Of a stretch of 41,504 bases of DNA, positions 1-41,504 are shown one piece after another. This stretch comes from Deltaproteobacteria bacterium (GTDB lineage Bacteria; Desulfobacterota; RBG-13-43-22), in assembly GCA_016219225.1 (NCBI GenBank), contig JACRBX010000160.1:1-41504 (forward strand). Reading direction: 5' to 3'. The notes under the pieces were generated by a model. That model saw only the letters and a list, made by a program, of their open reading frames with translations. It did not search any database and was not told the origin of the DNA. The position numbers and the translations under genes are program-made. The number at the start of each line of letters is the position of its first letter. Positions within the stretch are counted from its first letter, which is position 1.

Positions 1-6
1 AAGTCC

Positions 7-564
7 TTAAAAGGACAAAATCTCTTTTTCCTTCTCTTCGCTGATCCGGTCCACTCTTTCAATAAAATCATTGGTAATCTTCTGGATCTCTTCCTGGCCT
101 TTAAAAAATCCATCTTCGGAAATGGTCTTGTCTTTTTTAAGTTCTTTGAAGGATTCGTTGGATTCCCGGCGTATATTTCTTAAGGCTACCCTGGATTCCT
201 CGGCTATTTTTTTGATTACCTTCACCAGATCGCGGCGTCTTTCTTCGGTCAACTGGGGGATATTGATGCGAATAATTTTTCCATCGTTGATAGGGTTGAG
301 TCCCAGTTCGGATTTAAGAATAGCTTTTTCAATATCGCCGATGGCTTTGATATCCCAAGGTTGAATCGTAATCAACCGGCTTTCCGGAACGGCTATGGAG
401 GCCACCTGGTTTAAAGGGACCTGGCTCCCGTAATATTGGACCCGAAGCCCGTCCAACAGGGAAACCGACGCCCTCCCGGTGCGAATACGGCTCAAGTCTT
501 TTTTTAAGGCCTCAATGGCCTTCTCCATTTTTTCACTGGTCTCTTTGTATACCTTCTCCGCCAT
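7..564 (-). CDS. frr: Ribosome recycling factor
   Basis: This 185-residue protein has the usual length and sequence of ribosome recycling factor, which works with EF-G to split the post-termination ribosome into subunits. Recognisable family stretches are [20 protein letters not shown] near residues 30-50 and a charged helical C-terminal half with [12 protein letters not shown]. The ATG lies 3 nt after the pyrH stop. A ribosome binding site (AAAGGGG) lies across the end of pyrH, so the two are probably translationally coupled. The stop codon sits inside a small inverted repeat at positions 3-16. It is the last gene of rpsB-tsf-pyrH-frr in this window. Confidence 0.97.
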
Positions 565-567
565 GGT

Positions 568-1290
568 TTACCCCTTTATCAAGGTCCCAATCCGGGATCC
601 CAGGATGATCTTTTTTAAGTTCCCTTTTATCAGGCCATTAAAGACGACGATAGGGATATTGTTTTCCCTGGCTAAAGAAACGGCTGTAGCATCCATAACC
701 TGAAGGTGACTCTGCAAGAATTGGGAATAACTTATTTCAGAATAAATTTTGGCCTCTGGGTTCAATTTAGGATCCTGATCATAGACCCCATCCACCTGGG
801 TAGCTTTCAAGATGACTTCCGCACCCAGTTCGGAGGCCCTTAAGGCCGCCGCGGTGTCGGTGGTAAAAAAGGGATTACCGGTCCCGGCCGCCAGTAACAG
901 GACCGTCCCCTTTTCCAGCAGAACCTTAGCCGATTGGGGAATATAGGCTTCGGTCAACCCCTGAACCGGCAGGGCCGACAAGACCTGGGCCTGTATTTTT
1001 TCATTTTTCAAAGACTCTTTAATGGCCACGGCATTAAACAGGGTGGCCAACATCCCCAGATAGTCCGCCTGAATCCGGTCCATACCGCGGGCACTGGCGG
1101 CCACCCCGCGGAAGATATTTCCTCCACCGACGACGATCCCGATTTGGGCGCCCAGGGTAACGACCTCTTTAATTTCCTTGGCGGTCTTGGCCAACACCTT
1201 GACATCGATACCAAAACCTTTGTCGCCGGCCAGGGCCTCACCGCTCAGTTTCAATAGAATTTTTTTATATTTGGTTTTGCTTAAGGCCAT
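568..1290 (-). CDS. pyrH: UMP kinase
   Basis: This is the bacterial-type uridylate kinase of the amino acid kinase fold, which phosphorylates UMP to UDP in the cytoplasm. The 240-residue length is typical. Visible motifs are the N-terminal KILLKLSGEAL, the glycine-rich GIVVGGGNIFRG near residues 50-62, and AAGTGNPFFTTDTAAALRA near 133-152, which is diagnostic for bacterial PyrH. The ATG is preceded by GGGGGAAT. It lies 257 nt downstream of tsf, with a MITE-like repeat in between, and is nearly contiguous with frr. Confidence 0.97.
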   Translation of the reverse strand: MALSKTKYKKILLKLSGEALAGDKGFGIDVKVLAKTAKEIKEVVTLGAQIGIVVGGGNIFRGVAASARGMDRIQADYLGMLATLFNAVAIKESLKNEKIQAQVLSALPVQGLTEAYIPQSAKVLLEKGTVLLLAAGTGNPFFTTDTAAALRASELGAEVILKATQVDGVYDQDPKLNPEAKIYSEISYSQFLQSHLQVMDATAVSLARENNIPIVVFNGLIKGNLKKIILGSRIGTLIKG

Positions 1291-1377
1291 ATTCGGTATT
1301 CCCCCAAAAAACCTTTTTGACAGGATTTACCGGATTACCGGTTTAATTTGCCTTTCCGGAAGAAAAGTCAATTGGTG

Positions 1378-1521
1378 AGCTCGTAAAATTCCGTCATTCC
1401 GATTCCGTACCCGTAGGGTACTACACCCCCGAGGGCGCAGGCGGGAATCCAGACCATTAGTAACTATCTAGACCCGTTTCCACGGGAATGACGAAAATGA
1501 GCGCTTACGAACTTTTTACAA
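1378..1521. repeat. MITE-like inverted-repeat element, family I copy 1
   Basis: This element lies between tsf and pyrH. Its core runs from CGTCATTCC (1392) to GGAATGACG (1493) and includes an inner GGGAATCCAG arm. The outer ends TCGTAAAA and TTTTTACAA are imperfect inverted repeats of each other. The copy at 19447-19568 has the same order of core, GCGCTT spacer and outer ends. It has no coding capacity. It could act as a mobile miniature element or as a transcript hairpin inside the operon. Confidence 0.7.
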
Positions 1522-1547
1522 GTCCGTCAATCCTGTCAGGTGTACCT

Positions 1548-2144
1548 TTACTCTTCCCCTAACTGATATCGGGCAAAACGCCGTATGGTGATACTTTCCC
1601 CGATTTGAGAGACCTTTTCATTCAACAGGTCGGTGATGGAAACGTCCGGATTTTTAACATAAGGCTGCTCCATCAAGCAGGCCTCTTTAAAATATTTTTC
1701 CACTTTACCTTCCACGATCTTCTCAATGACCTTTTCCGGCTTTCCGGTCTCCTTGGCCTGGGCCCGGTAGATCTCCTTCTCCTTTTCCAGGAGTTCGGCC
1801 GGCATATCTTCCCGGCGAACACAAACCGGATTAGCAGCGGCTATATGCATGGCCAGGTTATGGACCAGTTCTCCAAACTGATCGGTTCGACCGACAAAAT
1901 CGGTTTCACAATTGACCTCCACCATGACCCCGATCTTCCCTCCACCATGGATATAGGAACCAACCTGTCCTTGAGAAGTAGTCCGGCCGGCCCTTTTTTG
2001 AGCAGTGGCCAGGCCTTTTTTACGCAAATATTCAACTGCTTTTTCCATATCGCCCTCGGCCGCTTTTAAGGCCTCTTTGCAATCCATCATTCCGGCCATA
2101 GTCTTTTCACGAAGGGCCTTGACTAATTCTGATGTTATATTCAA
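1548..2144 (-). CDS. tsf: Elongation factor Ts (short form)
   Basis: EF-Ts is the guanine-nucleotide exchange factor for EF-Tu. The N-terminal UBA-like domain is clear ([20 protein letters not shown]), followed by the DFVGRTDQF segment of the core near residues 80-90. At 198 residues it is the short form known from Thermus, not the roughly 280-residue E. coli form. The start is TTG at 2142-2144; it overlaps the rpsB stop as TTGA. A strong AGGGAGGAG binding site 7 nt upstream supports this start, and no in-frame ATG fits better. Confidence 0.96.
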
Positions 2145-2998
2145 CTTTCCGCTCCTCCCTGGGCTGGTATTTCTTCCAATTTTCGGATGATTATCACTTC
2201 CGGACCGGCCGGACCTTGAGGACTTTCGCCCTTTTTCATTCCCGGCGCCCCGGTTTCAGCGGGGGACTCCTCAACAAAGACCTCTTTGTCTATCTCGGCC
2301 TGTTGCGCCTCTTCCCTTTTGGTCTTACCTTCCAAACAGGCATCGGCTATTTTTGAAGTGATCAATCGAATAGCCCGAATGGCGTCATCATTACCAGGGA
2401 TGATATAATCGATTTCATCGGGATCACAATTGGTATCGACAACCGAAACCAGCGGGATCCCCAATTTCTTGGCCTCCAGGATGGCGATCCTTTCCTTTCG
2501 GGGATCTATAACAAAAATGGCTTTGGGGAGGCTCTCCAGTTCTTTGATTCCGCCCAGGTTACGGAGCAGCTTAACATACTCCCGATCCATATTGATGATT
2601 TCTTTCTTGGGAAATCGCTGAATCGTTCCATCGGCCTTGATCCTTTCGAGGTATTTCAGGCGTTCTATTCCCAGGCGAATGGTTACAAAATTGGTCAATG
2701 TCCCCCCCAACCAGCGGTGGTTGACAAAAAACATTCCGCAACGCTCGGTTTCTTCTTTTATGGATTCCTGGGCTTGTTTCTTGGTCCCCACAAAGAGAAC
2801 CGACCCTCCCTGGGCTACGGTATCCACCACAAAATCATAAGCGGTTTTAAAAAGATTAACGGTTTTCTGCAGATCAATAATGTAAATCCCATTTCTGGCC
2901 CCATAAATATAAGGCTTCATTTTGGGATTCCATCGTTTGGTCTGGTGACCGAAATGGACCCCGGCCTCCAACAACTGTTTCATGGAAACATACGACAT
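2141..2998 (-). CDS. rpsB: 30S ribosomal protein S2 with C-terminal extension
   Basis: This is small-subunit ribosomal protein S2. Its start [20 protein letters not shown] and the stretches [14 protein letters not shown] and [17 protein letters not shown] are classic S2. The conserved part ends near residue 230. About 55 more residues, rich in Glu, Pro and Gly, follow and make the protein 285 residues against about 240 in E. coli. The ATG has GGGAGG upstream. It is the first gene of the rpsB-tsf-pyrH-frr group and overlaps tsf by 4 nt. Confidence 0.97.
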
Positions 2999-3106
2999 AA
3001 TTATCCTCCCTTTGGGTTTTTCCGCCGCTTTTTCAATGAGTTGTCAGCATTTATTTAAGATGCACCCAAGAGACCGAAAAAGCGTGAGAATTTAGTAAAT
3101 TTGATA

Positions 3107-3135
3107 ATCATACTAAAAAATAACTTTTCAAGCAA
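3107..3135 (-). promoter_or_regulatory. Candidate sigma-70 promoter for rpsB
   Basis: Read on the minus strand, TTGCTT is followed after 17 nt by TATGAT, about 110 nt upstream of the rpsB ATG. The match is 4/6 at -35 and 5/6 at -10 with ideal spacing. It is the best candidate seen in the rpsB leader. It is a by-eye call without a transcription start site. Confidence 0.5.
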
Positions 3136-3186
3136 GGAAAAACTATTCAAACTTCAATCATGGCGGGATTAATGGGTTAAGCCTAG

Positions 3187-3244
3187 ACTGGATTCCCGTC
3201 CCCGATTAAGGCATTCGAGGACAGGCTCTTCGCGGGAATGACGT
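3187..3244. repeat. Half-copy of the GGATTCCC/GGGAATGAC repeat
   Basis: The segment runs from CTGGATTCCCG to CGCGGGAATGACG and contains CCCCGATTAAGGCATTCGAGGACA. The longer element at 10098-10287 contains almost the same internal sequence. The left arm of the element is degenerate or missing here. It lies between ogt and rpsB. Confidence 0.6.
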
Positions 3245-3295
3245 CTTTGGATAAGGTTGTCCTATTTGATATAGCTTTAAATCAAGTATCCAGTA

Positions 3296-3826
3296 TCAAG
3301 TATCCAGCATCCCGACAGCTTCCCTTTCTAACGCCAGTAGTTTCTCCTTAAGCGGCAGTCCGCTGCCATAGCCCACCAGGTCCCCCCGGGAACCGATCAC
3401 CCGATGACAAGGGACCACGATAGGAATCGGGTTATTATGATTGGCCTGGCCGACGGCCCGGCCGGCCTTGGGACGACCGATGGCCCGGGCTATTTCCCCA
3501 TAACTGCGGGTTTCCCCATAAGGGATGGCTGTTAAGGCCTCCCAGACTTGCCGTTGAAAGGGAGTTCCTTCCAGGTCCAGGGGAATTTCGAAAACCATCT
3601 TCCTGCCGACCAGATATTGATCCAACTGATGATAGAGATCCTGAAAGGGGTCTGGGAGCTGGGTAAAAAAATGGGGCTGAAAATGGGACAGGATCTTTTG
3701 AAAAAAGGATTCAACCGGGTGGCCCGGCAAGGAAAGGGCGCATAGACCTTTCTCCGTAGCAGCTACATAGACGCGCCCCAGGAGGGGAAACGCCTTGCTG
3801 TCATAAAATACCGTCGTCCTGCCCAT
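3296..3826 (-). CDS. ogt: Methylated-DNA--[protein]-cysteine S-methyltransferase
   Basis: This protein repairs O6-alkylguanine by transferring the alkyl group irreversibly to its own cysteine. The active-site motif VVPCHRVIGSRGDLVGYGSG is intact, with the acceptor Cys at residue 140. The DNA-binding helix-turn-helix region is seen in SYGEIARAIGRPKAGRAVG near 108-126. An N-terminal ribonuclease-H-like domain precedes it. The 176-residue length is normal for Ogt-type proteins without an Ada domain. The ATG has AGGGAGG upstream. It is probably transcribed alone, or after the radical SAM gene 174 nt away. Confidence 0.93.
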   Translation of the reverse strand: MGRTTVFYDSKAFPLLGRVYVAATEKGLCALSLPGHPVESFFQKILSHFQPHFFTQLPDPFQDLYHQLDQYLVGRKMVFEIPLDLEGTPFQRQVWEALTAIPYGETRSYGEIARAIGRPKAGRAVGQANHNNPIPIVVPCHRVIGSRGDLVGYGSGLPLKEKLLALEREAVGMLDT

Positions 3827-3917
3827 CTGATAACCTCCCTAATAAATTTGACCGCTTTGCTTAAGGAGCGTCCCCCGCCATGGCGGAGGCCTTGAGTGAA
3901 GAGGCAGTTGCCTTCAG

Positions 3918-4030
3918 CCTCAAACGCAGTGCTCCTCTAACGAAGTGATCCTCAAGCGAAGCGCTCCTTTAGCGATAGCGCTCCTCAAACGCAGTGGTCC
4001 TCAAGCGCAGCGGTCCTCAAGCGAAGCGCC
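3918..4030. repeat. 16-bp tandem repeat, seven units
   Basis: Seven units resembling CCTCAAGCGAAGCGCT follow one another: 3918, 3934, 3950, 3966 (17 nt), 3983, 3999 and 4015. Units differ at a few positions, for example AAACGCAGTG versus AAGCGAAGCG. The last two lie inside the 3' end of the radical SAM gene and encode its last residues. The rest fills most of the gap before ogt. There are no unique spacers, so this is not a CRISPR array. Confidence 0.85.
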
Positions 4031-4945
4031 CTTCAGCCATTCAGCCCCCTGGAAGCTGCCGGTTCTCTGAAACCAATCCTGGATCATCTTTAAAGTCTTT
4101 TGTTTTTCCAAGGCCCAAAGCGGGGCGGCCAACTGCTTGGGATGGGGGTCGCCCGTTAAACGCTGGATAATCCAATGGGGTGGGCAGTGTTCTAAAAACC
4201 GGCAGGCCCAATCTACATATTGATCCTGCTGAAGAGGATGATATCTCCCTTGTCGCCACCATTTTTCTAATAAGGTCCCCTGATTGATAAACAGTGAATG
4301 GATTTTCAATCCCTGTATATCCAGTTCGGCCAACCGGTCGGCCGTATAAAGGCATTCTTTCAATCCTTCTCCCGGCAGACCCAGGATGACGTGAGCGCAA
4401 ATGTTGATATTCCGTTTCCGGGTTTCTTCCACGGCCAGAATGAAATCCTCAATCGTGTGACCCCGGTTGATCAATTGTAAAGTTTGGGGATGAAAAGATT
4501 GAAGGCCGTATTCGATCCAAACCAGATGGGAGGACTGAAAACCCGCTAAAAGATCGAGGATCTCAGGGCTGATGCAGTCCGGCCGGGTCCCCACCGACAA
4601 GCCGACCACGTCTTCCACGGATAAAGCCTCCCGATATAATGATTCTAAGATTTTCAACGGGCCGTAGGTGTTGGTGAAAGACTGAAAATAGGCGATAAAT
4701 TTTTTGGCCCCATAACGGCTGCTTAAAAAACTTTTCCCCTGCCTGAGCTGCTGCTCAATTGAAGGCGTCTCTGAATAGACCCCTGTCCCGGAACCCTGGG
4801 CATTACAATACAGACATCCGCCGGTCCCTTTGGACCCGTCGCGGTTCGGGCAGGTCAAACCGGCGTCTAAGGAAATCTTCTGAACCCGACAGCCGAAGGT
4901 CTGGGTCAGATAGGCGGCATAACGGTTATAGGGTTGATTATTCAT
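4001..4945 (-). CDS. TIGR01212-type (YhcC-like) radical SAM protein
   Basis: The cysteine cluster CPNRDGSKGTGGCLYC, near residues 31-46 from the chosen start, is the hallmark of the YhcC/TIGR01212 branch of radical SAM enzymes. Their exact reaction is not settled. Further family features are FIAYFQSFTNTYGP and GLSVGTRPDC. The start is placed at the ATG at 4943-4945 (MNNQPYNRYAAYL), giving 314 residues, the usual length. A longer reading begins at 5035, but its first 30 residues come from a TTTGGAG tandem repeat. No strong ribosome binding site precedes either start. The last residues are encoded by a 16-bp tandem repeat. Confidence 0.88.
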   Translation of the reverse strand: MNNQPYNRYAAYLTQTFGCRVQKISLDAGLTCPNRDGSKGTGGCLYCNAQGSGTGVYSETPSIEQQLRQGKSFLSSRYGAKKFIAYFQSFTNTYGPLKILESLYREALSVEDVVGLSVGTRPDCISPEILDLLAGFQSSHLVWIEYGLQSFHPQTLQLINRGHTIEDFILAVEETRKRNINICAHVILGLPGEGLKECLYTADRLAELDIQGLKIHSLFINQGTLLEKWWRQGRYHPLQQDQYVDWACRFLEHCPPHWIIQRLTGDPHPKQLAAPLWALEKQKTLKMIQDWFQRTGSFQGAEWLKGASLEDRCA

Positions 4946-5000
4946 TTGAGAAATAGTAGCATAAGATTGGGGTTTGTGGTACACTTTAGCATGAAAAAAA

Positions 5001-5022
5001 TTTGGAGTTTGGAGTTTGGAGA
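5001..5022. repeat. TTTGGAG heptamer tandem repeat
   Basis: Three consecutive copies of TTTGGAG lie just upstream of the radical SAM gene. They belong to a class of short degenerate direct repeats scattered through the non-coding parts of this window. Confidence 0.7.
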
Positions 5023-5028
5023 AAACCA

Positions 5029-5075
5029 TTTTCATGCGTTGTGGTGTCCCGCCCCAAGCGGGACTTGAGGGTTTA
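5029..5075 (-). repeat. Family III hairpin repeat, copy 1 (reverse, diverged)
   Basis: ATTTTCATGCGTTGTGGTG, followed by a CCCGC/GCGGG stem and GGGTTTA, matches the reverse complement of the hairpins at 10881-10916 and 25066-25102. The stem sequence differs but the pairing is kept. It lies in the divergent region between the radical SAM gene and the M24 peptidase. Confidence 0.5.
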
Positions 5076-5135
5076 ATTCAAAAATAGCTCAAAGCTCAAG
5101 ACTGAAAGGGCAATAACGTGGGAGTAATAAGTTGA

Positions 5136-5168
5136 CCTATAGCCCATTGCCCATAGCCTATAGCCTGT
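5136..5168. repeat. CCATAGCC-type degenerate tandem repeat
   Basis: Repeated variants of CCTATAGCC and CCATTGCC lie 50 nt upstream of the M24 peptidase. The same wording returns at 12250-12280, 25112-25188 and 34490-34515. Confidence 0.65.
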
Positions 5169-5221
5169 CCATTAAAAAAAAAGATGGTCGTGAAAAACTC
5201 AGATCAAAGAAGGGAAACCCG

Positions 5222-6433
5222 ATGAACCCGAATGATGCCCCTTCTCTTTTATTTGTACCTTCCACGGAAATAGAGACCCGGATTCGCTGTATCCAGGACC
5301 AGATGGTCCAGGAAGGGCTGGATGGGATCTTGATTTGTCAAAACGTGGACCTTTTTTACTACTCCGGCACCATGCAACCGGGTTTTCTCTACATTCCCAA
5401 CGAGGAAGAACCGGTCTTCCTGGTCAAAAAGAACCTGGAACGGGCCATGGAAGAATCTGCTCTGAATAACATCGTCGCCCTATCCTCTCCCAAGGAAATC
5501 CCTTCTTCTTTGGCCGAAAGGGGCCTTCCGCTTCCTCAGGTACTGGGCCTGGAAATGGATGTCCTGCCGGCCAATGGATATTTTCAATTTAAGAATATTT
5601 TTAAAAAATCCCGTATCCTGGATGCCTCTATCCTGATTCGCAAATGCCGGATGATTAAATCCCCCTGGGAAATAGACAATATGCATCAGGCAGCCCAAAT
5701 GATGGACAGGATGATCCGGGAAGTCCCCGGGATCTTAAGGCCGGGGATGTTGGAAATAGAGCTGGCCGGGTTGCTGGAGGCCTTCCTGCGTAAAGAAGGT
5801 CACCAGGGCTTTATAAGAAGCCGGGGATTTAACCAGGAGATCTTTTATGGTCACCTCCTTTCAGGTCCGGAAGGGGCCAAACCTTCTTATATCGATTCTC
5901 CTTCCGGGGGATTGGGCCTTGGTCCGGCCTTTGCTCAAGGGGCGGGGTTGAAGCCCATCCGGGAACGGCAACCCATCAGTATTGATTATGTGGGTTGTTA
6001 TAACGGCTATCTGGTTGACCAAACCCGTATGCTTTCCATAGGCAAACCGCCGGCGCCGGTCGAAGAGGCCTTTCAGGCCGTTATCCGGATTCAGGAATCC
6101 ATAAAATTAATGGCCCAGCCAGGGATGCCTTGCGATCAGGTCTATTATCGGGCTTTTGATGAAGCCAACCGTTTGGGATATAAGTCCGAATTCATGGGTG
6201 CGGGTCTTGACCAGTTGTCTTATATCGGACACGGCCTGGGGCTTGAATTGGATGAGCTCCCGATAGTTGGGAAAAAATTCGATTGGTTATTGGAAGCCGG
6301 AATGGTTATTGCCCTGGAACCCAAGATACTCCTGCCCGGATATGGGTTGGTGGGGATCGAAAACACCTTTTACATGACCGAGACAGGCCTCAAGCCCATC
6401 ACTACCGCCCCGGACGAATTCCAGATACTATAA
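5222..6433 (+). CDS. M24-family metallopeptidase (Xaa-Pro dipeptidase-like)
   Basis: This is a two-domain creatinase/aminopeptidase-P-type protein of 403 residues. An N-terminal creatinase domain (DGILICQNVDLFYYSGT) precedes a pita-bread catalytic domain. The five metal ligands expected for M24 can be placed: two Asp in SIDYVGCYNGYLVDQTRM, His in YIGHGLGLELDELP, Glu in ALEPKI and Glu in GIENTF. It probably removes an N-terminal residue before proline, although M24 members vary. The start is the ATG at 5222, after AAGAAGGGAAA. A longer reading from 5132 is translated repeat. It opens a three-gene plus-strand group. Confidence 0.88.
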   Translation: MNPNDAPSLLFVPSTEIETRIRCIQDQMVQEGLDGILICQNVDLFYYSGTMQPGFLYIPNEEEPVFLVKKNLERAMEESALNNIVALSSPKEIPSSLAERGLPLPQVLGLEMDVLPANGYFQFKNIFKKSRILDASILIRKCRMIKSPWEIDNMHQAAQMMDRMIREVPGILRPGMLEIELAGLLEAFLRKEGHQGFIRSRGFNQEIFYGHLLSGPEGAKPSYIDSPSGGLGLGPAFAQGAGLKPIRERQPISIDYVGCYNGYLVDQTRMLSIGKPPAPVEEAFQAVIRIQESIKLMAQPGMPCDQVYYRAFDEANRLGYKSEFMGAGLDQLSYIGHGLGLELDELPIVGKKFDWLLEAGMVIALEPKILLPGYGLVGIENTFYMTETGLKPITTAPDEFQIL

Positions 6434-6440
6434 GGTCCAC

Positions 6441-6515
6441 GGTGCAAGGTGCAAGGCTCAAGGCTCAAGGTAAAATCCTTAAACCCCTTTGCCCTATGCC
6501 CTGCGCCCTGCGCCT
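6441..6515. repeat. Degenerate short repeats between M24 peptidase and flavoprotein
   Basis: GGTGCAAGGTGCAAGGCTCAAGGCTCAAGG is followed by CCCTATGCCCTGCGCCCTGCG. Both are runs of 7-8-nt units. They separate two genes of the same strand and may form partly paired RNA. Confidence 0.6.
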
Positions 6516-6542
6516 TAATTCATTATCGTCGGAGGTTCAATC

Positions 6543-8276
6543 ATGGCTAAACAAATTGTTATTATCGGTGCCGTGGCTTTGGGGCCAAAGGTAGCCTGCC
6601 GGGCCCATCGGATGGATCCCACAGCCCGGGTGATACTCATAGAACAAAACCAGTATCTTTCTTACGGGGGCTGCGGCATCCCCTTTTTTATTTCAGGAGA
6701 CATCAGCGACATCCAGGCCCTCATGTCCACCTCTTTTCACATGGTTCGTGATGAACAATTCTTCAGGGACGCCAAAGGGGTCGAGGTCCGCAGCCAAACC
6801 CGGGCCTTATCGATCAACCCTTTGCAGCAATCGGTCCGGATTCAAAATCGCCTGACTGGTATTGAAGAAGATATCCCCTACGATAACCTGGTCCTGGCTA
6901 CAGGGGCCATTCCGAACAGGCCGGACATACCGGGAATAACCCTGCAAGGGGTTACAACCATCTCTAATCCCGCTGAAGCTTTAGTGGTTAAGGAATCCCT
7001 CAGTCGGGGGAAGGTCGGCCATTGCGTTATTATCGGGGCCGGCCCCATTGGACTGGAGATGGCCCAGGCCGTATCCGACCTCTGGGGAGTGGAAACTACT
7101 GTCCTGGAGATAAAGGATCAAATTCTTCCCGGTCTCCTGGACCTTGATTTGGCCCGGATGGTCTCGAAGGACCTTGAGGATCATGGGGTTAACCTTCTGC
7201 TGGGAGAAAAGGTGGTTCGCCTGGAGGGAGATGATCAAGGGGAGGTTAAAAAGGTGATTACCCAAAACCGGGAACTTCCGGCCGACCTGGTAATCCTGGC
7301 CGTGGGGGTCCGGCCCAATACGGCCCTGGCTCATCAGGCCGGCCTGCTCATTGGCCCTTCGGGGGGAATCGCCGTTAATGAATTCCTCCAGACTTCGGAT
7401 CATCAGATTTATGCCGGCGGGGATTGTATCGAGGTCCCCCACCTGATAACCCGGCAGCCCTGCTTCTATCCCTCCGGCTCCCTGGCCAATCGGCAGGGGC
7501 GGGTCATCGGGACCAATATAGCCGGTGGGCGGGAAACCTTCCCCGGGGTTATCGGGAGTTTTGCCGTCAAAGTATTCGACTTCTCGGCCGGCAGGTGCGG
7601 TCTGACGACTGCAGCCGCCAGGCAGGCGGGATTTGATGCCGAAGAGGCCCTGGTCATCCAGGCCGACCGGGCCCATTTTTATCCGGGCCAGGAATTGATG
7701 GCCCTGAAGCTGGTTGCCGATCGGAAAAGCCGGAGGGTCCTGGGTTTGTCCGGGGTGGGGCGGAACGGGGACGCCCTGATGGCCCGTCTCAATGCCGTAG
7801 CCGGGGCCTTGCCTTATCAAATGACCATCGAAGACCTGGCCAACCTGGAGATACCCTATTCCCCGCCTTTTGCCGCTGCTATGGATATCCTGAATGCCGT
7901 AGCCAATACCCTTAAGAACACCCTGGAAGGGAAAAACCGCCCTTTACCGGTGGAAAATTTTCCGGATCTCCTGGCAGGACGACAAGAAAAGGATGTCCTG
8001 TTTCTGGATGTGCGGGGACCGCGAAATGCCCGGCCATATATTGAAAAGCTTGGCCCCCATTGGATTAATATCCCGCAGGAAACCCTCTCCCGGCGCCTTC
8101 ATGAAATACCCAAGGCCGAAAATCTGGTGCTGATTTGCAACTCGGGGGTGCGCTCCTATGAAGCCCAGATCCTCCTGGACCAGGAAGGGATCAAAAACAC
8201 CCGGAATCTGGCCGGAGGTCTGGCGGCCATCAAATGGGCCGGACTCAATCCCCTTGAAGAAGAGGAAGAAAAATAA
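6543..8276 (+). CDS. CoA-disulfide reductase-like flavoprotein with C-terminal rhodanese domain
   Basis: This 577-residue protein is a pyridine nucleotide-disulfide oxidoreductase. It has an FAD site (VIIGAVALG, residues 6-14), a single redox cysteine in SYGGCGIPF (Cys44), an NAD(P) site (VIIGAGPIGLEM), a dimerisation domain, and a rhodanese domain at about 465-577 with the active-site loop CNSGVRS (Cys532). This architecture is known from CoA-disulfide, polysulfide and persulfide reductases, which reduce CoA persulfide or polysulfide with NAD(P)H. Sulfur metabolism is therefore the likely role, but the substrate cannot be read from sequence. A GGAGG site lies 7 nt before the ATG. The stop overlaps the next start as TAATG. 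Confidence 0.88.
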   Translation: MAKQIVIIGAVALGPKVACRAHRMDPTARVILIEQNQYLSYGGCGIPFFISGDISDIQALMSTSFHMVRDEQFFRDAKGVEVRSQTRALSINPLQQSVRIQNRLTGIEEDIPYDNLVLATGAIPNRPDIPGITLQGVTTISNPAEALVVKESLSRGKVGHCVIIGAGPIGLEMAQAVSDLWGVETTVLEIKDQILPGLLDLDLARMVSKDLEDHGVNLLLGEKVVRLEGDDQGEVKKVITQNRELPADLVILAVGVRPNTALAHQAGLLIGPSGGIAVNEFLQTSDHQIYAGGDCIEVPHLITRQPCFYPSGSLANRQGRVIGTNIAGGRETFPGVIGSFAVKVFDFSAGRCGLTTAAARQAGFDAEEALVIQADRAHFYPGQELMALKLVADRKSRRVLGLSGVGRNGDALMARLNAVAGALPYQMTIEDLANLEIPYSPPFAAAMDILNAVANTLKNTLEGKNRPLPVENFPDLLAGRQEKDVLFLDVRGPRNARPYIEKLGPHWINIPQETLSRRLHEIPKAENLVLICNSGVRSYEAQILLDQEGIKNTRNLAGGLAAIKWAGLNPLEEEEEK

Positions 8277-10045
8277 TGTCCGTCTCCAATTTAAAGCCTT
8301 CAAGAATTAAAACCTTGATCCAGGTGGCCCGGGGTGAAAAAAAAGCCACAACCGTCATAAAGGATTTTTCCCTGGTCAATGTTTATTCCCGGGAAATTCA
8401 AAAAGACCTGTCCCTCGCATTATTTCAGGACCGGATTGCTTATATCGGCCCGGAACCGCAAGAGTTGATTGGCCCTCAAACCCAGGTCATCAGCGGTCAG
8501 GGGGGCTATCTGTTGCCCGGATTCATAGACGGCCATACCCATCTGGACAATATCTTCACCTGCCGCTCCTTTGCCCCCTATGCCTTAATGACCGGCAATA
8601 CCACAATCGTTACCGAAATGGCCATGGTCGGTAATGTTTTCGGAAGAAAAGGGGTCGATCTCTTTATGCAGGAAGCCGCAGGCCTCTCTTTAAAGATCTT
8701 TTTTACGGCCCCGTCCCTGACACCGCCCTTTCCTGAATTGGAAACCAGCCTGGGCATGACCCCCAGGGAATTTGCCGGGCTTCTGAACAAACCGGAGGTC
8801 CTGGGAATCGGAGAGGCCTATTGGCCGAGGGTCTTGGGCCTGGATTCCCGTACCTTGTCCGGTTATTCCCAGGCCCATCATTTGAACAAGACACGGGAAG
8901 GCCATGCCGCCGGGGCCAGGGGGAAAAATTTGGTGGCCTATGTTGCCGCCGGGGCCACCTCCTGCCATGAATCGACTGATGCCGAAGAGGCGGTTGAGCG
9001 GCTCCGGCTGGGCATGTCGGTCATGGTTCGTGAGGGCTTCGTGCGATCCGAACTTAAAGCGGTTGCCCCCATAGCCCGGATGGGCCTTGACCTGAGCCGG
9101 CTTATGCTGGTCTCCGACCTGTTCCATCCGGCCCAGCTCCTTAAAAAAAAGGGGATGAATGATTTACTGGCCCAGGCCGTTGCCTTTGGTTTCGATCCGG
9201 TAACCGCCGTTCAAACCGTAACCCGGAATGTGGCCGATTATTTCGGGCTGAAAGATCTGGGCGGAATTGCCCCGGGGAAGATAGCCGACCTGGTCCTGGT
9301 GGACAATTTAAAAGATTTTAACTGCCTGAAGGTCTGGACCGATGGGCAACTGGTCTGGGATCAGGGGAATTATTTAAAGGGTTCCCCTCCTTTTTCTTAT
9401 CCTCCTGAGGCCTATGATTCCTTTTCAATCTCCAGGGTTGAGCCGGAAATTTTTCATATTCCTTCTTCCGAGGCTGAAGCCACGGTTCGAACAATCAAAG
9501 CCGTCAACCATACCATTACCAAAGAAGGAACGGTCCGGCTCAAGATGAATAAAGGGGCATTGCAAGCCGATCCCGATCAGGATGTTTTGAAAGCAGCCGT
9601 CTTTCAACGAAGAGATACGATTCCCCGCCCATCCCTGGGTTTTTGTCAGGGAATAGGACTGAAAAAAGGGGCCCTCGCTACCAGCCTGAATTGGGATACC
9701 AACAACATCCTGGTCATCGGGGTTACTGATCAGGAGATGGCCCTGGCGGTTAATCGTCTTCTGGAATTAAAAGGAGGCTTGGTGGTCTGCCGGGGCGAAC
9801 GTATCCTGGCCGAAATGCCCATGCCCGTCATGGGTCTGATCTCCGAAGAGCCCCTGCCGGTATTGACCCGGCAGATAGAAGAAATAGATCAGGCCGTCCG
9901 ATCCCTGGGCTCGACCCTGGAAAACCCCTTTCTCCTCTTGCAGACCTTTTGTTTTACCGGTTTGCCCTTTATTCGTTTGACGGACAAGGGCCTGGCGGAT
10001 ATACGGAAGAAGAAGTTGGTGGAAATGTTTTTGGAAGATGCTTAA
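8276..10045 (+). CDS. Adenine deaminase-like amidohydrolase
   Basis: The 589 residues cover the amidohydrolase barrel and the C-terminal domain of the AdeC family. The family stretches VAYVAAGATSCHES (221-233), RLRLGMSVMVREGF and LGGIAPGKIADLVLVD are present. Several catalytic motifs differ from E. coli Ade, as recalled: HIES is GHTHLDN (86-92), the PHE motif is replaced by TEMAMV (113-118), CTDD is VSDLF (about 279-283), and the C-terminal SHDSHN is NWDTNN. His210 and His231 are kept. It is therefore probably a hydrolase of a related ring compound; adenine is not assured as substrate. It is translationally coupled to the flavoprotein upstream. Confidence 0.8.
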   Translation: MSVSNLKPSRIKTLIQVARGEKKATTVIKDFSLVNVYSREIQKDLSLALFQDRIAYIGPEPQELIGPQTQVISGQGGYLLPGFIDGHTHLDNIFTCRSFAPYALMTGNTTIVTEMAMVGNVFGRKGVDLFMQEAAGLSLKIFFTAPSLTPPFPELETSLGMTPREFAGLLNKPEVLGIGEAYWPRVLGLDSRTLSGYSQAHHLNKTREGHAAGARGKNLVAYVAAGATSCHESTDAEEAVERLRLGMSVMVREGFVRSELKAVAPIARMGLDLSRLMLVSDLFHPAQLLKKKGMNDLLAQAVAFGFDPVTAVQTVTRNVADYFGLKDLGGIAPGKIADLVLVDNLKDFNCLKVWTDGQLVWDQGNYLKGSPPFSYPPEAYDSFSISRVEPEIFHIPSSEAEATVRTIKAVNHTITKEGTVRLKMNKGALQADPDQDVLKAAVFQRRDTIPRPSLGFCQGIGLKKGALATSLNWDTNNILVIGVTDQEMALAVNRLLELKGGLVVCRGERILAEMPMPVMGLISEEPLPVLTRQIEEIDQAVRSLGSTLENPFLLLQTFCFTGLPFIRLTDKGLADIRKKKLVEMFLEDA

Positions 10046-10097
10046 TGCTGGATGCTGGAAGTAAATTGAATGCACCACTCATTTATTCAACATCTTT

Positions 10098-10287
10098 TAT
10101 TACTAAAGCGACATTCTTTACGTCATTCCCGAATGTCATTATCGGGAATCCAGGTTTTTCCAGAAAATGAGAAAACCAAAGTCCCTGGATTCCGCTCCCC
10201 GATTAAGCCATTCGGGGACAAGCTTAAAGCATGCCGGAATGACGGTTAAGGGGCGCATTAGCAAAAAAATACGCTGTAGTACTAAAG
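10098..10287 (+). mobile_element. MITE-like element, family II copy A
   Basis: The element is about 190 nt, with ends TTATTACTAAAGCG and CGCTGTAGTACTAAA as imperfect terminal inverted repeats. Its centre, from GGGAATCCAGG to CCTGGATTCC, is almost identical over about 55 nt to the reverse complement of the element at 13914-14079. Copy A carries about 27 extra nt (CTCCCCGATTAAGCCATTCG and following) that also occur at 3187-3244. It has no coding capacity. A transposase acting in trans would be needed for mobility. None is in the window. Confidence 0.75.
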
Positions 10288-10339
10288 AATACTTCATGAT
10301 TCGATGTTCGAAATTCGATATTCGCTTTTTCGTGTTAAC

Positions 10340-10837
10340 TTATTCCCCCTGCAATATCTTCAGCTCCTCCTCCCCCACCACTTCCAGAAGCACCTCGCCC
10401 AAGACCTTGGCTGTTTTCCCGACAAATCGGGTACATTCATCCCGCCGTCCGTCTATTCTGCGGGCTTTAACATCCTCCGGATCATACCAGTCGCATCGGG
10501 AAATAGTCCGGCAACTGGTATCCCCATAAGTTTCCTCGGCTATTTTTTTTAACCGGTCATAAAGCATTTTTATGGTCGGGGTCAACCGGGCATCTTCCAT
10601 TTCATCCTTGTTTGCAGCGGCAAAGAGACAACCGATGACCTGCACGGCCCCGGCCAGGGCCCCACAAAAATCACCCCGGTAACAGCCTCCGGTCAACCCG
10701 GCCATGGCCCGCATCGCCACATCCCTTTCTTCTTCTCCAATCATATCCAGGCCCACGGCCAGGACGGCCTGGGCTCAATATAATTCATTGGCAAACAAAA
10801 CCATGGCCTTTTCAGACATGCTTTCAGGGGTCACCAT
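10340..10837 (-). CDS. C-GCAxxG-C-C family selenoprotein (in-frame UGA)
   Basis: Read from ATG 10835-10837, which follows AGGAG by 7 nt, the frame runs 20 codons, meets TGA at 10775-10777, and continues to TAA at 10340. The text around the TGA is FANELY-(UGA)-AQAVLAVGLDM. The family normally reads YNCAQAV there, so UGA replaces the first conserved cysteine and most likely encodes selenocysteine. Other family cysteines follow in GGCYRGDFCGALAGAVQVIG and in SCRTISRC. The product is 165 residues, a small protein presumed to be redox- or metal-active with no proven function. A hairpin of SECIS type follows the UGA. Starting after the UGA would lose the conserved N-terminus. Confidence 0.85.
10746..10764 (-). 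promoter_or_regulatory. Candidate bacterial SECIS hairpin
   Basis: Eleven nt downstream of the UGA, the mRNA sequence UCCUGGCCGUGGGCCUGGA can fold into seven pairs with one U-U mismatch and a GUG apical loop. The loop begins 18 nt after the UGA. Bacterial SECIS elements, from memory, need a short stem with a G near the start of the apical loop 16-37 nt after UGA, and this fits. An alternative perfect 7-bp stem (CCAGGCC/GGCCUGG) with a 12-nt loop is also possible. Confidence 0.6.
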
Positions 10838-10880
10838 AAATAATCTCCTAATAATTCGATGTTCGATATTCGTATTAAGC

Positions 10881-10916
10881 CTTCATGACCCATTGGGTCA
10901 CCACGAAGCATGAAAA
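10881..10916 (+). repeat. Family III hairpin repeat, copy 2
   Basis: CTTCATGACCCATTGGGTCA, followed by CCACGAAGCATGAAAA, contains an inner GACCCA/TGGGTC stem and outer TTCATG/CATGAA arms. Copy 3 at 25066-25102 differs by only a few bases. It lies just upstream of the selenoprotein gene. Confidence 0.75.
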
Positions 10917-10921
10917 AGGAT

Positions 10922-11006
10922 TCAAGGGGTCCAGGGGCCAAGGGTTCAAGTGAAAGGCTTGGAATTAAAGCCCTTGAACCCTCGAATCCTGGAATCTTGG
11001 AATCCT
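10922..11006. repeat. Short repeats with inverted AGGGTTCAAG/CTTGAACCCT arms
   Basis: Runs such as CAAGGGGTCCAGGGGCCAAG and CTCGAATCCTGGAATCTTGG surround a perfect 10-bp inverted repeat (10941-10950 with 10973-10982). The block lies between the radical SAM gene and the selenoprotein gene, both minus strand. It could form a hairpin in a joint transcript. Confidence 0.6.
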
Positions 11007-11015
11007 ATTTTCGAA

Positions 11016-12164
11016 CTAAATATACTGATTAACCAGTTCTTCCAAAAAAGGTTCAATGCCTTCGGGATGGGTGGTTAGCACTTCCTCAATGGCCTTTTCG
11101 ATCTTCCGTTTCAAAACCAGGTCTTTCATGTCCCGGACCGACCGGTAGGCCCCGCCGCGGCGCCCGAAACGATAGATCAAACGTTCTTCTGCCGAAAGAT
11201 GCAAATAGGCATCCAATCCTGCCAGCATCCTCCCTTTGTCCTGCGGAAGGGTGCCCGAAATATCTTCCAGCAGGTTCATAATGTGATCGGATGTGATGGT
11301 GCTGGTTATCCCCTCCAAATGGTCGATCATCAGTCTGATCTCCTCAACCATTTCATCATCGGTCAAGGGTTGAAAGGTTCCTTCAGCTACTAATTGATAA
11401 AGGGGGATTCTTTCGGGAACCCTTAAGGAACGTATCCGGATATAATCGGGATTAATGGCATTCAAGACCCTGGCCGTTTCCAGAGCATGTTCCTCACTGA
11501 GGGCCTTCCCTCCCAGACCGGGCATCCAGTATTCAGAAAGAGAAATACCCGCTTCTTTGCATTTTTTTCCGGCCTCGATCTGTTCAGCCGCTGTAACCCC
11601 TTTTTTCATCCATTGCAAAATAGCATCCGAGCCGCTTTCCAACCCGATATGGATGCGGTCCAGACCGGCCTTTCTTATCCCGGTCAACTCTTCGACCGTT
11701 TTCCGGCTGACGGTCCTGGCCCGGGCATAAGAAGTGATCCTGGAGATCTGGGGGATCTCCTTCCGTAAAAAGGTCAGGACCTCGATCAATTCTTCGGCCG
11801 GCAGGACCAGATTATTGGCGTCCTGGAGAAAAACCGTAAATTCCTGGTAATACATCCAGGCCGCCACATTTCGATAGGCATGGGAATAATTCGGTTGATG
11901 AAACACCTGGGTGATAACGCTGTCATCAACCTTTCCGTTGCCACCCAACCGGAAGGAAAGGGCCTTTAACTCCTCCATGATTCTGGTGATGGTTCGGATA
12001 TCTTCCTTGATTTCTTCAACACTACGCCGGGAAAACCGGGTCCCCTTGTAAACCGGACAAAAAAGGCATTGATTCCAGGAACAATTCCTTGTTATCCGTA
12101 TCAATAAACTCCGGGCCTCGCTCGGTGGTCGGATGGGGCCCTGCTCAAAATCCAATTTCTCCAT
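11016..12164 (-). CDS. Radical SAM protein (CX4CX2C type), function unknown
   Basis: This is a 382-residue radical SAM enzyme whose iron-sulfur motif is CSWNQCLFC, at residues 28-36 from the chosen ATG. The spacing CX4CX2C differs from the common CX3CX2C. Barrel features follow: a SAM-binding region with IHIGLESGSDAILQWMKKGV and a strand with EYWMPGLGG. No B12-binding or SPASM domain is evident. The reaction cannot be named. The ATG at 12162-12164 has GGAG 7 nt upstream; an adjacent TTG at 12167 is a less likely start. The gene lies 178 nt upstream of the selenoprotein gene on the same strand. Confidence 0.85.
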   Translation of the reverse strand: MEKLDFEQGPIRPPSEARSLLIRITRNCSWNQCLFCPVYKGTRFSRRSVEEIKEDIRTITRIMEELKALSFRLGGNGKVDDSVITQVFHQPNYSHAYRNVAAWMYYQEFTVFLQDANNLVLPAEELIEVLTFLRKEIPQISRITSYARARTVSRKTVEELTGIRKAGLDRIHIGLESGSDAILQWMKKGVTAAEQIEAGKKCKEAGISLSEYWMPGLGGKALSEEHALETARVLNAINPDYIRIRSLRVPERIPLYQLVAEGTFQPLTDDEMVEEIRLMIDHLEGITSTITSDHIMNLLEDISGTLPQDKGRMLAGLDAYLHLSAEERLIYRFGRRGGAYRSVRDMKDLVLKRKIEKAIEEVLTTHPEGIEPFLEELVNQYI

Positions 12165-12553
12165 CAAATTACTCCAGATACAAATTTAACCCTCAGGGCT
12201 ACTATGTGCCAGAAGCAATGGGTAAACGATATTAAGGTCTTCTCTTCACCCATAGCCTATTGCCTATTGCCCATAGCCAATTTAAGATTATTTATCCTTG
12301 CAGCTTGCTCTTGAAACTTGAAACTTTTTAAATCGCTATCGTATATTAACCATTCCAAAGTCTTTTGACAATCCCCCTTTTTCGAATTACAATTTCATGG
12401 AAATGACTTTTACCGGACCCTGACCCCCGACCCCTGACCCCGTTTTTCATACTTGCAACTTGTATCTTGAAACAGGCAACCTTTTTCATTTAAGTTTTTC
12501 AAACTTCCTGCCGATAAGAGAATACGGTCGGAGAAACATCTCAAGCGCTCAAG
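12165..12553. other. Divergent intergenic region with degenerate repeats
   Basis: No gene is seen in this region between the radical SAM gene and the DHH-CBS gene. It holds CATAGCCTATTGCCTATTGC-type repeats near 12250-12280, CTTGAAACTTGAAAC near 12310, CCTGACCCCCGACCCCTGAC near 12419-12440, another CTTGCAACTTGTATCTTG near 12453, and one good promoter toward the plus strand. Confidence 0.7.
12365..12393 (+). promoter_or_regulatory. Candidate sigma-70 promoter for the DHH-CBS gene
   Basis: A perfect TTGACA (12365-12370) is followed after 17 nt by TACAAT (12388-12393), 160 nt before the DHH-CBS ATG. No competing gene lies between. Confidence 0.6.
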
Positions 12554-13852
12554 ATGCATATCATTGCCACCCATAAAAACACTGACTTTGATGGCTTTGC
12601 CTGTCTTCTGGCCGCCGCCATCCTTTATCCTGAGGCGACGCCGCTTCTTCCGAAAACATTAAACGCCAACGTCCGGTCTTTTTATAGTCTCCATAAAGAC
12701 ATTTTCCCTTTTATCGAAGAAATCGACCTGGATCCTTCCCTGGTCACCCGGCTCATCGTTGTTGATGCCAACTCCTGGTCCAGGATCGAGCTGCCGGCCC
12801 CTATCCCGGCCAATCCTGACCTTGAGATCCATATCTGGGACCACCACAGCAATTCCGGTAATATTCGTGGAACTGAACGCTGGGTACGGTCTATCGGCGC
12901 GGCAACGACCCTACTGGTAAGAAAGATCGAAAAGGAAGGTAAAAAGATTTCTCCCATAGAATCCACCCTCTTTTTAGCCGGAATTTATGAAGATACTGGA
13001 AATCTGACTTTCCCCAGCACTACTCCCAGGGATGTCCGGACTGCCGCCTTTCTTCTCGAACAGGGGGCCGACCTCAATGTGGTCAGAAAATTCATTCGGC
13101 CGGTTTACGGCTTGAAGCAAAAAGAAATCCTCGTCGAGATGCTTAAAAATGAAAAAAGAGTCAAAGTGAACGGCTTTCAGGTGAGCTTTATAAAAGTCGC
13201 CATTGAAGGGCATACCCCTGGACTTTCACCGGTTGTGGACCGCTATCATGAATTCGCCGACACCGATGCCACCTTTGCCTTCTTCGCCGAGCCTCAAAAA
13301 AATCAGTGTATGATCATTGGCCGAAGCAATGCCGACACCTTGAATGTCGGGCTTTTATTAAAAGAATTGGGGGGCGGCGGTCATCCAAATGCCGGTTCGG
13401 CCTTACTGAAATCAGCCGACACCGATGGTCTGGAAGAACGCATTGCCGACCTTATTGTCAAAAGGGAAAATCCGTCAATCCAACTCAGCGACCTCATGTC
13501 CTTCCCAGTCATTACCGTTGACCAGGATACCCTGATGCATGAGGTCGCCCTTCTTTTGAGGGAAAAGGGCTGTACCGCCTTTCCGGTCAGTGACGGGGAA
13601 ACCCTGACGGGGATCATTTCGAGACGGGATTTTAAAAGGGCCAAAAAAACCAGCGATCTGAATTCTCCGGTAAAGGCCTTTATGTCCAGGAGGATCATTC
13701 ACATCGGCACTGAAACCAGCGTCACCGAGGCCACCCGCTTAATGGTCAAACATAATATCGGCCGGCTGCCTGTTTTGAAAGAGGGCAAGCTGATCGGCAT
13801 TATCACCCGTTCCGATATCATGCGATATTACTACGACATGCTGCCGGAATGA
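12554..13852 (+). CDS. DHH-DHHA1-CBS-CBS protein without nucleotidyltransferase domain
   Basis: A DHH phosphoesterase domain comes first, with HKNTDFDGFACL at the N-terminus and DHH at residues 96-98. It is followed by DHHA1 (ELGGGGHPNAGSALL) and two CBS domains: SFPVITVDQDTLMHEVALL with GIISRRDF, and TEATRLMVKHNIGRLPVL with GIITRSDI. The same order is known at the N-terminus of the long, about 880-residue CCA- or A-adding tRNA nucleotidyltransferases of many Deltaproteobacteria. There a poly(A)-polymerase domain follows. Here the ORF stops at 432 residues and non-coding DNA follows. Likely roles are hydrolysis of short oligonucleotides or nucleotides under CBS ligand control; this is inference. 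No clear ribosome binding site precedes the ATG. Confidence 0.88.
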   Translation: MHIIATHKNTDFDGFACLLAAAILYPEATPLLPKTLNANVRSFYSLHKDIFPFIEEIDLDPSLVTRLIVVDANSWSRIELPAPIPANPDLEIHIWDHHSNSGNIRGTERWVRSIGAATTLLVRKIEKEGKKISPIESTLFLAGIYEDTGNLTFPSTTPRDVRTAAFLLEQGADLNVVRKFIRPVYGLKQKEILVEMLKNEKRVKVNGFQVSFIKVAIEGHTPGLSPVVDRYHEFADTDATFAFFAEPQKNQCMIIGRSNADTLNVGLLLKELGGGGHPNAGSALLKSADTDGLEERIADLIVKRENPSIQLSDLMSFPVITVDQDTLMHEVALLLREKGCTAFPVSDGETLTGIISRRDFKRAKKTSDLNSPVKAFMSRRIIHIGTETSVTEATRLMVKHNIGRLPVLKEGKLIGIITRSDIMRYYYDMLPE

Positions 13853-13866
13853 GGGAGGGTCTGTAA

Positions 13867-13902
13867 TACGGTTCAAGGTTCGGAGTTCGGAGTTCGGAGA
13901 AA
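13867..13902. repeat. TTCGGAG heptamer tandem repeat
   Basis: GGTTCAAGGTTCGGAGTTCG and the following GAGTTCGGAG are consecutive 7-nt units just after the DHH-CBS stop codon. They are related in style to the TTTGGAG run at 5001. Confidence 0.65.
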
Positions 13903-13913
13903 TCAGTTAATGT

Positions 13914-14079
13914 GAATATTACCACAGCATGTTTTTTTGCTGATGCGCCCCCTTAACCGTCATTCCGGCATGCTTTAAGCCGGAATCCAGGGACTTTGGT
14001 TTTCTCATTTTCTGGAAAAACCTGGATTCCCGATAAAGACATTCGGGAATGACGGAAAAAGTGTCGCTGTAGTAATATC
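13914..14079 (-). mobile_element. MITE-like element, family II copy B
   Basis: The element is about 165 nt and is the inverse of the one at 10098-10287. Its ends AATATTACCACAGC and GCTGTAGTAATAT are 13-14-nt imperfect inverted repeats. The central GGAATCCAGGGACTTTGG through CCTGGATTCC matches copy A nearly perfectly. It lacks the extra 27 nt of copy A. It has no ORF. Confidence 0.78.
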
Positions 14080-14142
14080 GAATTTCGAATTATGCATGAG
14101 GGTTTAACACGAAAAAACGAATGGGGAAGGTCTGTTCAACCT

Positions 14143-14592
14143 TTATTGAACGGTGAGTATGGTAGTCCCTCTGACCGTGGTTCCGGGAACAACAGCGGCA
14201 AGTTCAATATCGGTTTGGGTACTGACAGAGGGGGCTGTATAGGTGGCGATCAAGGCTCCTCCGAAAGTACTTCCGCTTAAGGTAGTGTCTGTCCCGTTGA
14301 AAGTTCCTCCTCTGGAAGAAGTCAGGATAATGGTGGCCTCGGTCCGTCTTCCTTGAGAATCGGTGACGATGACGGTCAGGCTCGTTGTTGCACCGGAGGC
14401 GATCGGGTTATTTCCCACAGTCACGGTGACCATGGCCGCTGTGCCGCTGGAACTTCCCGATCCGGTTGTCGTTCCACTGCTAACGCTGTCTTTTTTGTTG
14501 ACATCCGAAACATTGCAGCCCCATAAGGCCAACAATGCCAACAGCGACAAAAAAAAGAAAAGGATTCTATGAGAGGTAAAACCTATTCCCAA
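14143..14592 (-). CDS. Lipoprotein with bacterial Ig-like domain
   Basis: A signal peptide (RILFFFLSLLALLALWGC) ends in a lipobox, so Cys26 is the likely lipidation site. A Ser/Thr/Gly linker follows, then about 95 residues of beta-rich sequence (VTVTVGNNPIASGATTSLTV and later VIVTDSQGRRTEA) typical of Big_1/invasin-like Ig domains. The start appears to be TTG at 14590-14592, inside the last codons of gspG, so the two genes overlap by 10 nt and are probably coupled. It is the last gene of the pilin-like region, and its product is probably exported and membrane-anchored. The partner is unknown. Confidence 0.75.
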   Translation of the reverse strand: MGIGFTSHRILFFFLSLLALLALWGCNVSDVNKKDSVSSGTTTGSGSSSGTAAMVTVTVGNNPIASGATTSLTVIVTDSQGRRTEATIILTSSRGGTFNGTDTTLSGSTFGGALIATYTAPSVSTQTDIELAAVVPGTTVRGTTILTVQ

Positions 14593-15014
14593 CTGGTGAT
14601 ATCCTTGTCCTCGCCTTCCCCGCCCGGTTTATTGTCGCGGCCCAGGGAATAGAGATCATATTCCCCGTTGGTTCCAGGGCTTTGATAAAAATAAGGCTTT
14701 CCCCAGGGATCCAGGGGGACATTTTTTTTAAGGTAAGGGCCATCCCATTTTTCAACACCGGGATTGGTCATCAAAGCATTTAACCCCTCTTGCGTTGTGG
14801 GATAGATGCCGGCATCCAACCTATACTGGTCCAGGGCCTGACCCAACAATTCAATTTGGGCCTTACCCGCCGATTGTTTCCCTTTGCCTAATTTAGGGAA
14901 AAGCCGGGGGGCAACCAGAGCGGCCAATAAGCCGATGATAACCATCACCACCAGCAGCTCGATTAAGGTGAAACCCCGATGACCTGATATGGTTTTTCTG
15001 CTCTTGATACCCAT
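14583..15014 (-). CDS. gspG: Type II secretion major pseudopilin GspG-like
   Basis: The class III prepilin cleavage site is intact (HRG/FTLIELLVVMVIIGLLAA), with Glu at mature position 5. The C-terminal half has the GspG-specific features YPTTQEGLNAL, DPWGKPYFYQSPG and YDLYSLGRDNKPGGEGEDKD, the last of which contains the calcium-site loop. The length of 143 residues is typical. GspG subunits form the pseudopilus of type II secretion systems. No GspD, E or F gene is in this window, so the rest of the machine must be elsewhere. An AGGA site precedes the ATG. The parvulin gene lies 85 nt upstream. Confidence 0.88.
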   Translation of the reverse strand: MGIKSRKTISGHRGFTLIELLVVMVIIGLLAALVAPRLFPKLGKGKQSAGKAQIELLGQALDQYRLDAGIYPTTQEGLNALMTNPGVEKWDGPYLKKNVPLDPWGKPYFYQSPGTNGEYDLYSLGRDNKPGGEGEDKDITSWE

Positions 15015-15099
15015 CTTTGTCCTACTGAGTTCGGCTCCCCGAAATTTTCAGCATTAAAAATTTTAAAGAATATTAAGGCGATAGTCAACTAAAATTTTG

Positions 15100-15981
15100 T
15101 TATTTCTTTTCTTCCCCAAAACGATCTGTAAATATTTTGCTGTCGGCGTTTTTCAGGACCTGTTGTACAAACTCTTTGATTTTTTCTCTTTTTATTTCTT
15201 CGACAGCCATGGCCATAACCTTATCCTTCAGCTTCTCGAAGGGCTGGATTTCTTCCTTCTTTCTATCATCCATTTTGATAATGTGATAGCCGAAAGGGGT
15301 TTCAACGATATTACTGACTTCTCCCGGATTCAAGGCAAAGGCTGCCTCATCAAAGGGTTTAACCATCCTCCCTTTTTCAAAAAATCCCAGATCCCCTCCC
15401 TTGGCCTTTGAAACAGGGTCATCGGAAAGCTCTCCGGCCAGTTTGGCAAAATCCTCCCCGGATTTAATCTTCTTAAGCGCCTCCCCGGCCCGCTCTCTGG
15501 CCTTTTTCCTGTCGTCCCCGGAGGCCGATTGATCCACCTTGATCAGGATATGCCGGATCTTGACCTGTTCAGGGGTTTTGAAACGGGCCAGATTCTTATC
15601 ATAATAACTTTTGGCCTGAGCTTCGGTGACATGAACTTTATTGATGACTTCTTCTTTGATCAATTCATTAGCCAGGACACTATCAATGGTCAAAGCAAGG
15701 GTCTCTTGTATCTCCTTTCGTTTATCCAGCCCCTTCTTCCTGGCTGCCTCTCCCAGGGCGATGGTTTGGACCATATTCTGTAGCAAACCGATTTCCATTT
15801 GCTTATCTTTAGGCGGCATCCCCCCCCTTTTTTTAAGCAACGCTTCAAATTCGGTCTTGGTGATCACCCTGTTGCCCACTTTAGCCACAACATCCTTTTC
15901 TTCGGCCTGGACCGTGGTCATCCCGAAAAACAGCAACCCGATTAAAATAATGCCACTTTTAGTAATAGTCCTCTTGCCCAT
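15100..15981 (-). CDS. Periplasmic parvulin-type peptidyl-prolyl isomerase
   Basis: A Sec signal peptide (SGIILIGLLFFGMTTVQA) is followed by a SurA-N-like helical segment and a PpiC/parvulin domain at about residues 135-235. The parvulin domain is seen in VKIRHILIKV, LSDDPVSKAKGGDLGFFEKG and TPFGYHIIKM. This resembles SurA/PrsA/PpiD chaperones that fold exported proteins. The N-terminal DVVAKVGNRVITKTEFEAL is typical of the group. The 293-residue length suits a single-parvulin form. GGAGGG lies about 11 nt before the ATG. Its place between pilin-like genes and gspG suggests help with exported subunits, but that is inference. Confidence 0.88.
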   Translation of the reverse strand: MGKRTITKSGIILIGLLFFGMTTVQAEEKDVVAKVGNRVITKTEFEALLKKRGGMPPKDKQMEIGLLQNMVQTIALGEAARKKGLDKRKEIQETLALTIDSVLANELIKEEVINKVHVTEAQAKSYYDKNLARFKTPEQVKIRHILIKVDQSASGDDRKKARERAGEALKKIKSGEDFAKLAGELSDDPVSKAKGGDLGFFEKGRMVKPFDEAAFALNPGEVSNIVETPFGYHIIKMDDRKKEEIQPFEKLKDKVMAMAVEEIKREKIKEFVQQVLKNADSKIFTDRFGEEKK

Positions 15982-16220
15982 ATTCTCTTATCCCTCCTGC
16001 AATTGAGCCATAATGACTTCTCTGAAATTATTAAGCGCTTAATGCCAATACATGGACATAGAAAGTCTGCATTGGCTTCTATTTTACACAAGCCCCCGGG
16101 TATAGGAATAGTGTATGGACCTTATATTGCTTTTTGAAAGACGGTATTTTTAAGGTAGGATTGGTCAGGCCTTCCGTTTTTTCTGAACTTTTTCAGAACC
16201 AGCTCCGTTGCTTAAATTCT

Positions 16221-17222
16221 TTACTCAACCCAATTAGTAAGGGTTACTTGGGTAGGCCTATAATAAACCTTGGCATTATTATTAAGTCTGATAGTTGAGG
16301 CATCCCCGCTGGCACCCCCGGATAAGGTTCCCCAGACTTCTGCATTATTATCCAATCTAATATCATATCCGGGGGCATAAATTGCCCCTTTAAGTATGGC
16401 ATTGTTATCTATTAGAGCCACTAATGAACTCGGAACAGTTCCTTGGACAATAATTAATAAATCGCGAGGGTTTCCTGAATTATTGAAAGTAGCTCCGTTA
16501 TCTATGGTTAAGGATTGGGTATAGATGGTTACCGGCCCGGAAAGGGAAACCACTGCGCTATTATCAAAAGTCATGGAAGAACAATAATAAACCCCTGGTG
16601 TTATGGTCCCGGTAGAATGATGAGGATAAGAGCAGCCTATGGAAGGTGCAGGGGGTGTTGGAGAGGGCACCGGAATGATCGGCATATTGGCGGCAGAAAC
16701 ATTCGTGTTAGTACAAGCACAGGATGAGCTATAGCATAACGGATTCGAAGGATTGGTCGGATCACAGTCTACATAGGCATTATTCCCCATGCTTATCCCC
16801 CCCCGGCTTCTGACGGCCAGATCCTTTTGGAAAGTAGCCGTAACCTGCCTCTGGGCATTCACGGGAGATCCGGGAACTACCCCGGTAACTACAGCGTCCA
16901 GATTATTGACAGCCTGATTGGTAAAAACCACCGAAAAACTCCCATCCCCCAGAGAAATGGATCCCGAAGGAGGTGTGATTGTACTCCAATTGGGACTGCC
17001 CTGGTCTCGCAGATATTTTCCTACATATTCAACCCCTCCTTCGGCAATAAAAAAGGCCCGGGTAGATAACAGATAATCTTTGGTTGTGGTGGTGCCGGAG
17101 GTGAAAAGATAAGAAGCAGTAACTCCTAAGAACCCTAAGAGCGTCATAATGATGATTGCCGCAATCAGGATAAAACCGGCCTCTTTTTTCTGATCCTTTG
17201 GTTTTTTGATTATTCCGGTCAT
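16221..17222 (-). CDS. PilX-like pilin-related protein
   Basis: The N-terminus (KEAGFILIAAIIIMTLLGFL) is a prepilin-like helix in which Gly-Phe marks the likely cleavage site; it is followed by STRAFFIAEGGVEYVGKYL, as in PilX-type minor pilins. Position 5 of the mature form is not Glu. The long C-terminal part of the 333 residues is rich in Asn, Ser, Gly and Thr with repeats such as TIDNGATFNN and IRLNNNAKVY. It suggests a beta-helical surface domain. It contains a CDPTNPSNPLCYSSSCAC cysteine cluster. Its start overlaps the previous stop as ATGA. It is probably part of a pilus tip or priming complex. Confidence 0.75.
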   Translation of the reverse strand: MTGIIKKPKDQKKEAGFILIAAIIIMTLLGFLGVTASYLFTSGTTTTKDYLLSTRAFFIAEGGVEYVGKYLRDQGSPNWSTITPPSGSISLGDGSFSVVFTNQAVNNLDAVVTGVVPGSPVNAQRQVTATFQKDLAVRSRGGISMGNNAYVDCDPTNPSNPLCYSSSCACTNTNVSAANMPIIPVPSPTPPAPSIGCSYPHHSTGTITPGVYYCSSMTFDNSAVVSLSGPVTIYTQSLTIDNGATFNNSGNPRDLLIIVQGTVPSSLVALIDNNAILKGAIYAPGYDIRLDNNAEVWGTLSGGASGDASTIRLNNNAKVYYRPTQVTLTNWVE

Positions 17223-17752
17223 TGGGCGTTTCGAAGAAAAACCGAGGTACGAAAGGTTTTGTTGGCGACAAATCCGCCCCCGGCATAGTTAAGGGTAAAC
17301 TGGAATTGAACGACCCAAACATTGGCTGGTCCGGTCGCCGGTGTGACCAAATCCTTTTGGAGGTAGGTAAAGGTTAAAGGAGAAACAACGGAAACATTTG
17401 TGGTTAAGAGATTTGCGTGGGTAAGAAATGTTAAATAAGGTGAATCACGAAACAATTGAGTTCCAGTTTGATAGTAACTAAAACGATTTGAAAAAGATGC
17501 CCAATAGGAGAAATTAGTAGACGCCATGGTAGCAATATTGTTCGGGGAAGATATCCCCCGTATATCCCTGGCCATGCGCTCCATAGCCAGTTTTCCCTGG
17601 GCATCCATGTCGGTCACCCCGGCACTGGCAAAAAAGGAATTAAACCCTTGGATCAAAATCGGCCCAACGATAATCGAGATAATTCCCACAATAATGATGG
17701 TCATTATTATTTCGATCAAAGTAAAGCCTTTGTTGGAACGTAAGGGATTCAT
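17219..17752 (-). CDS. PilW/GspJ-like prepilin protein
   Basis: The cleavage motif NKG/FTLIEIIMTIIIVGIISI is intact, with Glu5. The body is about 165 residues and has the stretch AQGKLAMERMARDIRGISSP, typical of PilW/PulJ minor pilins. The start is taken as the ATG at 17750-17752, which overlaps the preceding TGA by one base (TGATG). A TTG one codon earlier is possible. It is coupled to both the PilV-like and PilX-like genes. Confidence 0.8.
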   Translation of the reverse strand: MNPLRSNKGFTLIEIIMTIIIVGIISIIVGPILIQGFNSFFASAGVTDMDAQGKLAMERMARDIRGISSPNNIATMASTNFSYWASFSNRFSYYQTGTQLFRDSPYLTFLTHANLLTTNVSVVSPLTFTYLQKDLVTPATGPANVWVVQFQFTLNYAGGGFVANKTFRTSVFLRNAQ

Positions 17753-18171
17753 CAAAAATTGGCCACTAAAGTCGTCGCACTGGCTACGGTACGACTGTTA
17801 TGGGTTACAGAAACCGTAACCTGGGTATAATTAACATCTCCCCCCCAGCCTGGTGCAATCGTTGTCGTTCTGACATAACCATTGATGGTTATTGGTAGAT
17901 AATTAGCGGAAACAATATATGCAAACCCACGGGCGGGATTACTACGGTCTGCTTTGACCCTTTCCAATCCCTCCTGGACCAGTTGGGTCCCGGTAGTAAT
18001 TTCTATGGACAAAGGGGCATTTCTCGGGGCCAGTCCGGTAAAAAAAACCTGCAAAACACCGGTCACGGCAATGGAAAGAATAACCAGGGATATAATCGTT
18101 TCAATCAGGGTAAACCCTTTGTCGTTGATTGCCTTAAAATAATTTTTTCTAACTAAACTTTTTATGGACAT
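17752..18171 (-). CDS. PilV/GspI-like prepilin protein
   Basis: NDKG/FTLIETIISLVILSIA is a class III prepilin signal with Glu5. The 139-residue length and the GTQLVQEGLERVKADR helix resemble PilV/GspI minor pilins. The ATG at 18169-18171 lies 17 residues before the cleavage site and overlaps the fimT-like gene by 10 nt. An upstream extension to 18288 would add an Arg/His-rich stretch that is an out-of-frame reading of the preceding gene. Confidence 0.8.
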   Translation of the reverse strand: MSIKSLVRKNYFKAINDKGFTLIETIISLVILSIAVTGVLQVFFTGLAPRNAPLSIEITTGTQLVQEGLERVKADRSNPARGFAYIVSANYLPITINGYVRTTTIAPGWGGDVNYTQVTVSVTHNSRTVASATTLVANF

Positions 18172-18749
18172 GTTGTCAGGGCATAGCCGGTATTTTCCGT
18201 AATGGTAATGGTGCATCCCGTGGTAGGTCCCCCACCGCATCCCCCTCCGGCGCATCCCCCACCTCCCCCGCATCCGCCGGGTGGGCATAGCCGGACCGTC
18301 TCGTCTCCATTATAAGGATTCGTAGAAGTACCTTCGGATGGTCTCCCCTGGCTGTCGAAAGAAAGGCAACCATTGGTTAAAGAGGTATTAAAGCTGATAC
18401 CGGCAGCCAGTTGCGGATTGGTGGTTCCGGTGGTTGGGTTGGGTACCGTAGTCCCTCCACCTCCGGACCCACAGGCGCCGGTGGTGATCCGGTAGGTGTT
18501 GTTCGCGGTACTGAAAAAAATCCAGACCCTTTGGCGGCTGGACATGGCCAGGGATTGGACGTAACGGATATCCTGTGCGACCTGTCCGGATTGGGCCGCA
18601 ATCTTCGCCCCTAACCCCGGCTCTTTGACACTCATAGATACCGTTATAATCCCGAGAAGGAGGATGACGATAATCAATTCGATAAAGGTAAAGCCTTTAC
18701 AACTCGAAAATCGGAAAGAAAAATTAAGATTGAACCCCATGAGATTCAT
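18162..18749 (-). CDS. FimT/GspH-like prepilin with Gly/Cys-rich C-terminus
   Basis: The prepilin motif SCKG/FTFIELIIVILLLGIITV is followed by the FimT/GspH features IAAQSGQVAQDIRYVQSLAM and RVWIFFSTANNTYRI. The C-terminal part is odd: CPPGGCGGGGGCAGGGCGGG is followed by more Cys before a normal final beta segment. The start is placed at the ATG at 18747-18749, with CAGGT upstream. A longer reading to 18902 would run into vapC. The likely product is 195 residues. It is the first pilin-like gene of four that overlap or abut. Confidence 0.78.
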   Translation of the reverse strand: MNLMGFNLNFSFRFSSCKGFTFIELIIVILLLGIITVSMSVKEPGLGAKIAAQSGQVAQDIRYVQSLAMSSRQRVWIFFSTANNTYRITTGACGSGGGGTTVPNPTTGTTNPQLAAGISFNTSLTNGCLSFDSQGRPSEGTSTNPYNGDETVRLCPPGGCGGGGGCAGGGCGGGPTTGCTITITENTGYALTTCP

Positions 18750-18771
18750 AAAAAACCTGATGTTGATTGGT

Positions 18772-19146
18772 TTAAACCCGATAAGGAATTTCGACAAAAG
18801 GATGTTTCTCCGGATTAAAATCCTTGGTATTCCTGGTACATAAACGGACTTTGTGCTGAATGGCCAAGGCGGCCTGAAAGGCATCCGGAAGTTTCCAGCC
18901 ATGTTTTCGTTTCAGGTCGGCCGCCTTTTCGGCGATAGAACCATCAATAGTCAGCAGTTCATACTGATCCAGAAATATCTTTCCCTTTTCCCGATACGAA
19001 CCCTCCAAACCAACAAGAATTTCAGCCAGGCTGATCACCGAAATCGCTGTAGCCCGAGGATCCAACCCTGCAATAAACTGCGTTGCCGGTTCAATAGCAT
19101 TGAGATGATCGATCAGGATGACCGAATCCAAAAGCCTTTCCAGCAT
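18772..19146 (-). CDS. vapC: VapC-family PIN-domain toxin
   Basis: This 124-residue PIN nuclease carries the acidic residues expected for a magnesium-dependent RNase: Asp7 and possibly Asp13 in LLDSVILIDHL, Glu42 in SLAEILVG, Asp88 in KLPDAFQAALA and Asp109 in RNTKDF. VapC toxins cut tRNA or rRNA when not held by their antitoxin. The ATG at 19144-19146 overlaps the antitoxin stop as TAATG. This supports it over the longer reading from 19209. It lies 22 nt upstream of the FimT-like gene. Confidence 0.85.
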   Translation of the reverse strand: MLERLLDSVILIDHLNAIEPATQFIAGLDPRATAISVISLAEILVGLEGSYREKGKIFLDQYELLTIDGSIAEKAADLKRKHGWKLPDAFQAALAIQHKVRLCTRNTKDFNPEKHPFVEIPYRV

Positions 19147-19385
19147 TATCGGGTTTCCCATTCGGCTCGTATTCTTTTCTGATAAGCAAGTCCATCCCCC
19201 TGATTCCAAATACCGCGTGTTTCCTGAACTAACTGCTTGTATGAATCCTTTCCATCAGCAGCCTTAAGGCAGGCTAATCCCTGCCTGATGGCCTCGCCCA
19301 TAGACATCCCATGGGTCTTGCTGAAGGCTTTTAACCAGCGTTTTTCTTTTTCCGGTATCGTTACAATCGTTCTCGTTGTGGCCAT
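19146..19385 (-). CDS. vapB: Ribbon-helix-helix antitoxin (VapB-like)
   Basis: The N-terminal RTIVTIPEKEKRWLKAFSKT and SMGEAIRQGLACL form a ribbon-helix-helix DNA-binding domain of 79 residues. The C-terminal part (RGIWNQGDGLAYQKRIRAEW) is the probable toxin-wrapping tail. Such antitoxins usually bind palindromes in their own promoter, and a perfect palindrome lies next to the proposed promoter at 19581-19622. The ribosome binding site near the ATG is weak. GGAG is present but about 14 nt away. Confidence 0.82.
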   Translation of the reverse strand: MATTRTIVTIPEKEKRWLKAFSKTHGMSMGEAIRQGLACLKAADGKDSYKQLVQETRGIWNQGDGLAYQKRIRAEWETR

Positions 19386-19446
19386 GGCAGTTGACTTGAC
19401 TCCTTTTGAATAGCGGTTGTCCGGGAAAAAACCAAGCCTTAATGGT

Positions 19447-19568
19447 CTCGTAAAAACTCGTCATTCCCGCGAAGGCGGGAATCCAGGCTATATGTAACTA
19501 ATTAAAAACACTGGATTCCCGTTTTCACGGGAATGACGTAAATCGGCGCTTTTGGACTTTTCACGAAC
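19447..19568. repeat. MITE-like inverted-repeat element, family I copy 2
   Basis: The element has outer ends TCGTAAAAACTC and GGACTTTTCACGA. Inside are two hairpins of the form ATTCCC-N8-GGGAAT, with N8 being GCGAAGGC and GTTTTCAC. This core matches the Neisseria dRS3 formula as recalled. It resembles copy 1 at 1378-1521 in both core and flanks. It lies in the presumed 5' untranslated region of vapBC. Confidence 0.75.
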
Positions 19569-19580
19569 GCATCAAGCCTA

Positions 19581-19594
19581 ATATGATATCATAT
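19581..19594. promoter_or_regulatory. Palindromic operator candidate for vapBC
   Basis: ATATGATATCATAT is a perfect 14-nt palindrome. It touches the -10 box of the candidate vapBC promoter, and a second ATATATCAT half-site lies just beyond it. The position fits autorepression by a ribbon-helix-helix antitoxin. Confidence 0.5.
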
Positions 19595-19622
19595 AATATA
19601 TATCATCTGTTCGGGTTGTCAA
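19593..19622 (-). promoter_or_regulatory. Candidate sigma-70 promoter for vapBC
   Basis: On the minus strand, TTGACA is followed after 18 nt by TATTAT. Transcription would start about 200 nt before the vapB ATG and pass through the inverted-repeat element. Confidence 0.55.
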
Positions 19623-19690
19623 ACAAAATTTTCTTCCAAATCTCTCCTTGACACCTTATTCTAATTCAGGCAAATATAGAACAAAAAGCC

Positions 19691-20923
19691 ATGAGTCAAG
19701 GAAAACCCATCGGTTATATTATAAAGTTGAACCAAAAGCAGAACACCCCCTTCTTGTTTCTTCTGATTTTCTTCCTTCTGGCCTTATCGGGTTGTACCAA
19801 ACCTCAATGGATCATGAAGCCCTTTCCGGAAAAAGTTCCCGATGAACCCCTGGCCAGGGAACCGGTGATGCAGATAGAAGTCAATGGACAAAAAATTTCT
19901 CCTTTGGTCCCCACCCTTTTCCTCCTGCCGGAAGAAGCCATTCAGGTCCGTACCCGATGGGTTTCAGCCTCGGTCTTGTCCTGCCCGGAGTCCCCTTTCC
20001 ATTTGGAAAATATTTCTCTGTCAACCCCGGCCTATCAACCAGTCGGGTATGATGATCCCAGGGGGTCCGGGGGCCAGGCCCGCCGGTGTCTGAAGACCGA
20101 ATCCTGGTCGTTGGTGCTGAATGGCCGCAGCCTGCCCCGCCAGGGGGATAACCTCTTTTCAGGAAAGGCCCCTAAAGAACCGGGCCTTTATACCCTGGGG
20201 TTGGAATGCCGGCAACGAGGATACCGGCCGGCGGCTTCTTCAGATTCCAGGGTAGGAGAATGGGAAGAACAAACCAGGCAAAATTTATTAGTTATTGTCC
20301 TGTATCCATTTTCGAGAATAGACGATGGATTTATCGATCAATTCCCAATGGGATTTTATCCGAACCCGGAAGAGGCTCCGATCCGGTCCATTCCGAAAAC
20401 GGCCCTTCCCCATTACCTTCCACCTAAAGGATTTATAGAAGTGACTCCCGAAAACCAAGGGGTACTGGTTTCCAAAACCTTACGGCTTCAAGATTTCTCT
20501 TGTCATTATAAAACGCCCTTTCCTCACTATATGGCCCTCTCCTCGGCCTTGCTGTTGAAATTGGAATTATTGACCTTAAAACTCCAACAACTTGGCTTTC
20601 CGGAGGCCCGACTGACCATCCTCAGCGGGTTTCGAACCCCCTGGTACAATCAAACGGTTTCCGGGGCCTTGTGGAGTCGCCATATTTACGGCGATGCAGC
20701 CGATATCACCCTTATGGGTCCGCTCCAAGAAGGTTTTATGATGGACTTGAATCGAGACGGTCGCATTGACCGGGAAGACCTGCTGGTCCTGGTCAGGATT
20801 ATTGAAGAAATCGAGGCAGAGACCGGATTAGTGGGCGGTCTGGGGATATATGACCTATCTCAAAACGGAAAATATTGCCCTTTTATCCATGTGGATACCC
20901 GAGGCTTTAAGGCCCGCTGGTAG
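19691..20923 (+). CDS. Lipoprotein with M15-type peptidase domain and EF-hand-like loop
   Basis: A signal peptide ends in the lipobox LALSGC. The C-terminal domain has the M15 zinc motif HxxGxAxD in RHIYGDAADIT (His331, Asp338) and a second His at FIHVDTRG (His400), preceded by LTILSGFRTPWYNQ. Such domains cleave D-amino-acid-containing peptidoglycan stems. Between the two His motifs lies DLNRDGRIDREDLL, an EF-hand-type calcium loop starting near residue 352. The region before residue about 230 is not recognised. Product length is 410 residues. No clear ribosome binding site was seen before the ATG. It is probably an outer-membrane-anchored cell-wall enzyme. Confidence 0.75.
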   Translation: MSQGKPIGYIIKLNQKQNTPFLFLLIFFLLALSGCTKPQWIMKPFPEKVPDEPLAREPVMQIEVNGQKISPLVPTLFLLPEEAIQVRTRWVSASVLSCPESPFHLENISLSTPAYQPVGYDDPRGSGGQARRCLKTESWSLVLNGRSLPRQGDNLFSGKAPKEPGLYTLGLECRQRGYRPAASSDSRVGEWEEQTRQNLLVIVLYPFSRIDDGFIDQFPMGFYPNPEEAPIRSIPKTALPHYLPPKGFIEVTPENQGVLVSKTLRLQDFSCHYKTPFPHYMALSSALLLKLELLTLKLQQLGFPEARLTILSGFRTPWYNQTVSGALWSRHIYGDAADITLMGPLQEGFMMDLNRDGRIDREDLLVLVRIIEEIEAETGLVGGLGIYDLSQNGKYCPFIHVDTRGFKARW

Positions 20924-20963
20924 CCTTAAAATCCCTTAAATTTGCGTTTTAGTGATAAGGGTG

Positions 20964-20990
20964 TTGACAGATATCCCATGATTTTGTAAT
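20964..20990 (+). promoter_or_regulatory. Possible promoter for fabH
   Basis: A perfect TTGACA at 20964-20969 lies 67 nt before the fabH ATG. The best -10 candidate, TGTAAT, is only 15 nt downstream, so spacing is poor. Confidence 0.35.
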
Positions 20991-21035
20991 CTTTAACATT
21001 TCAAAATTTCCTGATAGCATTGAGGAGCAATACGA

Positions 21036-22019
21036 ATGCCTATTTATATCCGGGGAACAGGAAGTTATGTTCCACCAAAAGTCCTACACAACCGGGACCT
21101 TGAAAAAATCCTTGATACCTCCGACGAATGGATTGCCCAGCGGACCGGAGTCCGTGAAAGACGGGTGGCCGATCCTGACGTCGCTGCTTCAGACCTGGCT
21201 CTGGAAGCTTCCAGAGCGGCCATAGAAATGGCTGGATTTAAGATAGAAGATATTCCTTTGATTATCATGGCCACCATTACTCCCGATACCCATTGTCCGG
21301 CCGGTGCCAATTGGCTTCAGGCCAAGCTTGGAGCTGATCATGCCGTGACCTTCGACATCACTGCCGCCTGCTCGGGTTTTCTCTTTGCCTTGAATGTGGC
21401 CGAACAGTATCTGAAGGCCGGGACCGTTGCCAACGTCCTGGTTACAGCCTCGGAGATCATGACCCGGACCTTAAACTGGAAAGACCGGGCCACGGCCATA
21501 CTCTGGGGAGACGGGGCCGGGGCCGCTTTGGTTTCACAGGAAGGCCAGGGGGCTGAGATCCTTTCCACCCATATCCATACCGACGGGGCAGGCGGCGCTA
21601 ATCTGCTCATGCCAGGCGGCGGTTCCAAAACCACTCCCATCTCCCATGAGAGTGTGGACAAAGACCTCCATACCCTGAAGATGATCGAGGCCAGCGCCTC
21701 GGTGCGTGTGGCGGTCAAGCATTTTGCCGACTCCTGCATCGAAGCCGTGGAGGCCAACGGCGTCTCCCTGGAGGACGTCGACTGGTTTATACCTCATCAG
21801 GCCAACTTACGGATGATTCAGGCCGTAGCCAAACGTCTGAACGTACCTTTTGAAAAATTCTATATGACCGTCCATAAATATGGAAACATCTCCTCAGCAT
21901 CCATATCCATCGCTCTGGATGAAGCTGTTCGTACCGGTGCCATCCAAAAGGGGCAACTGGTCTTATTGACGGCCTTCGGTGGAGGTCTGACCTGGGGCAG
22001 TGCCTTGATCCGGTGGTGA
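21036..22019 (+). CDS. fabH: 3-oxoacyl-ACP synthase III
   Basis: KAS III condenses an acyl-CoA with malonyl-ACP to start fatty acid synthesis. The triad is intact: Cys112 in TAACSGFLFAL, His in PHQANLRMI near residue 252, and Asn in KYGNISSASI near 283. The N-terminal IRGTGSYVPPKVLHNRDLE and DEWIAQRTGVRERR are typical. GAGGAG stands before the ATG. The length of 327 residues is normal. No other fab genes accompany it. It may be co-transcribed with ppdK, 141 nt downstream. Confidence 0.95.
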   Translation: MPIYIRGTGSYVPPKVLHNRDLEKILDTSDEWIAQRTGVRERRVADPDVAASDLALEASRAAIEMAGFKIEDIPLIIMATITPDTHCPAGANWLQAKLGADHAVTFDITAACSGFLFALNVAEQYLKAGTVANVLVTASEIMTRTLNWKDRATAILWGDGAGAALVSQEGQGAEILSTHIHTDGAGGANLLMPGGGSKTTPISHESVDKDLHTLKMIEASASVRVAVKHFADSCIEAVEANGVSLEDVDWFIPHQANLRMIQAVAKRLNVPFEKFYMTVHKYGNISSASISIALDEAVRTGAIQKGQLVLLTAFGGGLTWGSALIRW

Positions 22020-22160
22020 TTTCGATTATGGAATCCTATGACGAGTGGCGAGTGACGAGAAAAAAAATGGGAATCGGAGAATCGGGAAATGAGGCATTTT
22101 ATCCCCCCGTCTCCGTTTCTCCTGTTCAGTATTTTATAATGAAAAGCAGGAGACAGCATC

Positions 22161-24971
22161 ATGAAAAAAATGGTCGTTAAAGAAAAAAGCAAGTCCACCA
22201 CAACCAGGCCGGCAAAACGCTCCCCATCATCCAAAACGGCCGGCGCAAAGAAATACGTCTATTTCTTCGGGAAAGGTCAGGCCGACGGGACTGCCGATAT
22301 GAACAATCTTCTGGGGGGCAAGGGTGCCAATCTGGCGGAAATGACCAACCTGGGGATACCGGTTCCACCCGGATTTACCATCACCACCGAGGTCTGCACC
22401 TGTTATTATCAAAGCAATCATCATTACCCGAAAGAATTAAAAAAACAGACAGAGACCGCCTTGGCCCGGGTTGAAAAAATCATAGGCCGGAAATTCGGAG
22501 ATCCGAACAATCCCCTTTTGGTTTCCGTCCGTTCCGGAGCCAGGAAATCCATGCCGGGAATGATGGAAACCGTGTTGAATTGCGGATTGACCACCAGGAC
22601 CATCCCAGGCCTGATCAAAAAGACCCAAAACGAACGATTTGTCTATGATGCCTATCGCCGTCTTCTGGTTATGTATTCCGATGTGGTTATGGAAAAGGCT
22701 GCTGGCATTGAGCCTCTGGAAGGAGAAGGGATCCGTCAGAGACTTGACCATATCATGGAACAAATGAAGTCAGAGAAAGGATTCCTTAATGATACGGATC
22801 TGAAAACCGATGATCTCAAAGTGTTGTGTGAAGAATTTAAGAAAACCATCAAAGTTACCATAGGAAAAGAATTTCCCGATGATCCTTACGAACAGCTCTG
22901 GGGTGGAATCGGGGCCGTCTTCCAATCCTGGATGGGCAAGAGGGCTGTCTCCTACCGAAAAATTGAAGGTATCCCGGAAGATTGGGGTACGGCGGTGAAT
23001 GTCCAGGCCATGGTCTTCGGCAACACCGGAGAAAACTCCGCAACCGGTGTGGCCTTTACCCGTAACCCGGCTACGGGGGAGGATAAATTTTTCGGGGAGT
23101 GGATGTCCAATGCCCAGGGGGAAGATGTGGTGGCCGGTATCCGCACCCCCAATCCGGTGAATAAGGCCGGGAAAACCGCCGATACGAGGCATCTCATGTC
23201 ATTGGAAGAGGTGATGCCTGAGTTATACCGGGAATTGTATGAGATCCAGAAGAAACTGGAAAAACATTATACCGATATGCAGGATATCGAGTTCACCATT
23301 GAAGATGGAAAACTCTGGATGCTCCAGACCCGTACCGGTAAACGAAACGGTCAGGCGGCCATCCGGATGGCCGTGGATATGGTCAGTTCTAAAATAATCA
23401 GCAAAGAAACAGCCTTGCTCCGGGTAAACCCCGAACAATTAGATGAACTGCTGCATCCCAGTGTTGATCCGGAAGCGGAAAAAAAGGCCCATGCCCTGGT
23501 TAAAGGACTGCCAGCCGGTCCGGGAGGAGCCAGAGGACGTATTGTTTTTACAGCCGATGATGCCGAAGCCTGGGCCAAACGGGGAGAAAAGGTCATCCTG
23601 GTCCGAAATGAAACCTCTCCGGAAGATGTCCATGGCATGCATGCTGCCCAGGCCATTCTGACCGCCAAGGGGGGGATGACCAGCCATGCGGCCCTGGTTG
23701 CCCGGGGCTGGGGGAAATGCTGTATTGTCGGGGCCAATGCTTTGGACATCGATGTCCATAACAAAAAGGTTACGATTGATTCCAAAGTTCTGCGGGAAGG
23801 GGACTGGATCACCATGGACGGCTCACGTGGCCGGGTCTTTGAAGGACGGTTGAAATTATTACCGGCCGAACCGGCCAACAATTATTGGTATGCGGAATTG
23901 ATGCAATGGGCCGATCAACATCGGAAATTAAAAATACGGACCAATGCCGATCGACCCCGGGATGCGGAAATCGCCAGGGGCTTCGGGGCCGAAGGCATCG
24001 GATTATGTCGAACGGAACACATGTTCTTTGAGGCCGAACGGATCCGAATGGTTCGGGAAATGATCCTGTCCGAAACCCTGGAAGGCCGGAAAAAAGCCCT
24101 GGATAAGTTACTGCCTATGCAACGGGGAGATTTTAAGGCCATCTTTAAGGCTATGGTGGGGCTGCCGGTAACCATTCGCCTCTTAGACCCGCCCTTGCAC
24201 GAATTCCTGCCCAAAACCGATTTGGAACTGGAAGAGCTGGCCTTAGACATGGGAGTACCTTTTGACCAATTGAAGGCTAAAAACAAATCCCTTCATGAAT
24301 TCAATCCCATGTTGGGACATCGGGGGTGCCGGCTGGGCATCACCTATCCGGAAATCTATGAAATGCAGGTCCAGGCCATTATGGAAGCGGCCTGTGATCT
24401 CACCAAACAAATGGTCAGGGTAATCCCCGAAATTATGATTCCTTTAGTCGGACACGTCAACGAATTGGAACTGATGCGTAATCTGACCATCCGGACCGCC
24501 GAGGGGGTCCAGAAAAAAAATGGGGTCAAGGTGGATTACACGGTAGGCACCATGATCGAACTTCCCCGGGCCTGTATTACCTCCGATGAGATTGCCACCC
24601 AGGCCGACTTCTATTCCTTCGGCACCAACGATTTAACCCAAACCGTCTATGGGCTTTCGAGAGACGACTCGGTCCAGTTCCTGCCTTTTTATGAAGAACA
24701 TAACATCCTCAATGCCGACCCCTTCACCACGATTGACATCAAAGGGGTTGGGGCTTTTATGCAACTGGCCGTGGAAAAGGGCCGGAAGGTAAAGAAGAAT
24801 TTAAAAATAGGCATCTGCGGGGAACAAGGGGGGGAGCCCAAATCGATCGAGTTCTGCAACCAGATGAAATTGGATTATGTCAGTTGTTCCCCCTTTCGGG
24901 TGCCGATCGCCCGACTGGCAGCGGCCCATGCGACTATTAAAGAGAGGCTGGAGAAGAGGAAGAAAAAATGA
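22161..24971 (+). CDS. ppdK: Pyruvate, phosphate dikinase
   Basis: PPDK interconverts pyruvate, ATP and phosphate with phosphoenolpyruvate, AMP and pyrophosphate. It can serve glycolysis or gluconeogenesis in anaerobes. The N-terminal ATP-grasp part shows GGKGANLAEMTNLGIPVPPG and the central swivelling domain shows GGMTSHAALVARGWGKCCIV with the phospho-His. The C-terminal TIM barrel has GTNDLTQTVYGLSRDD and CGEQGG. The 936 residues include about 30 extra Lys/Ser/Thr-rich N-terminal residues before YVYFFGKG. AGGAGA stands before the ATG. A strong terminator follows 30 nt after the stop. Confidence 0.96.
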   Translation: MKKMVVKEKSKSTTTRPAKRSPSSKTAGAKKYVYFFGKGQADGTADMNNLLGGKGANLAEMTNLGIPVPPGFTITTEVCTCYYQSNHHYPKELKKQTETALARVEKIIGRKFGDPNNPLLVSVRSGARKSMPGMMETVLNCGLTTRTIPGLIKKTQNERFVYDAYRRLLVMYSDVVMEKAAGIEPLEGEGIRQRLDHIMEQMKSEKGFLNDTDLKTDDLKVLCEEFKKTIKVTIGKEFPDDPYEQLWGGIGAVFQSWMGKRAVSYRKIEGIPEDWGTAVNVQAMVFGNTGENSATGVAFTRNPATGEDKFFGEWMSNAQGEDVVAGIRTPNPVNKAGKTADTRHLMSLEEVMPELYRELYEIQKKLEKHYTDMQDIEFTIEDGKLWMLQTRTGKRNGQAAIRMAVDMVSSKIISKETALLRVNPEQLDELLHPSVDPEAEKKAHALVKGLPAGPGGARGRIVFTADDAEAWAKRGEKVILVRNETSPEDVHGMHAAQAILTAKGGMTSHAALVARGWGKCCIVGANALDIDVHNKKVTIDSKVLREGDWITMDGSRGRVFEGRLKLLPAEPANNYWYAELMQWADQHRKLKIRTNADRPRDAEIARGFGAEGIGLCRTEHMFFEAERIRMVREMILSETLEGRKKALDKLLPMQRGDFKAIFKAMVGLPVTIRLLDPPLHEFLPKTDLELEELALDMGVPFDQLKAKNKSLHEFNPMLGHRGCRLGITYPEIYEMQVQAIMEAACDLTKQMVRVIPEIMIPLVGHVNELELMRNLTIRTAEGVQKKNGVKVDYTVGTMIELPRACITSDEIATQADFYSFGTNDLTQTVYGLSRDDSVQFLPFYEEHNILNADPFTTIDIKGVGAFMQLAVEKGRKVKKNLKIGICGEQGGEPKSIEFCNQMKLDYVSCSPFRVPIARLAAAHATIKERLEKRKKK

Positions 24972-25002
24972 AAAGAAGTGACGGGTGACGGGAAAAAGCG
25001 GC

Positions 25003-25036
25003 AAACCCCGGTACCTCATTGGTAACCGGGGTTTTT
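25003..25036 (+). terminator. Rho-independent terminator of ppdK
   Basis: AAACCCCGGT pairs perfectly with ACCGGGGTTT around a 12-nt loop, and a run of T follows. It is placed just behind ppdK. Confidence 0.88.
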
Positions 25037-25065
25037 CAATAACTGATCACATTAATGGACTAAAT

Positions 25066-25102
25066 CTTCATGACCCATAGGGTCACCGCGAGGCATGAAA
25101 AT
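25066..25102 (+). repeat. Family III hairpin repeat, copy 3
   Basis: CTTCATGACCCATAGGGTCA, followed by CCGCGAGGCATGAAAAT, is nearly identical to the hairpin at 10881-10916. It lies between the convergent genes ppdK and ahcY. Confidence 0.75.
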
Positions 25103-25111
25103 ATTTTTTAG

Positions 25112-25250
25112 GGGCTATGGGCAATAGACGATGGGCATGGTTAAACGGGTTTATGGGTTCTTATTTACCTATAGCCTCGTGCCCATAGTTTGAATTTTTC
25201 TATTTTCGAACTAAAAACGCGTCACGCGTCACGCGTCACCCGTCACTATC
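25112..25250. repeat. Inverted short repeats between ppdK and ahcY
   Basis: CTATGGGCA (25115-25123) pairs with TGCCCATAG (25180-25188). The run CGTCACGCGTCACGCGTCAC near 25220-25240 mirrors GTGACGGGTGACGGG at 24978-24992 on the other side. The result is nested inverted copies of short tandem repeats between convergent genes. They may act as a bidirectional stop for transcription. Confidence 0.6.
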
Positions 25251-25254
25251 TTTT

Positions 25255-26514
<1,260 letters not shown>

Positions 26515-26540
26515 TCAGTCCTTTCTCTGATAAAATAAAG

Positions 26541-26620
26541 GGGTCGGGGATCAGGGGCCAGGGGTCGGCATAAAAATATCCTTTATCCGCCCCCCGATCC
26601 CTGAACCCCGACCCCCGATC
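26541..26620. repeat. G-rich repeats and their inverse between metK and ahcY
   Basis: GGGGTCGGGGATCAGGGGCC (26541 on) and CCCCGATCCCTGAACCCCGA (26590 on) are inverted copies that can form a long hairpin. On the minus strand, TTTATTTT follows it, so it could partly terminate metK transcription before ahcY. Confidence 0.6.
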
Positions 26621-26623
26621 GCT

Positions 26624-27796
26624 TTATTTCTTCAGCCCCCCCCGCTCCCGGAGGATTTCGGCTTTGTCAATTTTTTCCCAGGTAAAACTTTCTTCGTTAC
26701 GTCCGAAATGGCCGTAAGCTGCGGTCTTCTTGTAGATAGGGCGTAATAAATTCAAATACTGGATTACGTCAGCCGGCTTGAAACTGAAGGTCTGCCGAAT
26801 AATCTGGTTAATCTGAAAGTCCGGAATTTTTCCGGTCCCTCGAGTGTCGACGAAAATGGAAAGGGGCTCGGCCTTACCGATAGTATAGGAGACCTGGAGC
26901 CGGCAGACATCGGCCAGACCGGAGGCCACCACATTCTTGGCTACATGTCGGGCCATATAGGAAGAACTGCGGTCCACCTTAGAAGGATCTTTTCCTGAAA
27001 AGGCCCCGCCGCCATGGCTCCCGCGGCCCCCATAAGTGTCGGCGATGATCTTTCGGCCGGTCATTCCGCAATCCCCCATAGGCCCGCCAACCACAAAGCG
27101 GCCGGTCGTGTTGATAAAATACTGGGTCTTATTGGTCAGAAACTTGGCCGGGATGACCTTTTTAACGACCGTTTCAATAATACCTTCCTGTAATTTTTTA
27201 TAGCTCACATCCGGATTGTGTTGGGCGGCTATAACCACGGCAGGTATGGAAACCGGCTTCCCATCTTTATATTCCACCGTCACCTGGGTCTTGCCGTCGG
27301 GCCGGAGGAAATTCAGAATCTTTTTCTTTCGAACCTCGGCCAGCCGTTTGGCCAACCGGTGGGCATACCAGATGGGCATGGGCATAAGGTCTTTGGTCTC
27401 GTTGCAGGCATAACCGAACATCATGCCCTGGTCCCCGGCCCCTTGTTCTTTTTTCTCTCCCAGGGCATTGACCCCCTGGGCGATGTCCGGGGATTGTTTG
27501 TCGATGGTGGTCAGGACGGCACAGGTTTCCCAGTCAAAACCCATGGAAGAATCGTTATAACCGATTTCTTTAATGGTTTGCCGGACGATTTGGGGCATAT
27601 CCACATAACAGGTCGTGGTGATCTCTCCGGCGATCATGGCCAGGCCTGTTGTAACCAGGGTTTCACAGGCTACCCGTCCTTTAGGATCATCCCTCAAGAT
27701 GGCATCCAAGATGGCATCGGAAACCTGATCAGCCACCTTATCGGGATGACCTTCCGTTACCGATTCCGAAGTAAAAAAATAATTCGAGCTGCTCAT
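26624..27796 (-). CDS. metK: S-adenosylmethionine synthetase
   Basis: MetK makes SAM from ATP and methionine. Signature stretches are [18 protein letters not shown] near residues 15-32, [12 protein letters not shown] near 118-130 and [16 protein letters not shown] near 260-275. The 390-residue length is typical. GGAGG lies 8 nt before the ATG, and a good promoter lies about 30-60 nt upstream. With ahcY it covers two steps of the SAM cycle. Confidence 0.97.
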
Positions 27797-27825
27797 ATAC
27801 AGGCCCTCCTTTGGAAAATTTTTTT

Positions 27826-27853
27826 ATCATAAACCTCCAGACATTTTTGTCAA
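27826..27853 (-). promoter_or_regulatory. Candidate sigma-70 promoter for metK
   Basis: On the minus strand, TTGACA is followed after 16 nt by TATGAT, 30 nt before the metK ATG. No SAM riboswitch fold was recognised in the short leader. Confidence 0.62.
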
Positions 27854-27992
27854 GTGAATAATGTCCAATAGTTAGGACCCATAAATTTTCCTGCCCGTTC
27901 CTTACGTGAATTCATTTGTCCACTGCGCTACGGGAAAGCCGTTTTTCGCATCTTCTTTAAAACCTGGGACAATTCGGAGAAATTATTATTGA

Positions 27993-29636
27993 TTAAAACT
28001 CTTTAAAATCACCTTCCTCCAGAGGGATTATTTGTTCCGGATTTATTTCCCTGGTTTTGCCTGATAGAAGTCCTTTACCATTCCCCTTCCGGTCAGGTCG
28101 CGGTAGGGCCTTTTGTAACCCGGTTCTTATCTGGTGGGCATTGGCCCTCCCGATTATCTTTTCTCTTTTCTGCTCCAGGGAGATGCTGTCATGCCCATTG
28201 GTATGTCCTCCAATAATCGTTACCAGCGCTTCCACAAATTTTTTCATCTGTTCCGCTTGGCCATTCATTTCTTCGGAAGCCGAGGCCGACTCCTCGGCAT
28301 TGGCCGCATTCTGCTGTACCACCCGGTCCATTTCACCGACCGCTTTATTGATCTGCTCGGTCCCCTGGGCCTGCTCATTAGAGGCCGCGGCAATCTCTCC
28401 TACCAGTTCGCTCACCTTTTTGGAGCCACCGGCTACCTTCACAAAGGCCTCGTTGGTCCGGCTCACAATATCCGAACCATTTTTGATCTTCTTGACCGTC
28501 CCTTCAATCAAGTTGGAGGTGTTCTTGGCTGCCTCGGCTGCCCGCATGGCCAGATTCCGAACCTCATCGGCGACCACGGCGAATCCGGCCCCGGCCTCTC
28601 CGGCCCGGGCCGCCTCCACAGCGGCATTGAGGGCCAGCAGGTTGGTTTGAAAAGCGATCTCATCGATGGTCTTGATGATCTTGCCGGTCTCCTCGCTGGC
28701 GGAAGTAATATCCTGCATGGATTGGGTCAACTCTTTCATGGCCTGATTGGCCTCATCCACCACCCTGGTGGTATCCTGCATCAGGGTATTGGCCTGGGTG
28801 GCATTTTCGGCATTCTGCCTGGTCATGGAGGTCATCTCTTCTATGGAAGAAGAGGTCTCTTCCAATCCGGCGGCCTGCTCCGAAGCCCCTTCGGCTAAAG
28901 ATTGACTGGCCGAGGATACCTGAAATGAGGCCGAGGCCACCTGATCGGCCCCTTCCCTGAGACCATCCACCACCTTTTTCAAAGACCTGGAGATGGATAA
29001 GGAGATGGACGTTCCAAAGGCTATAGCCGCTCCCACCCCTCCGAGAATCAGGACAATCAGGATGATTTTGGCTCTGGTAGACGATTTGTCAAAGGCCGCA
29101 TCGGCCTCCTTGGCCACCCGCATGTTCAATTCAATCAGTTCATTCAGACTTTTTTCTACCTCTTTGAAGGCCTCCCGGGCTTTACCGTAGGTCACCATAT
29201 AGGCGCTATTGCGTGAAGCATCATCCCCTTTTTTAGTCAACTCAATAACCTCCTGGTGGACCTTCTTCCAGGTTTCCCATTTGGGGACAAAGTCCTTCCA
29301 TATCCGGGCCTCTTCTTCGGTCTGGGGAAGGGGCTCATAAATCTTCCAGCCTTTATCCGCCTTCTTCCAGGCCTCATCCAACTGGGTCAATTGACGTTTA
29401 ATGATACCAGGATCTTTTTCATAGACCAGGATTCTCTCCATACTACGGATGTCCGTCCGGGCCTGATTCATGATCTCCAAACCGTAAACACTGGGCAGAC
29501 GAACAACGGATACCTCGTCTTGGGCAATCTGGGCCTCTCTCATTCCCCAGAAACCCGTTACCCCAATGACGGCGGCAATAGCAGCCACGATTAAGAAACT
29601 CCCGATTAATTTGACGCTCAATTTCATGTTCTTCAT
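27993..29636 (-). CDS. Methyl-accepting chemotaxis protein
   Basis: The first transmembrane helix is [21 protein letters not shown] four-helix-bundle-type periplasmic sensor region of about 160 residues follows, then a second transmembrane helix ([19 protein letters not shown]). The HAMP segment after it is short and poorly conserved. The cytoplasmic signalling hairpin is intact ([20 protein letters not shown], then [18 protein letters not shown]). The C-terminus lacks a pentapeptide tether for CheR. The ligand is unknown. GGAGGG stands before the ATG. Length is 547 residues. No che genes are nearby. Confidence 0.92.
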
Positions 29637-29991
29637 GGTTTTCCCTCCAAAAATATTCCATCAGTCGATTTTGCTTTTCTTTAGGGAAAGATTACAAAAA
29701 ACATGCCATTAACGATTGTTTATTTTTTATCTGTTAATTCAACAGGATATTAATTTATGACCCGCAACAACCCAGGGTAAGGTCCTGAATTCGTCTAATT
29801 CAACAAGAGAAAGTCTTATGGGATGTGAGAAAGTCTTATGAGACAAGACAGGGGAAGGTATCTATTGCAGTGGCGGGCTTTATGCCCGCCCGATAACCGG
29901 GAGGGGATAAACCCTCCCCTACGACTTTTGAAGTGATGTCTGGATACTGGATCAAGTATCTTCCGGCCAGAGAGCGTGAAGGCAAAAGAAG
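29637..29991. other. Intergenic region upstream of the chemoreceptor gene
   Basis: No gene is seen. It holds the leader of the chemoreceptor gene, two GAGAAAGTCTTATG copies (near 29805-29840) and the double hairpin at 29872-29920. Weak sigma-28- and sigma-54-like strings were examined and not accepted. Confidence 0.65.
29872..29920. repeat. Double hairpin repeat (GGCGGGC/GCCCGCC and GGGAGGGG/CCCTCCCC)
   Basis: Two adjacent short hairpins, GGCGGGCTTTATGCCCGCC and GGGAGGGGATAAACCCTCCC, lie between the stops and starts of signalling genes. They have the look of a REP-type dispersed palindrome. It could serve as a terminator-like structure for the upstream minus-strand regulator gene. Confidence 0.65.
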
Positions 29992-31413
29992 TCAGGCCTT
30001 GAAAGACAGGCCGTATTTCTTAACCAAGCCATATAAACGGGCCCGGGAAAGACCGCAGATCGGGCAGGCCTTGGTGATATCCCCTCCGGTGGTAGAAAGC
30101 AGCTCCTGCAAGTATTGTTTTTCCGCCCGGTTAACGGCTTCCTCCCGAACGGTTTGGAGTGGCGGCAGGATCGTGGAATGAGAATTTTTTCCCTTAGGAA
30201 TTTCTCCTTCTAATGTTGTCTTGTCTTTCACCGCCGATTGCAGGATCCGGATACGAAAACTATCCGGCAGGTGCTTGGGATAAAGGATCGGATCACGATG
30301 GGCGGCCGTAAAAGCCCCTTCCAGGGCATGAAATAATTCCCGGACATTTCCCGGCCAGTCATGAAAGGCCAAAGACTCAAAAAAATCAGCCGAAAAACCC
30401 TTTATCTCCGTCCCATATCGACGGCAAAGATCGGTGATATAATACATGGTCAGCTCCGGAATATCTTTAGAGCGGTCCTTCAGGGGAGGCAGTTCAAGGG
30501 TAAAGGACTGGAGGCGAAAAAGGAGATCCTTCCGGAAAAAATCCTTTTCGATCATCTTAGTTAAATCCCGGTTGGTCGCCGCCACCAATCGAAAATCGCT
30601 TTGGATTTCTTTTTCACTGCGTAAAGGTCGAAAACGGTGATCCTGCAATACCCGGAGAAAGACCTTTTGCATGGAAAGGGGTAATTCACCGACCTCATCC
30701 AGAAAGAGCGTTCCGCCATCGGCCTGTCTGACCAAACCATCGAAGGCTTTATCGGCCCCGGTAAAGGCCCCTTTTTCATAACCGAAAAGGGTGCTTTCCA
30801 CCAGGTTTTCCGGAATGGCGGCGCAGTCGACGACCACAAAATTCTTGGCTGCCCGGGGGCTGTTATTATGGATTGCCCAGGCGAAGAGCTCTTTGCCGGT
30901 ACCGGTTTCCCCGGTTATGAGTACATTAATGTCACTGCCGGCCACCTGGGCCACCTGATCCAGGCAATTCAAGATCGGCGGACTATTACCGATAATGCCT
31001 TGCCGCTTTAAAGCCCTGATGGGTTTGGGGGCTTGCTTGGCCTCCCGGTATTCCAGTGCCCGAATAAAGGTCAAAGTCATTCCATCAAGGGTCGATGGTT
31101 TTTGAATATAATCCCAGGCCCCGTTCTTAATGGCCAAGGCCGCCCCGGAGACATCCCCCGAGCCGGTGATAATAATCACCTCGGGAAAAGATTTACTGGA
31201 GCGCAAGGCCGGCAAGGCCTCAAGGCCGTTGCCATCCGGTAAAAAAACATCGAGAAATATGATATCATAGTCTGAAGAAGCGGCGGCCTTAAGCCCGTCC
31301 GTAAGGGAAAAGGCGCAGTGCGCATCATGGCCTATTTTTCTGACCATATCGGCCAATACCTGGCACATCATTTGATCATCGTCAATAATCAGAACCTTAG
31401 CCATCTCTCCCAT
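29992..31413 (-). CDS. Sigma-54-dependent response regulator (NtrC type)
   Basis: The order is receiver (phospho-Asp at residue 55 in FLDVFLPDG), AAA+ ATPase and a Fis-type helix-turn-helix (CGLSRARLYGLVKKYGL). The ATPase has Walker A GETGTGKE (168-175), an intact GAFTGA loop (215-220) and Walker B LFLDE (236-240). It can therefore be expected to activate sigma-54 promoters when phosphorylated. The 473-residue product starts 17 nt inside the end of the hybrid kinase gene, which is probably its partner. A second ATG three codons on is also possible. AAGGG lies before the first ATG. Confidence 0.92.
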   Translation of the reverse strand: MGEMAKVLIIDDDQMMCQVLADMVRKIGHDAHCAFSLTDGLKAAASSDYDIIFLDVFLPDGNGLEALPALRSSKSFPEVIIITGSGDVSGAALAIKNGAWDYIQKPSTLDGMTLTFIRALEYREAKQAPKPIRALKRQGIIGNSPPILNCLDQVAQVAGSDINVLITGETGTGKELFAWAIHNNSPRAAKNFVVVDCAAIPENLVESTLFGYEKGAFTGADKAFDGLVRQADGGTLFLDEVGELPLSMQKVFLRVLQDHRFRPLRSEKEIQSDFRLVAATNRDLTKMIEKDFFRKDLLFRLQSFTLELPPLKDRSKDIPELTMYYITDLCRRYGTEIKGFSADFFESLAFHDWPGNVRELFHALEGAFTAAHRDPILYPKHLPDSFRIRILQSAVKDKTTLEGEIPKGKNSHSTILPPLQTVREEAVNRAEKQYLQELLSTTGGDITKACPICGLSRARLYGLVKKYGLSFKA

Positions 31414-33715
31414 CCAGGGCCCTTCGAATGGCCACGGCGATTTCTCCCAGGAGAACCGGTTTCATTAAAAAGCTTCGAATCCCCATGGCATCGGCCTCTT
31501 CCGGCGTAACGGTTTCACTGAATCCGCTGCAAAGGATAATCGGGAAATCAGGACGGAAGGATAAAATCTCCCGGGCCAATTCCGTACCGCTCATTTTCGG
31601 CATGGTCTGGTCGGTAATAAGCAAATCGAACTGCCCGGCTCGGGTCCGAAAGACCTGCAGGGCATCGATACTGCTGACCAGGCCGGACACTTGATAGCCC
31701 AAACGTTTCAGGATTTTAACCCAGGTTTCCACCAATCCCGCTTCATCGTCAACAAAAAGGATCCGCTCATGGCCCAGGGGTAAAGGGGCCTTGACCGCCT
31801 CGCTTAGATCTGTCGCCATCTCCATCTTGGGGAGGTAGACCTTAAAGGTGCTCCCTTTATCCGGTTCACTATAAACCGTGATCTGCCCCCCATGACTCCT
31901 GACAATCCCATGGACTACCGAAAGCCCCATGCCGGTGCCCTGTCCGGGTTTTTTGGTGGTAAAAAAGGGGTCAAAGATCCTACTCAATATGGCCGGCTCC
32001 ATGCCCCCGCCTGTATCCCTGACGCTTATCCTCAAAAAAGGGCCTGGATTCAATTCTTGAAAAAACGGCTTGTCTCCATCCTCAAGATGGACCTCATCCA
32101 GACTGACCTCTATAACCCCTTTCCGGTCTTGAATGGCTTGGGAGGCATTGGTACACAAATTCATCATCACCTGATGTAAATGGGTCGAATCCATCAGGAT
32201 CAGGTCTTCCGAGACACTCAGCTTTTGTTGAATCTCTATACTCTTCGGCAAGGAAGCCCGAAGCAATTTAAGGACCTCTTTGACCACCGGCAGAACATGG
32301 ATAGGTCCCTTTTCCTGCTCCCCCTGGCGGCTGAAGGCCAGGATTTGTTTGACCAGGTCCCTGGCCCGGTCGCTGGCCTTAAGCACTTGATCCAGGTTGT
32401 ATCGCGTGGGTGATTCCGGGGGAAGATCATACAGGGCTAACTGGGTAAAGCCCATAATAGCCCCTAAAATGTTGTTAAAATCATGGGCAATCCCGCCGGC
32501 CAGGGTCCCGATGGCCTCCATTTTTTGAGATTGTTGCAGATGGGCCTGCATCTTGTGCCATTCCGTCATATCCCGGATAACCCCGAAGGTCCCGATCATT
32601 TTATCATCAGTCTTTTCAATAACATGCCGCAGTTCACAATAGACCTCACTCCCATCGACTTTCTTACCGGTGAATTCAACCGTACCGAATCCTTCCTCTT
32701 CGATCGCTTTTTGCATTTGTCCTGCAATCCGCTCTCGCTCGGATTCTTTTAATAATACCTGAAAATGGCGGCCCATCAAGGCTTCCGGCTTCAGGCCAAA
32801 GACCTTTTCGGTTTGAGGCGAAATCTTTTTAATAAATCCGAAGGCATCGGTCTCATAGATAATGTCGAAAGTCTGTTGTAGTAATTTACTTTGCCTCTCC
32901 TCACTCCGGCGCAAGGCCTCTTCGGCCGATTTCCTGTCCGTCACATCTTCCAAAAAAGCCTGCATTCCAGTCAATCGCTCTTGACCTTCACCATCCTTCT
33001 CATAAATGGACTCAGGTGTGATTCGAACCCAGATTATTTTGCCGGAAGCATGGAACATTCTGACTTCGTAGGGATCTGAAATAGCCTGGCCGGAGAGCCT
33101 TTTCTGAATCCTGTCCAGGATGACAGGCAGATCTTCCGGATAGACTATAGATTGGAAATTTTTGCCTACCTGCTCAGCCAGTCTGTACCCGGTGATGGCA
33201 TCCACCTTCCGGTTCCCATAGGTAAAGTCCCCCTTTAAATCGACCGCAAACATACCGATAGGCGCATCATCGATAAACCGCCGGTACTTTTCTTCACTGA
33301 AGCGCAGCGCCTCTTCCGCCTTCCGGAGCTCTATGATTTCTTCCTTTTCTTTCATGGCCCGTAAAACGGCCGGTCCCAGGCGCGAAAGGTGGTCTTTGAG
33401 CACATAATCCGTGGCCCCGCTTTTCAGGGCTTCAATGGCGATCTCTTCCCCCAGGGTGCCGGTGACAAACAGGAAAGGTACCTCGGGACAACGCTCCCGG
33501 GCCAGTTCCAGGGCCGAAAAACCGTCAAAGGCCGGAAGGGAATAGTCCGCCAGAATAATATCAAATCCTCCCTGTTCAATGGCTTCCAGAAAAGCCCTCC
33601 GGGTTTCAACGCAGACCATCTCACAGCCAACCCCTTCTCTTTCGAGCGTTTTCCTGTTCAGTTCGGCATCATTCGGGTTGTCCTCAAGATTCAGGATGCG
33701 CAGTTTTCCTTTCAT
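31397..33715 (-). CDS. Hybrid sensor histidine kinase (REC-PAS-PAS-HisKA-HATPase-REC)
   Basis: The chosen start is the ATG at 33713-33715, after AGGAG. It gives 772 residues beginning MKGKLRILNLEDNPNDAEL, a receiver with Asp57 in ILADYSLP. Two PAS domains follow, then the kinase core: H-box LAGGIAHDFNNILGAIMGFT, N-box MNLCTNASQA, and G-boxes DTGGGMEP and GTGMGLSVV. A C-terminal receiver has LLITDQTMPKMSG. No membrane segment is visible, so it is probably cytoplasmic. A longer reading to 33847 is an out-of-frame translation of a decayed response regulator gene. It overlaps and probably phosphorylates the NtrC-type regulator downstream. Confidence 0.9.
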   Translation of the reverse strand: MKGKLRILNLEDNPNDAELNRKTLEREGVGCEMVCVETRRAFLEAIEQGGFDIILADYSLPAFDGFSALELARERCPEVPFLFVTGTLGEEIAIEALKSGATDYVLKDHLSRLGPAVLRAMKEKEEIIELRKAEEALRFSEEKYRRFIDDAPIGMFAVDLKGDFTYGNRKVDAITGYRLAEQVGKNFQSIVYPEDLPVILDRIQKRLSGQAISDPYEVRMFHASGKIIWVRITPESIYEKDGEGQERLTGMQAFLEDVTDRKSAEEALRRSEERQSKLLQQTFDIIYETDAFGFIKKISPQTEKVFGLKPEALMGRHFQVLLKESERERIAGQMQKAIEEEGFGTVEFTGKKVDGSEVYCELRHVIEKTDDKMIGTFGVIRDMTEWHKMQAHLQQSQKMEAIGTLAGGIAHDFNNILGAIMGFTQLALYDLPPESPTRYNLDQVLKASDRARDLVKQILAFSRQGEQEKGPIHVLPVVKEVLKLLRASLPKSIEIQQKLSVSEDLILMDSTHLHQVMMNLCTNASQAIQDRKGVIEVSLDEVHLEDGDKPFFQELNPGPFLRISVRDTGGGMEPAILSRIFDPFFTTKKPGQGTGMGLSVVHGIVRSHGGQITVYSEPDKGSTFKVYLPKMEMATDLSEAVKAPLPLGHERILFVDDEAGLVETWVKILKRLGYQVSGLVSSIDALQVFRTRAGQFDLLITDQTMPKMSGTELAREILSFRPDFPIILCSGFSETVTPEEADAMGIRSFLMKPVLLGEIAVAIRRALDGRDG

Positions 33716-33723
33716 CGCTTCTC

Positions 33724-33914
33724 CTATACCCTCAAGGTTCTGGGCGGCGGCTCGTTGATCATCACCCAAAATAATCCCAATTCCCTGGCCGTTATCGATA
33801 AATTCATGAAACGGTATTGGCGATATTATACTCCGCCAGGGCTTCAAGAGTCAATTCTATATCATTGGGATTGTCTTCGACCAACAGTATCTTTTTCATC
33901 ACAATCGTTGTCAT
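33724..33914 (-). pseudogene. Remnant of an Rcp1-like response regulator with internal deletion
   Basis: From an ATG at 33912-33914, with AGGAGG 7 nt upstream, the frame reads MTTIVMKKILLVEDNPNDIE, then LTLEALAEYNIANTVS and stop. This is the start of a CheY-like receiver of the Rcp1 type. One base out of phase, the following DNA reads RFMNLSITARELGLFWVMIN, then EPPPRTLRV and stop at 33724; this is the family's usual C-terminus (LGLFW...NEPPP). About 80-90 codons in between, with the phospho-Asp region, are missing. The frameshift at the junction makes it non-functional. It lies between a lone receiver and a hybrid kinase. Confidence 0.75.
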
Positions 33915-33981
33915 TCGCATTCCTCCTAAAATCCTCGCCGGACTCCAGGGCTTTTATATAGCGGTTTAGAATCATGTCCTC

Positions 33982-34362
33982 CTACCTCACGCCTAATACA
34001 ACCAAGGCTTCCTGAAGGGTCGAAAAGGAAATCGGTTTTTCAAAGTAAAAATCCGCTCCCTCGGCCAGGACTTTTTCCTTGACTTCCGGGCTCCCGTATC
34101 CGGTAATCAAAATCAGCCTGGTTTGAGTCCTTTCTTTTTTGACATATTGTATAATTTTCAACCCCTCCTCCCCCAATACCCCGGTCAATCTGAGATCGGC
34201 GATAATGACTTGATAATTTTTCTCTTCGATCAAAGCCATGGCCTCTTCCAGCGTCTCGGCCGTATCGATGGCCATTCCAGGTGCGGATAACAGTTTTTTT
34301 AAGGCCAGTAAAAATGTCGGTTCATTATCGACGATCAGCAATCGATGGATTCCATTTTCCAT
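33982..34362 (-). CDS. Single-domain response regulator
   Basis: This is a stand-alone receiver of 126 residues. The phosphorylation site is Asp56 in VIIADLRLTG, with the acidic pair in LLIVDNEPT, the switch Thr in ILITGYGS and the Lys in YFEKPIS. No output domain is present. It may shuttle phosphate between the hybrid kinases around it. AAGGG stands before the ATG. Confidence 0.88.
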   Translation of the reverse strand: MENGIHRLLIVDNEPTFLLALKKLLSAPGMAIDTAETLEEAMALIEEKNYQVIIADLRLTGVLGEEGLKIIQYVKKERTQTRLILITGYGSPEVKEKVLAEGADFYFEKPISFSTLQEALVVLGVR

Positions 34363-34700
34363 GGGCTATCCCTTTCAAATTTTCTTTATTCTTCAGAGAA
34401 GACCAGGTACTGAACCGTTCTTTAAAAAAAACAATATGAAAAAAATCTAATTGGTCTTGAAAAACGATAAGGTTAAAGTAATACAAAAATCCTATAGCCT
34501 ATAGCCCATCGCCTGCTTGAATTCCTATCTGCTACATCAAAAAAGATGCCAAATCGAGTTATACCGGAAAGGAGGTCATTTGGCCGGTGATTCGGAAGGG
34601 AAAGGTAAGGGGACCGGTCTCAAATTTCTCATATTGAGATCGGTTGTTGCAAAGATGATAAAATGGGAAAAGCCAGAAATTTCTCTGTTACCCTTCTGTC
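34363..34700. other. Intergenic region with imperfect hairpin
   Basis: No gene is seen. It contains CCTATAGCCTATAGCCCATC at about 34492-34511 and an imperfect 11-bp inverted repeat (ACCGGTCTCAA 34613-34623 with TTGAGATCGGT 34634-34644) just downstream of the next minus-strand gene. No T-run follows it. Confidence 0.6.
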
Positions 34701-36023
34701 TTAAGCCCCTTCGTCGAACTGCTTCAACCTGCGATACAAGGTGGCCCGGGAAACCCCCAGGGCCTGGGCCGTCTTATTTTTATCCCCGCTGAATTCCTTC
34801 AGCAGAGACCGTATCTGGGAGATTCTCAATTGATTTGCGCTTTGATCTTTTTTCCGGGATTCCGGACCGGAGGCTGGAATCTCCAACCCGGGAAAATGGA
34901 TCGGCTCGAGAGGTTTTCCTTTAGCCAGGAGACAGGCCCTTTCCAGGACGTTCCGCAACTCCCGGATATTACCCGGCCAGGGATAGGTTATCAGTAATCC
35001 CAAGACTTCCGGGGAGACCCTGGTGCCGGAGGCCCCGAAGGTTGCCAGGATATGGCTTACCAGATCCGGAATATCCTCAGGTCGTTCCCTCAAAGGAGGC
35101 AGCATTATAGGAAAGACGTGGATACGAAAATATAATTCTTTTCTAAAGCGGTCATGGGCTATCTCCTCCTGGAGATCTTTGTGTGTGGCGCAAATGAGAC
35201 GGAAATCACTTCTTCGCGGTTTCACATCACCGAGGCGGCGAAACGTTTTTTCCTCAATAACCTTTAAAAATTGGGCCTGAACGTTCAGTTCCATGTCCCC
35301 CACTTCATCCAGGAAAAGAGAACCCCTGTCGGCCACCTCGATTAAACCCGACCGATCCTGGACCGCTGAGGTGAAGGCCCCGCGTACTGCACCGAACAAT
35401 TCACTGGACAGAAGATCTCCTCTAAGGCCGGAACAATTGATTTCCACAAAAGGGTTGGAACTCCGCCGGCTGTGATAGTGAATCCATTGGGCCAACATCC
35501 CTTTTCCGACACCCGATTCTCCCTGGAGCAGCACGGCCGAATCGGTTTCTGCCGCCAGAATGGCCAATTCTCGAACCTTTTGAATCGTCTGGCTTTGCCC
35601 GAAATAGAGCTCTTCCTTTTTAAACAACCGTTGTTCGGAATAGTGCCGGCGACGGATAGTCCCCACTTCCAGTATTTTCTGCAGAAAGACCTCCAAACCG
35701 GCCATATCCACCGGTTTGGTCAAGAAATTATCCGCCCCCTTGCGCATAGCTTCTACGGCCATGGGCAGATCTCCCGCCCCGGTTATAATAATGATGGGCA
35801 GGTCCGGATAGTTCGCGCGAAGCACCGGGACCCAATCCAGCCCGTTGCCGTCAGGCATTAACAGGTCCAGCAGAAGGGCGTCAAACCGTTGAGAAGAGAC
35901 GGCTTCCTGAGCCTGGTGTAGCGTGGAGGCTTCCCGCACTTCATAGCCGACCTTGGTCAGGTACTTATTAAAACCAAAACGGGTGGGGAGGTCATCATCG
36001 ACTAAGAGGATTTGGGGTTTCAT
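34701..36023 (-). CDS. NtrC-type response regulator with variant GAFTSA loop
   Basis: It has a receiver (Asp53 in LLLDLLMPDG), an AAA+ ATPase with Walker A GESGVGKG (168-175) and Walker B GSLFLDEVGDM, and a C-terminal Fis-type helix-turn-helix (TAQALGVSRATLYRRLKQF). The sigma-54 contact loop reads GAFTSA (215-220) where the family has GAFTGA. The arginine finger region (FRKELYFRIHVFPIMLPPLR) looks normal. It may therefore activate sigma-54 promoters weakly or work differently. The product is 440 residues. It follows a histidine kinase on the same strand, 118 nt upstream, which is its likely partner. Confidence 0.9.
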   Translation of the reverse strand: MKPQILLVDDDLPTRFGFNKYLTKVGYEVREASTLHQAQEAVSSQRFDALLLDLLMPDGNGLDWVPVLRANYPDLPIIIITGAGDLPMAVEAMRKGADNFLTKPVDMAGLEVFLQKILEVGTIRRRHYSEQRLFKKEELYFGQSQTIQKVRELAILAAETDSAVLLQGESGVGKGMLAQWIHYHSRRSSNPFVEINCSGLRGDLLSSELFGAVRGAFTSAVQDRSGLIEVADRGSLFLDEVGDMELNVQAQFLKVIEEKTFRRLGDVKPRRSDFRLICATHKDLQEEIAHDRFRKELYFRIHVFPIMLPPLRERPEDIPDLVSHILATFGASGTRVSPEVLGLLITYPWPGNIRELRNVLERACLLAKGKPLEPIHFPGLEIPASGPESRKKDQSANQLRISQIRSLLKEFSGDKNKTAQALGVSRATLYRRLKQFDEGA

Positions 36024-36141
36024 AAAGGGATGCCTGACCTATTTTTTGAGTCCACAAATTTAGATTCTTGCTTTTCCAAAATCTTCCTTAGAGGCCATTC
36101 ATGTCGAAACTCTGAGCTTCCGGCTTTGCGCTTTGAGCCTA

Positions 36142-37725
36142 TCAGGACACGATCGGCAGCGTCACCTTTACCGTACATCCAGGAGGCGGATCATTGTTCC
36201 AAATAGCCACCTTCCCACCTATAGACTCGACAAAATTTTTTACCAGACTTAATCCTAAACCGGTTCCTCCTGCCCGTGTTGTAAAGAAAGGGTCGAAAAC
36301 GCGATTCAGGCACTCTTCAGGGATGCCGGTTCCCTGATCGCCGATCTTTATTAGGCACGACTCCCGGTTTAACGCCTCAACCCGAAATTCAATGGCACTG
36401 CCATTAGGACTATTTTGAGCGGCGTTTTCCAATAGGTTAAGGATAATTTGCTGGAGTTTCAGCGAATCGGTTTTAATAAGTATTTTTTCTACTTCGGATG
36501 GTACAATAAGGGATAATTTGTGGGTTTTGCCAAATTTCGTTTCCTGCCAGAGGTTATGGATATTGGATAAGATTTCCCTGAACACTTCAACATCGAAACT
36601 TTCAGAATGAATCGGTTTTCCCAACTCCAACAGGTCTTTCATTAAATTGGAAAGGCGGGTAACCTGACTCCGGATATGTTCCAGGTAAGGCTGATAGGCG
36701 CTATTAGGCCCGATATCTTTGAAAAGGGCTTCCGTGATGGCCAAAATGGCATTAAGGGGATTACGCACCTCGTGGGCCACCCCGGCGGCCATTTGGCCAA
36801 GGAGTTTCATCTCTCGGGAATGGGTCAATTGTTCTTCCATTTGTTTGTTTTCGGTAATATCCCGGTTGCTGGCCCTTCTGCCGTATGGTTTCCCACCGGA
36901 AATCGAAACAGGCTGGCAGACATGCCCGATCCACCGGAGCTCTCCGGTGCGGGTGATGACCCGGTATTCTAATGAATCCACCCCCCTGGTGTTGTTGACC
37001 CTATCCCGGTGCTTTTCCATCAGGTGCCGATCGTCCGGATGGACAATTTTCAACAATAACGCCGGATCATTTATAAAATCCGCCGCAGAATAACCTGTAA
37101 TGCGTTGACAGGAAGGGGAACAGTATAAAATCGTTCCATCTTCGTCTTTCCAGAATTCCCAGTCATAGGTAAAATCCAATATCAGGCGGAAACGTTCCTC
37201 GCTGGCCCGCAAGGCTTCGTTGGCACGACGCTGCCTGATAATCTTGTACAGTTCATTGGCCACCAATTGGACCTGAAGGACATCCTGTTCATCATAGTTC
37301 TCCGCCTTATTGCCCACACCAAAAATAATCCGGGCCTTCCCTTCTTCCATTACAGGAATACTGATGAATCGCTGTATCGGAGTATGTCCTTCCGGGATCC
37401 CTTTCCTGTTGGGAGCAGTTTGATAGTCATTGCAGACTACCGGCTTTTTGAATCGGACACAATCGACCCAGATACCGGCCTGATCAATCGGATAATGGTT
37501 CTCATAGGCGACCGTGCAGTTCTTCAGGGCCTCGCTATTCCAGGTGGTTAAAATAATAGTCTTCTGATCATCCGAGACCAGGTGAAAAAACCCGATGGTG
37601 CTACTGGTAAGCAGTACCGCTTGTTCCAGAGCATAGTCATAGAGTTCGTTATCGCTTAGCTGGAAGGCTTTCTCGTAAAGCTCAAGAAGGATCTTCTCCC
37701 GCATCAACTCTTTCAGGTGGCCCAT
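36142..37725 (-). CDS. GAF-PAS sensor histidine kinase
   Basis: An N-terminal GAF domain (SSTIGFFHLVSDDQKTIILT and later FISIPVMEEGKARIIFGVG) is followed by a PAS/PAC domain (DGTILYCSPSCQRITGYSAA). The kinase core has H-box GVAHEVRNPLNAILAI, N-box NLLENAAQNSPNGS, G1 GDQGTGIP and G2 GGTGLGLSLV. No membrane helices are seen. The start at the ATG at 37723-37725 has ACAGGA upstream and gives 527 residues. GTG 37785 and ATG 37776 are in frame but lack a binding site. It is the likely partner of the GAFTSA regulator. Confidence 0.88.
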   Translation of the reverse strand: MGHLKELMREKILLELYEKAFQLSDNELYDYALEQAVLLTSSTIGFFHLVSDDQKTIILTTWNSEALKNCTVAYENHYPIDQAGIWVDCVRFKKPVVCNDYQTAPNRKGIPEGHTPIQRFISIPVMEEGKARIIFGVGNKAENYDEQDVLQVQLVANELYKIIRQRRANEALRASEERFRLILDFTYDWEFWKDEDGTILYCSPSCQRITGYSAADFINDPALLLKIVHPDDRHLMEKHRDRVNNTRGVDSLEYRVITRTGELRWIGHVCQPVSISGGKPYGRRASNRDITENKQMEEQLTHSREMKLLGQMAAGVAHEVRNPLNAILAITEALFKDIGPNSAYQPYLEHIRSQVTRLSNLMKDLLELGKPIHSESFDVEVFREILSNIHNLWQETKFGKTHKLSLIVPSEVEKILIKTDSLKLQQIILNLLENAAQNSPNGSAIEFRVEALNRESCLIKIGDQGTGIPEECLNRVFDPFFTTRAGGTGLGLSLVKNFVESIGGKVAIWNNDPPPGCTVKVTLPIVS

Positions 37726-37863
37726 CTCTTTTCCTGTCCCATTCAATCTTTTGTTCTGGACCCTTCTATCGATCATTTCAAACACTGGTGGGAATCGGGT
37801 TACCCACCCAAGATGGTCATTTCAACAGGAATGGTTCTTGGCTTTTCATAGATAACTTATTGA

Positions 37864-37892
37864 TTATACTAAAAATTAATTTTTTAGTATAA
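37864..37892. promoter_or_regulatory. 29-bp AT-rich perfect palindrome
   Basis: TTATACTAAAAA and TTTTTAGTATAA are perfect 12-nt inverted arms around TTAAT. It lies upstream of the GAF-PAS kinase gene and just after the end of the next kinase gene. It may be an operator or a weak bidirectional terminator. Confidence 0.5.
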
Positions 37893-37943
37893 TCCCCCCT
37901 GCATTTTTGGCAAGGTAATAATATCCCCTGTCCCCCTTCACTT

Positions 37944-39632
37944 TCAGATAACTATTGAAGAGGCTAATTTTTTAGAAATGGACACATAGAATGTCGTCCC
38001 TTTCCCGGCTCCGGACTCCACCCATACCCTGCCCCCATGATGATCGGCTAATTCTTTTACAATAGCCAGTCCCAAACCCGTCCCTTCGACATCGGCGGTT
38101 GTTTCCTCGCGCTGAAAGGGGTCAAAGATCCTTTCGGAACTCTCCCTTCTGATACAGATTCCATCATTGGTGACGGATAGGATATGAAATCTCTCAGAGG
38201 CCTGGTACCCAATCCTGATCTCACTCAGTTGATCACCGCCATATTTCAGGGCATTATCCACAAGGTTCCTCAGGATCCTCAAGATGCCGGATGGGTCTGC
38301 ACTGATTTCCGGAACACAATCAGGTTCCAACCAGCGAATCTGAAAATTTTTAAGTCGATTCGAAAATTCTTCCTTCACGGTCTGAAAGATCTCTTTGGGG
38401 TTTACCCTTTCGACCTTTAAAGGGGCATGCTTGGTGGACATATACAGATTGATCTTTTCGACCAGCAAGGTAATCTGTTCGGCGGTTTTCAGTATTTGAT
38501 CACAGCACCTTTGTCCCCTTTCATCCAGGATAGCTCTATACTGCCGGGAAAGCAGCTTGGTTAATCCAAAGATACCGATGGCCGGGCTCTTGAGATCATG
38601 GGAAACCGAGTAGGCAAACAGCTTGATTTTTTCCGCACTCCTTTGCAGAGCCTCCTCCATGAGTAAACGATCGGCAATCTCCTTTTGCAATTGATTGTTG
38701 GCTTGGGTAAGCTCGGCCGTACGCTCGGCAACCAACTCTTCAAGGTGTTCCCGGTGCCTCCTTAATTCCTCTTCGACCCGCCGGCGTTCGGTAATGTCCC
38801 TGATGACAGCCACGAATCCTGTTGAAGCCCCCTCAGGGGATTTAATGGCTGAGGTGACCGTTTCAACCGGAACAGCCGTACCGTCCCTGCGAATAAAATT
38901 CCACTCGGTTCTGAAAAACCCAATCCGCTTAATAATGGGATAGGCTACGTCTCCAAAGGACTTAAAACTATCATCGGAGGGGTGAATAATCCTCGCCGAT
39001 TTCCCTTCGATTTCATTTCGTTCAAAGCCAAATAGAGTCAGAAAGGCCTGATTGAAAGAGACGATCTTTCTCTCCGGATTCAGCATCAGGATGGCATCGG
39101 TGGAATGCTCCACCAGGGTCCGGTATTTTTCCTCTGAGGCCTTAAGGGATTCTTCCACCAGCCGGCGCTCGACGACTTCCTGTTGTAACTGTGCTTTTTG
39201 CGCCTCCAGTTGTTTTTGCATCCTATGCAGGGACAGGTGGGTTTTAATCCGTGACAAAACTTCTTCAAACTGAAAGGGTTTGGTGATGTAATCCACCCCA
39301 CCGGCCTGAAACCCCTTCACCTTAGCTTCTATATCGGTCAAGGCCGTCATAAAGATAATCGGAATATCCCGCAGGGCCTCATCGGCCTTCAATCTGTGGC
39401 AGGTTTCAAACCCGTCCATGGCAGGCATCAGCAGGTCCAGGAGAATCAAGTCGGGGCGACCGTATCGAGCCTTGTCCAGGGCACTCTCACCATCTCGGGC
39501 CACAATCAGGCGAAACCCGGCCCCTTTTAAATGTTTCGATAGGACATCCAGATTAAAAGGGTCATCATCTACGGCCAAAACAGTGGGAAGAGCAGCCTTC
39601 GACCTATCGGAAGCTTCTGAATCAATCTGCAT
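37944..39632 (-). CDS. REC-PAS sensor histidine kinase
   Basis: An N-terminal receiver (LAVDDDPFNLDVL; phospho-Asp in LILLDLLMPAMDG) is joined by a coiled coil to a PAS domain (DAILMLNPERKIVSFNQAFL). A second coiled coil leads to the kinase core with H-box AYSVSHDLKSPAIGI, N-box NLVDNALKYGG, G1 NDGICIRRESSERIFDPF and G2 EGTGLGLAIVKELADHHGG. The G1 box reads DGICI where DxGxGI is usual, but the rest is sound. Length is 562 residues, with no membrane segment. GGAGG stands before the ATG. With the receiver first, it may be driven by another kinase in the block. Confidence 0.9.
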   Translation of the reverse strand: MQIDSEASDRSKAALPTVLAVDDDPFNLDVLSKHLKGAGFRLIVARDGESALDKARYGRPDLILLDLLMPAMDGFETCHRLKADEALRDIPIIFMTALTDIEAKVKGFQAGGVDYITKPFQFEEVLSRIKTHLSLHRMQKQLEAQKAQLQQEVVERRLVEESLKASEEKYRTLVEHSTDAILMLNPERKIVSFNQAFLTLFGFERNEIEGKSARIIHPSDDSFKSFGDVAYPIIKRIGFFRTEWNFIRRDGTAVPVETVTSAIKSPEGASTGFVAVIRDITERRRVEEELRRHREHLEELVAERTAELTQANNQLQKEIADRLLMEEALQRSAEKIKLFAYSVSHDLKSPAIGIFGLTKLLSRQYRAILDERGQRCCDQILKTAEQITLLVEKINLYMSTKHAPLKVERVNPKEIFQTVKEEFSNRLKNFQIRWLEPDCVPEISADPSGILRILRNLVDNALKYGGDQLSEIRIGYQASERFHILSVTNDGICIRRESSERIFDPFQREETTADVEGTGLGLAIVKELADHHGGRVWVESGAGKGTTFYVSISKKLASSIVI

Positions 39633-39706
39633 AACGCGACCTCCGGATACGGTACTCTCAACAGGCAGAAAATAGAGAAAATTTCCACCAAGGGTGTCAA
39701 TACCCC

Positions 39707-41392
39707 CTACCCCCTGGTCAAATGCCGGTATTTGATACGATGGGGCTGATCGGCGGCCGCACCCAGTCTGGCCTTTCGGTCGGCCTCATATTCCGAATAA
39801 TTGCCGTCGAACCACTGGACCTTGCTTTCCCCTTCAAAGGCCAGGATATGGGTGACGATCCGATCCAGGAACCAGCGGTCATGGCTGATGACCATGGCAC
39901 AACCCCCGAAATTTTCCAGGGCCTCCTCCAGGGCCCTCATGGTATTGACATCCAGGTCATTGGTCGGCTCATCCAAAAGAAGCACATTGGCCTCTTCTTT
40001 CAACATGCGGGCCAGATGGACCCGGTTGCGTTCTCCCCCGGAAAGAAGCCCCACCTTTTTCTGCTGATCGCTGCCGGAAAAATTGAACCGGGCCACATAG
40101 GCCCTGGAATTGACCTCCCGCTTTCCCAAATTGATGGGATCCTGGCCCTCGGTGATCATTTCCCAGATGGTCTTCTCCGGATCAAGAACATCACGGCTCT
40201 GATCGACATAGGCCAGCTTGACCGTTTCCCCGATTTTAAGAACACCGCCATCCGGTTTCTCCTGGCCGGTGATCAAACGAAAAAGGGTGGTCTTGCCGGC
40301 CCCATTGGGTCCGATGACGCCTACGATCCCGCCCGGAGGAACCATAAAAGAAACCTGGTCCATCAGCAGGTTGTCGCCATAAGCCTTGCTCAGATTTTCC
40401 GCCTGAATCACCAGATTCCCCAAACGGGGACCAGGAGGAATATAGATCTCCAGGTCTTTCTCTCTTTTTTCCATCTCCTGGTCGACCAGGGCTTCATAGG
40501 AATGGATACGGGCCTTGGCCTTGGCATGGCGGCCCTTCGGAGACATGCGGATCCATTCCAGCTCATGCTGAAGGGTCTTTTGACGCTTGCTCTCCGTCTT
40601 TTCTTCCAGACGCAGCCGGTTTTGTTTTTGTTCCAGCCAGGAAGAATAATTCCCCTTCCAGGGGATTCCTTCCCCCTTGTCCAGTTCCAGGATCCAACCG
40701 GCCACATTGTCCAGGAAGTAGCGGTCATGGGTTACGGCGATGACCGTCCCGGCATAGCGCTGCAAATGCCTTTCCAGCCAGGCCACGGTTTCGGCGTCCA
40801 AATGATTGGTGGGCTCATCCAAAAGGAGGATGTCCGGGTTTTGAAGCAGGAGCCGACAAAGGGCCACCCGCCTTCTTTCGCCTCCGGATAATATTTTGAC
40901 CGATGTATCACCGGGAGGACAACGCAAGGCCTCCATGGCCATTTCCAGCCGGGAATCCAGGTCCCAGGCATCCAGGGCATCCAGTTTTTCCTGGACCCGG
41001 CCCTGTCGTTCGATGAGTTTATCCATTTCGGCGTCGGTCATGGGCTCGGCGAACTGTTCATTGATCCGGTTAAATTCATTCAACAAATCCACTATGGTCT
41101 GGACCCCCTGCTCCACCATTTCCTTTACGGTCTTGCTGTCATCCAACACGGGTTCCTGTTCCAGAAACCCTACCGAATGGCCGGGGGAAAGAATGGTCTG
41201 CCCGTTAAACTCCTGGTCGACGCCGGCCAGGATCCGAAGGAGTGAACTCTTGCCCGAACCATTGAGCCCCAGGACCCCGATTTTGGCCCCGTAAAAATAC
41301 GAAAGGGATATGTTCTTCAACACCGGTTTCTTATCATAATATTTGCTGACCTGAATCATCGTATAGATGACTTTATTCGGTTCGACAGCCAT
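39707..41392 (-). CDS. ettA: Energy-dependent translational throttle protein EttA (ABC-F)
   Basis: Two ABC ATPase domains lie on one 561-residue chain without membrane segments. The first has GLNGSGKSSLLRIL, signature LSGGERRRVAL and LLLDEPTNHLD; the second has GPNGAGKTTLFRLI, LSGGERNRVHLARML and LLLDEPTNDLD. The arm between the Walker A and signature of domain 1 (LNEFNRINEQFAEPMTDAEM) and the linker helices with RLRLEEKTESKRQKTLQHEL match EttA. In E. coli, EttA binds the ribosomal E site and gates early elongation according to energy state. AGAGAGG lies upstream of the ATG. Confidence 0.94.
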   Translation of the reverse strand: MAVEPNKVIYTMIQVSKYYDKKPVLKNISLSYFYGAKIGVLGLNGSGKSSLLRILAGVDQEFNGQTILSPGHSVGFLEQEPVLDDSKTVKEMVEQGVQTIVDLLNEFNRINEQFAEPMTDAEMDKLIERQGRVQEKLDALDAWDLDSRLEMAMEALRCPPGDTSVKILSGGERRRVALCRLLLQNPDILLLDEPTNHLDAETVAWLERHLQRYAGTVIAVTHDRYFLDNVAGWILELDKGEGIPWKGNYSSWLEQKQNRLRLEEKTESKRQKTLQHELEWIRMSPKGRHAKAKARIHSYEALVDQEMEKREKDLEIYIPPGPRLGNLVIQAENLSKAYGDNLLMDQVSFMVPPGGIVGVIGPNGAGKTTLFRLITGQEKPDGGVLKIGETVKLAYVDQSRDVLDPEKTIWEMITEGQDPINLGKREVNSRAYVARFNFSGSDQQKKVGLLSGGERNRVHLARMLKEEANVLLLDEPTNDLDVNTMRALEEALENFGGCAMVISHDRWFLDRIVTHILAFEGESKVQWFDGNYSEYEADRKARLGAAADQPHRIKYRHLTRG

Positions 41393-41464
41393 AGGGTTTG
41401 ATATCCTCTCTGTGGAAAAAAATTTGTACTTAGCGCCCTTCGGGCGGACTCTAAAAACATCTCA

Positions 41465-41496
41465 CGCAAAGACGCAAGGACGTAAGGACGCAAAAA
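41465..41496. repeat. Degenerate GACGCAAG tandem repeat
   Basis: Consecutive GACGCAAG and GACGTAAG units, 8 nt each, lie upstream of ettA at the window edge. They belong to the same class of short intergenic repeats. Confidence 0.65.
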
Positions 41497-41504
41497 ATTG
41501 CAGC

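Follow-up and report, generated by a model that had tools for sequence, protein, structure and literature searches.

Locus and reading frame

The window, that is, the whole stretch of 41,504 nucleotides analysed here from a Deltaproteobacteria bacterium (contig JACRBX010000160.1), carries on its minus strand a very probable selenoprotein gene (10340..10837) of 165 codons plus a TAA, which encodes a member of the Pfam family PF09719 (C_GCAxxG_C_C) with predicted selenocysteine (Sec) at residue 21. As read from the sequence, the frame on the minus strand (10837-10340) opens with an ATG at 10837-10835 and closes with a TAA at 10342-10340, and its sole interruption is one TGA at codon 21 (10775..10777, minus strand), which alignments and orthologues place at the column of the first conserved family Cys and which is separated from the TAA by 144 codons. 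An AGGAG ribosome-binding site (10845..10849, minus strand) precedes the ATG with a 7-nt spacer. The preliminary description of this DNA had proposed this AGGAG-preceded ATG and a frame crossing the TGA and continuing for 144 codons, and all of its coordinates and codon counts were confirmed. It had also anticipated that an automatic caller would start at the GTG at 10756; mechanical ORF calling gave exactly this 138-aa ORF (10340..10756, minus strand), with loss of the N-terminus and of Sec21. The GTG chosen in this way forms the loop of a SECIS-like hairpin discussed below, so that the start picked by standard ORF calling is the SECIS loop itself and the gene is truncated thereby, as standard annotation would probably do.

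Upstream, and on the same strand, lies a gene for a radical-SAM protein (11016..12167, minus strand), which keeps its place in two related genomes, G002 (73% identical) and G001 (76% identical), with a further gene apparently lying between the radical-SAM gene and the selenoprotein gene in G001. A different neighbour occupies this position at the related locus L038, and in G004 the contig ends before it. A functional link of the radical-SAM protein to the selenoprotein is possible. The genetic setting had been put forward as part of the novelty of the gene, a claim which can be upheld only modestly given the conservation of the radical-SAM neighbour in related genomes. Elsewhere in the window, the plus strand encodes a CoA-disulfide-reductase-like flavoprotein that carries a fused rhodanese domain (6543-8276), and G004 has a similar gene close to its copy of the selenoprotein gene (L057, 1270-2997).

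Family assignment and predicted structure

The 165-residue read-through protein matches PF09719 with 65.8 bits over residues 20-148 (gathering cut-off 27), whereas the truncated ORF starting at the GTG scores 53.4 bits and misses the first family columns. Among the NCBI models, the best match is NF045669 (DVU_1555 family) with 68 bits, yet this is below its curated cut-off of 103; TIGR01909 (C-GCAxxG-C-C family (seleno)protein) scores 39.3 bits against a curated cut-off of 47.4, which makes the protein a relative outside the cut-off of that model, and NF045501 (HUGP/GUXX-star fusion selenoprotein) scores 29 bits against 325. The protein shows the cysteine pattern of PF09719, with Sec21 replacing the first cysteine and Cys58, Cys109 and Cys135 aligning with family cysteines. 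The motif that the family name gives as GCAxxG reads CGAxxG in the present protein (CGALAG, containing Cys58). Two additional cysteines, Cys52 and Cys115, are common to all five window-type orthologues. The scores of the orthologue group stay under the NCBI naming cut-offs, and a radical-SAM gene is a frequent neighbour of its members.

Structure prediction from four sequences gave an all-helical model of moderate confidence (mean pLDDT 75.3, pTM 0.78), with pLDDT ranging from 49.7 to 75.3 over five models. The predicted model places both Sec21 and Cys58 where helices begin, which would be expected to promote a reactive selenolate or thiolate. In the PDB, no relative was found by sequence search and no significant match by fold search of the model. 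The cysteine pattern suggests a thiol/selenol redox role.

Selenoproteins of PF09719 have been catalogued as form 1 and form 2, with credit to Zhang & Gladyshev 2007 and 2008 (PMC9312934, PMC13188914), form 2 being exemplified by WP_012158890.1 (PMC13188914) and form 1 by MGD8741185.1, and the NCBI name of TIGR01909 itself includes '(seleno)protein'. The prior statement that seleno-forms of this family had already been named is thus borne out by both sources. The window protein belongs to the same family as the catalogued forms 1 and 2 and shares with them the occurrence of Sec forms; it differs in that its group scores under the cut-offs of TIGR01909 and NF045669 and has the extra conserved Cys52 and Cys115. 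Sec forms of PF09719 are already catalogued and are common in the phylum, and the window gene is a well-supported further member rather than a new phenomenon.

Conservation of the TGA and selection on both sides

A relative with an in-frame TGA was found in all five genomes of the order examined. Full-length orthologues of the window gene are 85% (G004/L057, also L037), 76% (G002/L059), 75% (L038) and 73% (G001/L055) identical, and each of these four, from separate assemblies, has a single TGA at codon 21 and keeps the ATG start. Judged on these alignments, the presence of the TGA in five of five orthologous sequences, the window included, is far beyond chance. A broader sample of the phylum, comprising 395 genomes, yielded no further close relatives, the next sequences being ~40% identical. 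Comparison of the orthologues gave a pooled pN of 0.27 against a pS of 0.70 for codons 2-20, before the TGA, and a pN of 0.13 against a pS of 0.64 for codons 22-160, after it; since pN is well under pS on both sides, both parts are evidently translated.

The same genome encodes a paralogue (G000:C55, L003 1447-1923) which has the TGA in the same column and the same GGCC-GUG-GGCC hairpin core but is only 35% identical to the window protein and lacks Cys52 and Cys115. Orthologues of this paralogue in G004 and G001 also have the TGA at that column. A divergent PF09719 member from the same genus (G003:C23, L032/L111), which shares 24% identity with the window protein, likewise has a TGA at the column.

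Interchange of cysteine and selenocysteine

The UGA had been described as occupying the position of the first conserved cysteine, and the homologues agree: across 42 aligned family rows, this column holds Cys in 27, Sec in 14 and a gap in one. The same alignment shows Cys58 and Cys109 in every row that covers them, one frame-broken row excepted. Among TGA-bearing members, which were chosen on purpose for their TGA, the TGA falls at the Sec21 column with the single exception of L094, whose TGA lies elsewhere in the protein. A less biased search gave, for the best 29 distant matches, 15 with TGT or TGC at the column, 13 with TGA and one (L137) with an alignment shifted by one residue and a TGA adjoining the column. 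In a tree of 65 rows, whose composition is biased because TGA-bearing rows were selected, parsimony requires at least seven Cys/Sec changes, two of which are forced by well-supported branches. The orthologue group of the window gene forms one clade (support 99), which joins the paralogue group in an all-Sec branch of 16 rows (support 93); the make-up of that branch is partly an artefact of choosing TGA-bearing rows, and nearby Cys forms exist. The family was found in 180 of the 297 genomes of a phylum sample, many with one TGA. Taken at the level of codons, Sec and Cys swap at this single column across the phylum, sometimes in neighbouring tandem copies.

Several such tandem arrangements were recorded. 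L132 (G055:C5) and L136 (G320:C37) are PF09719 pairs in which one copy has Cys and the other TGA at the same column, and a further pair (G195:C7, 107084-108060) has one member without a stop and one with a single TGA; tandem copies of this kind may be natural Cys/Sec pairs. Both copies of the tandem pair at L134 (G281:C1) have TGA at the Sec column. Two other PF09719 matches, L116 (G223:C15) and L117 (G220:C13), contain an in-frame TAG instead of a TGA, away from the Sec column, which could be due to pyrrolysine, error or decay.

A SECIS-like hairpin downstream of the UGA

The sequence 3' of the UGA reads GCCCAGGCCG UCC U GGCC GUG GGCC U GGA and forms a SECIS-like hairpin (10745..10765, minus strand) with an outer 4-bp stem, a U-U mismatch, a 4-bp upper stem and the loop GUG (10756-10754). 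It folds at -11.6 kcal/mol, a stability equalled by 6 of 200 dinucleotide shuffles. Published bSECIS constraints comprise a loop of 3-9 nt, an upper stem of 4-16 bp, a G in the first two loop positions, a distance of 16-37 nt from the UGA and an MFE of at most -7.5 kcal/mol (PMC13188914); the present hairpin agrees with them in its 3-nt GUG loop, 4-bp upper stem, spacing of 18 nt between UGA and loop, and folding energy, which bears out the original observation of a GUG-loop hairpin at a SECIS-like distance. Across orthologues and paralogues, an upper-stem pair changes from G-C to G-U twice and to A-U once (in L055, where Ala is replaced by Thr). Covariation alone is weak support, because 173 of 500 shuffles reach the same level and only one change is compensatory. 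A scan of the window with Rfam at gathering thresholds gave no match.

Sec and Cys members were compared over the same stretch by reshuffling synonymous codons within each gene, which yields a protein-preserving z. The mean z was -2.11 in Sec members (n=36) versus -0.08 in Cys members (n=29), and the p-values of the rank tests, which ignore kinship, were 1.7e-6 (energy) and 6e-9 (z). Much stronger hairpins at this distance mark the Sec members of the family as compared with the Cys members. The z of the window member itself is -1.9, with 3% of shuffles equally stable. The stem sequences differ among Sec subgroups, and the distance from the UGA is about equal.

Folded in isolation, the longer 45-nt stretch downstream of the UGA favours a different structure (-17.2 kcal/mol), in which the bases immediately following the UGA take part. 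This alternative, with pairing by nt 4-12 downstream of the UGA, was rejected as the SECIS element: the paralogues do not preserve two of its pairs. Bases so near the UGA would sit inside the ribosome during UGA decoding, which would also disfavour such a fold.

Selenocysteine machinery

A search for selA, selB, selC and selD had been suggested as a check of the selenoprotein assignment. The genome, a fragmented assembly of 353 contigs, encodes selA (628 bits), selB (390 bits) and selD (394 bits), whereas selC, the gene for tRNA-Sec, was recovered as its 3' half only. The selD gene (L060, G000:C203) is itself predicted to encode a selenoprotein, with a TGA in AGUASKL at the canonical site. The partial tRNA-Sec gene extends from the anticodon to the CCA and lies at the very start of contig C145 (L023/L061, 144-224); on its 5' side is unrelated sequence whose open frame enters the tRNA. 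A pattern search was used for tRNA-Sec because the Rfam model ranked other tRNAs above the partial gene, and the missing 5' half was not found across the assembly. Intact and nearly identical tRNA-Sec genes are present in three relatives (G001, G002 and G003), and the partial gene possibly reflects a gap in the assembly or the insertion of an element into selC.

Decoding of the UGA and alternative explanations

It is considered almost certain that the gene makes a 165-residue PF09719 protein, with a putative thiol/selenol redox role, in which the UGA at codon 21 is decoded as Sec through SelB and the GUG hairpin. According to the proposed mechanism, SelB carrying Sec-tRNA would bind this hairpin, with its GUG loop 18 nt 3' of the UGA, and the UGA would be read as Sec. 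In the resulting product, which is probably all-helical, Sec21 would take the place of the first conserved cysteine and act as the nucleophile, with Cys58 of the CGAxxG motif, Cys109 and Cys135 as its putative partners. The TGA-bearing relatives, the Cys homologues and the presence of selA, selB and selD support the selenoprotein interpretation made in the preliminary description, and none of the three outcomes listed there as refuting was seen. Sec insertion as such, the redox chemistry and the physiological role are inferred.

Since the TGA is one base away from TGC or TGT and the assembly is highly fragmented, the TGA could in principle be an error of sequencing or assembly, or a Cys codon that mutated to a stop in a decaying pseudogene. 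This explanation is refuted by the conservation of the TGA in four orthologues from independent genomes, and it is also at odds with the strong purifying selection on both sides of the TGA and with the paralogue bearing a TGA at the same column, so that practically no weight can be given to it. Translation from the GTG at 10756, yielding a 138-aa form without Sec and leaving the upstream part untranslated, has in its favour an open frame and a GTG that is conserved in the orthologues. Conservation of this GTG is, however, explained without initiation because it is the hairpin loop, and the purifying selection on the 20 codons before the TGA, the ATG present in every orthologue and the absence of the first family column from the truncated protein make such a start very unlikely.

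The frame being open on both sides of the UGA would also suit its reading as tryptophan, or a non-specific read-through, without selenium. Yet homologues without a TGA have Cys rather than Trp at this column, hairpins at this distance are characteristic of the Sec members, and the genome has the selA, selB and selD set complete, with selD using a TGA at its own canonical site; a selenium-free reading is accordingly given hardly any credence. Decoding of the UGA as Sec is therefore preferred.

Implications for the PF09719 family

A further proposal is that the window group constitutes a distinct, uncatalogued Sec-dependent subfamily of PF09719, defined by a six-residue set (Sec21, Cys52, Cys58, Cys109, Cys115 and Cys135) and partnering the neighbouring radical-SAM enzyme. 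This proposal is speculative and on balance rather unlikely; if true, the subfamily could, for instance, donate electrons to the radical-SAM enzyme or carry metal or selenium for it. For the family as a whole, the swaps between Sec and Cys at one column throughout the phylum would make PF09719 well suited as a natural experiment on the contribution of selenium to a protein.
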